Source of the DNA: Aphelidium insulamus
Taxonomy: Eukaryota; Aphelidiomycota; Aphelidea; Aphelidiaceae
Length of the DNA: 64,000 bases
Reading direction: 5' to 3'
Assembly: GCA_036784855.1 (NCBI GenBank)
Contig: JAZDSV010000050.1
Coordinates: forward strand, 28,445-92,444
Position numbers and translations under genes: made by a program. Under the pieces are notes generated by a model. That model was not told the DNA's origin, ran no database searches, and worked only from the letters and a program-made list of their open reading frames with translations. How positions within the stretch are numbered: the first letter of the stretch is position 1; each line of letters begins with the position of its first letter. Positions 1-64,000 of this stretch are shown one piece after another.

Positions 1-270
1 TTGTCCACGGGAAAGTGCGCTTTTATGCCACCCACACCTTATATGACGCGTACACTCGCACCTGCACATCGCATCGCCGCTGCAGACACGTTGACTGCAT
101 ATAGATAATGGTTGTGACACGTGCCCGCAAGTCACGGCATAATAGCCTGCGACTGCGTGGCCACTCTGCGCACAACACACATATGTACACATAGAGCGAA
201 TAGGGAAAGCATCTGTCCACCATCGACAGTGCAGTCCATCCACAGCAACCCAAGCACCCGCAATCACATC
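1..270. other. 5' flank, no gene recognised
   Basis: No coding signal could be supported here. The short open frames on both strands lack recognisable motifs. The stretch ends at the acyl carrier protein start codon and probably holds its promoter and 5' leader; a CA-rich run around 170-185 is the only low-complexity feature. Confidence 0.5.
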
Positions 271-743
271 ATGTCGCGATTCTACGCCGCCATTCGCCCG
301 TGCGGCCTCTTCAATGTCGTGTCTGGCAGCCGCGTGTCGCGCATGGCCAACAGCAGCCAGCACATGATGGTGGGTGTGATGCAGGTGCGGCACAGCGGTG
401 GCCGGCCCGAGATGGACGTGCTGGAGAAGCGCGCGTTGGAACTGCTCAAGGGCTTTGACAAGATTGACTCCAGCAAGGTCTGTATAAGTAGCGTACTCTC
501 CGCAGCATATTCTTCAGTTCCGCCTGTCTGCTTGTCTGCACGGATGCCTGACTGAAATTGTGCATGCAGCTCACGCTGGACGCCCACTTCAACAAGGATC
601 TGGGACTGGACTCGTTGGACGCGGTGGAGGTGCTCATGGCGCTGGAGGACGAGTTCATGATGGAGATCCCGGATGCGGATGCCGACAACATGAACACCGT
701 GCGGGATGCCGTCAAGTTCATTCACTCGCGCTGGACCCCGTAG
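271..743 (+). CDS. ACP1: Mitochondrial acyl carrier protein (ACP / NDUFAB1 type), two exons
   Basis: The protein carries acyl chains on a phosphopantetheine arm for mitochondrial type II fatty-acid and lipoate synthesis, and in most eukaryotes it is also a complex I subunit. Exon 1 is 271-477 and exon 2 is 570-743; the intron 478-569 starts GTCTGT and ends TGCATGCAG, phase 0, giving about 126 residues. The first ~40 residues are Arg/Ser-rich and lack acidic residues, as expected of a mitochondrial presequence. Exon 2 holds the diagnostic [10 protein letters not shown] motif, whose Ser is the phosphopantetheine site, followed by the acidic helix [10 protein letters not shown]. The ATG at 271 is preferred over an in-frame ATG at 121 because the extra 50 residues look like untranslated leader. 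Length and motif order are normal for the family. Confidence 0.95.
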
Positions 744-808
744 AAGCGGTGCCAGTCGGCCATACCGCGCGTTAAATATACACCCGTGCGTGGTTATCTC
801 TGCATTGA

Positions 809-842
<34 letters not shown>

Positions 843-981
843 CTGGTATCTGTGTGGGATATAAACACATGCCTGCTGTAGATGCTTACTGTGAGATACT
901 TGTCTTACTTGTTGGTAATTTGTGCGAAGTTGCCATTCGCCAAGGTGCATTCTTAATCGGCTACAAGTACATTACTTCACA

Positions 982-1014
<33 letters not shown>

Positions 1015-1411
1015 TCCTGCAGCCAGAATATACAACAACACAATGTGCGTGCAGTCAGACGATAATGCCAAGTCAGTGAGGCGCGGCCACCATGTGCCGA
1101 CGGCCGTGGATAGGCGTCCACGGCTGGTGTCGGGTGGCTGCCTCATCATTCGCAAATTATCTCATCACTCTGCACGTATGCACACACAGACATCTAAACA
1201 TGTTGTGTATCTGTGTATTTACAAATAAGATGCGCGGTGCAGCTCCATGCGCACACCGCGCAACTGAAAGACATTTACAGAATGCAAAGGTTAGGTTGCT
1301 GTAACCCAATCTCGCCGGTAATAACAGACTATAATAGTGCAATGGACACAACAGTGACACAGCACAGAGACAGACACAGACATAGACAGATATATATTAT
1401 GTACAACAATG
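744..1411. other. Intergenic region with two (TA)n microsatellites
   Basis: This 3'-to-3' interval lies between the acyl carrier protein gene and the convergent minus-strand gene ending at 1412. It contains a TA dinucleotide run at about 811-842 and a second at about 982-1006 that passes into CA repeats. Short open frames here consist largely of the Tyr-Ile products of the repeats and are not supported as genes. Confidence 0.6.
811..842. repeat. (TA)n microsatellite
   Basis: An uninterrupted TA run of about 32 bases just downstream of the acyl carrier protein stop codon, probably in its 3' UTR or flank. Similar tracts recur at about 982-1006, 9594-9621, 31783-31800, 38934-38956 and 39541-39566. 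Confidence 0.9.
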
Positions 1412-3127
1412 TCAAATGTCACGGCCAGTTCGCACTCGCTCACACATCTCTTTCACGGCAATGCGGTCGGGTGCCAGGAGATCGCGGCGCATCTGCTCCA
1501 CCGCCATCAGTTTCCTGCGCAGTGACAACCGCTCCTTGCCGATGGCGCGTTGCGTCTCTTCGCCAAACTTTTTCAACTGCTGCTTTCCTTGATGTTCGGC
1601 GCGCATGTTGTTGCCCAGCAGAGACTTTACGGTCGGGACTGTGAGTGGCGGCAGCGAGTGATCTGGCTGCAGGTGCTTGACCAGCAGGCGCTTCTGGTGG
1701 CCGTCGCGGACACCGTGGCTCGCCAAATACTCTTGAATGAGCGGACTGTTGGCAAACAGGTCAAATCGCACTGTTTGAGTGGGAATGCGCCGCTCCACCT
1801 GATCTTCATCAACGTCTTGCACTTGTGTTCGAACAGCGACAGTAGACGAGGAATTGATGCCTTGTTGCGGTAGTGACTGTGACAACATGGTTGACTGCGA
1901 TGGTGCTTCCTGGCTACGCATGAACGCTGGCTGCTGGACAGTGGAGTCGGTCACGGATGCACCTGCCGCTCCAGGGTCATCAATGGTGACTCGTGCCGCC
2001 CGCATTTTACTCTTCTCCACCCTGTCCATGATCTGCGCCAGCTCGGCATGTCCATTCAGATTAAACTTTCCCGTATACTCACTGGAATGCTGAGTCTGGC
2101 TGCTGTGCAGCTGTTGCACCATGGTGGCTGAACCGCCTCCAGCCGCGGCATATACCCTCAGCTGTGTTAATAATGATGGGGAGAGATCCCAGTTCTGCCA
2201 GGCACTGCCCCCAAATTGGCCGCCAAGAAATAGTTCATACATAATGTCCACCAGCCTTTGTCGCCAGTCCACGGCCAGAGCTCGCATTAACTCTGGGTGT
2301 GCGGTGCATATAGCCTGGAACACAACTTGTGCCTGAATGTCGGGATATGCCTGAACATTAATACGCGCATACCGTTAATATGCATACTATACACACTCAT
2401 ACCAGGAAAAAGGCATCCTTCTTGCTCCAATTGATCCCCTTCATGACAACTTCGGCATATCGTGCCGCAAGTTCAGTGAGTATTTGCCTGTTGTTTGATG
2501 TGCTTTGACTGACTGATGCTTTCAGACCGCGTTTCGCGTTGAGATCTCCGCTATCTGCTTTCCCAAGAATCCATTGAAAGCATGTCTTGGCCACCTGTTC
2601 GTGAACCTTATCTGTTATAAGGCTCTCCCATGCGCGTTGATCAAATGATACCTGCGACATTACTGATTGTACATTAGCGTTATGGTGCTCACCGCTTTTG
2701 ACGCGCGTATCGACTGAACTGTCTTTGATATGATCTTGGTGGTGTCGACGGGGACAGCCGGGATTTTTGCAGTATCAGACAGTTGCAACTGCCGCGTTGG
2801 CGATTCTGGCCTCAGCCTATTCACCGAGCGGTGTGACGCGCCCATCTTTGCATCCACTTCAGTGATGAATATCTTTCGGCGACTACCGTGCTGCTCCCTA
2901 GTCTTTGGCGTCGATTTCAACTGGTTGTCGGCCGGGGTAGAAGACGGTACTTCGGCCAATGGTGCCTTCTCGCGCACAGCTGGCTGGTTCATCAACCGAT
3001 TTTTTAGGGCAATGTCCAAGATCTGTCGTTCAAGCCAGTCCAGTCGCGTATCCGACTGCGTGTTACATCGTTCCGCGAGTGTTTTCGCCTGTTTGAGCTC
3101 CGATGCAACGTCCACAACTGTTTCCAT
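1412..3127 (-). CDS. Conserved protein of unknown function, possibly FAM227-like
   Basis: Three exons are seen. Exon 1 begins at the ATG 3125-3127 (METVVDVASELKQ), and a 41-nt intron lies at 2652-2692. The second exon holds a Trp-containing helical stretch, and another intron lies near 2340-2400. The third exon begins around 2330 and runs to the stop at 1412. Residues in the middle read NSPLIQEYLASHGV, followed by a basic region with LRRKLMAVEQMRRDLL near the C-terminus. The SPLIxxYL motif resembles that of FAM227 proteins, which are found in flagellated eukaryotes; this is only a recollection of family pattern and is weak. Codons and splice sites look real. No enzyme motif, membrane segment or signal peptide is visible. 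An upstream in-frame extension to 3286 is possible but less likely. Confidence 0.6.
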
Positions 3128-3437
3128 ATCTACGCTGGCACAGGGAACACTAAAAAGGTGGACAATACGCGGCGAGTCTATTTTTAGCACTATCAAAGTC
3201 AGAGCAGCGATGCCATCATTTTGGTGACAGAGATGGCGGGCAGAGACACTTGTTGTGTCAAGCCAATTGCAAATGCAGCCCTGCAAACTGTTAAAAGTTT
3301 AAAGATACGAAGTGTCAGCTTACAAGGTGAAAATGGAGACAAATACCAAAGTGTAGGTGAGTAGAAACACTCTTTCTCGCGCCTTCATCGTGGTTGGAAG
3401 CACAGTCGATGCTGACAAGCCGAATAGAGACCTACAA
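3128..3437. other. Spacer between two minus-strand genes
   Basis: This 310-bp stretch lies between the stop of the glucan synthase gene and the start of the next minus-strand gene. No motif was recognised; it should contain the 3' UTR of the former and the promoter of the latter. Confidence 0.5.
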
Positions 3438-6400
3438 TTAGTCTGACGATATAATACCACAGAATGCATACATCTTTCGGGGAACAGACCACAGTATCAT
3501 CTTGGAGTGCAATTGGTCCTGCACGAGTCAGTGAGTCGTTGGCTGTATCGATACTATTACCAAACGGGGAACAAGTGCAAGTGGTGCCATCAGGTACAGA
3601 ATGAAGTGACCGGCCAACAAATCGGATGCAAAGTCGACTTGTTCGAATGTTTTGCACAAGAGCTCGCGTAGCGGCAACAATATGGTGGCTACAGCCAAAT
3701 GAGACCAGTCACCACTCCAAAAAGCCCAGTTGCACTCCATCGGCAGCTTTTCGCGACTTAGCAGCGTGAATGTAAGCTGCCGAAGCGACGTGCGAATGTC
3801 GCTGACCGCGATCAAGGCAAATATTCCGCGTGGCAAGTTCCAATTTTCGTTCATAAGAACCGCACCGGACACGCCAATAGCCACTACGATCGCCGACGTT
3901 CGAGAGACCGCATGTATGCATATCGCTAAAACGTTACGGCTTCCAGTTCCGAATATAGCCAAAATATTTCCGACTACAGCAGCCAGATTCATTGCCGCCA
4001 TTGCAATTAAACTATTGACCATCACCGACACAGCTGAGAGACATTAAACAAATAGTGGCAAACATTTTGAGGTACTTGCCGGCAAATAGTATGGGGCTAG
4101 CGGCAATCGCCAATAGACTGGTTACTTTTCCCGTCATTACTGTGATTACGGTGTACGTGGCCACGGTTAGTGTCGCGCGAACTAGAGGCATCAAGGCAAT
4201 TTGCAAGAGCTTAACAGAGCGGTGTGCACGAGCACTAGTCACATCAGATCGAAATTGTTGGTGCCATCGAATCCAGCTTTGTCCGACGTCGCCAACCAGC
4301 TCAGAGTTGCAGTTGAACATCCATCGCATATATAGACGATAGTCTCGAATGAACACTTGACGATTGAATTGGTGTGCGTTGAATATGAAGGGCGATAAGA
4401 CAAGAGCGATTCCGACGAACCAAAAGAATCCGATGTGAGACGGCACGGAAATATACAATCCGCTTTGTAATATTAGGTCAATAATAGTACTTTTGTTGTG
4501 CTTACATGGTCAATAGCAGAAATAGACTGCGAACGCCAAATGCGACACTCGACTGAAAAAATGAAGAAAATAGGCGATGAAAGGGCAAGTGGTAAGTGAC
4601 AAAACCACGTCCAGTAGCGATATATGACGCGCCGCCCAGACTGAACCCAATCGAAGATAGTGAGTGGTAGTAGATTTGGGTGGTAAACACCTCAAACAGT
4701 GGCGTCAAAGATAGTACCTATCGACACCATGAAGATCAACGATACAGGTAAATATTGACTTGCCTGTTTGGCACATCGTCGTAAAGTAGCACCGACACCG
4801 AATTCCATAATTCCTTGAGACACAAAGGGAATGTAGGAGATAAACATAACGAACGCAATTGCTGCTATCGACCGTCGAAGCCAACTAAAGAATATGGAAA
4901 CATCGAAACAGGTCAAAGGCGAGATGCACACAGTGCTCAAGGCCGCCAGCATGAAGAATCCTAAAATAAACAGCTTGATGGCATGAATTGAAAAGGCGTT
5001 GTTGAGATGGAAACCAGGATGAGCGTAAAAGAATGATAGTAGTCGGTCTAGCCGCAGCACCGTCCCAAGATAGTACTGCTCCTGCACAGAGTTATGTTTG
5101 AATTATTCAAGAAGTAAGCATACTCGAGAGAGCATCTGTTCGGCCATCCCGGAGCCTATTTTCGCAGCAAAACCAAGTATGCTGCCGAATCCTGAAAGTC
5201 AACCTTGACTAAATATCCAGTCAGGTCATTACCCAAATCTCTGCCCTTTCCGCACTGAACATAGTCACAATGGGTGATTTCACCGCCTCGGAGCACCGCG
5301 TTCATTCCAGCGTAAATGTCTTCATTCAAGTGCAACCCTTTCTGGCCCTTGCTAACGCCTGCCAATATTTATAAATATTCTGCATGCTGCGACCATACCT
5401 CCGCGTGTAACAGCAAATATGAACTGCAGTGCGAGTTAACATTGTACAATAGTACGTAATACTTACACGCAGCATATCGGGATGGCCGTAATGGAGTCGA
5501 ACGCCAAGTACGGAAGAGACCCGCTGCGATATAGTTCCGAAGGTGTACTCTTTCCCTGCAGCCACATCGCCCAAAGCACCAGTATTTTCCGAAAAGATGT
5601 GCTCACGTGCACCGACAATGACGGTTTTGGCGTTACTGAACTCAGCCAAGATGTGTGCGATTTTCAGCGCTTCTTCCAGGTAATTGTCTTGGTTAGAGTC
5701 AATAAGCTATATATAATGTAATTGAGAGGGAGGGCATTATAACAGACATAGTACCTGGATGAACTCGCCGCGGCAAAATATGATGCTATGATTCTGGTTG
5801 TCGCTTTTTCCATCACCAAGAATTGGCGGTCCAGGCAGTCTGATTTTATATCTTGGTCGGCACATATTGTTGCCCTTGGTGTCAGCTGGCATAATAATGA
5901 GTCAATGGCTTACAACTGGCTCGCAACTGGAATCAATTAAAGCGCTGTAGTACGTCGTGGTTCCGCTGACTTCCGTCTCTTCGGCTATGTAGCTTATATG
6001 AAGGTGTGGAAAAGTTTTCAACAAGAATTCCACGTTTTCGAGCTCTTCGGCGGACATGCGTTGATATCGCTGCATGGCGACAACGTATCTAAATTTGGGC
6101 GGCGACATTGTGCTAGCTTGGCCGCTTTGCCTTTGCACACCGTCCAATAAGTGCAGTGCAGCTTCATATTGCATAAATCCTGCCACAGTCCGCTGTACGT
6201 AAGCTGGGCGCATTAAACCATTGTTCCTACATAAAGTGTCTGCGCCCTAAGAGAGGCCCAAATTCGAGTGCGTAGTGCAGAATCTCCATTACTTTCAATG
6301 AAGCCAATAGTATTCAGAGGTATCGAAGCGGAAGAGCCGGAGAAATTGCTGACATCGACAACACCGTCAGACTTTGATTGTTGATAAAATTGCTGTGAAT

Positions 6401-8777
6401 CTTCCACAAAGTTGGCCCATTCCGCCTTGTGCAATGATTTCAGATATTCTAGCAAGCTGATGCTTTCATGATAGTGACCCTCATATTCCCGTATCAATTC
6501 TCGCATTGATAGCAGAATCTTCTCCGAGTAGTGAGGTGTCAACACTACCAGTTATTATCGCATAAAGCTGCGATGGTACCTACCGGTAAAATATGGCAGG
6601 CGTTCGACCGGTATCGGTTCTGGCATCATGCAAGATCTGCCCAAGTGAATCACGATAACTTAAAGCTTCTTGACTTACAGGGACTGGGCGAGAAATCGAA
6701 TTCGTCTCAAAAATTCCGGTGACTTTTCATTGCCATCGGGGTTGGCCAACTGCGCTATAGCCGCTGGCGCAGAGAGTATCTCAGGGATTGTATACTCTTC
6801 TTCGACGTCAGCATTGCTGCCATCTGTATCAAGTTGTGTTGTTGACCGCCTTCGAAACAAGTAGGTATCTAAGTCGCCTTTTGCCACCAGGTGATCTCGA
6901 TACATTGACAATACGATAGAGTTCCACAGTGTAGCCAATGCGGTTACCGACTGTGATCTAGCTTTCACCCCTGGCGCAAAGCTTAATGGCAGCTTGTGTA
7001 AAAGCCCAGAAAAATCCGTTTCCCAAGGTCGCAGTGAGCAAATTCCATTTTGTACGGTTTTCCAGGCGCCGAAAGCGGTTGTATATACTGTGCATTACAA
7101 ACGGCAATGGAAGACGATCTCATACTTACTGATGTACCAAATGTAGGTGTCCAGCAGAAACAATACAAAGTTGAGGGCTATGAATACAGTTGCAACACTG
7201 TAAGGAAAGGCCAGACATACTATCGCTCGGTGGCGGCTGGCAGCTCCTTAACATAGCTGTTAGCTTACACGTGTTTATGCAATATCTGTGATTACCTGTA
7301 GTCAGCGGGGGCCTGCACGAACTTGCAAACTGAATCAGGGAATAAAGCGGCTCGCCGAAAGGCTCTACCAGATAATAGTAGCTGGCGATAAACTTGGTAC
7401 CAAATATAGCTAACCAGATACCGACCGAAATCTTGTTACGGGCCGTGTCCAAGGGCAGAACACGACCAACTGAACGTATACAGGTACCGACATTTTCTCG
7501 CGACCTCAATATGCACCAAATTGTGGTAGCGATGGAAAGCGGAATCTATGCCCATGCACATCAGACTGGATAGTACGAAGGGAAGTTGAACATACTGCCG
7601 CGGAAACTGAAGCCACTTTTGCCGCCTGTAAATTGCCATTGCGGTTCAGCGCAGGTACAGCAACAAAACTTATTGCCAGCGGAATCAGATTGACAACTAG
7701 CAGCGCAATGTTCAAGCACACCGCGCCAAGCAGACGCCATTTGTTTACGGTGACGAATGCCGGTTCCAGCAGCGCCGAAATCAGATTGACCAGCACCGCG
7801 ACCACGGAAAACATGCACGTGAGCAAAATCCGCGTGAGCGAGTCCACCATGCCAGGCTCAATTTGTAGCACGGCATTGGCCATGAACACGTAAAACAGCG
7901 CTGCGTGCAACGTCCATACCGGGGTAAAATTCACTAGCAAGTGCAGTACGGTGCGTCGCTCCCAGTAGGTTTTCTTGAATGTACGGCGCCATACGACCCG
8001 ACGCAGCAGCCAGTAGCGCTTTGAAACAGGCTGGTCCCATAGTCGAGTCCCGTCATCCAGCTCTATACGTGAGATGCTATCGTCTGACCAGAGCGTCTCG
8101 TTGACATCGTCGTAGCCAACGACATCCGTGTGATCGCGGTTCCTGCGGCTGACCAATGCTGCGCGCCCATTACGCTTGTGAGTTTGACTAAGCACAAATT
8201 CGTAAATGGGCTTGATGGTGTGGTCGAGAAATGAGGGGGCGTTCTCTGCGGGAGAACAGTCTGCTTCCACAGCAAGCCGATAGATGAAACAAAGCAGCTC
8301 GGGGCAGTAGCGCAGATTCGATGCCTCACCCCAGATCAGCAAATACAGCGCGACGTGGCGCATTCCCTCTTCTGGGGTCGATGCTTGGGCTCGTGTACTC
8401 GCTGATTGTGCCTCGACACTATTCGGTGGGAACAGTTGCTCGTGTTGCTTGGACCATGTCTGAAAGTTGGACCTTGGACCGGAGATGAATTCTTCATGCA
8501 AGGACACGATGGCCCCGTCGCGCGTGAGTCCAGCACTACAAATACGCGATGCCAACAGAACTTGGTATGACTCGGCAATATTTCGGACACTGTCTGATTG
8601 GAAGCCGTACATTGCCTCTAACTGTCGAAAAATTGCATTGATATCTCTGTCGACGCATACATCCGATAATACTGGTGATGTCGGTACAAGTGGTGGAAAG
8701 TTATGAACGGTGCTCGCCGGAGGTGCGGATGCACAGCGCCCATATCGATGATAATGGATGGCTGAATTGATATCCAT
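3438..8777 (-). CDS. FKS: Beta-1,3-glucan synthase catalytic subunit (GT48, FKS family), many introns
   Basis: This membrane enzyme polymerises UDP-glucose into wall beta-1,3-glucan, normally under Rho1 control. The ATG is at 8775-8777. The first exon holds the FKS domain 1 signatures [18 protein letters not shown] and [12 protein letters not shown] plus [18 protein letters not shown]. Later exons follow the family order: [36 protein letters not shown] with [87 protein letters not shown] and SYIATGRGF. The C-terminus is a series of membrane helices. The last exon reads [16 protein letters not shown] and ends at a TAA at 3438-3440, after an intron ending near 3520. About a dozen short introns interrupt the gene; not all were mapped. 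The segment matching echinocandin hot spot 1 (7348-7383) diverges strongly from ascomycete FKS1. Confidence 0.93.
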
Positions 8778-9174
8778 CGCGTAGTCTATGTGACTAGATG
8801 GTGCATGGGCTCTTTATTCAGTGCTGATATATCACAAACCGGTTCCGGGTTCAAATCATTACAACATCATCTGCTATAAACCGGAACCTGCAGCACGGCA
8901 ACACATTTGACCACACTACGTTGTATAGCAGGTCTTCATATGAAAAAAAATACCCGGTGCACAGTTAATAACCGACCGTAACCGAAACCGACCTTTTTTG
9001 CCCGCGTCGATTTTCATTGGTCAATTCGAATCGCTGCCAGTTGCCCGCGTTCACCCTTTTATCGTCTTCCACGCACAGACACGCACACACCAAGGTATGT
9101 GCGCGCATGGAATATATGGACGATAATGCCGGTGTACACCATACCACACCACATGCTTACACGCGTTACTCTAG
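8778..9174. promoter_or_regulatory. Divergent promoter region between FKS and RPS19
   Basis: About 400 bp lie between the divergently read glucan synthase and ribosomal protein S19 genes. An inverted repeat (GGTTCCGG at 8841-8848, CCGGAACC at 8881-8888) lies on the FKS side. A CCAAT-type element (CATTGG, about 9015-9020) lies about 155 bp upstream of the RPS19 start. Which gene each element serves is inferred only from distance. Confidence 0.5.
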
Positions 9175-9594
9175 ATGTCGGCCGCTGTTACCGTAAAGGA
9201 CGTTGCCGCGCCCAACTTTATCAATGCATACGCCGCCTACCTGAAGCGCTCCGGCAAGCTGGAGGTGCCCAAGTGGGCCGACCTGGTGAAGACCGGCACC
9301 TACAAGGAGCTGGCCCCGTACGACCCCGACTGGTTCTACGTGCGCGTCGGTATGCCGTTAACTGCAAACCCTTCTGGTTAAATGGCTGATTATACATCTA
9401 GCTGCTGCCGCCCGTCAAATATACCTGCACAAGGGTCTTGGTGTGGGCACACTGAAGCGCATGGCTGGTGGTCGCAAGGGACGTGGATCGCGACCCAGCA
9501 AGCACGCGGCCGGCTCTGGCTCTGTCCAGCGTCACGCTCTGCAGTCGCTGGAGAAGTTGAAGGTGGTTGAGCTGGACCCCAATGGGTAAGGCTG

Positions 9595-9625
<31 letters not shown>

Positions 9626-9729
9626 GTGTACAGATCTTTAATGCTCTGTGCAGTGGACGCCAGATCACATCGGTTGGCCAGCAAGAGTTGGACCGTATTG
9701 CCAGCCAGGTCATGACCGCCTCTCACTAA
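9175..9729 (+). CDS. RPS19: 40S ribosomal protein S19 (eS19), three exons
   Basis: This structural protein of the small ribosomal subunit is needed for 18S rRNA maturation. Exons are 9175-9349, 9402-9585 and 9654-9729. Intron 1 is 52 nt and intron 2 is 68 nt with a (TA)n tract. The protein opens with [31 protein letters not shown] and keeps the family hallmarks [58 protein letters not shown] and [10 protein letters not shown], quoted in pieces. Total length is about 144 residues, as in other eukaryotes. The start is fixed by the conserved N-terminus. Codon use is strongly biased to C/G third positions, as expected of a highly expressed gene. Confidence 0.97.
9594..9621. repeat. (TA)n microsatellite in RPS19 intron 2
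   Basis: A TA run lies inside the second intron of the S19 gene, a few bases after its 5' splice site. Length variation here would not alter the protein. Confidence 0.85.
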
Positions 9730-9886
9730 ACTCTTCCGTCATACGCGCCAATACAAAATAATATGGCAGATAAATTGCTGTGCATATTGTGTATTTTGGT
9801 GCTTGTTTGTGAGTGGATGGTTGGATGCGTGAGTATGATACGTGTGCGTGTATGTTGGATATAGAAGTATAGCAATGCCGTCCTGA

Positions 9887-12800
9887 TCACGCGCAGTGCC
9901 CAAATGCCGGCTGGCAACCAGCGCCGCAGTGAGAATCAGCTGCACCACACCATCCGTACTGAGAGCAGCAGTTACCCGCGGAGCATTGGTAGACTTTGGC
10001 TCCATTGCCGCCACTATTTTGCTCGCCGCACTCGCCGTTCTGACTGATTGGCAAATTGTTGAGGTCCACGCTGGGAAACAGCGATGGCTGTGCGGGCTGT
10101 GTGCTAGTTCCGATAACGGTTTGTGTATTGGTTTGCGGTGGAGGTGGCGGTGGTGGTGGCGGTGGAGGAATGGCGCCAACTTGACACGTTCCATACGACA
10201 ACTGGCAGCCCGTACCGCAAAAACTTTCGTCATAGCCACACCAACCATACTGGGAACAGCAGGCATCGTCGGGACATGCCACTAAAGTGAGAATTCCGTC
10301 GAAGCCACAGGCGCCGTCTTGCGAGATAATTCGGCGAATGCCGCTCGGAATCTGGCTCGGTGTCGGTGTCTGCATCACAATTGATGTCGTGGTTGCCGTA
10401 GCAGTCGTAATAACTGTCAACGTAGTTTCCGCGGACGATGACGATGCGGTTAATGGAAATGTTGTCGAGGTCGACGATGATTGCAGGGTCAAAGTTGATG
10501 TAGGCATCGGTACATCCGAAGTGCTCATGACTGTGGTGGAGGGTGTCGTGGCGAAGGGTGTCGTGGTTGATGATGTGGACGTGCTCATAGACTCCGGCGT
10601 ACTAGAAGTTCCTGATGGCGATACACTGGGCAAAGTCGTGCTGGTAGGCGGCGGTGGGTTTACAACATCACCTTTCGTGGTGACACCAAAGGAACGGGGT
10701 GCGACAGATTGCTTCATTCCGTCCGACCAATACACAATCAGGGTCTGCGAACTCGGGTTGAACGCAACTCGGTAGCCATTCGAGAAAGATCCATAGAGTG
10801 GAACATCAGCGTAAAAGTTGTTGTCAATCTGTCCAAGTTCCAGCCAATTGATGATCCAGTGAAAGGTGTGCGCTTCGGTGGTTCCAGCTTCGATAGCGTA
10901 CTGATCGGTTTTGTGGAATGTGTTCAATGCAGAGGTCGCGTCGTACATCGACTGCCATTTCCAAATCACATCCTGCCACATCTGTTCGGGAGAGCCTCCG
11001 TTTTGCTTCACCATATAGTCATAATATTTTTGCATAACCTCCGGATAGTAGCCAAGATACATCGAGTGACCGGCTACAGGTAGTAAGTTAATTCCCAGCA
11101 ATTCCTCGGGATGGGGTCTAAATGGTAAATGATGAGAATCGTATGAACAACTAACTTACGGTCCCCAGAATATCTCGTATGATCCTCCGTCGTCCCACAA
11201 AAGCTAAACATTCAGCATAGTCCATTTCTCGGCGCTCATAGAACATACCGAGGAATACGGGGAATTGAACTGTGGGGGAAAGGTGTCACCATCGATATTG
11301 AACCAGTACTGATGAATCGCTAAAGGGTTATTCGACGCTCATTTCGTGTTTGGTTACAGCTGCCTACCGCTAGCCTCAAGTGCGTACATATATATCCCGA
11401 AATCGCGAATATCCATCTTACCAACAGTTGATCCCCACAATATAAGTGCAGCATTGTAGTTCATCGCCTCGCTGCTGGATTCTTGATTATTTCCCGAACC
11501 AAATGCCGCATGTCCAGATGCGTAATGATGCCCGCCGATAGGATCAAATTGCCGATTGCTATGTGTGATATAAGTGGCGATACTAAGTTGCTAATGGCTT
11601 ACTAGGGGAAACGAGCATCGGAGCGGTCCCAGTTACTAGCATCTCGAATCAGAAGCTCCACCATTTCAGAGTGCGAATCCACCCAAGAACTATCCGTATC
11701 CATCAGTGCAATAATTGCCGCCGCCTTAATGAAGTATCCATAGTGAAAGTGATGATCATTTAATTCTTGGTCACTGCCGTAACTGGCAGGGTATCCGATC
11801 AGTGATCCGACGTGAACGTCGTAGTAAAAGTATCTAGCGTCAGATGCCCCGTCGTACGACAGCCAGTCGCCTAGCAGAGTCTTAAGTTCGCCAAGAAGCT
11901 GAGTGACAATGTCTTTGCGGCTCAAACTTGCAGCGACCATGATGAAATCAGCTACTTTTCCAAATGCTTTACCGGCCCAGTACGAATCGGCATCCAGCGG
12001 AAGTCGCAATGTAGGAGGGATGTTCATAAATTCGTCGATGTACTTGTTCAGCTCGTCCGTTTGATTTGGGGCGACGTGAGGAATTCCAGGCAGAATACCC
12101 ATGTATGGAAATCGCAGTTTGTATGACGAAGCCGTGAGCGTGACGAGACTTCCGCGCGGAGTGTCATAGGTGAAGTCCAAGTCAAGCTTATTGTCGTCGA
12201 CCACATTTTTGTACTTTCACGTCAAGTATGTAGATTATGCCTAGAGCACTTACTTGGTGAGGAAACAAAGCCAACAAAACATCACTGCCAGTTGTAGTTG
12301 TTAACTCGTAGGAAACCTCAACAACTCCATCATTCGGAATATAACGAGATGTGACAGTGCCGCCAGTTACTTGGTTTGAAGAGACTTTCCTAATTCTCTT
12401 AATGTCACGCGCACTAGTATAATGTTACGTACTGCAGGCTGGCCAGTCGGTCGGTGGACTTTTCATTCAACGAAACGATGCGAAGCGTGACTACATTTCC
12501 ACTTGTTGTGGTAAACAGTAAATTTTGAAGAGGGGCGCCCGTCAGCACATTCACCGTGCTACTCTGAATGAAGTTGACATTGTTGTCGAAATAGACGCCA
12601 AAGTAACGAAGCACACTGGGACCACGATATGTTTGTACTAGATGGTGAACAAATTGATCGGAAAAAGAGTAACGTACGGGTAACGCCCATACAATTGCTC
12701 TTGGTTTCCCAAATAGTGATATGGCCTTGGAATTGCATATTCATTCCTCCGTTACCAGTTACTGCACTTTGAGTGCAAGTCATCCACTCGACGTCAACAT

Positions 12801-13748
12801 ACCGGACGCCTGAACAAAGGCAAGTCCGCGGCCAAACGTAGCAGTCATACCAAGATCCTCCCATTTGAGCGTGACATGAAAGTCGGACTCATCTGCCACG
12901 ACGAATCCGCTGCTGGATGCCGGCACGACCCCACTCGACAAGGGAAAAGTCAAACGGCGCAAATATGAATTTGTACGCCTTGAGAAAGCCATCATTGTTG
13001 AACAACGCCAAATTTTCGGCTAAGAGAGTGAGTATATGAATGGTTGCAAAGCAAAGACCTGCCTGCAGCGGCAGTAAGGTCCAGCGAGGTCGGCGTTGCC
13101 TGCATTGACCAGGGATGGGGAAACATTGGCGTAGAGCTGGCGGGCGCATACGTTGAAACGTCAGCAGCTCCAGGTCCACCGCCAAAAGTGCCATTTCGAA
13201 GCACACAGAACTTTTGGTCCGCGACTGTGGCTGCTGCAGCAGGCTCTTTTTCGACAGTGGCAAATTTCGGCGGGTACGAAATTGCCAAGTGGTAACGATC
13301 AGAGACAGCGGAAAACGCATTGGCGCTCATTCCCGGCGTAGTGGAGTTTGATATCACTTTCACGGCCATTGTCACTGACGAGATCGAGCCCAAGCCGCCG
13401 CCGGAAATGACTTTGCCGTCAGACACCGTCGCGCTTGTCGCCGTTGTTTGCACGACGCAGCGGTTCCACTATGTTCATGAATGCGGCATAAATATGGACA
13501 TGTCAGATCAATTATGATAAACTGACCAATGCTGAAGACCACCATTTGTGGGTGGGCCACGGACTTGATATTGTTGAACGCTCATTTTCTACCGCAGGCA
13601 CAACGCTGACAGTGGCACCACCGCATCCGACAATCGAGCTAGCACCGAAGCCACCGTCAGGAATACCAGTAAAATACGGGTTGGCGAGCGCCACGCGAAA
13701 CGCGCTGATGGCGGAGAGCACGCACACGCGCGAAGCTAGGACGCGCAT
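9887..13748 (-). CDS. Secreted GH81 endo-beta-1,3-glucanase with two C-terminal CBM18 domains
   Basis: This predicted extracellular enzyme cleaves beta-1,3-glucan and binds chitin. The start at 13746-13748 gives a signal peptide MRVLASRVCVLSAISAFRVALA, followed at once by NPYFTGIPDGG and THKWWSSALVS, the GH81 N-terminal signature. The catalytic part contains DHHFHYGYFIKAAA and ARYFYYDVHVGSLIGYPASYG, characteristic of GH81. After it comes a Ser/Thr/Pro linker of about 100 residues, then two hevein-type chitin-binding domains (ACCSQYGWCGYDESFCGTGCQ and NCCSQYGWCGAADSHCGAGCQ regions) separated by a Pro run. About nine introns break the gene; several boundaries are unresolved. It lies next to the glucan synthase locus, and its likely role is wall remodelling in growth or zoospore release, or digestion of other fungal or algal walls. 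Confidence 0.92.
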
Positions 13749-14251
13749 TTCCACACACTTGCACGGAACAATGTGACTCGTGGAACTCAGCCGCACGCAC
13801 AACCCTAATTTTATTGTCACCTAACCCTGACCCTCCTAACCCTGAACGCCACAATGGCGCCGCTCGTTGACCTATCGCAACGTTCTTTGTGCAGAGTCAA
13901 GTAAGTGACTGCATGCCACAACAGCAAGCTACTGTACAAGTGTACACTATTGCATGTATATATTTATGTGCAGAGTCAAGTATATCTCTACTTCATAGTC
14001 TACATGGTAAATGAGTTTCTCCACGCATTAATTTATAACAATTACTTCATTTGTCCCTGCACTGCCAGAAGCTCTTGTTTTGGCTTCTACGGGCGCTGTA
14101 AAATAAGGATACTTCGCTACTTTCACTTGAGAGATGCCCGAGCTCCGTAGCTCGCATTCTGACATTGAATGTCACAATTGCTCACATATTATATTATTAT
14201 ATTATAATATAGTTACCCAATACCGAATAACGAGCCATAACGTGATGTCGC
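13749..14251. promoter_or_regulatory. Divergent promoter with a cluster of telomere-like CCCTAA/CCCTGA motifs
   Basis: About 500 bp separate the divergent GH81 and Wss1 genes. At 13801-13846 the plus strand carries AACCCTAA, CTAACCCTGA and a second CTAACCCTGA within 45 bp. These resemble telobox or Tbf1-type (TTAGGG) promoter sites. The rest is AT-rich with no further recognisable signal. Confidence 0.45.
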
Positions 14252-15079
14252 TTGATCAACACTGCCATGCCAACCCCAATGCGAAATGAAGCCAAGAAAA
14301 GCCGGCCAAAACAACTGCAGCGGCACGGCCACCACCACCATCACCACAAAGACGGCTATGGCACCAAGTCTATTACAGAGCTGGTGGCTCTGCCAGACGC
14401 TGCACGCGCACGCGACACTCTGAACCGCATAGCCGACCAGGTGCTGCCCATCTGTGTTGCACGGAGGTGGACAGTGCGCCGGCTGGAGGAGATGCCACCG
14501 ACCCGCGCGGCCAACTTGCTTGGATTCAATGTGAACGCCGGTCAGCGCATCTGCCTGCGACTGCGCCGTGCCGGGGACCACGCAACCTTCCTGCCGTACG
14601 AGGACTGTCTAGGGACGATGCTGCACGAATTGGCGCACATTGGCCACATGGACCACTCGCAGCGGTTCTACGCGCTGCTGGACGAATTGCGCGACGAGTG
14701 CTGGTCACTCATGATGCGGGGAGTAACGGGGCGGACGATGCCGTTTCGCGGGGAGGGTCAGCGGCTGGGCGGCAGTATTGCTGGTACATCCTCAGATTCC
14801 AGTCGGATCGCAGCTGTCAAGGCCGCCGTCCGGCGCCGAGGACAAGTGGGCGTATCTGGCACTAGTGGTGGACAGCGTCTGGGTGGTGCAGAACAGTTTG
14901 CCGGCATGTCTATGCGGATGCGGCTGTTGACCGCGGCCGAGCGGCGAAGAGTGGATGGGCAGCGGTGTCGCCTGTCGGAGATCAATGACGACGACGAAGA
15001 CAATGCTGGGGATGCCAATAAGAATGGCGGTGATGATGATGACGTGGTGGAGATTGTTCCGGTTATAGATTTGACATGA
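14252..15079 (+). CDS. WSS1: Wss1/SPRTN-type WLM metalloprotease (DNA-protein crosslink repair)
   Basis: A zinc protease of the WLM family that degrades proteins covalently trapped on DNA, usually recruited through SUMO. The reading frame is a single exon of about 270 residues. A His-rich stretch lies near residue 25 (HGHHHHHHKDG). The catalytic motif HELAHIGHMDHSQRF matches HExxHxxHxxH with the Phe typical of WLM. It is preceded by NVNAGQRICLRLR and by FLPYEDCLGTMLHE. The acidic C-terminus ends in DDDVVEIVPVIDLT, a good SUMO-interacting motif, as in yeast Wss1. The start could be the ATG at 14252 or the one at 14267. The stop lies 20 bp from the end of the convergent minus-strand gene. Confidence 0.9.
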   Translation: MINTAMPTPMRNEAKKSRPKQLQRHGHHHHHHKDGYGTKSITELVALPDAARARDTLNRIADQVLPICVARRWTVRRLEEMPPTRAANLLGFNVNAGQRICLRLRRAGDHATFLPYEDCLGTMLHELAHIGHMDHSQRFYALLDELRDECWSLMMRGVTGRTMPFRGEGQRLGGSIAGTSSDSSRIAAVKAAVRRRGQVGVSGTSGGQRLGGAEQFAGMSMRMRLLTAAERRRVDGQRCRLSEINDDDEDNAGDANKNGGDDDDVVEIVPVIDLT

Positions 15080-15099
15080 ATGAAAGAATGGTTTAACAA

Positions 15100-15948
15100 T
15101 CAAGTGTAATGGGAGGAAAAGAGCAGCAGTGAGCGCGAGAATTGAGCGCGCCACAGCTGCAACCATTGGCGGTTCTGCTGCTGCTGGTCGCTGTCACTTT
15201 CCGCGTCTTCAGCAGTGCAAAGTTGGAGTCCACGCCGATATAGGTTGTCTGTGCGTTTGGCCAGCTCCGCACACAGCTCGGACATTTCACTGGCGCTCTC
15301 TGGCGCGGGACACTCGGCGCCGATATCGTCCACCTTCTCAGCCACCAACTCCATCCACCATGTCACTTCGTCCATATCTCCGGCGCACATATTGGCTGGC
15401 AATCTAAGTTGCAACTTTGCCGCTAGTAGGCGCAGTGTGCGCACCAATGACATAAAGTGCGTTATAGCAGCGGTCGTACGCGGTTGCGCCTGGCGGTCAT
15501 TGACACCAAGCTGTTCTGTTTGTCGTACCAACGAGTCCATATTGTCTCTATCTTCATCATCTTCACCGCCGGCACTGTCCAATTCGTGCAACTCGTCGTC
15601 CATCTCTCGGTACACATCGTCCAGCTGATCGGCACAGACACGGAAAATATCTCGCAGCATTGAGTCCTGGTCCGTATCCAATGCTACTACTTTCGCGCAG
15701 CAGTCCATAAGGCTGGCACGCGCCTGAGTCAAGTTCCGCCGTGATGATTCGGTGTCTGATGGCGGTGCCTCCGGCTCGTCCAACAATGCCACATATTCGC
15801 GGCAGAGCGCAGCAACTCGCACCATTACCTGCTTAATATGGCTACGTACGCGGCAGGTTCGTGACACATTTGACATCAAGACCAGGACTGATGCTGCCGA
15901 TAGAGAGATACTGATGAAGTTGCTGGTTATCTGCGCACCGCGCATCAA
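15100..15948 (-). CDS. GCIP / cyclin-D1-binding-protein-1-like helical protein, 5' end probably missing
   Basis: About 280 residues, almost wholly helical and acidic, with the segments VRSHIKQVMVRVAALCREYVALL, LTQARASLMDCCAKVVALD, a Glu/Asp run and ITHFMSLVRTLRLLAAKLQ. Their order resembles the GCIP family, although sequence identity is low. Family members begin with an extra ~100-residue N-terminal helical region that is not seen here. The first ~25 codons of the open frame lie antisense to coding sequence of the RECQL4 fragment, so the true start is doubtful; an internal ATG at 15874-15876 is an alternative. If the family call is right, the gene is cut at its 5' end at the same place as RECQL4. 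A Gln run (QQQQ) lies near the C-terminus. Confidence 0.5.
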   Translation of the reverse strand: MMRGAQITSNFISISLSAASVLVLMSNVSRTCRVRSHIKQVMVRVAALCREYVALLDEPEAPPSDTESSRRNLTQARASLMDCCAKVVALDTDQDSMLRDIFRVCADQLDDVYREMDDELHELDSAGGEDDEDRDNMDSLVRQTEQLGVNDRQAQPRTTAAITHFMSLVRTLRLLAAKLQLRLPANMCAGDMDEVTWWMELVAEKVDDIGAECPAPESASEMSELCAELAKRTDNLYRRGLQLCTAEDAESDSDQQQQNRQWLQLWRAQFSRSLLLFSSHYT

Positions 15949-17459
15949 CTGGAGGCCGAATCATATCACGCGGGGAAAGATGCCAAAGAGCGGCGCCGAA
16001 TCCAAAACTCGTTCATGGCTTCGCAAACGCGAATCATCGTGGCCACTGTCGCATTCGGCATGGGCATTGATCGCAAGGACGTGCGGGCCGTAATCCACTA
16101 CAGTCTCCCAAAGAGCCTGGAGAATTATGTACAGGAAATCGGCAGAGCAGGCAGGGACGGACAAGAAGCGTACTGTCATCTCTTTATCAATGAGGAGGAT
16201 TACTTTCGCCTGCGCAGCTTGGCAAATAGCGACGTTTTCGCCCGGCCTGCGATCAAGCACTTGCTCGAACAGCTTTTACAAACCGCTCCCACATCCCCAT
16301 CATCAATTGAAGTGGTGGACACGACGTGCGCGATGCCACAGCAAGATGTAGATGTCGAAATTGGTGCGACGGAAAAGTACTGCACGCTAGCGCTGCCGAT
16401 GGACATGACTGAATCCAAGCTGGATGTGCGTAAAATTGTTCTGGCGACTATATTGCATCAAATATGTTTGCATTCCGGTGGCCGAATATCCATGCTGCAC
16501 GGCAAGTGGTTCTTTTACTATGTCATACTTTGGTGACAGTTAGATATTCATCTTGGATATTCGATATCGCTCTACAAGTATTCAATGGAAGCTCTATCAG
16601 AGCGTGACAACGTATTCGCTCGACTTGCCCCCATCATGACCGCGGACGGCACTCAGGGAAAGTACAAGCTTAATGTGCTTGCTGCATGCACAGCCGCCAA
16701 ATTATCAGCCAAGAGCCTGGAAGAGCATCTCTACTACCTTCAAGTTCGTTACGCAGTTCTCGAATCCGATAACTAACAATCCAGAGTCAAGGCTGTGTGC
16801 GCGTAAGTCCACTCCAGGAGAAGCAAGCATTTCATTTGCTGGTCTGCGCCAAGATCAAGATTGAGATATCCGACTTCTTGCAACTTTGGCAGACTGTGTG
16901 GCAATCTATGCAGGATATTCGCGCAATGTCTCTGCTCAAAGTTGACTTGGTACATACACTGTTACACATAAGCCGTATTGATATAAATGCAGATGTACGC
17001 CCTGGTGCAAAGAGCTTCTGGCCACGCTGGGAATGTCGCGGATATAAGAAAGGAACTGCGGACGGGAATTGAAAGCTATTTCGAGTCGGCCGCCGACCTG
17101 CGACAATCTGCTCTTGGCGCCTATTTGGACACTAGCGACACAGTGGACCAGATGAACAGAACGTGAGTAAACTTGTTGCGTGTGCCAGGCTCACATAACG
17201 GCTTGCATGCAGCAAAAATATGGCCGTGGAAGCGGACGTCATGCAAATGATCAGGCAGCACTGGGACGAAGTGAAATCGGGGGTCGACGTGGCCAGGGTG
17301 ATGCACGCGCTGTCCAGTCCGTCGTGCACCTACGAACGCTGGTCAAAGTCGCCGTTTTGGGGCAAACACTTTCAGTACGACTTTGACTGCCTAGTGCGCG
17401 TGGCCACGGACCGGCTGACCGAGTATCGCGCCAGTGGCGGCCAGGACACGGCAACTTAA
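15895..17459 (+). CDS. RECQL4: RECQL4-like DNA helicase, C-terminal half only (5' truncated)
   Basis: RecQ-family 3'-5' DNA helicases unwind forked DNA; RECQL4 also acts in replication initiation. The visible protein starts inside helicase lobe 2: DTDEVAGYLRTAHQLEAESYHAG, then RIIVATVAFGMGIDRKDVRAVIHYSLPKS and VQEIGRAGRDGQEAYCHLF (motifs V and VI), quoted in part. The C-terminal end, VARVMHALSSPSCTYERW followed by FWGKHFQYDFDCLVRVATD, matches the RECQL4 C-terminus rather than other RecQ proteins. Several short introns interrupt it. The Walker A and DExH lobe and the Sld2-like N-terminus are absent, and the only room upstream is filled by an antisense gene. An in-frame stop just before DTDEV suggests an intron acceptor or a breakpoint there. 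Confidence 0.8.
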
Positions 17460-17507
17460 GAGAGACAGATAGCTATGTGTGTGTGTGTGCACTGTTTATC
17501 TCGCCGT

Positions 17508-19191
17508 ATGAGCACGCCTACTTCCCCGGTGGCGCCGCCCGCAGCGCCAAACGTCTCCCAGCTGCAGGAACTGCTCGGCCTGGAGTTCCTGTACCACACC
17601 CGCCGCGTAAAGAGCAATGCGCCGCCCTTCTATCTGGCACGCAGGCGGTCAGCAGTGTGCCGTAACCCATACGTGGTCTGACACACGCCAGCCAGCTCCT
17701 GTTCGCCAAGTACAATGCCGCCAGCAATGTGCAGGTGTCGGCGGAGCTGGTGCTGCTGCGGCAGAAGCTGCTCGCATACAAGTTTGGGCCGCCGCCATCG
17801 CTTATGCTAACCTCGACCGCCAGCTTCCACCCGAATGCCGCCGCGACCTCGTCGTCACGCACGGACAGCAAGGTGCGCTGTGAGTGAACTCTCATGCATG
17901 CATGTACACTGGACGCTCACTGCCGCCAAGGATGGGCGCATCATCAGCGATGCCGCACCTGCTGCTGATGCTGCTACTGCTACGGGTGATGGCGGAGACG
18001 GTTCGCCGGCAGTCACGCACGCCAAGGAGAACCTGTACACGTTTGCCGGGATCGCGGCCATCTTTGACGGCCATAGGCAAGCGGTGCCCACCGTCAAGTT
18101 TGCCCACGCGCACAAGTACCTGTTTGCCTCGTGTTCACTGGACGGGACGATCTGCGTGGCCACCGTGCGCCCAAAGGAGACGCGACACACTCTAACCGGG
18201 CACACAAAGGGCGTGACAGACCTGGACTGGTCGGGCGCCAATGATTTCCTGCTCAGCACCTCGCTGGACATGACTGTGCGCCTGTGGGACGCCAAGACGG
18301 GGCAGTGTGTGCGCACCATCGCGGACAGCAGCGAGACGCTGTGCTGTCTGTTCTGCCCCGTCAACAACAACTTGTTCGTGGTGGGCAATCAGCTGGGACA
18401 GGTGTGCACGTACAACATGTCCACGGGCAAGCCGGTCGCCAATGCCAACTCGCGCACATTTGGCGGTGTCAGGGCGCTTGCCTTCGAGACACACGGCCGT
18501 ATGCTGTTTGCGGGTGACGAGCTGGTACGTTGTGTGTTCATTATTTTTATGCCATTCCAGTACTCACGGTGCAGGGCGTGGTGCACGTATTCGAGTTCTC
18601 GTCCATCACCGGGCGCATGCAAAAGGTGTACAAGTTGCCGATATCGCCGGACCACGCCATCACCTCGCTCAGCTTTGCCGACTTCTACAATCAGCAGCGA
18701 CATGAGCCACTACTGCTAGTCAACTGCAAGGACAATGCACTGCGCATATACAGGTAGGAATCGTATGTTGTTATTATGAATGAATATTATGCAATATTAT
18801 GAAAACAATATTATGAAATACCATAGTATTATGAACACCATATATTATGAAATTAATATCAATATATTAATGGGCTTTGTGCAGTGTTAATGTGCCGCGA
18901 ACGGGAGCACTGAAGTTGCGCACAAGCTTCCCGCTGCAGCAAACATACTGCGACTTGAAGTCTGCGTTTTCGCCACTAATTTCGGTGAACCTGTCGCAGT
19001 GCATTGTATTTGGTTCGGAAGATGCTTCTGTATCTCTGATGGACTTTGGGAGGAGAGCGCTGCTGTGCCAGCTGCGTGCACATTCGGCGCCCGTGCTGTC
19101 ATGTGCGTGGAACTATGATGAGAGTATTCTCGGCAGTTCAGATCAGTCTGGCATGGTCATTATGTGGAATAGAGCAGAGAGTGTCCAGTAG
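17508..19191 (+). CDS. WDR13: WDR13-like WD40-repeat protein
   Basis: A beta-propeller protein of the WDR13 type; its biochemical role is poorly defined, with a nuclear regulatory function reported in animals. Starting at the ATG 17508 the N-terminus is Pro/Ala-rich, then QLQELLGLEFLYHTRR. A linker follows, and WD repeats begin at IFDGHRQAVPTVKFAHA. They include TLTGHTKGVTDLDWSGAND, LSTSLDMTVRLWDAKTGQ and, at the C-terminus, SAPVLSCAWNYDESILGSSDQSG. Introns lie near 17650-17693, 17878-17910, 18524-18575 and 18754-18884. The order of repeats and N-terminal helix agree with WDR13. The start lies only 48 bp past the RECQL4 stop on the same strand. Confidence 0.83.
18754..18884 (+). repeat. Tandem ATTATGAA-type repeats filling a WDR13 intron
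   Basis: The intron consists largely of five or six degenerate copies of TATTATGAA spaced 10-20 bp apart, then AT-rich sequence and the acceptor TGTGCAG. It is longer than most introns in the window, which suggests local repeat expansion. Confidence 0.7.
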
Positions 19192-19409
19192 ACAGCACAG
19201 GGAATAGTTTTGACATTATTTAGTCATGAAACGCTTGCAAGTTTACTTGTTGTTATTTACTTGTGCTGATGCATGGAACGCATAGAATGTAAATAAGACT
19301 TTGTTCCTTAAAGCAATGCTTCCTAATTTATAGCTGCTTAATAGCTGAAGGACGGCTTAATAGTGTCTTTGCTTTAAATACAACAGCCAGAACAATAACA
19401 ACAACAACA

Positions 19410-22400
19410 ATGCGCGTGCTGAATGTGGCCGAGAAGCCGTCCATATCCAAGGCTGTGTCGGCGCTCCTCAGTCATAGGAACGTGCGCTCGGTAAGCTCCC
19501 ATTAGACACGGTGCTGATGCTGATGAGTGCTGACATGCCTGCAGCGCAAGGGGCGCAACAAGTACTGTTTGAAGTGAGTACATACGGCGCGTCCAACTGG
19601 CTGCCAGCACTGACTGCTGCCGTCCAGCTATGACTTCCGGATGGTGTTGCAGGGACAGCAGTGCGACATGACCATGACTGCGGTGATGGGGCATGTAATG
19701 TCGTGCGATTTCCCTGCGCAGTACAAATACTGGACCTCATGCTCCCCGATTGACCTGTTTGATGCACCAATTGAATGGGAGATACATCAGGTATGCCGCA
19801 ATGTTTATTGGTGATAATGAAGTTCCAATAACCGAGTCAGGATATGAAGGACGTGGCTGCAAATTTGGAGCAGGTACATAGATATATTACTGCCATTCTC
19901 GAGATTTTATGCTAGAAATAGGAGGCGCGCGGTGCCCAGAAACTGGTCATATGGACAGATTGCGATCGAGAAGGTTCAAATAATTTATATCCATGTCAAA
20001 GATCATTGAGTTAACTGAATGAGTACAGGAGAGCACATTGGATCTGAAATTGAAAAAATATGTCGCAAGGCAAATCGCAACATTCAGGTGCTTCGCGCGC
20101 GGTTTTCTGTGGTCCAGGAGCGGTAATTAGTACAGTCTTTAATTGAAACACACCAACTTTGCAGAGAAATTATGAAGGCCATACAGAATCTTGTTCCGAT
20201 TGACTATAGGCACGGTGCGCTTAATAACCGCAACCGGCTAACGTCGCAGGCAGGCTGATGCCGTGACGGCCCGCATCGAACTGGACTTGCGTGTCGGAGC
20301 GGCATTCACAAGATTTCAAACGCTCAAATTTCAACCGCTGTTTGCGGAACTGGACAAAAAAGTCATTTCATATGGTATAGTAGTCAAGTGCCATATGATT
20401 TCCGCAAGTTGAACACTCTTTCATAGGTTCTTGCCAGTTCCCAACACTTGGTTTCGTGGTGGAGCAGTATTGGGCACGGGAAAAGTTTATACAAGAACCG
20501 TTTTGGTATTTGTCAGTCCAGCACGAACGTGACGGGGTGTCTGCATCATTTTCATGGAGAAGAAATCACCTATTTGATCGGCTTATCTGTCTAATTATCT
20601 ACGAAAGGTGCATCCAACAACCGCTGGCCACCGTTACATCTGTCACATCAAAGCCGACAAAGAACTGGCGACCATTACCGCTTACGACAGTGGCTTTGCA
20701 AAAAAATGGAGCTTCCAAACTGCGGATGACGTCCCACAAGGTGATGCAAGTGGCCGAGTCTCTGTACAATCAGGGTTTCATAAGTTATCCGCGTACGGAA
20801 ACAGATCAATTTGACGCAGCAATGAATCTACGAGAGCTAGTTGCTCTACAAGTTGCGGATGCTGACTGGGGACAATACGCACAACGGTATATCTTGATTA
20901 ACTGTGCTATGTAGCCACTGAACATTCCAGCTTGATGGACGGAGATTTTCGGCAGCCACGCAATGGCCGCAACAATGACAAAGCGCATCCTCCTATACAT
21001 CCCACCAAGCACGCTTCGAATTTGGCAGGCGACGACAAAAAGATATACGAATTCATTACACGACACTTTCTCGCTTGCTGCTCCGATGACGCTCACGGAC
21101 AACAATCTGTGGTGGAGATCAGCATAGCCAATGAGCTATTCTCGGTCAGCGGCCTGCAAGTTTTAGCGAGGAATTATCTGGATGTGTACGTGTATTACTC
21201 GTGGAACTCTCGCAACATACCGACCTACGTCCAAGGCGAAACATTCACCCCATCCTCTTGCACTATGCACGAGGGCAAAACATCGCCGCCATCCTTGCTA
21301 ACCGAAGCGGATTTGATTGCCACGATGGATGCTAACGGAATCGGTGCGATTAAAGATAATTTTAATCGAACCACTAATTTACGAAGGGACTGATGCCACG
21401 ATTGCGGAACACATTAAAAAGATTCAGGACAGGGAATACGCCTTTAAAGATGGAAACTACTTTGTTCCCTCGGTGCTTGGATTGTCATTGGTAGAAGGTT
21501 ACGACCAAGTCGCGCTGGAGACTTCATTGGCAAAACCTGTACTTCGTCGCCAGGTAAAACTGATCGATATAAGCAGCCGTTGTGACTGACGCTTGACAGA
21601 TGGAGCAAAGTATGAAGGAGATATGCGAGGGTCGAAATGATTCGAGAACCGTCATTGAAACATCTGTGCGACAATATAGGTACAGCGATATCTAACCAAT
21701 TTAGAACATACTAATCCCCAGGGAGATGTTTGTGAAGGCAAACGAAAAGGTAGATGATATAATTAGCGTGATGAGGAAATACTTCAACAAAGACGGCGAG
21801 GAAATCGCAGTAAGTACAGTGACGTAGCGTACCTAGAAATTTGAAGCTGGATTAGAATATCGGAGATGATGGACCACCCGGCGACGGTCCGCCATGCGCG
21901 TGCAACATTCCGTCAACGAGAAGAACCGTATCCAAGCAGGGACCAAACACTGGGCGAAGCTTTTACTCATGCAAGCAGTGCGATTTCTTTGCTTGGGCGG
22001 ATGGCGAGCCGCCTTCCGACCCTGTGCCACAGGTAATCAGCGTGGATTAGGTAGTGGCTTATTGATCAGCAGCGAGCACCTGCAACGAATATCAATGCTG
22101 CTCAACCAAGGATTCCAGATTCCAGATTAAAAACGCCAACGTGCGACTGTGGTCAGATTTGCCTCTCAAGATCCGTCACGAAAGAGGGGCCTAATAAGGG
22201 CCGCCAGTTCTATAAATGCGCATCTGGTGCGTGCGATTTTTTTCAGTGGGCCGTTGCGACCGACGAAATTCCCAGGCCATCACAGCCATCACAGGTAATG
22301 ATGCTATCTTGATAGCACTGTTTATTTCATTGTCATAGCCAGCAAGGTTTCCGGCTTCATCGCTAGCACCAAACATGGCGGCACCCGATTGCAATTGTGG

Positions 22401-23115
22401 AATGAAAGCGACTGAGCGAACAGTAGTCAAAGATGGCCCCAATAATGGGCGCAAGTTTTTCTCCTGCAAACAGTGCGACTTTTTCCAGTGGAGCGATGCA
22501 ACTGCGCCTTCTGAAAACTCCAATTCGCAGAACTCGGCACCGTTTATCAATAGGACTCCGGCCGAGGATGTGCCCTGCTGCGACTGCGGCGATGCTTGCC
22601 ACGAGAAAACAGTTGTGAAAGATGGTCCCAACTGCGGGAGACGATTCTTTACCTGCGCTGTAAAAAAATGCAACTTTTTCCAGTGGTCTGACGTGGCCGG
22701 CGGAAATTGTGGCGGGCAAGGCTCGGCCAGCACAACATTTGGATTCGGCGTCATGACTGCAGCACCGTCATCGAAACCGAAATGTCAGTGTGACTTGTAC
22801 GCTACACAAAAAACCGTCTTCAAGGACGGCCCGAACAAGGATCGCACGTTCTGGACCTGCCCCAATGTTGCGAAAAAATGTCGATTCTTTCAATGGACGG
22901 ACGAGCAGGCGGCGGCGGCAGGATCTTCCCAGCTTCGGCCAAGTGCTCCGCGAGACACGGATGCAAAGTGCTTTAAATGCGGCCAGCCGGGTCACTACTC
23001 GTCGGCATGCAGCTCAACACAGAAAAGTACATTTGCTCCTAGCAGCACACGTGGAAGGGGCGGCGGTCGCGGCGGCAGAAAGACAACAGTACCCAAACGG
23101 AGAAAGAAAGATTAG
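19410..23115 (+). CDS. TOP3A: DNA topoisomerase III alpha with five GRF zinc fingers and a CCHC knuckle
   Basis: A type IA topoisomerase that, with a RecQ helicase, dissolves recombination intermediates. It begins MRVLNVAEKPSISKAVSALLS, the Toprim start typical of TOP3. The catalytic Tyr lies in GFISYPRTETDQFD (about 20,780). Roughly a dozen short introns follow one another between 19,490 and 22,330. After the core are five GRF fingers of the form CxCG...KxGPNxGRxFxxC...CxFFxW at about 21,880, 22,140, 22,385, 22,580 and 22,780. A CCHC knuckle CFKCGQPGHYSSAC and an Arg/Gly-rich basic tail end the protein. GRF domains bind single-stranded DNA; five is more than I recall for animal TOP3A. The stop is 19 bp from the end of convergent IFT56. 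Confidence 0.95.
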
Positions 23116-23134
23116 AGCTGTATTTGTATTAGCA

Positions 23135-25333
23135 CTAGTGTTCCGCATCGTCCAGCACAATGTGGTTTCGCGCTGCCCACCGGTCGACCAAGTGCAAAAT
23201 CTGCTCAACTTGTGGGTCCGGCGACGACTTGAGCAGCGATACCACAGAGTGTATCATTTCGTTGCTTTCTTCACCGCTGACAATCTGCTGAAACAGACCC
23301 ATGCACGCCCCGCGTTTGCCATCCCAGTACTCGGGCGCTGGGTCCAACCTCTCCAGCACGTCAAAAGCCTTAGCGGCAAAATAGAATTGACGGGTCTGCC
23401 ATCAACAGTCATAATCAGACATGATACCAAAATAGCATCATAGGGCATACAGTGTAGCAATCATCTGCAATGAGATGGAGTAGTAGATACGATTCGCTTG
23501 ATGTGTCCATCCGTATATAGATCTCCCATGCCAGCCGTGGTTTGTGGTTCATGATGACTACAGAGATTAAATTGAGAATGCTGCACAGAGAGCATTTCAT
23601 ACAGCATCGGGCCAGGTGACTGATGTACATGTACTCTTGCTGGTAGTCTTCATTCTGTATAGCGATGAGGCATTCTTCCGCTTCCATAAAGTTGCCGTTC
23701 TTTACCAGAGCTTGGGCATAATTGTAGTTGAATGCATCATCATTCGTCATGTATGCCTTTAAGTTGGAAATATGTAAACTGGCGATGAATAACATGTCAA
23801 CGCACCTTGATGGAGCTCAAATACACCAGAGCTTCTTCATGTTTCTGGGCAAGCAGCAACGCGGACGCCATAGCTTGACGGCCGACAATTGTGTCGCAGT
23901 CTGCCGGAGATGATCCCACGAACTGGAACAAATCCTTGGCCTCCAAGAGCAGTTCCTGGGACCGATGTAGTTGTGCGTAGTTCACATACGTGACGGCCTT
24001 CAAAATGTATTCCTGCGAATTACTTGGTTCCAGCGCCTGCATCAAGTTGAAGGCAGCGTCTATATCTTTCTGCTTCAAATAGTAGATTGCGAGGTTGTAT
24101 CGCGCCTCGGGCAGCACGTCGACCAGACCCGGCAGGACTGACAGCGCGTTCTGACCGCCTCGAAACACGACCTTAATTTAAGACGATTACATACTAAGGC
24201 TTCACCGTACCAGATTGTGGGCAAGCAAGTCACGCCCAAAGGCAAAATCTGCCGAAGCAATCTCGGTGAATATGGACAACTCTTGTGCTGCAGCTTGACT
24301 GTTGTACAGCTTGAAGTAGTTGCAGGCTTTCAAGTTAATGGCCGTGAAGCTGGTAGGATCTTTCTGTAAATAGATTGCCAACAATTCTTGCGAAAGATCA
24401 TAGTACTCGAGCTTGTGGTAGCACATTGCGACGTATACATTAAGCGCAGCCAGTTCCCTAATGGGTATTGAAGCGCGTGACAGACATCAATGTATGTTCG
24501 TACTTGTTCTCTAAAAGAATGTTCTTGTACACGTCTATAGCTTCCTGATAGTGCTGGCGCAGATAATGCACCGATGCCAGCGATAACTATTATCATGGTG
24601 TTTGCGCGGTGTGCAGTACAGTTAACCCAGAGTACCTGATCTTCCAGCGTGTCTTGCAGCTGTTGATGCTTTTCTAGCACGCGCTGCTCATCGCCGCTCT
24701 GCGATACAAATGTAAGGACAAGGCTCGCATCTAATCCACGGTAGCGCCCACATTATGTGCCAGATGAAACAGGAGTCTTGTGAGCAGCTTGCAGGGTGGC
24801 CCTTTGTACTTTAGCTGATAGCAACAGTACATCCACTGTTGCGACACACCTTCCCGGGCCTCCATCTCCGCCTCCTTGTACATGCCGAGAAAGAAGTAGC
24901 ATACCGCCAAGTACACGTGCACTATGGTCATGTCGACCTTGCCCCGTTGCAATAATTCCACATATATCTTACAATATCACTATATAAACTAGTAGACGCC
25001 ATAGAACTGCACGTACATCGCGGGCCTTGTCATACAGTCCCAGGTGGAACAGAGTGTAGGCCAGCCAGAGTGTTTGAGTGGCGTTCTCGTCCTCCTTCTC
25101 ACCGCCAGCAGCACTCAAGTTGAACTGCCGGTTAGTGGGGCCAATGCATGGTTGCACAGTGTTGCAACCTCTAGCAATGTACGGGCGCCAGTGTAGTCCC
25201 GGGCGGCGATAAACTTTTCCAGCTTGGGCCAGGCGGAGGACTTTGTGGAGGCGCCATCACCTGCAGCAACCCCGTCTGCGCCAACAGCTTGAGGTGCAGA
25301 CAGTCTGCTGACCCGCCGTGATATGTTCTACCA
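23135..25333 (-). CDS. IFT56: Intraflagellar transport protein IFT56 (TTC26/DYF-13)
   Basis: An IFT-B complex subunit with TPR repeats, needed to build motile cilia and flagella. The exons encode, in order: PKLEKFIAARDYTGARTLLE; a stretch with VYLAVCYFFLGMYKEAE; LLFHLAHNVG; YHKLEYYDLSQELLAIYLQKDP with NLKACNYFKLYNSQAAAQE; FRGGQNALSVLPGLVDVLPEARYNLAIYYLKQ; CDTIVGRQAMASALLLAQKHEEALVYL; and at the C-terminus LERLDPAPEYWDGKRGACMGLFQ. These match animal IFT56 along its whole length. About eight short introns are present. The exact start is unresolved: the frame closes upstream near 25,335 without an ATG, so a small first exon probably lies just beyond. Its presence implies a flagellated life stage. 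Confidence 0.93.
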
Positions 25334-25454
25334 TCATCAGCACTGTGATACATATGAACTAGGTGAGACACACGCAACTTGCCATCTCTGCAGTGTGGCT
25401 GAGGCAACAACGAGTATTTATGCAGAATTCAAGCGATATGTATTTGCGCTGCAG

Positions 25455-26246
25455 TCAGAGGCGCTTCAGGCTGCGCTTCTTGGCCGCGTCCTTCTTGCGG
25501 GGGTCGGCACCCTTGGCAGACGGTGACGATGAGGCCGACACGCTGGCCTGTCTCTTCAGACTGCCCGCCTGCTGATTTAAACCGCTCTGCGTACTGTTCT
25601 CAACTTCGGTGGCGGCCGTGGTTGCGACTGTGCTGTCCATTGAGGCAGACTCTGCTGATACCGCGCAGCGTCTCGTCTTATCCGTCGCGTGTATCGACGT
25701 GAAGAGACGAGCGCGACGTGCGTACTCGTCGTACGCCTCAAGCAGCAGGCGTCCAGCATCCTCATTCAGCGCGGACTCGGCATTGGGCTCGATGAGCAGG
25801 CATTTGACAGTGAGCAGGACATGCTTGATGCCCAGCTGCCTGTTCCAGTCCTTCTTCAGCGTGTTCACACACACCTCACCCGATTTGGACACATTTGGGT
25901 GGAAGATATTGGTGAGGAAGTAGCCTTCAATGCGGCAAGTTAGTCACAGCATCTGGATCTTCAATGGATAGACGGGTGTCACCAACACTTTGGCGGCGAG
26001 GCCGGGTAGTCGGGCGAGATGTCAATGCGCATCTGGAAGCATCCACCCTCATACGGTGTGCCCTCCACGGCTTTCGGGTTAGCATGATATTCTATTATTG
26101 AGAATAGAGTGATACGCACCCGGGCCCTGGAACTGCGCCACAATGCTGCTCAAGTTGTCGAGGTCAGCGGTGAGGAGTGCTATGCCATCCAGTGGCTGCG
26201 CCTCCAACTCCTGTATCTCGCGGTACAGCTGCTTCAAGTTCTGCAT
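25455..26246 (-). CDS. UBE2S: Ubiquitin-conjugating enzyme E2 S (APC/C K11-chain E2)
   Basis: This E2 extends Lys11-linked ubiquitin chains on substrates of the anaphase-promoting complex. The start at 26244-26246 gives [25 protein letters not shown]. Two short introns follow, near 26,060-26,120 and 25,925-25,990. The catalytic region contains [29 protein letters not shown], where the Cys is the active site, and [28 protein letters not shown] low-complexity tail leads to a basic C-terminus ending KKRSLKRL, very close to the C-terminal peptide by which UBE2S docks on the APC/C. This tail separates it from UBC12 and other E2s. Length, about 225 residues, is normal. Confidence 0.93.
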
Positions 26247-26806
26247 TGTTGTTGTGCGTGTGTTATTTATTAACGAGTTTTGACGATTGTATTGTGTTTT
26301 AAGTTAGTTGCGTTGTTAACAGCTGCTGTTTGACAGGCTTATACCCCTGCATTGCACGCAGTTGATAAGGCTTGGCTGTTGAATTGAGAGATATAGTCAA
26401 ACTACATGGTGATTGCTACACTTTAATATCTTCACGCTGTCTGCATCAAGCTGCTATTATCTTTGTTCAGCGTATCGAAATAAGACTTGCTTACGTTTAA
26501 ATACTTAAGTATTTGCTAAAACAGTGTCAGGATGTACAGCAAAATCATTGTCATGTATGTCTCGTATAATATTGTAATTCTCTGGCTACTGACAGACATT
26601 AACCACGCAATCTATAATATTCAAACTTACAAGCGTACAACAACCACCACATCCAACAGCAGCCATATATATAGAGCTTTGCAGAGACTGGCATTTCAAG
26701 TGCGCAGTGACCTGATTGGCTACTTTGGACAGTCATAATTTTTTCTTCTTTCTCTCCTTCTCCTTGCTACATACAACACAAATACATTCCAAAGCACATC
26801 GCCGAC
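26247..26806. promoter_or_regulatory. Divergent promoter region, UBE2S / amino acid transporter
   Basis: About 560 bp of AT-rich sequence separate two divergently transcribed genes. A CCAAT-type element (CTGATTGGCTA, 26712-26722) lies about 85 bp upstream of the transporter start. Two tracts of CAA-rich and ATAT-rich sequence are also seen. No supported gene. Confidence 0.5.
26712..26722. promoter_or_regulatory. CCAAT-type element upstream of the amino acid transporter
   Basis: CTGATTGGCTA (reverse complement TAGCCAATCAG) lies about 85 bp before the start codon at 26807. CCAAT boxes are bound by the NF-Y/HAP complex. Confidence 0.5.
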
Positions 26807-28707
26807 ATGTCAGATGATGGTGTGGCCGAGAAGGAGCGACTGCTGGCCGTCGGTTCAGCCCTGGTGGACATAGATGCGGATGCTGAGCGTCGCAGTAGAT
26901 GGCGCACACAGCCACTGGCTGGCAATGCCACCTCCACATTGCCGCCAGACTCGCGGCTCTTTTCCATATTCTCCCCCGGCGCAGCTCTTGGCGGCGACAA
27001 CGCTGAAGATGATGGTGTTGACGGTGGTGCTGGCTCATCGCTGCCCTCATCGTCTGCGGGCGAGTGCTCCACGCTGGCCGTTGCCTTCAACATTGTCAAC
27101 ACCACGGTGGGCGCCGGTATCATTGGCCTGCCGTACGCTCTGAGCCAGGCGGGGTTCGGCGCCGGAATCCTGCTCACGCTGCTGGTGGCCACCCTCACCA
27201 ATGCATCGCTGATACTGATGGTGTACACGGGGCTGCGCGTGGATGTGATGACATTTGCGGGGCTTGCCAGGCGGGCATTCGGTAACGCCGGCTTCTGGCT
27301 TGTGAACGCCGTGGTGCTTGTGAATGGTATCGGCACCATGGTGTCGTACATGATTATCATTGGCGACACGCTGGCACCGCTGATGAGTGTATACGTGACG
27401 GGCGGCGTGCTGGCCGATCGCCGCTTGATCATTGCCGTGGCCAGCGTGGCGTTCATTGCGCCGCTGCTGCTGTGGCGCTGTATCGGCAAGCTGGCGCGCA
27501 TATCCGTGCTGGGTGTGATGTGCGTGCCCGTCATTGTGTTTACGGTGGCGTACCGTGCATTCGTGGACCCGGCGTACGGTCGCGGCATCCCCGTGGACTA
27601 TTCGTTCGTGCGTCCCGGCGTATTTCCCGCTGTGGGTGTGATGGCGTTCGCCTTCGTCTCCAACCAGACGGCCTACATGAACTTTCTTACGCTGCGCCGG
27701 CGCACTGTCCGCCAGTGGTCCATGGCCAGCACGGCCGGTGTCACCATGTCGCTGGTGATATCGCTGGGTCTGGCCATTGTTGGGTACTGTGCATTCGGGC
27801 AGAGTGTGCACGCCAACTTGCTAAACACATTTCCTGCCGACGACCACTGGATCAATGTGGCGCGCCTGGTTCTGGGCTGCTCCATGTTTGTCAGCTATCC
27901 CATGCAGGTGTGTGATTATGGTAATTAATCTGGCTGTATATATTCTAATTTTTTTGGTAGTTCTACCCGGCACGTGTCGCACTGGCGCAAATGCTGCGCT
28001 GGGACACGGCGGCCAAGAGTCCCAGCCGCGTGCAGCATCTGGGGGCCACCGCGGGGCTATTTGTCGTCACTCTGGCAATGGGCCTGCTGATCGATGATCT
28101 GGGCAAGGTCTATGCGCTGGTGGGCGCCGTGTGCTCCACGCTGATCGCCTACCTGCTGCCCGGCACGTCCATATTCTTGATACTGTATCGCGACGCTGAC
28201 GGTGTCTGGCTAACGTCGTCCACGCGGCGTCGCCTCTCCACTCTATTCCCATTCAAACAGCAGCAGCAGCAGCAACTGAATGCTGACGATAGCGACGACG
28301 CATCGCAGCCTCTGCTCAAGTCTGGCGGCATAGTACAATCGGCCTTTCCGTGGCGCAAACACCAACAGCAGCGCCAGCAACGGCAGCAGCAGGTCAAGAG
28401 CAATTCCCTGGCCCGGCTGTCCGATAGTAGTGGAAGCAGTAGCACCAACAGCGTGGCCACCCCCGTGCAGACCGCGGTGGTGGACATGCGCATGGCTGCC
28501 GAGACGGACAGTGACGCACGATCGGCCATGCTATCGACGGATATCACGGCGCGCAGCACCCGCGTCAACCACACAAAGCGCCTGTGGCTGTGTGCAGTGA
28601 TTTGTGTGTTTGGTGCGGTGGCGCTTGTGTCTGGCACCGGCACCACGCTCTACGACATATTTCACCCCGCCGACCCCGCCCCCGACAATGGTGTTACTGT
28701 GCTATAA
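26807..28707 (+). CDS. Amino acid/auxin permease family transporter (vacuolar AVT / SLC38 type)
   Basis: A multi-spanning transporter of the AAAP family that moves neutral amino acids, probably across the vacuolar membrane. Exon 1 is 26807-27907 and exon 2 is 27961-28707, with a 53-nt phase-0 intron; total about 615 residues. The soluble N-terminus of ~85 residues precedes the first helix with FNIVNTTVGAGIIGLPYALSQAGF, the family hallmark. Further helices follow through LARLVLGCSMFVSYPMQ-FYPARVALAQML. A long cytosolic loop of ~110 residues with two Gln runs separates the tenth helix from a last one near the C-terminus (WLCAVICVFGAVALVSGTGTT). GC-rich third positions suggest strong expression. 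Substrate cannot be set from sequence. A CCAAT element lies upstream. Confidence 0.9.
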
Positions 28708-28808
28708 TAGAGTGTGGCATTCGCAGACGTTGATACCCACGCACACACATCCTCTAGCGCACATACTATAGATATACATATGTTAAGACAATCCAACACT
28801 GTTTGATG

Positions 28809-30203
28809 TCAACTTCTTGTCCGACAGTGCACAAAGCTGCAGCCATAGCCGCAACCGATGAGCACGGACGGTTTTGTTGTGGGCAACTGCACCTCACCAA
28901 CAGGGAGTGAGTGTTTCTCTGGCAGGCGCCCGCACACGCCATGCTCATTCCAGCCCCAAGATACGACGCGGCCATCTGCAGCGAGTGCAAGGCCATGTTC
29001 GGCACCGGCAAGTATCTGAACAGGGGCCAGAGCAGCCAGGGCCGCGCATGGAGACACTGCAAGCACATGCTTGTTGCCATCACCACCAACACCGCCACAC
29101 TGTCCATAGTCATTCCGGCCCCAGACAAGAACATGACCACCGCCAGCCTGGTACAGGCACGCCCACGACCAGCCAGAGCACAGGCGCCATGCGTCCAGTG
29201 ACGGTTCGGGTGACAACTCGGGCAGTGTTACACGTGTCCACGCGGTGCCTGCAGTGTCCACGCCAAAGTGTCGATTCCGGCCGGCAACATACAAGCGAAT
29301 GCCCAGCACCGCAGTTTCGCTGCCATTGCCATCACTGGCAGGCGACACGGCCCCGAGCAGCAGCAGCGTGTGACTGAACCCGACGGCCATGCTTGCAATG
29401 CGCCACCCATTGCCCACTTCCTCGGGCAATAAAAGTTCATGCGGTCCGTAGAGTGAAGTTTCCGGTACTGGCCGCCGTACACTTTCGCCCCCAACCGGCA
29501 AGGCACCGTGTCTGTTCCAGCCCCAGCCGCACGCCTGGCTGACGGTCCAAGCGACAGCATGCCTCGGGCCACTTGCAATGTGCCAGTCCATTGCATCAGA
29601 CACCGCCGCGGGAAAGTCCACCTCGTATACCGGCAACAGCGCCACGGCTAGACTGCTGTTTGCCACAATGTGGTACCGCGGAGTAGGTGGTAGATCTCGC
29701 GCGCCCAGCTGTCCATACGCATTGCCACCGCCGCCCACATCGCAGACCAGCAATCGGCGCCGCGTATGGCGTGTCTCGCCACACAGCAGCACGCAATGCG
29801 ACCATCCGCACGTCAGCTCTTGCACGGGTACGTGGTTGCTATTGCCGTGTAACACGGGAGCAGTAGCACCGCCACCGCCGCATTCGAGCACACGGCAGTG
29901 AACGCGACCACAATCGGCGCCAAGTAACCCGCCCGCGATGCTCAGCGTTCCATCAGCGTACAGCCACACGGTGAACGTGGCACCGCCACATACATGCACC
30001 ACAGATGCTGAGTGTGAAGGGGTGTCTGCTGGAAGTACGGTTGGCACAGGCACGTCGTCGTCGCCGCGCCCCAATCCAAGCTGGCCGCCGCCATTGGATC
30101 CCTGAGGTGTGCGTGTGCACACGCGCAGTGAGTGAGTGAGAGGTTGTCGTTTCCAGTCTATATACATGTTTGTATGGTATGCACTTACAAATGCAATGTC
30201 CAT
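28809..30203 (-). CDS. RCC1-repeat beta-propeller protein (Ats1-like)
   Basis: RCC1-type repeats form a seven-bladed propeller. The protein has repeats of the type WGWNRHGAL, VWGRNDYGQCGG and SWGWNEHGVCGRLPE, each with the G/W/N spacing of RCC1 blades. The start is placed at the ATG 30201-30203: a first exon MDIAF is joined over an 87-nt intron (30102-30188, GTAAGT to CTCAG) to GSNGGGQLGLGRGDDD, giving AFGSNGGGQLGLG as in fungal Ats1 and other RCC1-like proteins. Longer upstream frames to 30413 are not needed. Length, about 435 residues, fits a single propeller. There is no extra catalytic domain. Ats1 in yeast acts with the diphthamide/elongator factor Kti11; carrying that role over is inference. 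Confidence 0.83.
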   Translation of the reverse strand: MDIAFVSAYHTNMYIDWKRQPLTHSLRVCTRTPQGSNGGGQLGLGRGDDDVPVPTVLPADTPSHSASVVHVCGGATFTVWLYADGTLSIAGGLLGADCGRVHCRVLECGGGGATAPVLHGNSNHVPVQELTCGWSHCVLLCGETRHTRRRLLVCDVGGGGNAYGQLGARDLPPTPRYHIVANSSLAVALLPVYEVDFPAAVSDAMDWHIASGPRHAVAWTVSQACGWGWNRHGALPVGGESVRRPVPETSLYGPHELLLPEEVGNGWRIASMAVGFSHTLLLLGAVSPASDGNGSETAVLGIRLYVAGRNRHFGVDTAGTAWTRVTLPELSPEPSLDAWRLCSGWSWACLYQAGGGHVLVWGRNDYGQCGGVGGDGNKHVLAVSPCAALAALAPVQILAGAEHGLALAADGRVVSWGWNEHGVCGRLPEKHSLPVGEVQLPTTKPSVLIGCGYGCSFVHCRTRS

Positions 30204-30412
30204 GTGCAAGGGGCTTGATAGTGGCGCTGTCGGATTTGCAAGGGGACTCTCTGATGTGCGAGCTGATGGCCAGGCTGACAGGCTGACTGACTGACGAGAT
30301 TCCCTCTGTACCAACAGAGAGCGCATAAGATGGCCAGACAAGTGGCATGTGCATGAATATGTGAAGCAACAATGAAATACACAAACACAAACTTCTATGT
30401 CATATATGTACA

Positions 30413-31174
30413 CTACTGTCGCCGCCGCTTCGGGTCCGGCGTCGGCGTTACGGGCGAACTGGAATCCGCAGATCGCTTCGAGTACGGGACACCGGTGATG
30501 TGTTCATCCAGCACGATATCCAGCATCCGCTGAATTATTGGCTGGTGCGTCGGTGATAACTTGTCCAGACACTTGCGCGCCTTGATACGGTCGGCGGCGG
30601 TGCGATTGTCGGAAATCAGGATGTCATTCAGCTGGTGGGCAAAGCTGTTGTACTCGTCGGCAATTACGGAATTGCCCGCGAATTCCACCATTGACAAATA
30701 ATCAAACTTATAACTTCTCGATAATTGCTTGATACGCGTCGCGATTAAACTCTCTTCTTTGCTGGCATGTCCGCTTTTGTCGCGCTTGACGGCGTTTGTA
30801 ATTATCGCCACCATATTGTCGAACATGTGGGCATTAGCGTAGTTTGGTTGTCCGCGCTTGGTTGGAGACGCCGGCATGAGGGCGAGAAAATGGGTGACGA
30901 CATGCTTGCGGAAAGCTTTTGTAAGATCGCGCGTCGCCAATTTGGCCAACTGACTTTCACTCCGTGTGACTCGTGCGCGGAGGTCGTCCAGTTCCGCATC
31001 CCGAGTTACCGCTTGGGCACGGAGGTCGTCCAGTTCCGCGCGGAGTCTCGCCTCGCGCTGAGCACTCTCATGGTCTTGTTGCCACAAGTAGTCACTTAAT
31101 AGGCGTATACGTGTAGGATCGAGAATGCCGGCAAAGAAGCGCGCGGACGCGTGCAGTCCTCTGCGCGGCGACAT
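30413..31174 (-). CDS. Basic coiled-coil protein of unknown function
   Basis: A single-exon frame of about 253 residues from the ATG 31172-31174 (MSPRRGLHASARFF). Residues ~25-75 form a coiled coil with a 14-residue (two-heptad) duplication, AELDDLRAQAVTRD and AELDDLRARVTRSE; the corresponding 20-nt repeat occurs at 30978-30997 and 31020-31039. The rest is helical and Lys/Arg-rich and the C-terminus, TPTPDPKRRRQ, could serve as a nuclear localisation signal. A CCAAT-type element (CCAATCAG, 31219-31226) lies ~45 bp upstream of this start. This argues against an alternative start at 31222, which lies within that element. No family was recognised. Confidence 0.6.
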   Translation of the reverse strand: MSPRRGLHASARFFAGILDPTRIRLLSDYLWQQDHESAQREARLRAELDDLRAQAVTRDAELDDLRARVTRSESQLAKLATRDLTKAFRKHVVTHFLALMPASPTKRGQPNYANAHMFDNMVAIITNAVKRDKSGHASKEESLIATRIKQLSRSYKFDYLSMVEFAGNSVIADEYNSFAHQLNDILISDNRTAADRIKARKCLDKLSPTHQPIIQRMLDIVLDEHITGVPYSKRSADSSSPVTPTPDPKRRRQ

Positions 31175-31801
31175 TTGTAGAAAAAAAACCACCAAAAAAC
31201 CAGTAAATAGCCGCGAAACCAATCAGTGCAAAGAAACTCTAATCCAGTCCAACGTGACTGACGTTGTGTTAAATGACCGAAACCAACACCCTGAAGACAG
31301 AAGACAACACCCTGACTTGGCATATTCTTCCTGGAGCTGCGTCTGATACTACAACATCAGTGCGACGGCTGACCACACCGCTTTACTCCGCATGGAGTCC
31401 ATCACTGAACGGGTTCTTGTCGTAATATAGTTTGCACTAGAACTGCAACTATAGTTGCCTTGCAACGCTTTGATCACGAGTGACTGAATGCTTTGTCATC
31501 GTGTAAGACTTGAGACGAAACGCGTGATGCTCACTCTGCTGGAAGGTAATAGGTCATAATAAGACCCGAGGTGAAGTGAGCTAGGAAAATCTCGATATTA
31601 GACCACTCAACAGTCAACAAACTCAAGTAAGACAGTTAGGCGCAACAAGATCAAAATGTTTTTTTTGTGCTTTAGAGATATATACCGAACCAGGCTCGAC
31701 TAAACCAAGGTGGTTGACATGACGAAGCATTGCAGACGTCACAATAAAGGGATGGTAACACTACTTCCACTCTATTCCGGAGTATATATATATATATATA
31801 G
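31175..31801. other. Intergenic region between two minus-strand genes
   Basis: About 630 bp. The proximal part holds the CCAAT element of the coiled-coil gene. Near 31282-31315 the unit ACACCCTGA occurs twice around GAAGACAGAAGACA. A TA run lies at 31783-31800, immediately past the end of the secreted-protein gene. No supported gene. Confidence 0.5.
31219..31226. promoter_or_regulatory. CCAAT-type element upstream of the coiled-coil gene
   Basis: CCAATCAG, 45 bp upstream of the preferred minus-strand start at 31174. Confidence 0.45.
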
Positions 31802-32614
31802 CTACTCAGCGCTAGACTTAACTGGTTCAGATGCCGGTGCCCTTTCAGTCTCCGCGTCCAGCACGAGGTCTTGCTGGAACAAGCAGTGGGTGAGATAAGT
31901 GGCGCCAGTGAGCAAGGCAGTAGCCGGACTTTTGTCCGCGGTGGAAAACTGGAGGGACACCGCGCGCACTTCATCCCGCTCATTACTGGGATGGGGCGGA
32001 CGCACCTCTGCCGCCGCTGTGTCGTGCACGGGATCAGGTTGCCACAGCTCATCCTTGTCAAAGGAAGTAAATCCCGTTGTCTTCACCATCAGGTAGGCCA
32101 AATCAACGCGATAAAGACGCTTGCCGGTATTGCACTGGAAGGTGCGTCGAAACTTGTTCACTCCATCCAGAACCGTCGTTGCATTGTCCACATTGATGTC
32201 CAACATGGTCACTTGCATGCTGCACAGATTAAATAAGTATATACATATATAAATATATACGCACTTTGGATGATGATAATAGTTTTTGTAAATCGACACC
32301 GAGGTACTCATATGTTTGGTGTCGGCATGCCAGTCGCGCTTGTAATCAATGGTCATGTTGACCACACTGTTTGCCCACCATGTGTCAGTATCGGTGCCGA
32401 TGGCGCACGGTAGAAAGCCGAACGGAGTGGAATTGCGGCTGTGCGGCAACAACGACGATTCAATGGGACGCTCATATGGCACCAAAGGCAAAGTAATCAG
32501 TGCGGCCAACGCACGACCGCCGCCCCCATTATCGGCATCGTCTTTCTCGTTGGAGCGCGGATAGGCGTGTGCTGTGCATATCAGTGTCGCCACCACGGCC
32601 GCGTAGAGCTTCAT
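31802..32614 (-). CDS. Secreted protein of unknown function
   Basis: The start at 32612-32614 gives a clear signal peptide, MKLYAAVVATLICTAHAYP. The mature protein follows: an acidic Gly-rich stretch, then WWANSVVNMTIDYKRDWHADTKHMSTSVSIYKNYYHHPK. An intron of about 55 bp (about 32210-32262, GTGCGTATAT to GCTGTGCAG) is inferred because the frame through it reads only Tyr/Ile/Cys repeats. The second exon continues with VTMLDINVDNATTVLDGV and FQCNTGKRLYRVDLAYLMVKTTGF and ends at 31802. Total length is about 250 residues. There are N-glycosylation sequons (NMT, NAT). No family recognised; it could be an adhesion or wall protein. A CCAAT element (TTGATTGGCT, 32647-32656) lies ~35 bp upstream. Confidence 0.6.
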   Translation of the reverse strand: MKLYAAVVATLICTAHAYPRSNEKDDADNGGGGRALAALITLPLVPYERPIESSLLPHSRNSTPFGFLPCAIGTDTDTWWANSVVNMTIDYKRDWHADTKHMSTSVSIYKNYYHHPKCVYIYICIYLFNLCSMQVTMLDINVDNATTVLDGVNKFRRTFQCNTGKRLYRVDLAYLMVKTTGFTSFDKDELWQPDPVHDTAAAEVRPPHPSNERDEVRAVSLQFSTADKSPATALLTGATYLTHCLFQQDLVLDAETERAPASEPVKSSAE

Positions 32615-33165
32615 TGCATGAAAATGTATAAAATAGTTCGACTTCGTTGATTGGCTCAGGGATCTTCGTTGCAGAAGCAACGCCACAATGTGTCGCTGTT
32701 GTAGCAGACAGTGCATACACTACAATATTCATAAAAGCCATATTGTACATATCATGTACCTAATGCTGCCCATTCGTATACTCATTCCATTTTTTCCACA
32801 TCATATGATCCTGTTGACCTCTTTGCGAATCTGGATTATAGTATTGTATATATATTTTGTATATTTGTAGTATAGTATTGTATATATGTACTTTCGTCAT
32901 TGTACTGTAGAATAAGATGTTCATGTATGAGCTAATAGTTGGATATCGGGCGAGGTCATTACAAGCTGAATATCAGTACAAACACTTTGAGAATGCAACT
33001 GGACTTGTGCTGGTATATATATATATTTCGTGTACCTATATGAAATGCAGGCATTGAATTAAATACACCAAATATGGACGTGTTTAATAGCAGGAATCTT
33101 CTCTTGGTGAGTGAATTTAATGCATTACGCAGCACATAGGATAATTAATATTGAATTGAAGGCAG
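32615..33165. other. Divergent intergenic region upstream of Raptor
   Basis: About 550 bp of AT-rich sequence between the divergent secreted-protein and Raptor genes, with two tandem GTATTGTATATAT copies near 32,843-32,890 and a short TA run near 33,015. Apart from the CCAAT element on the secreted-protein side, nothing else was recognised. Confidence 0.5.
32647..32656. promoter_or_regulatory. CCAAT-type element upstream of a secreted-protein gene
   Basis: TTGATTGGCT, about 35 bp upstream of the minus-strand start at 32614. Confidence 0.45.
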
Positions 33166-36100
33166 ATGGAACAACGACCGCGACAGCAACGGGCAACAGA
33201 TGCCTCAGACCCGGCCACGTCACAGCAGCGTCAACACCAGCAGCAGCAGCAACAACAACAACATCATATTACGGTGGATGATACTGCGTTTTATGTGCCG
33301 CGGTCACGTACGGCAGCCATACGCGACTCTTCCAGTGCAGCTGCGGCCCCTTCCTTGGCCACCAATGCAGGCGAAACGCGGCTCGCACCCCTATATGCGC
33401 GCGCTTCCAGTTCCACACTCAGTCTGACCGCCACTGCACCGCCGCACACACCGGCCAGTGCGACGACAGCACTGCCGGTGCTAGGTGCTATGCCGACATT
33501 CTATCTGGATCGCAAGCCGCGACGCACCGCTGCCCGCTCCCACTCCGGCACTCCCGCCCAACCACCATCAGCACAGCCACTCCCGCCACAGCAACCTCAG
33601 ATCAGTGACTGGCGGATCCGGGAGCGCATGAAGACCGTGTCGGTGGCGCTGGTGGTGTGTCTGAACATTGGCGTGGATCCGCCCGATCGCGTCAAGACTG
33701 ATCCGTGTGCCAAGCTCGAGTGCTGGCAGGATCCGTTCGCGCAGCCGCCGCAAAAGAGTCTCGAGTGCATTGGCAAGGCACTCCAGGCTCAGTATGAAGT
33801 GTGGCAACCGCGTGCCAGGTAGGTCTTTAACTGCTTGCATGCTTGTCTGCCGTTGGATGTATGATATATTGGTTATATATGTAGTGGTGTGTATGTTATT
33901 CAGGTGTATGTGTGTGTGCATGTTGATATATATTCATTGCATTTCGCCATCTGCAGCTGATTGTGCTTGTTAAGGTACAAGCAGGCGCTGGACCCGACGG
34001 CTGATGACTTGAAGAAGCTTTGTTGTGCACTGAGACGCAATGCCAAGGACGAGCGCATCCTGCTGCACTACAATGGGCATGGCGTGCCTCGGCCCACACC
34101 GAGCGGCGAACTGTGGGTATTTAACAAGAACTACACTCAGTACATTCCAGTATCCATCTACGACGTACAATCCTGGATGGGCGCACCATCCATCCTGGTG
34201 TATGACTGCCCGGGCGCCGGCAATCTATTAACAGCATTCAGCACATTTTCTGCACAACGTGACGCCGACACTTTAGTAACAATTGATGCCGCTCAGCCAG
34301 CCTCGTCGCAATCTTCATCAGCATCGGCACTGCCATTGCAAAACAATGTGACAGACACGCCTGGCACGCCGACTTCGCCACCACCGGCCTCATCAGCCTC
34401 ACCCAGCTCACCGCCAGCGCTGTTTGGACAGTGTATTCAGCTGGCCGCTTGCACGGCCTCGCAAACACTTCCCATGCACCCGGACCTGCCAGCCGATCTA
34501 TTCACTGCTTGTCTGACCACTCCGATTCCAATTGCACTGCGGTGGTTCGTGCGACAGAATGGTCTCTTGCTGAGCCGCACAATCACCACCGACATGCTGG
34601 AGAAGCTGCCGGGGCGCTTGAGTGATCGGCGGACTCCGCTGGGCGAGCTCAACTGGATATTCACCGCCATCACAGACACAATTGCGTGGAATGCGCTTCC
34701 GCGCTCATTATTTCAGCGCCTGTTCCGCCAGGATCTGATGGTGGCGGCGCTGTTTCGCAACTTTTTACTCGCCGACCGCATTATGCGCTCCTACCAGTGC
34801 ACGCCAATGTCCTCGCCGCCGTTGCCGCACTCACTAAGCCAGCACCCGCTGTGGGAAGCGTGGGATCTGGCGGCCGACACTTGTCTGGCACAGTTGCCCT
34901 CGCTGCTGGACCCGGACAAGTGCGCTACCGTCGAATACCAGCACAGCCAGTTTTTTGCGGAGCAGCTGACCGCGTTCGAGGTGTGGCTGACACGAATTGG
35001 TGATGCGCGATCTCATACCGGGGGACGAGCAAATGGAAAAGCGTTGTCGCTCAGTCGGCACTCTACTTCCCAGCCACAAACTCAGCCACCGCGTCGACCC
35101 TCCACGTCGGCCTCATCCTCATCCATATTCTCCACAACGCACAACAACCAGACCCAGTTTGACAACAAAGAGCAAAACCACCACCACCACCACCACTCGG
35201 AACAGTTGCCAATTGTGCTGCAAGTTTTGCTAAGCCAAGCACATCGACTGCGGGCTCTGGTGCTTCTGGGACGCTTCCTGGACCTGGGAGCTTGGGCGGT
35301 ACACCAGGCGCTGGCCGTGGGCATTTTTCCGTACGTGCTGAAGCTGCTGCAGTCGCCCGCCGCCGAGCTGAAACTCATTCTGACATTTATCTGGTCACGC
35401 ATCATGGCGGTGGACTCGTCGTGCCGCACCGACCTGCTCAAGGACAGCGGCTACATGTACTTTGTGAACATATTAACGGGGACGGCGAACCTCGGCGCGG
35501 CTGTACCGGACCCGGCCAACCTTTCAGAGCTGCGTGCCATGTGCGCCTTTGTGTTGGCGGTGTTTTCGCACGGCTATTCGGCCGGCAGGGAGGCACTGTG
35601 TCGGGCAGGTGCCGTGGCGGCATGCGCCAGCCACCTTAGTGATGCCGACCCACTGCTGCGTCTGTGGAGCGCCATATGTCTGGCACAGTTGTGGCAGCGC
35701 GGAGACACTGGCACCGGTGTTGTGCCAGAAAGCAGTGTGTGCGACAAGTTGTACCTGCTGCTCACGGATCCGGTGACCGAGGTGCGGTCCGGCGCGCTCT
35801 ATGCACTTGGTCAGATATTTGGCGGCAGTGATGGGGGTGGAGGATCAACAGCTGCCACGGACTTGTCGCAACCCGAAGTGCCGACCGAAATTGCGCTGGC
35901 ACAGGAAAACATTGCCGTCACCATGCTGGTGTGCACGGCAGATGCGTCGCCGACCGTGCGCCGTGAATTCCTCATTGCCATGTCGGCGCTGGTGGCAGCG
36001 CATCAACAGCAGTTTGTCACGGTTGCCTACGAGCATTTTGAAGAGGAGAAGCAGCGCTCGGCAGCGGCAGCCCTGTCCAACTCCAGCACTATCGGCAGGC

Positions 36101-38170
36101 ACACTGGTGGTGGAAGGTTTCTGGCCGCTGCTGCATCCGGCAACCGTATGACGTCTATAGGCACACCGTCCTCGCTGGCTCACCACTCGTTCTATGCGTG
36201 CGTCTGGAAAGTGTTGCTGAATCTGTCCATGGACCCGGACCGTGCGGATGTGGCACCACTTGCCCGCAGCATCGTCGACATAATCAACTACCAGATGGCC
36301 ATGGCGCACCGCGACTACTTTTGTGAAACTGGACTGCCGCCCGCGCACTCCATGACTTTACCGGCTGGCAGCACAATGTCGGCCGCAATGTCACAGCTGG
36401 CGCGCCAAGCATCGGCAGGCAGCGGCGCACTGTCTGCGGGCGACATTGCCGCATTTGCTGATGGCACCCCAGCAGGTGGCCGGCTCACCCGTCAGTCAAG
36501 TCTGAGACAGCAGGCTACGCCTTCAATGAAGGGCTCTGGTTTCGGATCACCAGCGGGCGGCGCAGGACCACTCACGATGCCTGGACGCACATCTATACGC
36601 CCCACGTCGGCTGCACAGCGGCTGAGTGGCGGCGATTTCGGCAGCTCATCGCCCGCCTCCATTACTGGGCGTACCGCTGTCGGACGGCGCTCCACCTCGG
36701 ACATGCCATCGAACCGCGATGTGGTTAGTGCCTCGCGGCACCATCGCATGGCATCTGATGTGTCCCGTTTGCTGCCATTCGACTCTGATTTTTTTGACTC
36801 CAGCCTCGAGTTCTTTACCAAGCCCCGCTTAAAGGTACCATAGATGTTGTATCTCAAATATATACGATATACTTTATATCTCAGCCAAATGACGACGAGC
36901 TGCCGGGTGGCCGAGCTTACGTGCACAAGGAATGGCAACGGAAGCGGAACGCTGCTATTGTGGAGGAGGCCCAGGCGGCGCAACAGATTCCACGCCCGCC
37001 CAAACAAAGCAGCATCATTGACTCGCACATGGAAATGGTCACACTGATGGCATTCCACCCCTTCCACGACCATCTGGTGCTGGTGGATGCCAAGAACAAC
37101 ATTGGGCAAGTAGCCTCCGTATCTTATATTTCTCACTCTGATGTAACATAGTGTATGCAACTGGTCAGAGAATCAGCCAGCCACGCCGCACACCACCTTT
37201 GCGAATGGCAACATGTATGGAAGTCGGGTGAGCGCGCTCCAGTACATCAACGTGCACGACGGCTCATTCCTATTTACTGGCTCCGACGACGGCGTGGTGC
37301 GCCTATACCGCGACTACGATGACCCAACCAGCCGCACGATGGTGACGGCATGGCGATCACTGAGCGAGATCCTGCCCGACGATACTGGCAGCGGTCTGGT
37401 TATGGAGTGGCAGCAGAGCTCTGGTTCACTGTTGGTGTCGGGTGATGTGAAGCACATTCGAGTGTGGGACGCGGAGCGGGAGATGTGCACTGCGGTACGA
37501 ACTATTTAATCTAATTTTCATACTTTCATGCTTTAATTACTTCAGGACATACCGACGCGGAGTCCCGGGTGCATAACTTCACTGACCAGCGACCAGTTGG
37601 CGGGTCACTTGGTGGTGGCTGGGTGCGGTGACGGCGCCATCCGGTTTTACGATCGGCGATGTGCCCCAAAGGACTCGATGGTGTTGCACTTTGACGAGCA
37701 CAAGTCGTGGATTGTGGGCGTGCATTTGCAGTGCGGAGCGTCCCGCAAGCTGGCCAGTGGGTGGTGAGTATTCGATGTTTTCCCCTGCTTACAGTTAAAT
37801 TGACCATTTTATAGTGCCGATGGCGAGGTTAAGTTTTGGGACTCGCGGTTCAAATCGGCCGTGCTCAGCATTGAGGCAGACCCGACAGGACGCGTGTCGG
37901 GCATGGCTCTGCACGACTATGCACCGCTGGTGGCAGTGTGAGTGATTGTGATGATCATTTAAGAATACATCTATAACAGTGCGTAGTGGGAGTGAGAGCC
38001 AGTTTGTCAAAGTGTACGACTGTAATGGCGCACTGGTTTCACACGTGCGCAATCATGAAGGTTTTCTGGGGCAGCGCTTGGCTCCTGTAAATTGCATTGC
38101 ATTCCATCCACACAAAGTCATGCTGGCTGCCGGCGGTGCAGACCAGCTGGTTTACACTGCCACGTGGTGA
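33166..38170 (+). CDS. RPTOR: Raptor (KOG1), scaffold subunit of TORC1
   Basis: Raptor recruits substrates to the TOR kinase in nutrient sensing. Exon 1 (33166-33819) begins with a Gln-rich, disordered N-terminus and ends with [29 protein letters not shown], the start of the conserved RNC domain. The second exon (from 33975) continues with [37 protein letters not shown] and [18 protein letters not shown], the caspase-like fold with its His and Cys positions. Armadillo/HEAT repeats follow ([26 protein letters not shown]), with a His/Gln-rich insertion near 35,060-35,210 and a Ser/Gly-rich disordered stretch near 36,350-36,750. The C-terminal exons from 36,883 form seven WD repeats, ending [21 protein letters not shown]. 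Five short introns lie in the 3' part. Confidence 0.97.
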
Positions 38171-38303
38171 TATATAATATACAGTAGTTTTTATCATTTT
38201 TCTATGTTTGAGTATGATTATAGACCATATATATTTTACTTCAATACACCCACTTGCGCATCAATATCTGATTGCCTGAAAAGCACATCAATTGTGCATG
38301 GAT

Positions 38304-38314
38304 GCTGATTGGCC
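38304..38314. promoter_or_regulatory. CCAAT-type element upstream of a small secreted protein
   Basis: GCTGATTGGCC, about 76 bp upstream of the start at 38390. Confidence 0.45.
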
Positions 38315-38389
38315 AGAGATCGTAACCCCTGCATCGCGCTAACACCTCCCATGACGCCATTGTGTATCTCAATTATAATCAACACGCAA

Positions 38390-38746
38390 ATGAAATTCCA
38401 ACTGATCGCCGTCGTACTGGCCGCTGGGTGCGTCGCGGCAGTGCCGAATGATTATCGTGAATTTGACAGCATCTTTAAAACACGTACTGTACGACAACAA
38501 CACCCCAGCACCGCTGACTCTCATATCGTGCCTGATATTGTCGTGACAAAACATGCTATGATCAAAGATTATCTTGCAGCTACGTATGCCGAATATGGAC
38601 AAGCTATGAAGCCGGTTGAAAGAATTTGCGGATTCCGCTGCAAACTGCTCGGCCGCGAAAACGTTTGGCCGAGTGCAGAATGTGCGAAAACTGGTGCTAA
38701 CGGCTATGATAGCGATGAAGAAGGACTTGGATTATTGTGCAACTGA
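38390..38746 (+). CDS. Small secreted protein of unknown function
   Basis: A single-exon frame of 118 residues. The start at 38390 gives the signal peptide MKFQLIAVVLAAGCVAAVP; an upstream in-frame ATG at 38309 would place 27 polar residues before it and is rejected. The mature part is polar, with four Cys: ICGFRCKLLGRE, SAECAKTG and a C-terminal LLCN. No family was recognised. Size, signal peptide and Cys content fit a candidate effector or wall-associated protein, which is inference only. A CCAAT-type element (GCTGATTGGCC, 38304-38314) lies ~76 bp upstream, as with other genes here. The stop lies 23 bp from the end of the convergent gene. Confidence 0.6.
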   Translation: MKFQLIAVVLAAGCVAAVPNDYREFDSIFKTRTVRQQHPSTADSHIVPDIVVTKHAMIKDYLAATYAEYGQAMKPVERICGFRCKLLGRENVWPSAECAKTGANGYDSDEEGLGLLCN

Positions 38747-38769
38747 AATAGATCTAGACAATCTCCTTT

Positions 38770-38926
38770 TTAAGACACCAAATTCTCGGGCTTCAACGCA
38801 TCCAGCACCGGCGCCATGCCTTCACACTGTTCCCTCACGTTCAGCATGTGCTGGTCGGTGCTGGCCAGAAGTGAGTCGGTGGACTGCAGTGTCTACACCA
38901 TATATATATCAGGGGAGGGGGTAGTC

Positions 38927-38957
<31 letters not shown>

Positions 38958-39285
38958 CCGTGGCAGCCGCCGAAAGCACCGAGTCCAGCGATGCAAAGGA
39001 CTGCGCGCACTGAAGCAGCTCATCTGTACCACGTGCAGCCACCTGCACACGTATATATGTAGGAAATATGATGCCAGCTATCACCAAAAAACCTGCCGCC
39101 GATGTGCCGGAAGAGCGGGTGCCACGGGTGCGCGTCACACCAACTGATGCTGTAGTGGAGCGCGCCAGAGACTGAAACGTTTGCGCCCAGGCATCCAGCG
39201 CAGACACAGACTTGGCAACCAGATCAGCCCGCGTCGGTTCCACCAAGGCGCGCAACTCCTCGTACTGAGTGCCGTTACTGTTCAT
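38770..39285 (-). CDS. Small helical protein, possibly a BLOC/BORC-type subunit
   Basis: Three exons are proposed. Exon 1 from the ATG 39285 reads MNSNGTQYEELRALVEPTRADLVAK with ALDAWAQTFQSLARST. An intron of ~50 nt (near 39,050-39,095) precedes VAARGTDELLQCAQSFASLDSVLSAAAT. A second intron containing a (TA)n tract (near 38,895-38,957) precedes LQSTDSLLASTDQHMLNVREQCEG and the stop TAA at 38770-38772. The protein is about 130 residues, helical, without membrane segments or catalytic motifs. Pattern and size resemble small coiled-coil subunits of vesicle-tethering complexes, but no specific family could be fixed. Confidence 0.55.
38934..38956. repeat. (TA)n microsatellite in an intron
   Basis: A TA run lies within the last intron of the small helical protein gene, next to its 5' splice site. 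Reading through it would give only Tyr-Ile repeats. Confidence 0.8.
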
Positions 39286-39387
39286 CTTAATATAATACGC
39301 TTAGCACACGCATGAATGAAGAATGCGCAATTGTATCGCAACACACTGCAAAAAACTCTCTTGCACGCTGCGGACACCTTGCCAAAC

Positions 39388-39410
39388 ACACACACACACA
39401 CACACACACA
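39388..39410. repeat. (CA)n microsatellite
   Basis: A CA run lies between the end of the alcohol dehydrogenase gene and the start of the next minus-strand gene. Confidence 0.85.
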
Positions 39411-39468
39411 ATGTGGATTGCATCTATATCATAAAGTTGCACATGCCAAAAACTGGTGTCCCAACTCG

Positions 39469-39542
39469 TCACATGCGCACAATAACCTTTTCCGCCGGTG
39501 AAGTTGCGCCTGCGAGTGTTGTCAGCAATACATTGCATTATG

Positions 39543-39575
<33 letters not shown>

Positions 39576-41042
39576 CCATATAACACTCACTTCGACGGTC
39601 CATGGCCTCCAGTTCGGCGCCCGCCTGTGCCGCACTGATCACACGCAGCTTGAGCTTGATGTTTCCGCGGGCGGCCACATCCAGCGCCTCCCGCATGCTC
39701 ATCCGCGTGCCGCACAGCAGTCCCACAATGTGCAGACCGCGGTACACGGTGCTGTAGATGTCCACGTGGAAGTCTCCGTGCGGCATGCCCAGCACGCACG
39801 ATGTGCCGAACGGACGCAACAGCTGCATCGCCTGCTGAATGGTCGCATCGTCCACCGTGGGCACCACGACACCGTGCAGCCCGCCCGCAGTCAGTTTCTG
39901 CAGATGGGCCCGGTCAATGGGGCCCAGCTGGTCTTGGCGGAACACGGCACGCGCACCCAGCCGCTGTGCCATGTCCAGCTCCGACTCGTCGTTGGCAAAC
40001 ACGACAACGTGCACGCCCAGTGTCACCGCGAACTGCAGCGTCAACTGTCCAATTTCGCCCATGCTCCACACACCGATCCACTGCCCGGCCACAAGCTACG
40101 AGCACAGAGATTTATCTTATGTATGTATTTACACACACATCTCGTACATTCATGGCCTTGATGGCGCCGTAGACACTCAAGCCGGCGCACAGCAGTGCAC
40201 ACGCCTGGAATGTGTCCAGTGTGTCGGGAATGCGGTGCACCCATCGCCTGTCTGCCACCACAAACTGTGCCAGTCCGCCGTTGACCGCATAGCCGGCATT
40301 CAACTATACTGTAAGCCTATATGTATATGTATATGCATATATATATCGACATGCATACCTGGTTGGGACAAAAGGTCTCCAGGCCTGCGACACGCAGACA
40401 CCGTGTTAACAACATTTATGTTACGTGGACACGGTGCATATATCCACCGACACTGACTCCATTACAAGTACAATATGACGCACCCATGGCGCAGTACTCG
40501 CACATGTTGCACGCAGTGAATGTCCAGCCCATGCCAACGCGCTCTCCCACCTCCAGCCGGTCTTCCAGTCCAGCCGGCACGTATCCCTCACCCAGCCGCT
40601 CGACCACGCCGACGATCTCGTGGCCGGGGATCAGTTGGCGCGGCGCAGCGGGCCGGTGGTACGATAACAGGGCTTCAGCGGCCATTGTTTCCGTGGCTGC
40701 CGTCATGTATTGAGGTGGCAGTGGCGGTGGGGTGGCTGTGGTTGGTGTGGTTGGTGGCGGTGATAGCGGTACTGGTGACGGACCGTGCGTGCTATTCCCC
40801 GAAGACTCCGTGGACATTGCAGACGGAGGCGATGGCTGTATGAGAACCGCGCGCGGTTGCAGCGATGGCGGCATTGGTGCAAACTTCCAGTCGTCCTTGA
40901 GCGCGTGCAGGTCCAGTGGACACAGCCCGCACGCAATGACGCGTACGAGGATGTCGTGTGGTTGCAGTAGCGGCGGCTCCGGCAGCTCCACGGGCACCAG
41001 TCGCCACAGCGGGCCAATGTCCTGGCCGACTAGCGCGCGCAT
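39469..41042 (-). CDS. Zinc-containing alcohol dehydrogenase (MDR family) with a proline-rich insertion
   Basis: A medium-chain dehydrogenase of the cinnamyl/aryl alcohol type, using NAD(P)H. From the ATG 41042, exon 1 has the catalytic zinc Cys in VIACGLCPLDLHAL, then an insertion of about 60 Pro/Thr/Ser-rich residues. Next come PRQLIPGHEIVGVVERLGEG and GWTFTACNMCEYCAMG, which is a reduced form of the structural-zinc loop. Exon 2 has YAVNGGLAQFVVADRRW and CAGLSVYGAIKAMN. Exon 3 has VVVFANDESELDMAQRLGARAVF from the cofactor domain. A last short exon, after an intron with a (TA)n tract, adds SATSPAEKVIVRM and the stop at 39469-39471. The insertion between the zinc Cys and the GHE motif is unusual, and the glycine-rich GxGxxG loop is altered (VWSMGEIG). 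Confidence 0.85.
39541..39566. repeat. (TA)n microsatellite in the last ADH intron
   Basis: A TA run inside the intron separating the last two exons of the alcohol dehydrogenase gene. Confidence 0.8.
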
Positions 41043-41935
41043 GTGGCGGTGTAGACGTAGACGCTAGCCGCCAGACACAGAGCGCACCACAAGCAGCTCC
41101 ACATAATGTGTTTCTCGGTGCGCCAGGTGAGTGCGCGCTGCCTCACTTGGACACGTGTCGCTCAGAAAAGGCGTCGCGGTGCATTGTTGACAACGCGTTT
41201 GAACATGGCTGATTAATGATGAGTTCTCTCTCTCACTCTCATGAGAATTACGATTGCTATCGCCGGGAGTGGATTTGCGCTATATATATCGCTGCTAACC
41301 TACTCTGCCTACTACACTAAGTTCTCATTGATCAAATTTTATGTCTGGAACGTGGTGTCCAAGTCGAGTAGTTTGTGTCGGGCTTCAGTTGTCGATTCTG
41401 CGACGCAAAAAGGGGGTCCATTCAGCGCGGACATAGACGTCTGTGTCGACTCCAGGAGGCTTGAGACAACTCCCGTCCATAAAGTCCCAATTAGGATTGC
41501 AATACGCTAATGCGGCATTCGAGCCATGTAATTATCACAATTAACACCTGGTCCATGAACATCACTGGTGCAATTGAATCTTTTCCGACGTCACGGAAAA
41601 CACATTCACATCCCCGTAAGTCTCTTCTTGCGACTTCTTGCGATCAACGAGTGTTCCACCACGACTATCGCTACACAGCGCCCCCGTAATCGTCTGGGTC
41701 TGTTTGGTGAAAAGTGCCCACTGCAGACACGCTGCCGGCGGGAAGCGCGAAAACGGTGCCAGCGCAAAGAACCAGAGCGACTGCGATGACAGCTTCATTC
41801 TTCTGATGTTAAGCAAAGGCGCGTCAGATTCAACCAATCATAGCAGCTCAATGTGACCCCTTAAAATGCATTTCAGCCAATCACGGCGCGAGAGTGCATA
41901 GCTTAAAGCTATACGCGTACATCGCCACAGTAACA
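41043..41935. other. Divergent intergenic region with two CCAAT boxes
   Basis: About 890 bp between the divergent alcohol dehydrogenase and LRRC57 genes. Two CCAATCA elements lie at 41834-41840 and 41877-41883, about 100 and 55 bp upstream of the LRRC57 start. Open frames of 70-90 codons on both strands show no motif or splice signals and are not called. Confidence 0.55.
41834..41883. promoter_or_regulatory. Pair of CCAATCA boxes upstream of LRRC57
   Basis: Two direct CCAATCA copies, at 41834-41840 and 41877-41883, 43 bp apart, about 100 and 55 bp before the start at 41936. Confidence 0.55.
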
Positions 41936-42775
41936 ATGGGCGGGCAAGCATCGCTCGAGGCACGCACAGAGCGCTCACACACCACAGGCATAATCAACTT
42001 GGCTGACTGTAAATTGAGCACTCTACCAGCATCGCTCACCACGCGCATATCCGAGGCCGGATCCACCCTGGCGCCGCTGGTCAAGAGTGTGGACTTGTCG
42101 CGCAATCGTTTGACACGGCTCCCGCCGGCGGTGGGGGAGCTGCGGCAGTTGCGTCGATTACTGCTCGGCTGGAATCGGCTGGAATCAGCATCGCAAGGGG
42201 GCGGCGATGAAATGGCGGCTGATGAGGCGGTGTTTCGGTATTTAACACGTTTGGAGCTGCTCGATCTCCGCCACAACAGGATGACTGCTGTTCCGGCGTT
42301 GGGTGCGGCGGCGGCATCACTGCACACTCTCAACATTAGCAATAATCGCTTGAGTGCGCTGCCAGAGAGTATCGGGCTGCTGGTCAGTCTGGTAGTGCTG
42401 GACGTGGCCGGCAATAAAATTTTCACCTTGCCACGGGACGCGTGGGCCGCCATGGTGTGCTTGGAACACGTCGACTTGGAGCATAACCAGATCACCGTCG
42501 TGCCAGAGAACATGAGCCGGGCGTCGCGGCTTGTCACGCTGCGGCTGGCGCACAATCAGTTGAAAGGGTTTCCAGGCTGCATATTCACCGACACCCAAAT
42601 CACCAACTTGACACTGAGCGAGGGCAACCCCATTCCCTCACATGCCATAATGGCAATATCTGGCTACGAAAAGGCAAGTACATGCATAATGATATATATA
42701 CTTGGACATTTAAATATCTCGTTGTAGTACGAGCAGAGGCGTCGTGGGCGCGTTGATCAGCTTATTAAAACTTAA
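41936..42775 (+). CDS. LRRC57: LRRC57-like leucine-rich repeat protein, myristoylation signal
   Basis: A small LRR protein of about 260 residues. The start at 41936 gives MGGQASLEARTERSHTTG, with Gly2 and Ser6 fitting an N-myristoylation signal as in animal LRRC57. Some seven repeats follow, such as VKSVDLSRNRLTRLPPAVGEL, LHTLNISNNRLSALPESIGLL and LEHVDLEHNQITVVPENM (quoted in part). Exon 1 ends at 42673 (SGYEK). The intron 42674-42727 has a GC donor (AAG|GCAAGT) and the acceptor TTGTAG. Exon 2 (42728-42775) adds YEQRRRGRVDQLIKT. This gives GYEKYEQRRRG, matching the GYDKYMERF-type end of LRRC57. The DPH4 start codon lies only 5 bp after this stop. Confidence 0.85.
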
Positions 42776-42780
42776 TATAC

Positions 42781-43262
42781 ATGGTTAATCACTTTCAAGT
42801 GCTCGGGGTGGCAGAGAGCGCGTCCGTGGACGAGATAAAGGCCGCGTATCGCCGCCAGCTACTCGCAAACCACCCGGACAAACTGCGCGGTAATGGTGAC
42901 GCGTCAAATCGGGCGGCAGTCGCGGTGCAGGCGATCCAGATGGCCTATCAGGTGTTGTCGGACTCAGCCGCACGTCATGCACACCAAATAGCGCTAAGTG
43001 ATGGTCAGCGGTCGGGTGGTCGTGTTTTCCAGGATGGCGGTGCAGCTGGGCGCAAAGTATTCTCTACGAGGACGCGATTCCGTGGTCCGATTTGGACATT
43101 GACGGTGACGGTGAGCATTTGGTGTACAGTTGCCGATGTGGCTCGAACTATTCTTGTCCCGCGGAAAGTTTTATGGCTACTCATGGCGTTACACGAGAAA
43201 TAACCCTTCAGTGCGCTGGTTGCTCATTGGCGCTTCGCGTGGACTGTAGCGGTGCCACATGA
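42781..43262 (+). CDS. DPH4: DPH4 / JJJ3-type J-protein of diphthamide synthesis
   Basis: DPH4 is a DnaJ-like protein with a CSL zinc finger that binds iron and supports the first step of diphthamide formation on elongation factor 2. Exon 1 starts MVNHFQVLGVAESASVDEIKAAY and holds the HPD motif in LLANHPDKLRG. A short intron of about 35 nt (GTGATGG to TTTTCCAG, near 42999-43033) is inferred because the frame must change. Exon 2 gives ILYEDAIPWSDLDIDGDGEHLVYSCRCGSNYSC in part and ITLQCAGCSLALRVDCSGAT, providing the CxC...CxxC zinc ligands. The stop is at 43260-43262, 71 bp from the end of convergent AspRS. Confidence 0.85.
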
Positions 43263-43333
43263 TACATCAAGTGGGTATATGATATGTATTGGAGGGGATC
43301 TTGGCTCGCCTGTCTACGTGTCTACAACAGACA

Positions 43334-45379
43334 TCACGGCTCGACGCGGCGCGGGTCACGCGGGAACAGCGATGTGCGGCGAATATTCTTCAAGTTTAAA
43401 AAGAGCATCACCACACGTTCCAGTCCTGCATGTCAATTGTTGTCTGAGTGACTTATACATACACAATACATCCATCTTACCAATGCCACCTCCGGCGTGT
43501 GGCGGACAGCCGTATTTGAATGCATCCAAGTAGGCCTGAATGGTGCGCAGCTCCACCCCGTGCTCTTGCGCGCGCTTTGTGAGCATTTCGGGGTCGTGGA
43601 TGCGCTGTGCGCCCGACATGATCTCCTCGCCGCGCATAAAGAAATCGTACGAGTTGGAGTAGCCCTATGGACAGTGCGATCAGTCTAGTACCATACCAAC
43701 ATACAGAAATCACACATACCGGCATATGCGGGTCGGGCATGGTGTAAAAGGGGCGCACGGCAAGCGGAAACTTGTCCAGCATAAAGAAGTCCGTCTTGTA
43801 CTTTTGCTTCACCAGCTGGCCCAGCGTGCGCTCAGTCTCCGTGCTCAGGTCATCGTAGTCGCCGATTTGGACACCATTTTCGCGCAGCAGTTTCACGGCG
43901 TCGCTGTAGTTCAGGCGCAGAGTCGGTTCCAGGAATTGGAACTCTTCAAACGGGAACTGGCGATTGATGATTTCGAGCTGCGTGGCGTATTGCGTCTTTA
44001 GCCCCTTGAACAAGTGGATAAAGAGTTTGTCAAACAGGTCCAGCACCTACATTTGTGTTATCTACGCTTGTGGCACACAACGTATACAATACATACCTCA
44101 TGATAGTGCTCCTGGAAGGACATTTCCAAATCAAGGCCAATAAACTCGGTCATGTGGCGGTGGGAGAAGGAATTTTCCGCGCGAAACACTGGAGCAATCT
44201 CGTAAACCTTTTCAAAGTCGCTGCATATCATCATCTGCTTGTAGAGCTGCGGTGACTGCGCCAAGAATGCATCCGCTGAGATTATATATATCAATTGGCA
44301 ATGATGTAAAGGTGTCGGCGCAATAACACGTACTCTTAAAGTACGACACTTTAAACACGTTGGCGCCACCTTCACTGGCGGCCGGGATGATCTTGGGAGT
44401 GTGAATCTCGACAAACTCTTGTCCGTCCAAATACTCTCGGAAGAGCTTGCCCACGCCAGACTGTACGCGGAAGATTGCCTGGTTAGTGATGGTCTACGAA
44501 GCGTTATTGTCATTAGTGTCATAGAGTCACGGATACAAATGCATACGCGCAAGTCCATAACACGATTGTTGAGCCGCGTGTCCAGCAGAATGCGGCTGAA
44601 TTGCTCGTCGTCGGGCACCGACTCCTCGGGTTCCTGGCGTTGAGCGTTCTCCACGGAAAAGGGCAGCCTGTCGGCCAACACCTCGCTCTCGATGAATATG
44701 GAGCGGACATGCAGCTCGACCTCGCTCACGGTGCACGTCTTGACCGTCGCTGCCACAACATCCGCCGTCACCAGCACTATAGACTCGGGCTTTATCCTAT
44801 AGAGATCAATATCTTTGCGTCTGCAGACTATATATGCAATTCGTATAAGTACCCTCCGGCAAACTTGACCATCTGCTTGCTAATCAGTTTGGCTTCCTTG
44901 TCCACGGCGAGCAGTGCTTGGATGGTGGCACTCTGCTGCCTCAGCACCATAAAGCACTGCTTTCCCTTGGCACGAGTGGTGTGAACACGTGCACGCAGCA
45001 ACACACGCGTGCCCACATCAGCCGCAACCAAGTGGCTTATGTTGACACGGCCGGCGCCGGGACGCGTCAACGACTGGTTCAGCGGCAGTTTGCCGTACTT
45101 GTCATGCGCATAGTCCACGGAGGCGGCATCCACGTCGTCACCCGTAGTGGCAGTGGCGCCAGCGGCGGAGGCACCACCGGCCGCCGCGGCCTTGTACTGC
45201 GCCTTTTTGAGAGCCTTCTCGCGCTCCTTCTCGGCCTTCTTGAGCGCTTTCTTGCTGACAGCGGCGGCCGCAGCGTCTTCTGCACTACCTCCGCTTCCAT
45301 CTTCAGGCGCCAGTGTCGGCGCGTCCACCGTGACTTTTTCCAGGTCTTTGGCGACCACGTCGGCCGCGGTGTCGCTCAT
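43334..45379 (-). CDS. DARS1: Cytosolic aspartyl-tRNA synthetase (class IIb)
   Basis: Charges tRNA-Asp. The start at 45379 gives an N-terminal Ala/Lys-rich extension ([19 protein letters not shown]) typical of eukaryotic AspRS. An anticodon-binding OB domain follows ([25 protein letters not shown]). The class II core includes [22 protein letters not shown], then motif 2 in [22 protein letters not shown] (quoted in part), and motif 3 at the end. Motif 3 is spread over two exons: [11 protein letters not shown], an intron ending TTGACATGCAG, then [20 protein letters not shown] and PRDPRRVEP to the stop at 43334-43336. Six short introns are visible. All expected catalytic motifs are present. Confidence 0.97.
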
Positions 45380-45514
45380 GCTTACACTTCAATTGCGTTG
45401 ATCAAGGTTAACTCCTTATCCACATAGATAGTGCTCAGTGGTCAGCGTTTAACCAGACATAGGAGAATTCCTTTTTGAGATAAATAAAATTTACCAAGTA
45501 GTATATTTCCCATA

Positions 45515-46585
45515 TTATAAGTCCAAGCAGTAAACCATCTGGCTCAAATCAGTGTGAATGCTCTCCAGTATCAAGCGTGCCAGACTGTTTGGTGTGAATG
45601 GCATCGTTTGTGACTCGATCATGCATTGGATATAAATTTCACGAGGTCCTTGTCGCGGGCTACGTACGTATAGAGAGACTGGAATGCGACGGATGGAATG
45701 ATGGTATGCGACGAAAGCAGATAACTGAGCAATAGCCGGGCAACGCGTCCATTGCCGTTTCTGAATGGGTGGATGTACAGGAACACTGACATGAAACTGG
45801 CCGCTAATTTCACTGCTTCTTCCACACTAGCATCGCTTGTCCACGCGACCTGGGTGATACTGAAAAGTCTTTCCATATCCTGACAACCCCTAATGAATGA
45901 CAATGTACGATACAATCATGCATGAGATACCTGTTTGATGCGTTCTGGCGTCCGATACTCAATGTCAACACCAGTGGGTTTGGAATACGCTGTGCGATAC
46001 TGACCATAATGGTCAAAGATTCCATCACCGATCAATGTGTGCAGCTTGCATGCCAATTTGGGCGTAAACTCGTTACTGATATCAACGGGCGCGGTTAACA
46101 TGTTGGGGAACAGGTAAGAGAACGCCTTGCCAAAATTCCACATCTAATATTTAAATGATACTCTCCCGCAACTACCATATATACCTTCGTGGCATTAGTA
46201 TCGGTCGGAACCGTCTTCAGCCACACTTCTGCTGTTTCAGACTTAACTGTAACGCCATGTTCGCACTCGTACACCGCCATCAAGTATTGTATGCGGTGCT
46301 GTTTGGCGTATCCATCAAGAAACTCTTGGTGACTGTCATTGTAGCCAAGGCAATAACGATACGCGCTCTGGCAGACAGTTTAGTAATGTCCTTCAGATAA
46401 TCTGATGCTGTCCGATCGTCTGAGCTAGCACACCACCACGGATGGTTGTTTATAACAAAGTTGGTGCAGAGCTTCACTTCCATAACAGAATGATTAATTA
46501 TCCGTGTCAGTTTAGCCGACAAGTGATCAGTAAGAGAAATATTCAACATGGAATTAAATGGCTGCTTTAATTGTACGCTTCCCAT
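45515..46585 (-). CDS. Fic-domain protein (protein AMPylase/modifier) with a probable frameshift
   Basis: Fic proteins transfer AMP or related groups to proteins. The catalytic loop HPFRNGNGRVARLLLSYL matches HPFx(G/N)GNGRxxR exactly. Exons upstream give MWNFGKAFSYLFPNMLTAPVD and YRTPERIKQ, and a first exon starts at 46585 (MGSVQLKQPFNSM). After DKDLVKF the frame meets a stop at about 45,619. A shift of one base in a TTT run restores a reading that continues through a helical tail to a stop at 45515-45517. This is either a sequencing indel, an unrecognised splice event or a real disabling change. No regulatory (S/T)xxxE(G/N) helix was seen. Confidence 0.82.
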
Positions 46586-46615
46586 GTAACTGTAAAGATT
46601 CTATGACGGACTCGT

Positions 46616-48047
46616 TCATAGTGGATGTAGGCGAAGAAAGAGGTTGGGAGAGCCTCGGACGTCCTTGATGGCATCCTTTTCAGCATGGCGATAGAGCTCA
46701 GCCTTCAGGTCGGCGACGGTAACATTTTCCGGCATGGCAGAGATTATAGCAGCCATAGCGCCAGCAACATGTGGCGCTGCCATTGATGTGCCAGAGTCAC
46801 TGCCGTAGCCATTCTGGATCTTGGTTGAGACAACGTCCTTGCCCGGGGCGAAAATGTCAACACACTGCCCCCAGTTGGAGAACCACGGACGCTCATCGGC
46901 TATATTGGTGGCGCCTACGGTAATTGCAAGATGTGCGGCGGCTGGCGACTGGTCACACGCGTCCGCACCACTGTTGCCCGCCGATACTGCAATCACGACG
47001 CCCAGCTGCACGGCGCTATTGACGGCGGCGTCCAGCACTTCGGACTGCTCGTCCCGCAGAGAAATATTGGCCACCGAGAACTTTTTGCCGCCCGGCTGCT
47101 GCTGTTGATGAGATGCCACCGCGTACTCTATGCCGCTAATGATCCAACTGGTGTACCCATGACCCTCGTCATCCAGCACCTTGACCGCGACAACAGTGGC
47201 CTGCTTGGCCACGCCAAATGTAGCAGACGCCACTGTGCCGGCCACATGTGTGCCGTGACCGTACTCATCGATATCCGACGCATAGTGCGCAATGGTCTTG
47301 CCCCATTTGGCGCGGCCGCCAAACTCTGCGTGCGTCACGTCAATGCCCGAGTCAATGATGTAGGCAGTGACTCCGGCGCCATCAGCACCACTCGCATACT
47401 CGAACGTGTAATTGAGTGACCTGGCTTGAGAGCCAGCTGGCAGTTGGCCCGCGTGCGATATGCGCTGCAGTCCCCATGTGGCATTGTGTTGAGTTAGTGT
47501 TGAGTCACCCAACATTGGGTGCTGCGAGGGCGCCACCGAATCGGCATGCACGCGCGCATCCTGCTCCACCACAACTACTTGCGGGTTGGCGCGTATGGCA
47601 TTCAGTGCCGTGGCAGTAAACACTCCTGCGTAGCCCTGGAACTCGCCGAAATCGTACACGCGCGTAATCTACGACGTTCAATGAATGGCAGTAAAGTGCA
47701 TGTACATAATGTACATTGTTCATGCCGTGAGACATTGACGACGCCGAAGACGTCTCTGCGGCATTCAGCCGGTCCAGTACGTCTTGCAGCCAGCGACAAT
47801 GTTCACGCAGTGACGCTGTGCGCGCCTGACGAATTGCCGTAATATTTGCCTCCAGCGACGAATGTGCAGCAGCGACATCCCTCAATCGGACAATGTATGC
47901 GTCCTTCACCGCACTGTTGGACGATGATCTGCGCAGCGGTGCCAGCACTGCACTGCCAGCTTGCAGCACATGTTGACTGTCTGCAGACACACCGGCTGTC
48001 CATGCAGCGCACGCGGCGGCCACCAAAGTCACGACAAAATGCACCAT
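46616..48047 (-). CDS. Secreted subtilisin-like serine protease (proteinase K type, S8)
   Basis: Extracellular endopeptidase. The start at 48047 gives the signal peptide MVHFVVTLVAAACAAWTAGVSA. An inhibitor_I9 propeptide follows (DAYIVRLRDVAAAHSSLEANI). A 65-nt intron lies at about 47672-47736 (GTCTCACGG to GTCGTAG). Exon 2 continues with ITRVYDFGEFQGYAGVF, then the mature protease with its triad: Asp in AYIIDSGIDVTH, His in YGHGTHVAGTVAS and Ser in GTSMAAPHVAGAM. The oxyanion Asn lies in VSAGNSGADAC. Total length is about 455 residues, normal for the family. The substrate is not predictable; such proteases are usual in fungal nutrition and pathogenesis. Confidence 0.95.
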
Positions 48048-48242
48048 TGAAAATGTATCGAAAATTGTTAAATTGTGGCGTGTCTATGGACATGACAAGT
48101 ATACAGTATACAGTATGACTACATATACACTATGACTTGTCTAGACACATCTGCTCATCATGCGTGCATATATATTTCTGTACATATGTATGCGGCGGTT
48201 GTGAACGATTGTTGAGAGAGCAGACAGATAAGAAAGCACCAA

Positions 48243-49159
48243 ATGGACAAATCAATCAAGGCGCCATCGACACCGGCCGACATTCCGCCGAACCAGCAGT
48301 TTCGCGTTGTGAGCGAGGAGCTGGCCTACAAGCGCTACCTGCGCATTCACCACCGACAAGGTGTGGCAAGCGCTATGTATAAATGTATTTTTATTCCTGT
48401 GCTGACTGCTTATGATGCACGCAGTCGAGTTTCCCGACGGCCGGGTGGTGTCGTGGGATGTGGGTGGGTGAATATGCACATGCGCTGTATGCCTACATGC
48501 GTGTCAACTGCATATCTTGACACATACCACGCAGCTGGACATGCCAAGCAGTGGCCCTCATTCGTGTCGGCGATGCCCTTTTTCACTGCCACCAAGACCA
48601 CGTCACTTGTATACGAGTATGCATATCACTCACAGACCCGTGTATACTCATGCACCACACAGATATGCACAAGGCCCCAATGCAATGTCGTACACGTTTG
48701 CCGCCGGTCAGTGGGACCCATCCAAGCACGGATCGATGCAACATGCGGCCGAGTGTGAACTGTCGGAAGAGCTGGGACTGTGCGGTGGCCAGTGGATTCC
48801 ACTCTGGGACCCCGTGGCCAGTCCCCACGGCATTCCCGAGGTCTGTCATTATTTACATTTAATCTTTTATACTTTTACTTTTATACTTTTATACTCTACA
48901 TATCTGACAGTCAATTTATTAGGTCAAGTGGTGCACCAACACGTTTGCCCCGTTTCTGGTGTTGGACCCCGTGATGGATGCGGCGCCGATGCCACAGGAT
49001 GCCGAAGAGTTCCTGACACCCGTGCACGGCATATCAGTGGCACGTCTAACTCAACTGATACGGCAAGGGTCCGTGATGTTGCCATCGGTGCAGACGGCCT
49101 TTTCCGCTCTGCACAAGCTCCGCGAAATGGGCATCATAACCGCCGATGAGACCTTTTGA
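48243..49159 (+). CDS. Nudix hydrolase, ADP-sugar pyrophosphatase-like, degenerate Nudix box
   Basis: Five exons. Exon 1 starts MDKSIKAPSTPADIPPNQQFRVVSEELAYKRYL in part. Later exons give VEFPDGRVVSWDV and AGHAKQWPSFVSAMPFFTATKTTSLV, then RYAQGPNAMSYTFAAGQWDP, and the Nudix-box segment AAECELSEELGLCGG. Last comes VKWCTNTFAPFLVLDP with a helical tail ending MGIITADETF. Nudix enzymes hydrolyse nucleoside diphosphates linked to another group. The metal-binding EE pair of the box is kept, but the Arg of REUxEE is replaced by Cys and the spacing to the Gly is longer than usual. Activity is therefore uncertain. Introns are short and one lies inside the box. Confidence 0.83.
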
Positions 49160-49253
49160 TAAAAGTGTTAATAATTATTATTCAAAGATATTAAGCACAG
49201 AGTGAGAGAGAAGCGCTATATTGGACTGCACATACAACATTTTGTTTTAGCGA

Positions 49254-50993
49254 TTAGACCGCCGTAATCTTTTGCACCATCTCCTCCTTGGCAATGAGGT
49301 GCGTCGTGGCAGACACAAGGTCCAGCAGAGAGCGCACGCTTGTGGTCCACTGATCCACCACCTCGTCCGCCGCCTGTGCCTTGGCGAAGCGCACTATCCC
49401 ATCCACACGATCAATGCGCGCATAGATTGTCTTGGCCACCACCAGTTTGGACAGGAACTCTTCAGTGTCCTGCAGCAATAATATTAGCATTCACCATCGA
49501 CAGTAATGACGTACACTGGCAGACAGGTCCAACAGTTCCGTGAGACGGCGCACGGTTATGGCGTTGTAGTACTTGGCAATGACGCGGATGTTGTGCTCCA
49601 CTACACGGTGGTGCAGGTCGTCCCAGTGTTTCTTGCCAGCGTCAGACTTCATGTCAAACACGTACAGCTTTTGCAGTTCGATCCGGTAAATCTCTTCAAT
49701 CTTTGGCCAGCGCATCAGTTCGTACGTTGTGAATGACTTGAGCAGCTGCCTATTCAATTAGATCATTGCTATAGGTAGAACACATGGATATTTACTTGAA
49801 GAGAGAGATGCGCTCAAAGTTCTTGTCGACGGCAACGCGATGGATCAGGTCCGACTGTTCATTGTCGAACGGCGAGAGCACAATGAACACGGTGATGAAG
49901 CGCAGGATCTCGGCAGTCTTGGCCGGATCCTCTTGAACGGACTTTGTGTTGTACACTTGGCGATAGTGCTTGCACACGTCCAAATAGTTGTTGTCGTGCA
50001 GCGACAGTTGAATCATCAGTTCATAATAGCGCAATTTAAGATCCTGCAAGTTATAACTGTACAACAATATCGATATACACATATACAAATATGCACACCT
50101 GAACTTCATCACTCTCAAAATACTTGACATTGATCTTGCGCGACGTGATCTGCGTGCGAATGTAGTCCTTGCGCAACAGGTTCAGGCGCATCTGTTCCAG
50201 GATGAACTCGGTCTTTTCGCGGCGCTCCATCGATCCAAACGTCTCGACCTGTAAACATGTTAATGTTTGTATATATACTCATGTATAAAATTACCTGAAG
50301 CTCTTGAAGTATATCGGCAGCCTCGGAAATCTTGCCTTCAGCTTCCTTGATCTTGGACAGGATGCGGGTAACGCTGCACGTCAGTTAAATTCCCACAGAT
50401 ATACATAGTCCATACCGCGCACGCTCCACTTCCACGTAGATCTTGCCGTCTGTCACGGTGCGCAGCGTGTCAATGAGCTCCAGACGGGTCTTCATATCGG
50501 GTGTCTTGTCCAAATAGGTCATGACCTCTTGCACCATCTGTGTGACGGCCTGCATACGTGGCTGCGTGAGTATACTCTCTGCACATTAATGCACTACCGA
50601 CCTGCTTGAACAGGCCATGCTTCTTGGACAGCAGCACCACGTGGTCTTGCAGCAGTTTCCATTGGTTCTGCGTGAAGCACAGCTGCACGATGGCGAGCAG
50701 GAGCCGAGAGTTGGACGGCTGGTCGTAGCCCTGCACCCGCGGTAAGCGGATACATCTGGACAGAGTGGACAGGATCACATACATTGCGAGTCTGCTTCTC
50801 CAGCAGGAGCAGGCCATCCAGTGCCTGTTGGAGCTGGTTGGACTGCAGGGCATGGCATTGGGTGTGAGCGCGGTGTGTCTGGGCAAATGCACAGTGTGGT
50901 ACCCACCTGCGCCTGCTTGGTCATTGACGCCAGCTGAGCGTCAACGTCGGCCGTAAAGTCCTTTTCCATCTTGCGCAGCTTTCCGTCGGCCAT
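49254..50993 (-). CDS. RPN5: 26S proteasome regulatory subunit RPN5 (PSMD12)
   Basis: A PCI-domain subunit of the proteasome lid. It starts [21 protein letters not shown] at 50993. Exons then give [20 protein letters not shown], a helical repeat region with [13 protein letters not shown]-like sequence, [15 protein letters not shown] and [31 protein letters not shown]. The PCI domain follows, with [34 protein letters not shown] and [22 protein letters not shown]. The C-terminus is [15 protein letters not shown], the family end helix. Eight or more short introns are present. The match to animal and yeast RPN5 is continuous. Confidence 0.95.
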
Positions 50994-51536
50994 GTCAGCG
51001 GTGAAGTGGAGTGGAGTGTGGAAGGTGTGAAAGGTGTGTGGAAGGCTTGGAGGTAAATAAATATTATTATGCCCTTGCCGTCGAGGAATTTTATTAAAGA
51101 TTAGTGTTTAAATACGTTGCCACCGACTATATTATATACGGTTATCCTATTCATTTAGTGGATATGGCTGACCATTGTACTTCAAAGGCCTTCAACACAA
51201 ACTCTTTGCTACAATACTTTTTTTTGCTGGAAACTACAATAACTGTCTGTTGAACCTTGCTACAACTTACTATATTGTCGGATAACTGTCAGTACAAGTG
51301 TAAATGCCATGTCGATAACAAGGAGTCTTTCTGGAAAAGCACGCGCCCTTCCATCAGGAGAATGCCAGCAAAATGATTGGCTGTAGAAGTGAGCACGTGG
51401 ATGGCCCAAAATGCATAAAAAGCGGCGCATTGCACGTTATGTACATAACAAATAAGGTGATATCTCCGTAGACCTCATATTTGCACAGTTAACTACTACC
51501 TATAACAAAAAACTGTCTCGATTTTTTCGCGAAAGG
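50994..51536. other. Divergent intergenic region upstream of a secreted protein
   Basis: About 540 bp, AT-rich. A GTGTGGAAG repeat lies at 51015-51045. A CCAAT-type element (TGATTGGCTG, 51374-51383) lies about 155 bp upstream of the secreted-protein start. No gene supported. Confidence 0.5.
51374..51383. promoter_or_regulatory. CCAAT-type element upstream of the second small secreted protein
   Basis: TGATTGGCTG, about 155 bp upstream of the start at 51537. Confidence 0.4.
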
Positions 51537-51980
51537 ATGAAATTTAAATTCCCAGTATTGGCCTTCCTTGCAACAAGCGTTCACGCAACCAATCCCGGCA
51601 CAAGTAACATTGAAGATTGGATTCACGTTACAACACGTCATCTGATCGATAACATTAATAATCCGCAAAATTACGCGACTAGTCCGGATGGCGAAGCCGC
51701 TGATGGCGAGCCAGTAATTCGCCAAGCACCGCACCTACTGACCCCAGAAGAAGAACAGATGGCCGAGGAGATGGGATATGACTTGATCAAGGCTTGTGTG
51801 CGGACGGCATACGATGACAAAGTGACGGCCCTTAAAGCGAGTGGGTATCGAATCACTGCGTTCTGTCTTCAGTGCGTAAGGGGACTTGCTATGGCATGCG
51901 CCGATGTCGCATTGGATCAATTCCGCAAGTATCAAAGTGCAAACCCAGTCCACCACCAGATCGTTAATGAAATTGATTGA
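51537..51980 (+). CDS. Small secreted protein of unknown function
   Basis: A single-exon frame of 147 residues. The start at 51537 gives the signal peptide MKFKFPVLAFLATSVHATN. The mature protein is helical with Cys at three places (LIKACVR, AFCLQCVRG, MACADVA) and a Glu-rich central segment (TPEEEQMAEEMG). No family was recognised. It resembles the small secreted protein at 38390 in size, gene structure and an MKF-type signal peptide, and in having a CxxC or CxxxC element before a third Cys. Whether they are paralogues is uncertain. A CCAAT-type element lies upstream. Confidence 0.6.
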   Translation: MKFKFPVLAFLATSVHATNPGTSNIEDWIHVTTRHLIDNINNPQNYATSPDGEAADGEPVIRQAPHLLTPEEEQMAEEMGYDLIKACVRTAYDDKVTALKASGYRITAFCLQCVRGLAMACADVALDQFRKYQSANPVHHQIVNEID

Positions 51981-52153
51981 ACTGACATCATTATTGCGGG
52001 CAGTATATGTAGCAACAACAGCAATAAAAACATACAACAATTAATAATGGATATCAGTGCATAATTTGTCATTTGTCATAATAGTCACTTAGTGGACTTG
52101 AGGACAACCCCCTTGCGGCAACATTTTCATAATCAATAACTGCAACTGCAACA

Positions 52154-53544
52154 ATGACTGCAGCGGCCGCCACGTCGCGCTCGGCAGAAAAGCCGCGCGC
52201 GCGCCTCCGCGACAATGCCGAGTACGTGCATATGATATAAATTATCTGCATATCTCACTTGCCTATTCTATATTGTAGCTTCCGGGCGTTGGCGCGACAG
52301 CATGACCGCCTGAGCAGGAGGCGCGATCGTGCGTTGCGTGACCTGTGCCGGCTGGACCGCACGCTGCGGCACGCGCTACAAGATCCACGTGGCTACCTGG
52401 CCGCCACCGTGTTCCGCGCAAAGCCGCATTCTGTGCCGCCACTACCACTCCTGCTGGACCCCAGTGGCAAGGGCAAGGGCGCGGCATTTGAGCGTGGACC
52501 GAGGCTGCAGCGCGTCCACTCCCCTCTGCCACCCCTGCACCGCATCGAATGGACACGGTATGGAGTGGCCAGCGCGGAGGTGGCTTTGATGCCACTGGAT
52601 ATGGCCAGTGTGGATGATGTGCCAGAGGTGCGCGATCTGGAGCTGGAATGGTCGCGGCGGTGCACAGGAGATACTTCAAGTGTCCCAAAGTCGACAAAGC
52701 CATCTGATCTGCGCGCACGCGTGGCAACTCTGCTGGCCAAGTACGTAGACCCCGACTGGGAGCGGCAGCTGGCTCTGCACAGACACGCCGCGCGGGTATT
52801 CTCGGCGCCTACCACACCAGCCATTAATGCAAACACTGACGGCGACGACGACGAGTCAATGAAGGCTGCACGGGAGGAGCGTGGCGTGCGCTCCATGCTG
52901 CTGCAGTCGCTGGACACGTCGAACCGGGTCCACTTTTCGCGCACACGTGTCAGCGGCAACTTTTACAGCGGCAGCGGCAGCACGGCCGTCCCCATCCAGA
53001 TGCACATGCCGGCGCTGACTGCGGATGATTTGCAGTGCGATGGCAGTGCCGACATCGGCGGCCCCGAGACCACGCTCACACCCACGCACAACAAGGTGCA
53101 CTGCGATGGGCCAATGTTGGGTCCGCTGCCGACAAAGGTGCGCTACTCGCCCGAGCACCGCCAACTGTCGGCGGTGCTGCGCGAGAAACTGCGCCATCAG
53201 TGGCACCGCTGTCTGCGTCGGAATGGTGGCCACGCGCCGCGCACCGTCCACCACGGCTTCATCTGCGACCAGTGCCGCGTCACGCCCATTGTCGGCGTGC
53301 GGTGGGTGTGCCGTGACTGTCCGCTGGATGAGGCGCAGGTGGATCTGTGTACGCGCTGTGTGGACCGGCCGTTCGCGCGTGGCCTGCACAACCAGCTGCA
53401 CACCTTCCAGCCAGTGGTGGATGCCAACGGCGAGGTCAAGTCGCATCCGTACTTTTATTTGGACCCGGTATGTGCAGTATCTATATGTGTTATAGTTATG
53501 CACCATGCTAACAGCTGCAGCGATATACTGGACGGGAAAGTTGA
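52154..53544 (+). CDS. ZZ-type zinc finger protein
   Basis: Three exons: 52154 to about 52219 (MTAAAATSRSAEKPRARLRDN), 52280-53468, and 53521-53544. The first intron ends TATTGTAG. The central exon encodes a basic N-terminal helix (DRLSRRRDRALRDLCRL), a disordered middle and a ZZ finger with Cys/His ligands: HHGFICDQCRVTPIVGVRWV, VCRDCPLDEAQVDLCTRC and HNQLHTFQPV. ZZ domains bind histone or other peptide tails. The last exon adds RYTGRES after YFYLDP. The overall architecture was not matched to a named family. It is the last complete eukaryotic gene before the junction. Confidence 0.8.
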
Positions 53545-53637
53545 ACGTGCATTGATGTGGAGTGTCTATTGCTATTAGATGGGATATTTCTAGTTGTTTT
53601 GTTGGATGCGTCTATACGTCGGCGTCCTAATCTTTCT

Positions 53638-53760
53638 CTAAACTTCAGCCTCGAAAACTTCGCCTTTGGTGGCCTCGATAAAACCGTCCTTGGTGTCGTA
53701 CTCTTGGTTGTCGCTGCTCTCGGAAACCTCGGCATCATCGATCTCAAGGGCTGCTGTGCA
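53638..53760 (-). CDS. 3'-terminal exon of an otherwise missing eukaryotic gene
   Basis: On the minus strand a pyrimidine-rich stretch ending TTTTTGCACAG looks like an intron acceptor. It is followed by an open frame of about 40 codons, acidic and ending DGFIEATKGEVFEAEV with a TAG at 53638-53640. Base use is like the eukaryotic genes. The upstream part of the gene should lie beyond 53,770, but the sequence there is bacterial, so the gene is cut. The product was not identified. Confidence 0.45.
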   Translation of the reverse strand, partial: CTAALEIDDAEVSESSDNQEYDTKDGFIEATKGEVFEAEV

Positions 53761-53814
53761 AAAATAAAGACGCTATTTATATGAAGAGTTAAGCAGTCTT
53801 ATGTGAAATGTAGA
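53761..53814. other. Eukaryote/bacterium junction
   Basis: Composition, gene structure and gene content change across this interval: intron-bearing eukaryotic genes to the left, AT-rich intron-free bacterial genes to the right. Truncated reading frames abut from both sides. The exact breakpoint cannot be placed better than about 50 bp by eye. Confidence 0.75.
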
Positions 53815-53928
53815 GAAGAAAAATTATCCGAATTTATTAAAATCAAACAGGTTGGTATCGACAGCCAGGTACAATATTTGAACCGCCTAAATGGTGAAGT
53901 AAAATTACGCGACATGAAACGGGGATAA
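53815..53928 (+). pseudogene. 3' fragment of a bacterial ORF
   Basis: After an in-frame TAG at 53812-53814 the frame is open for 37 codons, reading LSEFIKIKQVGIDSQVQYLN then RLNGEVKLRDMKRG and a stop. It looks like the charged C-terminus of a bacterial protein whose 5' part is absent because of the junction. No family was identified. Confidence 0.35.
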
Positions 53929-54192
53929 AACATTTTATTACTGCACACCAACATGAAATTAACGTATGGCGCCAGTGGCGTTTTGATTTATTTCAGTACG
54001 CGGCTTTAAATTATGCTTCATGTTTAGTTTAGAGGGGATAACTAAATAATTTTGTAAATTAGATATGGCGATAGTAATTAGGAAACTGTCAATCTTGCAA
54101 AAATTGCACGTATTTAGTGAAAAATATTTTATAAGGGAGTTATATAAAGTGGTGGACCTGTCTCGGACAAGTCACCCTGCAAGCAAAATATA

Positions 54193-55066
54193 ATGCGCGT
54201 ATACAACATCGACAAAGACAAAATAAAGATTTGTTTCGACATTATGCCCATCGGCGATACCCGACGGTTACGACGCCGGACATTTTACCGAAGGCTATAC
54301 GATGACATCCGCCGTTTTAAAAACAGAGTTTTCTCCAAGACGAGCTGACGAAGTTAAAGAGACTAATTTTATTCATCTCGACATTTTGACAAAGCTCATT
54401 GAGGCGCCAATGGCAATTTGTGACTTAAGTTCGCGAAATCCAAACGTTCTTTTTGAGTTAGGCATTCGACAGGCTTTTGATAAACCCGTGGTTTTAATTC
54501 AGGAAAAAGGAACTCCTAAAATATTTGATATTGGTCCTCTTCGCTACTTAGAATATTCGAGAGACATGAAATATCATGACGTTCTAAAAACCCAAGCTGA
54601 ACTTCAAGAAGCAATCGTGGCGACAAAAGCCGCTGTGGGCGGACACGGTAATATTAATCTCATTGAAAGGTTAATGGCGGTTTGGTTTCCACCTATGACA
54701 ATTCCACAGTTAGAAGGCAACAAAAAAGAGACGTTGGCATTGGACATTATACAAAGTCAAATGAGTGATCTTCGACACATGCTCGAAATGACGATGATGG
54801 ATGGGAAAAGAGGTGGCAGAAAAGGTAGCATTGTAGCAATCGAATATGAAAGAATAGTAAACAAACTTGACAAATTATCTCCGCTAAAAAATCTCAAAGG
54901 GCTGGCAAAAGACAACACCGAAAAAGAATATCATAAACTAATGATGGACGCTGAAAAATTAATGATGCATTGCGATCATCATGACGGCGACCACAGAATG
55001 ATGAGATACTTAATGGACAAGGTTCATGACCAAATGCGTGTCTGTGTGCACCCGCTCAGCTTATAA
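54193..55066 (+). pseudogene. TIR / nucleoside-deoxyribosyltransferase-like protein with a frameshift
   Basis: The N-terminal frame starts at the ATG 54193 and contains FDIMPIGD. The remainder lies in another frame from about 54,260 to the stop at 55066, with RADEVKETNFIHLDIL, PMAICDLSSRNPNVLFELG and FDKPVVLIQE. This Rossmann-like pattern (MPIG, ADE, D-L-S-x-x-N-P-N-V-x-x-E-L-G) is shared by TIR-like and nucleoside 2-deoxyribosyltransferase-like proteins, several of which cleave NAD or nucleotides in anti-phage defence; the role here is inferred. A C-terminal helical region of ~120 residues follows (DIIQSQMSDLRHMLEM). The frame break near 54258-54262 is a gain of one or loss of two bases. A hairpin element begins at its stop codon. 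Confidence 0.7.
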
Positions 55067-55156
55067 CAGCACCTACTTGCAATTTTTTGCGGGTTAACGC
55101 TCAAATGTGTAATTTGACATAGCAAAAAACTGCAAGTAGCTGCAAAACGTTATAAG
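55060..55156. repeat. attC-like hairpin element A
   Basis: A 97-bp imperfect palindrome. CTTATAAC (55060-55067) pairs with GTTATAAG (55149-55156). Inside, CTACTTGCA (55073-55081) pairs with TGCAAGTAG (55131-55139), TTTTTTGC (55083-55090) pairs with GCAAAAAA (55122-55129), and CAAAT with ATTTG. Single unpaired bases interrupt the stem. It contains the 17-mer AATTTTTTGCGGGTTAA that recurs in element B at 60314. Length, terminal inverted core and bulges resemble integron attC sites, although the ends do not fit the GTTRRRY core strictly. Confidence 0.55.
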
Positions 55157-55675
55157 TAATGCGCCTAGAATTTTTTATTTCAAATGACAATTTCTTTTAG
55201 AGATCATCTTCTCGTATTCTAATTCTGTCTTCCACTCCATCTTCACGGTTTGACAAGGAGAATTTTAAGTTTTTCCCTTTGCCGACGCACTCAGCTGACA
55301 CAGCCGATAGAACAGCTATCCCTTATGCTTAACTAAATTGCAAATTGGAGCGGGCTTGCGCCGCTCTGCCCCAATCAAGCACGTTTTTAATTGTTGGTTA
55401 ATGCGGGTTGCAAATCAGTTGTGCTCCTACCGCACCACGTTTTCAAAACGAATGATCGGTTGAATTAAACATTCGTCTCCGAATCGCCGACGCACAAACG
55501 CAAATCAATTATCGCCAGATCTTTGAATGGCTAAGTAGTATTGGGCGTAATTCATTGGGTTTCTCCGCCTTTTGCAAGTTGGGTGTACGGTGGCGCGACC
55601 CAACCAAACCCGAAGTTAATTTGTAGATTATTGCCGGGTTGCAAAAAGCTTTAAACCGTCTTCGAATAATATGGT

Positions 55676-55692
55676 GTGGCGCGAAGCGCCAC
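55676..55692. repeat. Perfect GC-rich hairpin
   Basis: Seven base pairs, GTGGCGC and GCGCCAC, around a GAA loop. There is no T-run after it, so it is not a typical intrinsic terminator. Confidence 0.6.
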
Positions 55693-55752
55693 GATTAGTG
55701 CACGTGCTTCCAGCCTTAAGGTGCGCCTGCGGCAGTAAGGTATTTTAAAAAG

Positions 55753-55768
55753 CAAGGGAAACCCCTTG
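55753..55768. terminator. Terminator-like hairpin, copy 1 of CAAGGGAAACCCCTTG
   Basis: AAAAAGCAAGGG and CCCTTGACTTTTT form a stem with a T-run, fitting an intrinsic terminator read on the plus strand. The same 16-mer recurs at 56248-56263 and in near-inverse form at 56281. Confidence 0.5.
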
Positions 55769-55823
55769 ACTTTTTACCTCTATTAAAAAACTTAATCTTA
55801 AAATCAATACTTTAGCCATAGTT

Positions 55824-56217
55824 TTGAAAACACCCACGATAAATATTATCATCGTCGATGATCAACCTATATTCACCTTAGGAATTCGATTAATACTTGA
55901 TAAGCATGGCATTTCAACAATTGACACTGCAAACAATGGACAAGAAGCATTAACCATTTTAAAAAAGCTTTGGGGTTTATCATGACAATCTTCATAAACT
56001 TTATTCCAAGCCATCTGTTAAAGATCGCCATTACTTTAGATTAATTTTTACTAGAAGAGAACAAGAAATAATTACACTTGTTTGCGAAGCGAAATCTACA
56101 AGTGCTATTTCAGCAACATTATTTATTTCAGAAAAAACTGTTCAGGCACACCTGACTGAAATTTACAAAAAGGTAAAAGTTGAAACTAAATCTAGTCTAC
56201 AATGCACGTCATGTTAG
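55824..56217 (+). pseudogene. NarL/LuxR-family response regulator, internally deleted
   Basis: Two fragments of one regulator type are separated. The first (55824-55985) is the start of a receiver domain: KTPTINIIIVDDQPIFTLGI with the acidic pair DD, breaking off at ILKKLWGLS before the phospho-acceptor region. The second, in another frame to 56217, is a LuxR-type helix-turn-helix (TRREQEIITLVCEAKSTSAI and SEKTVQAHLTEIYKKVKVET). The middle and end of the receiver domain are missing, and the C-terminus is shifted again near 56,200. It is a degraded gene and unlikely to act. Confidence 0.75.
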
Positions 56218-56247
56218 GCTTTCAATTTTAGGTGTTCAAAAATCATC

Positions 56248-56295
56248 CAAGGGAAACCCCTTGCCTAAGAATTGAAATATCAAGGGGTTTCCCCT
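56248..56295. terminator. Long hairpin formed by inverted CAAGGGAAACCCCTTG copies
   Basis: CAAGGGAAACCCCTTG (56248-56263) and CAAGGGGTTTCCCCT (56281-56295) are inverted copies with one mismatch and can form a ~15-bp stem with a 17-nt loop. It lies just after the broken response regulator and before the lipoprotein gene. Confidence 0.55.
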
Positions 56296-56415
56296 ATTGC
56301 CATTTAAATCTATCCAATCTACTTTAGCTATAATATTTTCTCATCTGGCCGAGATAAAGAATTTACAGAGGAAGCTGAAAATCTAAAGAGTAAGCAAAAA
56401 TTAATCCATTTAATT

Positions 56416-57388
56416 ATGAAAAAAACAATTTTAAATGTAGCTGGTATTGTTTCCGTACTAGGACTGTTTCTAGTGTCCTGTGCAAAACAAGATGTAAGTC
56501 CTGCTACATCATCAGCAACTGCTATTGAAACGCCGAGTGCTAACACAACAAACAGTTAATTTTCAATCAAAAAATGATATTTGGGCTATAAAGTATGTTT
56601 CCCCAGATACCATATTCGTTGCGTACAATGCCTCTGGAAACAAAGGATACAACCATAGCGGCACAATTATTAGAATAAACGAAAAGGGTGAATTGAAACA
56701 AACTATCGGCCTTAAAGGCTTTCCGATTCAATGCGATGAATGCGGCGAAATAAGTAAAGATTCCTTAGAATACATTACCTTAAAATATGGATCGCTTTTA
56801 TATAGTAAAAACAATTTGTTTGTACAGTTTGAATCTTATTATCATCATCCAGGAGACAGTATCTATATATTCAAAAAAATGCCAGTAAGCGGTCATATTA
56901 ATTTGAAAAATGGTGTAACGGTGTTACACGATATTTACATCCCTTCAACTGGTTCATATCCAAAAAGAGTAAAAGTTCCTTCCATTGCAGTAGATGCAAA
57001 TGGAAACCCTGTTTTAGCTTTTAATATCTCTTCAAGGCTGTATAGTTACAATCTTGAAACTAAATCAGCGGCATCACACTATATAAATTCCTTTTGGGGC
57101 GATACTTTAATGCCATATGATCAATCGATTTATAAAAGCAGGCCACAAGATGATTATACCCAAATTAGTTTTAGAAACATTATCTACGATCCTTACAGAC
57201 AAATCTATTTGAGGTTTAATTGCTTGCCATTACCTTCCAATTCTTCGCCTCAAGACAGAAGAAATCCAGACTTTAGTTTAACCATAATCGATAAAAATTT
57301 TAACTATAATGAAGGATACTTTAAGAATTTATCTCCAACTTGCTGCATTACTGAAGAGAATATTTTTGGATACAGAAAACTACTGTAA
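56416..57388 (+). pseudogene. Bacteroidota lipoprotein, DUF4221-like, frameshifted
   Basis: The frame from 56416 encodes a lipoprotein signal peptide, MKKTILNVAGIVSVLGLFLV with the lipobox LVSC, and a Thr/Ser linker, ending at a TAA at 56557. The rest lies in a second frame from about 56,525 to 57388. It is rich in Tyr/Asn/Ser and beta-strand-like (NDIWAIKYVSPDTIFVAY, IIYDPYRQIYLRF, NPDFSLTIIDKNFN). The YDPYRxxYxRF pattern recalls DUF4221 proteins of Bacteroidota, outer-surface lipoproteins of unknown role; this is a recollection, not a search. The frame break lies between 56,525 and 56,557. The C-terminus seems short. Confidence 0.6.
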
Positions 57389-58383
57389 TTCCCAATAACA
57401 TTAGTTTCAGGTTATAATCGGTATTATTTGAAGTAGCATAAAAATGGATTTAGCGAAACATGTGTGTTAGAGATACTGCAAAGGTTATTGGGTTTGAAAG
57501 TATTATGTAAATAAGAATTTTAAATTCATAGGTAAATCAGCAGTATTTTTATACCGGTATCGCCTGCCATATTAGCAAGTACAAAGTGTGGCAGCAGAAA
57601 ATCAATCCAAATATCCTATACATTTAATTTTGAGCTGAACTAAACTGCGATTTCCTGCTTTTACTTGAATATAATTTTATTCGACAAATCAAAAGTATTT
57701 CAAGATAGCAACCTAAATACTGAAAATACCTAGAACCACCGTTAATGAGCACCGGTTTCTTTGGAAATGAAAAATGACTAAAGAGGTGAAGACTGTTCCA
57801 AGTACGAGAACAACCAGAAGAGAAACCGTACTTTGATATAGTACAATTTTATAATAAAATTAAATAAAAAGAAAAATAAAAATGGCAGATTTAAAGACAG
57901 TAAAGTTCAAAAGCATGACGAAAAGAATGGTAAATTTGTTACTTGTGGGATTCGCGCTCATCCATTGATAATATTAGATATCTGTATAAATCGCTGCATT
58001 TCAGGGAAATGGAAGATGCAGGTGTTGAAAATGGTTCCTCCTGACAAAATTAAATTTGATAGTTTAATAATTAAATTGTGTGCGAACAATAAAAACTGAT
58101 CTTTTCAAAACTGACGGCCTTTTCTTCCACTAGGCTTCCCAAACCTGCGTTGGCTGTTTTAATTATCTGACTGATCTATGTGGACAACATGGTGAACATC
58201 TGGGTGGCTGCCACTTATTACAACATAGTTACCATAGGCAAAGAATGCCAACGGACAAGGTAACAGAAACTTTATCTTTATATAGTTGTTGAAGGTAAAC
58301 GGATGAATTTCAAAAGGACTGCAAAAGTAGCCTTCAAACCGTTACCAGGCATAGGCATATGTTGCATGGACGGAAATTTAAAA
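57389..58383. other. Degraded bacterial region, possible HxlR regulator remnant
   Basis: No intact gene in ~1 kb. Around 57,950-58,100 one frame reads SGKWKMQVLKMV and KIKFDSLI, which resembles the GKWK start of HxlR-family regulators. Such regulators often sit beside oxidoreductase genes like the one that follows. The match is short and the call is weak. Confidence 0.35.
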
Positions 58384-59333
58384 ATGAAAGCAATTGTATA
58401 TAAAAATATGGGACCACCGGAAGTTGCTTGATTGATGAAGTTACAAACTCCCGCCGTATTGATGTAACGAGGTTTTACAAAGGTATATGCATCTACAGGA
58501 ATCGAATATCTTGCCTGAGTGCCGAATTACTTTATTTTCATGATTTGAGTGGACTTACGTCCAAATATCAATTTTAGGTTGTGAGTTCGCGGTATAATTG
58601 AAGAATCAAGAGGTATCAACATTCAAGAAAGTGATGTTTGATTTAATGGTCAAACCTTTGGAGGACACGGAGAGAAGCCAACAATTGCTGGAAACAGATT
58701 TTCTTGCCATTACAACTATGCCTTGAGCGTTTTGGTTTTGATGTAGCTGCAGCTATTACTGGTAATGCCCACTATGCCTTGGTTGATATTAGGGCAAGGA
58801 AAAGTTGAACAAGGGCAAAATGTTTTAGTGTATGGGACAACAGGCGCCATAGGCTCTGCAGCTATTCCATTATTAAAACATTTTGGTGCAATAGTAACCG
58901 CAGTTTGCAATACAAAAAATGTAGGGCTTGTAAAATCTCTTGGTGCCGATACTGTTATTGATTACCAAACACAAGATTTCACAAAGACAGAAAATAAATT
59001 TGAATTCATTTTTGACGCTGTTGGAAAAAGTTCATTCGGACAATGCAAGCCTTTACTAACTAAAAAAGGAATTTACATTTCAACCGAATTGGGGAAAAAC
59101 GGAGAAAATCTTCTTTTTGCGCTTACTACACCTATTTTGGGAGGCAAGAAACTTTTATTCCCAATTCCATCAATTACTAAGCAAGACGTAATATTTTTAA
59201 AAGAACTTGTTGAAAAAGGTGAATTTAAACCTGTAATTGACAGGACATATAAGTTAGACCAAATGTTGAAGCTTATAAATACGTTGAATCAGGACAAAAG
59301 ACCGGTAATGTAATAATAAAAATAGCAGAATAA
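58384..59333 (+). pseudogene. NAD(P)-dependent MDR oxidoreductase (quinone oxidoreductase-like), multiply frameshifted
   Basis: The gene starts MKAIVYKNMGPPEV at 58384, then meets an in-frame stop. Pieces of the MDR N-terminal domain follow in other frames (ILGCEFA near 58,580; FGGHGE near 58,665; NAHYAL near 58,770). From 58,765 a long open frame holds the cofactor domain: VLVYGTTGAIGSAAIPLLKH with the GxxGxxG-type loop and SLGADTVIDYQTQDF. Near 59,270 the frame shifts again, and the family-type ending (ESGQKTGNVIIKIAE) is in another frame, stopping at 59331-59333. At least four breaks make this a pseudogene or a poorly resolved sequence. Confidence 0.78.
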
Positions 59334-59395
59334 CAATAATATAAGTACAATCAACAAAATTCACATTTAATAATCTATAGATAAAATAATCAGAA

Positions 59396-60139
59396 ATGGA
59401 TTTCAACCCAAGCAACCATGTAGTTAAACTCTGTCTTCAAGGCATGGATCTGGAAGGAAAAAACAAACCTGAAGAAGCAAGCAGAGTATTTTTTCAAGCC
59501 TGGGATGAAGCCACAAACGATTCTGAAAAATTCATTGCTGCTCATTACGTCACCCGACATCAAAAAAGTGTTCACGATAAATTAAAATGGATCGAAGCAA
59601 CTTTGCAGTTAGCACTAAAAATAAATGACAACTATGTTAAAGGAACTTTTTCTTCTCTATATTCCAATATTGCGAAATGCTATGAAGAATTAAGTGACTT
59701 TGATAACGCCAAAAAGAATTATGAATTAGCAAATTCATTCAAAGACAACCCTTATGACAACGGTCCCTTTTATCACGGGACGAAAGCAGATTTGCAAGTT
59801 GGCGATTTGCTGACTGCGGGATCCAGATCTAACTACAACCAAGAAGTGATAATGAATCACATTTATTTCACCGCCCTAGTTAATGGAGCTGGACTTGCTG
59901 CGGAATTAGCTAAAGGTGACGGACGTGAACGTGTTTATATAATTGAACCTACAGGGAGTTTTGAAAATGATCCGAACGTTACAGACAAAAAATTTCCGGG
60001 CAATCCGACGCGCTCATTTCGCAGTCAAGCCCCACTGAAAATTGTTGGCGAAGTAACTGATTGGATCAGACTAAAACCTGAGGAACTTCAAAAATGGCGT
60101 GAAAAGCTGGCAAATAACAAAGGAGAAATTATTAATTAA
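59396..60139 (+). CDS. arr: Arr-type NAD(+)-rifampin ADP-ribosyltransferase with a TPR-like N-terminal domain
   Basis: Residues ~120-247 form an Arr domain, which inactivates rifampin by ADP-ribosylation. The expected residues are present: His in PFYHGTKADLQVGDLLTAG, Tyr in SNYNQEVIMNHIYFTALVNG and Asp in FENDPNVTDKKFPGNPTRSF. Residues 1-118 are helical repeats (FFQAWDEATNDSEKFIAAHY, CYEELSDFDNAKKNYELANS) that resemble a pair of TPRs. Stand-alone Arr proteins are about 140 residues, so this is a two-domain form. The gene is intact, unlike its upstream neighbours, and starts 62 bp past the MDR pseudogene. Resistance is predicted, not shown. Confidence 0.9.
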   Translation: MDFNPSNHVVKLCLQGMDLEGKNKPEEASRVFFQAWDEATNDSEKFIAAHYVTRHQKSVHDKLKWIEATLQLALKINDNYVKGTFSSLYSNIAKCYEELSDFDNAKKNYELANSFKDNPYDNGPFYHGTKADLQVGDLLTAGSRSNYNQEVIMNHIYFTALVNGAGLAAELAKGDGRERVYIIEPTGSFENDPNVTDKKFPGNPTRSFRSQAPLKIVGEVTDWIRLKPEELQKWREKLANNKGEIIN

Positions 60140-60293
60140 TTTCTTTGAAGCAGAAACTAAACAGCTCAGCCATTGGTTTAGCTAAATCAAGTTCCGGTAT
60201 TTGTCGACTAAGCATTGGTTTGATTTCATTTGGCTGACATCATTATCATTATTTATAATAATGACATCAAAGCAATTATAAATAACCACCAGC

Positions 60294-60387
60294 TGCTAAC
60301 GGTGGTCTTGCCTAATTTTTTGCGGGTTAAAAATCAAAGTAGTACTTTGGACTTAGAAAAAATAAATACCTGCTAAGAATGTTAAAC
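60294..60387. repeat. attC-like hairpin element B
   Basis: Lies between the Arr and SDR genes. It carries the 17-mer AATTTTTTGCGGGTTAA (60314-60330), identical to that in element A, then a CAAAG...CTTTG hairpin in the same position as the CAAAT...ATTTG hairpin of A. Outer ends are TGCTAAC (60294-60300) and GTTAAAC (60381-60387); the latter fits the GTTRRRY core of attC sites. The outer stem is less perfect than in A. Confidence 0.5.
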
Positions 60388-60427
60388 TAAAAAGATAAAA
60401 TGAATAAATTTACTTCATTTATCATCT

Positions 60428-61210
60428 ATGCCTGATTTCAAATCTAAATACGGCCCTTGGGCAATAGTGGCGGGCGCTTCCGAAGGTTTAGGCGCGGCTT
60501 TTGCTGAAGAATTGGCAAAACGTGGGCTTCATTTAATTTTAATGGCTCGTCGGTTAGAAAAACTAGAGGCATTAGCAAAGGATTTAAAACTTAAATATTC
60601 CATTGAGGTAAATTGTTATTCAATAGATTTAACCAACCTTGAACAAACCAAAACTTTTGTTTCGAAGCTTGATAAAACTATCGGCTTATTAGTTTATAAT
60701 GCGGCCTACGCTCCAATTGGCTATTTCGAGACTGTTGCTGAAGAAGATTTGTTGAAAATAGTTGATGTGAATATTAAATCACCATTACTACTTTCAAAAC
60801 TCATTTTACCACAAATGATAGAGAGAAAGAAAGGCGGTATTGTTTTAATGTCGTCGCTCGCCGGTTCTCAGGGTAGTCCTAAAATTGCCACTTATGCAGC
60901 CTCAAAAGCATTCAACACCATTTTAGCAGAGGGGATTTGGAGTGAATTAAAACATCATAATATAGATGTGATAGCATCTTGCGCGGGTGCGATTAGTACG
61001 CCCGGATATAAAAACGCGCAAAATACAAAAGATGCTCCGGGTACATTACGCCCTAACCAAGTTGCTAACGAAACATTAAATGCCCTCGGTAATGGTCCAA
61101 CTATTGCACCGGGATTTACAAATAAACTGGCTCGTTTTTTTATGGGGAGAATATTCTCAAGAAAATTTGCAATTTCAATAATGAAAAAAAACACAAAACA
61201 TTTATCATGA
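60428..61210 (+). CDS. Short-chain dehydrogenase/reductase
   Basis: A classical SDR of 260 residues. The cofactor loop is AIVAGASEGLGAAFAEELA, with Ala replacing the usual Thr of TGxxxGxG. Asn of the tetrad lies in VDVNIKSPLLLSKLIL, Ser in VLMSSLAGSQGS and Tyr/Lys in ATYAASKAFN. An Arg pair after strand 2 (MARRLEKLEAL) favours NADP(H). The substrate is unknown. Its stop codon overlaps the next start (ATGA at 61207-61210), so it is co-translated with the sterol-reductase-like gene, suggesting work on a related lipid or isoprenoid substrate. The start at 60428 follows an attC-like element by about 40 bp. Confidence 0.92.
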   Translation: MPDFKSKYGPWAIVAGASEGLGAAFAEELAKRGLHLILMARRLEKLEALAKDLKLKYSIEVNCYSIDLTNLEQTKTFVSKLDKTIGLLVYNAAYAPIGYFETVAEEDLLKIVDVNIKSPLLLSKLILPQMIERKKGGIVLMSSLAGSQGSPKIATYAASKAFNTILAEGIWSELKHHNIDVIASCAGAISTPGYKNAQNTKDAPGTLRPNQVANETLNALGNGPTIAPGFTNKLARFFMGRIFSRKFAISIMKKNTKHLS

Positions 61211-62157
61211 TAACTCCACTAATCGGATTCTTTACACCTTGGATAATTTATGCTTTAATTACGCTTCTGCATTACTACTTGCCCACTCCTTTTGTGAAGG
61301 GATACGTACGAGATTCACAAAGCGGAGAATTATTAGAGTACCGTTTAAACGGACGTTTTATTTTATTTATTTCGATGGTACTTTGGTTTTTAACCGGCTA
61401 TTTAGGTTGGGTTCCTTATGATTGGCTTTATACAATTAGGTGGTACAGTTTAGCAGGAGCATTCACTTTAGGATTATTATTTTCACTACTTTTGTTACAA
61501 TTAAATGTGCTGAGTTTTACAGCGCATCATTATTTCGCTTTCGGAAAATTATCTTCAGGAATACTTTTGTGTTCTGCCATGTTAACCTATTTTATCTGGG
61601 ACTATTTAACCTTCGAGAAAGTACATCTATATACTTACGATTTTTTTGCAGAACGCGTTGGCTTTAAATTAGGTTGGGGTTGCTTAACTTTTTATCCTTA
61701 CTTCTACTCGATTCCTCTTTGGTCGACCGTTAATTTAGAAGGTGCCCATACACCTAACTGGCTGCTTTGTTGTTTTGCTCTTATTTTTATTTGCGGATGG
61801 GTTTTAGCTAGAGGCGCAAACATGCAAAAATATTTTTTTAAGATAGCGCCTGATAAACCATTTCTTGGAATAAAGCCTGAAAGTATTTCCGATGGAAATA
61901 AAACTTTATTGGTTAATGGCTTTTGGGGATTAAGCAGACACATTAATTATTTAGGTGAAATTTTAATGGGTACTGCAATTGCATTGAGTGTTGGTTACCC
62001 GGGAGTAATTTGGGTTTGGTGTTATCCTTTATATTATGTTGCATTGTTGTTACCAAGGCAAATTGATGATGACAAACGCTGCGCTGCCAAATATGGTAAT
62101 TTGTGGGAGGATTATTTGAAAAAAGTAAAATACAGAATCATTCCATTTTTGTATTAA
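61207..62157 (+). CDS. ERG4/ERG24-family sterol C14-reductase-like membrane protein
   Basis: A membrane protein of 316 residues with about seven hydrophobic segments (for example ITPLIGFFTPWIIYALITLL and WYSLAGAFTLGLLFSLLLLQ). The C-terminal part has the family signature: VLARGANMQKYFFK, NGFWGLSRHINYLGEILMGT and PRQIDDDKRCAAKYGNLWED, ending YRIIPFLY. Family members reduce the delta-14 or delta-24(28) double bond of sterols with NADPH. In bacteria the substrate is rarely known, since few make sterols; related or host-derived lipids are possible. It overlaps the SDR gene by 4 bp. The frame is intact and the codon use agrees with the bacterial side. Confidence 0.87.
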   Translation: MITPLIGFFTPWIIYALITLLHYYLPTPFVKGYVRDSQSGELLEYRLNGRFILFISMVLWFLTGYLGWVPYDWLYTIRWYSLAGAFTLGLLFSLLLLQLNVLSFTAHHYFAFGKLSSGILLCSAMLTYFIWDYLTFEKVHLYTYDFFAERVGFKLGWGCLTFYPYFYSIPLWSTVNLEGAHTPNWLLCCFALIFICGWVLARGANMQKYFFKIAPDKPFLGIKPESISDGNKTLLVNGFWGLSRHINYLGEILMGTAIALSVGYPGVIWVWCYPLYYVALLLPRQIDDDKRCAAKYGNLWEDYLKKVKYRIIPFLY

Positions 62158-62219
62158 TATAAAACAAATTTGATTCTGGTTAAACTATTTTCTTAAGGGA
62201 CTAAGCTAATACTACATTA

Positions 62220-62693
62220 ATGCTTACAGAAACTCAAATACAATTAATTTCAGAAATTAATATTGCCTTTAAAGAAGTTGAATTAGATGACGGAATTGGA
62301 TTAAGTGAAGGCAATGCGATTGATGAATATAGAGATACGCAATTCAGAAATGAATGTAGAAAAAATGATGAGGAATTTCGCTGGGATAATATTCCTTCTT
62401 CCCTACTGAATGAGTATTACACCAGCTTAAGTTTTTTTGATGCGAAAGGCATGCGTTTTCATTTGCCAGCATTTATGATTGCTGAATTAAAAGGCGAATA
62501 TCGTTTTGGGATGGCATTTTGCCTGACACATCTTTCAGATTATTCAAGATCTCAGTTTGAGCTTCTAACAAAGCAGCAAAAGGAAACTGTTAAACTATTT
62601 CTGGAATATCTTTTAACAGACCCTAATTATGAATTTGAAAAACCAACTATTGAACGGGCAATAGAAAATTATTGGTCTATGCCTTTAAAATAA
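62220..62693 (+). CDS. DUF6714 family protein
   Basis: An acidic protein of 157 residues with the pattern FFDAKGMRFHLPAFMIAEL near the middle and YSRSQFELLTKQQKETVKLF toward the end. These agree with my recollection of DUF6714, a family of unknown function often found in scattered bacterial loci. No signal peptide, membrane segment or catalytic motif. It is a monocistronic-looking gene with 62 bp to the upstream stop. Confidence 0.7.
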   Translation: MLTETQIQLISEINIAFKEVELDDGIGLSEGNAIDEYRDTQFRNECRKNDEEFRWDNIPSSLLNEYYTSLSFFDAKGMRFHLPAFMIAELKGEYRFGMAFCLTHLSDYSRSQFELLTKQQKETVKLFLEYLLTDPNYEFEKPTIERAIENYWSMPLK

Positions 62694-62801
62694 CATTTTT
62701 ACATTCTGTAAATGTGTGAATTTTACAACTTATTTAAAAAACCCTATAATCTTTTTATTTTAAAAGTGTTCACCTTTAATGGGTAGAATTATAATGAGAT
62801 T

Positions 62802-63209
62802 ATGAGAAATGAATTTTGGTTAAACTTACCCGTAAAAAACGTAAGCCGATCTATAGCTTTTTTTAAACAACTCGGATTTAATTTTAAAAATGAGTCCGAT
62901 ACAATGGCTAGTTTACTTGCTGGAAAAGATGATGTTGTTATAAATCTCTTTGAAGAGGATGAATTTACAGGTTATAGCGGTAATGCGATTTCTGATACGC
63001 AAAATGCTACCGAAGTGTTATTTAGTATTAGCGCTAAAGACAGAGAAGAGGTAAATGGGTTTTCTGTAAAAGTTAAAGTAGCCGGCGGCAGAATTCACAG
63101 AGGACCTGAAGAAAAAGACGGTTGGATGTATGGCTGCGGTTTTACTGATCTGGACGAACATCGCTGGAGTATGTTATATATGGATATGAGTAAAAAGCCG
63201 AAAGCATAA
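62802..63209 (+). CDS. VOC (glyoxalase/bleomycin-resistance) family protein
   Basis: A small protein of 135 residues with the vicinal-oxygen-chelate fold pattern: FWLNLPVKNVSRSIAFFKQL and LGFNF at the start, VKVAGGRIHRGPEEKDGWMY and GCGFTDLDEHRWSMLYMD at the end. The second half keeps the D-x-x-x-H-x-W-x-x-x-Y/M pattern of this superfamily. Members are metal-dependent lyases, dioxygenases or drug-binding proteins; the function cannot be chosen from sequence. Confidence 0.85.
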   Translation: MRNEFWLNLPVKNVSRSIAFFKQLGFNFKNESDTMASLLAGKDDVVINLFEEDEFTGYSGNAISDTQNATEVLFSISAKDREEVNGFSVKVKVAGGRIHRGPEEKDGWMYGCGFTDLDEHRWSMLYMDMSKKPKA

Positions 63210-64000
63210 AGTTTATTTTGAAAGCTTTCCCCTACTTTTATTCGTCTGATTTAAATTAAACGAATGACATTTCTTCATTGCAAAGCATTACTTATATTAT
63301 TTTTAGGCCTCCTATTCTTTCCTATCCTTACCTATTCACAAGAAGTTCCTGTTGCTAATAAAGATGAAACCCTCTTGATCTTTGAAGGATTGTGATCTCA
63401 CCTGATTTTTCAGTTAAGTTTACCTCAAAAAACGAACTATTGGACTTGCAGTTTTTTCCAGAAAAATAGTAAATTAGGATGTTTAAAACTGAAAAATAGT
63501 GGTCCTGTAAAAAACCTGAGTTATATGCGCCGAGTATCCTGTTCTATCAAACGGATCAATTGGCCAACTAAATTAGTAAGGGTGATTTTGTTCGTTTGAT
63601 CTCAGAAAACAATTGGCATTTATTACATATCGTCTCCAGTCACCACTCTAACGGACACATGAAATTATTTTTTAAGATAATGAGATAAATTTATAGAAAT
63701 CAGCTGCCTCAACAAATAAGCTAGTAGAAATTGCTCTTCAGCTGGTCGACAATTGATTCAAGGTACTGTAGGAGTGCTTGTGCCAATGGAAGAATTGGAT
63801 ACGATGCGTTGGCTGGATTTCGAAACGCTGAAATTCAATTAAAAGATACGTACTATTATGCATAAGCTAACTGTGCAGAGAGTCATATGACGCTACTCTG
63901 AAAAAATAAAAAGTGTATATCACCTACTTTATGGGGTACAAAAAAATTTGTACGTGCGTAACTAACAGGATATATTCTATCGTCATGAAAACCTTCTAAA
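63210..64000. other. Degraded 3' bacterial end of the window
   Basis: Apart from the signal-peptide fragment at 63264 no gene is supported in the last 790 bp. Short frames on the plus strand shift repeatedly and end in stops, as in the 55-59 kb region. Confidence 0.5.
63264..63395 (+). pseudogene. Signal-peptide fragment of a broken secreted protein
   Basis: The frame from 63264 gives MTFLHCKALLILFLGLLFFP then ILTYSQEVPVANKDETLLIF and ends at a TGA at 63393-63395. The signal peptide is typical, with cleavage after TYS. The next stretch (SPDFSVKFTSKNELLDLQFF) is open in another frame, suggesting that a longer secreted protein has been broken. The family was not recognised. Confidence 0.5.

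Follow-up and report, generated by a model that had tools for sequence, protein, structure and literature searches.

The window analysed here, a stretch of 64,000 nucleotides from Aphelidium insulamus, a parasitoid of algae, forms the end of contig C120 and consists of two parts, which meet at the break given in Table 1. GC content is 52.05% to the left of the break and 35.5% to the right, where the profile in 1-kb steps stays between 0.31 and 0.41 from 54001 to the end of the window. The value of the left side is the same as that published for the A. insulamus genome (Pozdnyakov et al. 2023, PMC10608142). On the left side, open reading frames of at least 200 amino acids cover 0.28 to 0.50 of each of five 10-kb blocks. 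A protein of the RPA2 type is encoded on C120, and its third-best match, with 67% identity, is from Amoeboaphelidium protococcarum, the two better matches showing 76% and 71%. The frames to the right of the break are free of introns, and seven of eight frames subjected to a Pfam scan matched a protein family.

An abrupt change from eukaryotic to bacterial DNA had been proposed in a preliminary description, and the step in GC content together with the intron-free bacterial frames bears this out. It had also been proposed that a gene is cut on each side. This holds for the aphelid side, where a frame on the minus strand, with its stop codon at 53638-53640, is open up to the break. On the bacterial side, an open frame (53785-53928, 47 codons) is indeed present where the 3' end of a cut ORF had been placed (53815-53928), but its best Pfam match has an E-value of 0.18, leaving it unproven as a gene end. 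The first bacterial gene to the right of the break that is confirmed by homology is located at 54227-55066.

Table 1. Coordinates of the features in the window and of the corresponding contig sequences
Feature	Position	Strand	Remarks
Window	C120:28445-92444		final 64 kb of C120 (92,444 bases); window end is contig end
3' end of aphelid gene, 39 codons and stop	53638..53759	-	other 169 codons at C116:70-576, minus strand; counted from coordinates
71 bp identical to C116:1-71	53689..53759		alternative (true) continuation
Aphelid/bacterial break	53759/53760		identity to C116 stops, GC drops
Bacterial tail, 10,241 bp	53760..64000 (C120:82204-92444)		reaches end of C120; far border never seen
Gene of P0001 family (286 aa in P0001)	54227..55066	+	frame damage: near start, one internal patch, end
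LuxR-type response regulator, two frames	55770..56217	+	receiver piece 55770-55985; GerE domain 55963-56217
DUF4221 protein	56498..57388	+	profile positions 96-306 of 311 matched
Zinc alcohol dehydrogenase, C-terminal part	58747..59313	+	N-terminal domain not recognised in scanned frames
Arr-domain protein (rifampin ADP-ribosyltransferase family)	59396..60139	+	domain C-terminal
Short-chain dehydrogenase/reductase (SDR)	60428..61210	+	frame intact; best match 80%, Bacteroidia MAG
ERG4/ERG24-like reductase	61207..62157	+	without 129 nt near 61484-61490
DUF6714 protein	62220..62693	+
Glyoxalase/bleomycin-resistance superfamily protein	62802..63209	+

The gene at 54227-55066 belongs to a family with 2166 matches and no NCBIfam name. 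It shows weak likeness to TIR domains (PADLOC, E-value 2.6e-05) and likeness to deoxyribosyltransferases below the Pfam cut-off. The receiver piece of the response regulator likewise remained under the Pfam cut-off (27.3 of 30.2 bits). A DUF805b RNA motif (RF02914) was detected at 56365-56396 with 37.4 bits, the gathering score being 35.6. In a search without positive control, the DUF4221 protein was found in none of the genomes of ten relatives. The Arr protein has an extra N-terminal part, and its frame is intact.

Continuation of the interrupted aphelid gene

The missing 5' parts of the two supposedly cut genes were searched with the sequence 53600-54000 in 169 contigs comprising 17.95 Mb. 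The published assembly consists of 18.93 Mb in 274 scaffolds (PMC10608142), and the shortest of 41 contigs with known length has 10,060 bases, indicating that short scaffolds may be missing from the searched set. Two matches were obtained, the site itself and the start of contig C116. The search thereby recovered the eukaryotic part and yielded no continuation of the bacterial side. On the minus strand of C116, a frame that begins with an ATG at C116:574-576 stays open as far as the contig start, in the same phase as the frame ending at 53638. The part on C116 amounts to 169 codons including the junction codon and the part in the window to 39, with the two contigs read apart and not joined. 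C116 has 97,306 bases, a GC content of 0.533 over its initial 10 kb, and a tetranucleotide profile correlating with that of the aphelid block (r 0.858).

Since the missing 5' part, reaching back to an ATG without a change of frame, is on C116, an uninterrupted aphelid locus is present in the assembly. Judged from the two sequences, the apparently cut gene would be complete with C116 as the continuation of C120. The eukaryotic piece had been described as a 3' exon separated from its upstream exons; it need not be one, and an exon with lost introns was rejected, as the 39 codons are simply the last of a frame that runs on into C116. A k-mer of constant length used in assembly was also considered as the source of the 71-bp overlap and rejected, because Flye is the assembler named in PMC10608142 and the contig ends differ from each other.

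A continuation located elsewhere in the assembly, identical up to the break and in phase with the frame, is what a chimeric contig should leave behind. The other explanation put forward at the outset was a recent insertion of bacterial DNA. At least 10 kb of Bacteroidota DNA would then be present in part of the aphelid nuclei, C116 would represent the allele without insertion, and the inserted genes would be beginning to decay. The assembled sequence of C120 itself speaks for this explanation. It is opposed by the uninterrupted locus on C116 and by the presence of host DNA on one side only: the tail extends to the end of the contig and a second border is not seen. In addition, no gain of introns is apparent among the tail frames listed.

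Affinity of the tail and bacterial contigs in the assembly

Relatives of the ERG24-like protein were found at 13 loci in one contig scan, the best with 68% identity. By title, nine are from Bacteroidota, two from Neomarinimicrobiota and two from an 'uncultured bacterium'. At the DNA level, most or all of the SDR gene lies directly before the ERG24-like gene in eight of the 13 loci, and it is partly matched there in two further ones (L010, L019). L015 contains the ERG24-like gene only, and L018 and L020 gave no DNA match.

The tetranucleotide profile of the tail is nearest to those of two contigs of the same assembly, C36 (r 0.854) and C24 (0.817), with four reference stretches of Bacteroidota behind (0.69-0.76). 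Lower values were obtained for C60 (0.606), C92 (0.595), C20 (0.576), C9 (0.508), C148 (0.491), and C48 (0.363). Correlation with aphelid DNA is low, r being 0.314 and 0.222 for aphelid blocks of the window and 0.296 for C116, though this likeness is not fully discriminating, as shown by C92, which is aphelid-like in composition and still reaches 0.595. No other copy of the last 1 kb of the tail was detected in the 169 contigs.

GC content and ORFs were sampled over the first 10 kb of 20 contigs, with 5 kb of C28 consisting of N. C24, C36, and C60 combine low GC contents (0.379, 0.352, and 0.319, respectively) with high ORF coverage (0.66-0.81). Eight ORFs from these three contigs were scanned for domains. 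They specify a Peptidase_C25 and a glycosyltransferase on C60, a YegS-type kinase on C36, and an amino acid permease, MatE, and CtaA on C24; two ORFs were without firm match, one on C36 showing none and one reaching only values below the cut-off. Taken together, GC content, ORF density, and domains indicate that C24, C36, and C60 are bacterial. The Por_Secre_tail domain was found at five places, on C36, C39, C60, C79, and C98, with four hits over the cut-off and that on C60 below. Among 14 control genomes a signal for this domain was obtained only in a Bacteroides, also below the cut-off. C24, C36, C39, C60, C79, and C98 are therefore probably Bacteroidota contigs left in the assembly.

TonB plug domains were detected four times: C148 has three of them, and the fourth is on C9, in a protein which we take to resemble proteobacterial ones. 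C9, C148, and C20 look like proteobacterial contamination, C20 being probably bacterial. A bacterial rpoB gene was not recognised: the RPB2 domain gave five matches, all on C120 and C150, and the match on C120, the only one classed, is the RPA2 of RNA polymerase I. The contaminant thus appears to be only partly present in the assembly, a point against the chimera. As judged by the profiles of C36 and C24 and by the five contigs with Por_Secre_tail domains, the foreign side of the junction resembles contaminants in the same data, and this likeness in composition to bacterial contigs of the same assembly argues against an insertion.

Condition of the tail genes

Several genes of the tail are broken, and the damage is distributed unevenly. 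ORFs of at least 150 amino acids cover 0.76 of the region 58701-63300 versus 0.26 of 53760-58700. Decay of the bacterial genes had been named as a pointer to insertion, and the broken genes, along with the missing 129 nt of the ERG24-like gene, do speak for it. The kind of damage could be assessed in the gene at 54227-55066, the only one with a near-identical relative. This relative, P0001, is encoded on a 95,772-base public contig. Identity in BLASTP is 96% across 96% of the query; with the damaged start taken in, it is 88% across 281 residues. The tail frame differs from P0001 in 25 of 268 columns, the numbers per 20 columns being 10, 5, 0, 0, 0, 0, 1, 7, 1, 1, 0, 0, 0, and 0. Up to 11 differences fall into a stretch of 20 columns, compared to a mean of 5.1 in permutations, and none of 10,000 permutations reached such a value. 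Clustering was weaker against more distant relatives, with p values of 0.0002 (P0002), 0.016 (P0003), and 0.003 (P0004). Compared among each other, P0002 to P0004 also differ unevenly, with up to seven differences per 20-column bin, so that part of the pattern belongs to the protein itself.

Neutral decay should be spread evenly, and in the one gene tested the differences are clustered. The sign taken from decay is therefore misleading here, and the clustering stands against insertion. Dense patches of differences between long perfect stretches are what an intact bacterial gene would show after noisy long-read sequencing and partial polishing. For 54227-55066, such patchy damage agrees better with a long read whose polishing was incomplete than with neutral decay.

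The ERG24-like gene lacks 129 nt in frame relative to 12 of the 13 relatives (103 relative to L018), and in the DNA comparison 129 nt are present in ten of 11 relatives and 131 in one. The loss could be a read error, a polishing error or a real variant, and it counts as an observation against the reading as a chimera.

Origin of the junction

From these analyses we consider the junction an assembly chimera of C120 with a Bacteroidota bacterium of the culture, with a probability of about 0.96. The continuation on C116, the composition of the tail, and the bacterial contigs in the assembly support the suggestion of a misassembly with a co-cultured Bacteroidota bacterium. Recent insertion, the second suggestion, is nearly excluded by the uninterrupted locus on C116 and the lack of a second border; positive evidence for it consists of the C120 sequence and the broken genes and nothing beyond, and we regard it as highly improbable. 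Because the true continuation starts C116 and the tail matches bacteria of the culture, the junction is not evidence of gene transfer.

How the chimera came about may be deduced from the sequences and the published protocol. Chimeric long reads arise from multiple displacement amplification (MDA) or ligation, and a single read of this kind is the probable cause. The DNA was obtained from an infected Tribonema culture and MDA of zoospores, and sequenced about 9.6-fold by Nanopore and about 95-fold by Illumina (PMC10608142). BlobToolKit served to screen the contigs, and long reads not mapping to trusted contigs were discarded; Flye then produced a new assembly from the remaining long reads, and Illumina reads were used to polish it (PMC10608142). 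With regard to an earlier mention of the tail, the searched text of that paper contains the string 'contamina' once, on screening, and that of a 2025 expression paper (PMC11767097) does not contain it, in a search that was not exhaustive.

In the proposed scenario, the sequence up to 53759 is aphelid nuclear DNA with its real continuation on C116, and that from 53760 on is 10.2 kb of Bacteroidota DNA from the non-axenic culture. One Nanopore read, made chimeric by MDA or ligation, would link the aphelid and the bacterial molecule. Its aphelid half would map to trusted contigs, allowing the read to survive the filter, and the second Flye assembly would follow it beyond the aphelid end of C120. 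At that stage, long reads of purely bacterial origin, able to correct the tail, would already have been removed, and Illumina polishing would mend the tail only in parts. A chimeric read and the filter would thus explain why the tail sits at the end of a contig, how long it is, and why its quality is patchy. An adapter at the junction was considered and rejected, as scores for adapter sequences were near the background mean and no trace was detected, a result that counts against the chimera.

The same false join could have been made during assembly itself, with no chimeric molecule involved. Contig ends do often have other copies in the assembly: with 40 of 59 candidates scored, at least eight of 12 terminal 90-base pieces have one. 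The end of C13 and the start of C14 share about 42 bp. At the junction, however, no repeat links the two sides, 53600-54000 matching only itself and C116, and there are no N letters in the whole window. Within the reading as a chimera, this variant is rather unlikely, and a chimeric read is preferred. Regarding the end-pieces in general, four of the 12 were without other copy among the candidates scored, and the others matched at various places and with various identities. Near-identical stretches are shared by the end of C1 and C30:8537-8637, by the start of C92 and C49:11-100, and by the end of C13 and the start of C14. Shared stretches of this kind point to further unresolved forks or repeats in the assembly. 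Near the end of C2 and inside several other contigs, a repeat is present in many copies.

As biology the finding is ordinary. Reconstructions of how fungi originated draw on aphelids, and the genome concerned is presented as the first assembled one of Aphelidium (PMC10608142). Bacterial genes fused to an aphelid contig, such as those for the ERG4/ERG24-like reductase or the Arr protein, could pass as horizontally acquired. Splitting C120 between 82203 and 82204 and re-checking C9, C24, C36, C39, C60, C79, C98, and C148 would prevent false claims of horizontal gene transfer.

The abrupt join of unrelated sequences and a tail about one read long are features shared with chimeric reads from MDA or ligation. 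The difference here is that the chimera is deduced from contig sequences and from the protocol as published. The assembly of the tardigrade Hypsibius dujardini offers a parallel, with a non-axenic culture, bacterial genes in a eukaryotic assembly, and the risk of false horizontal gene transfer (PMC4824900, PMC5531438, PMC7003083). Unlike in that case, a genuine nuclear contig of A. insulamus runs straight into the bacterial DNA, and the break can be placed to the base.
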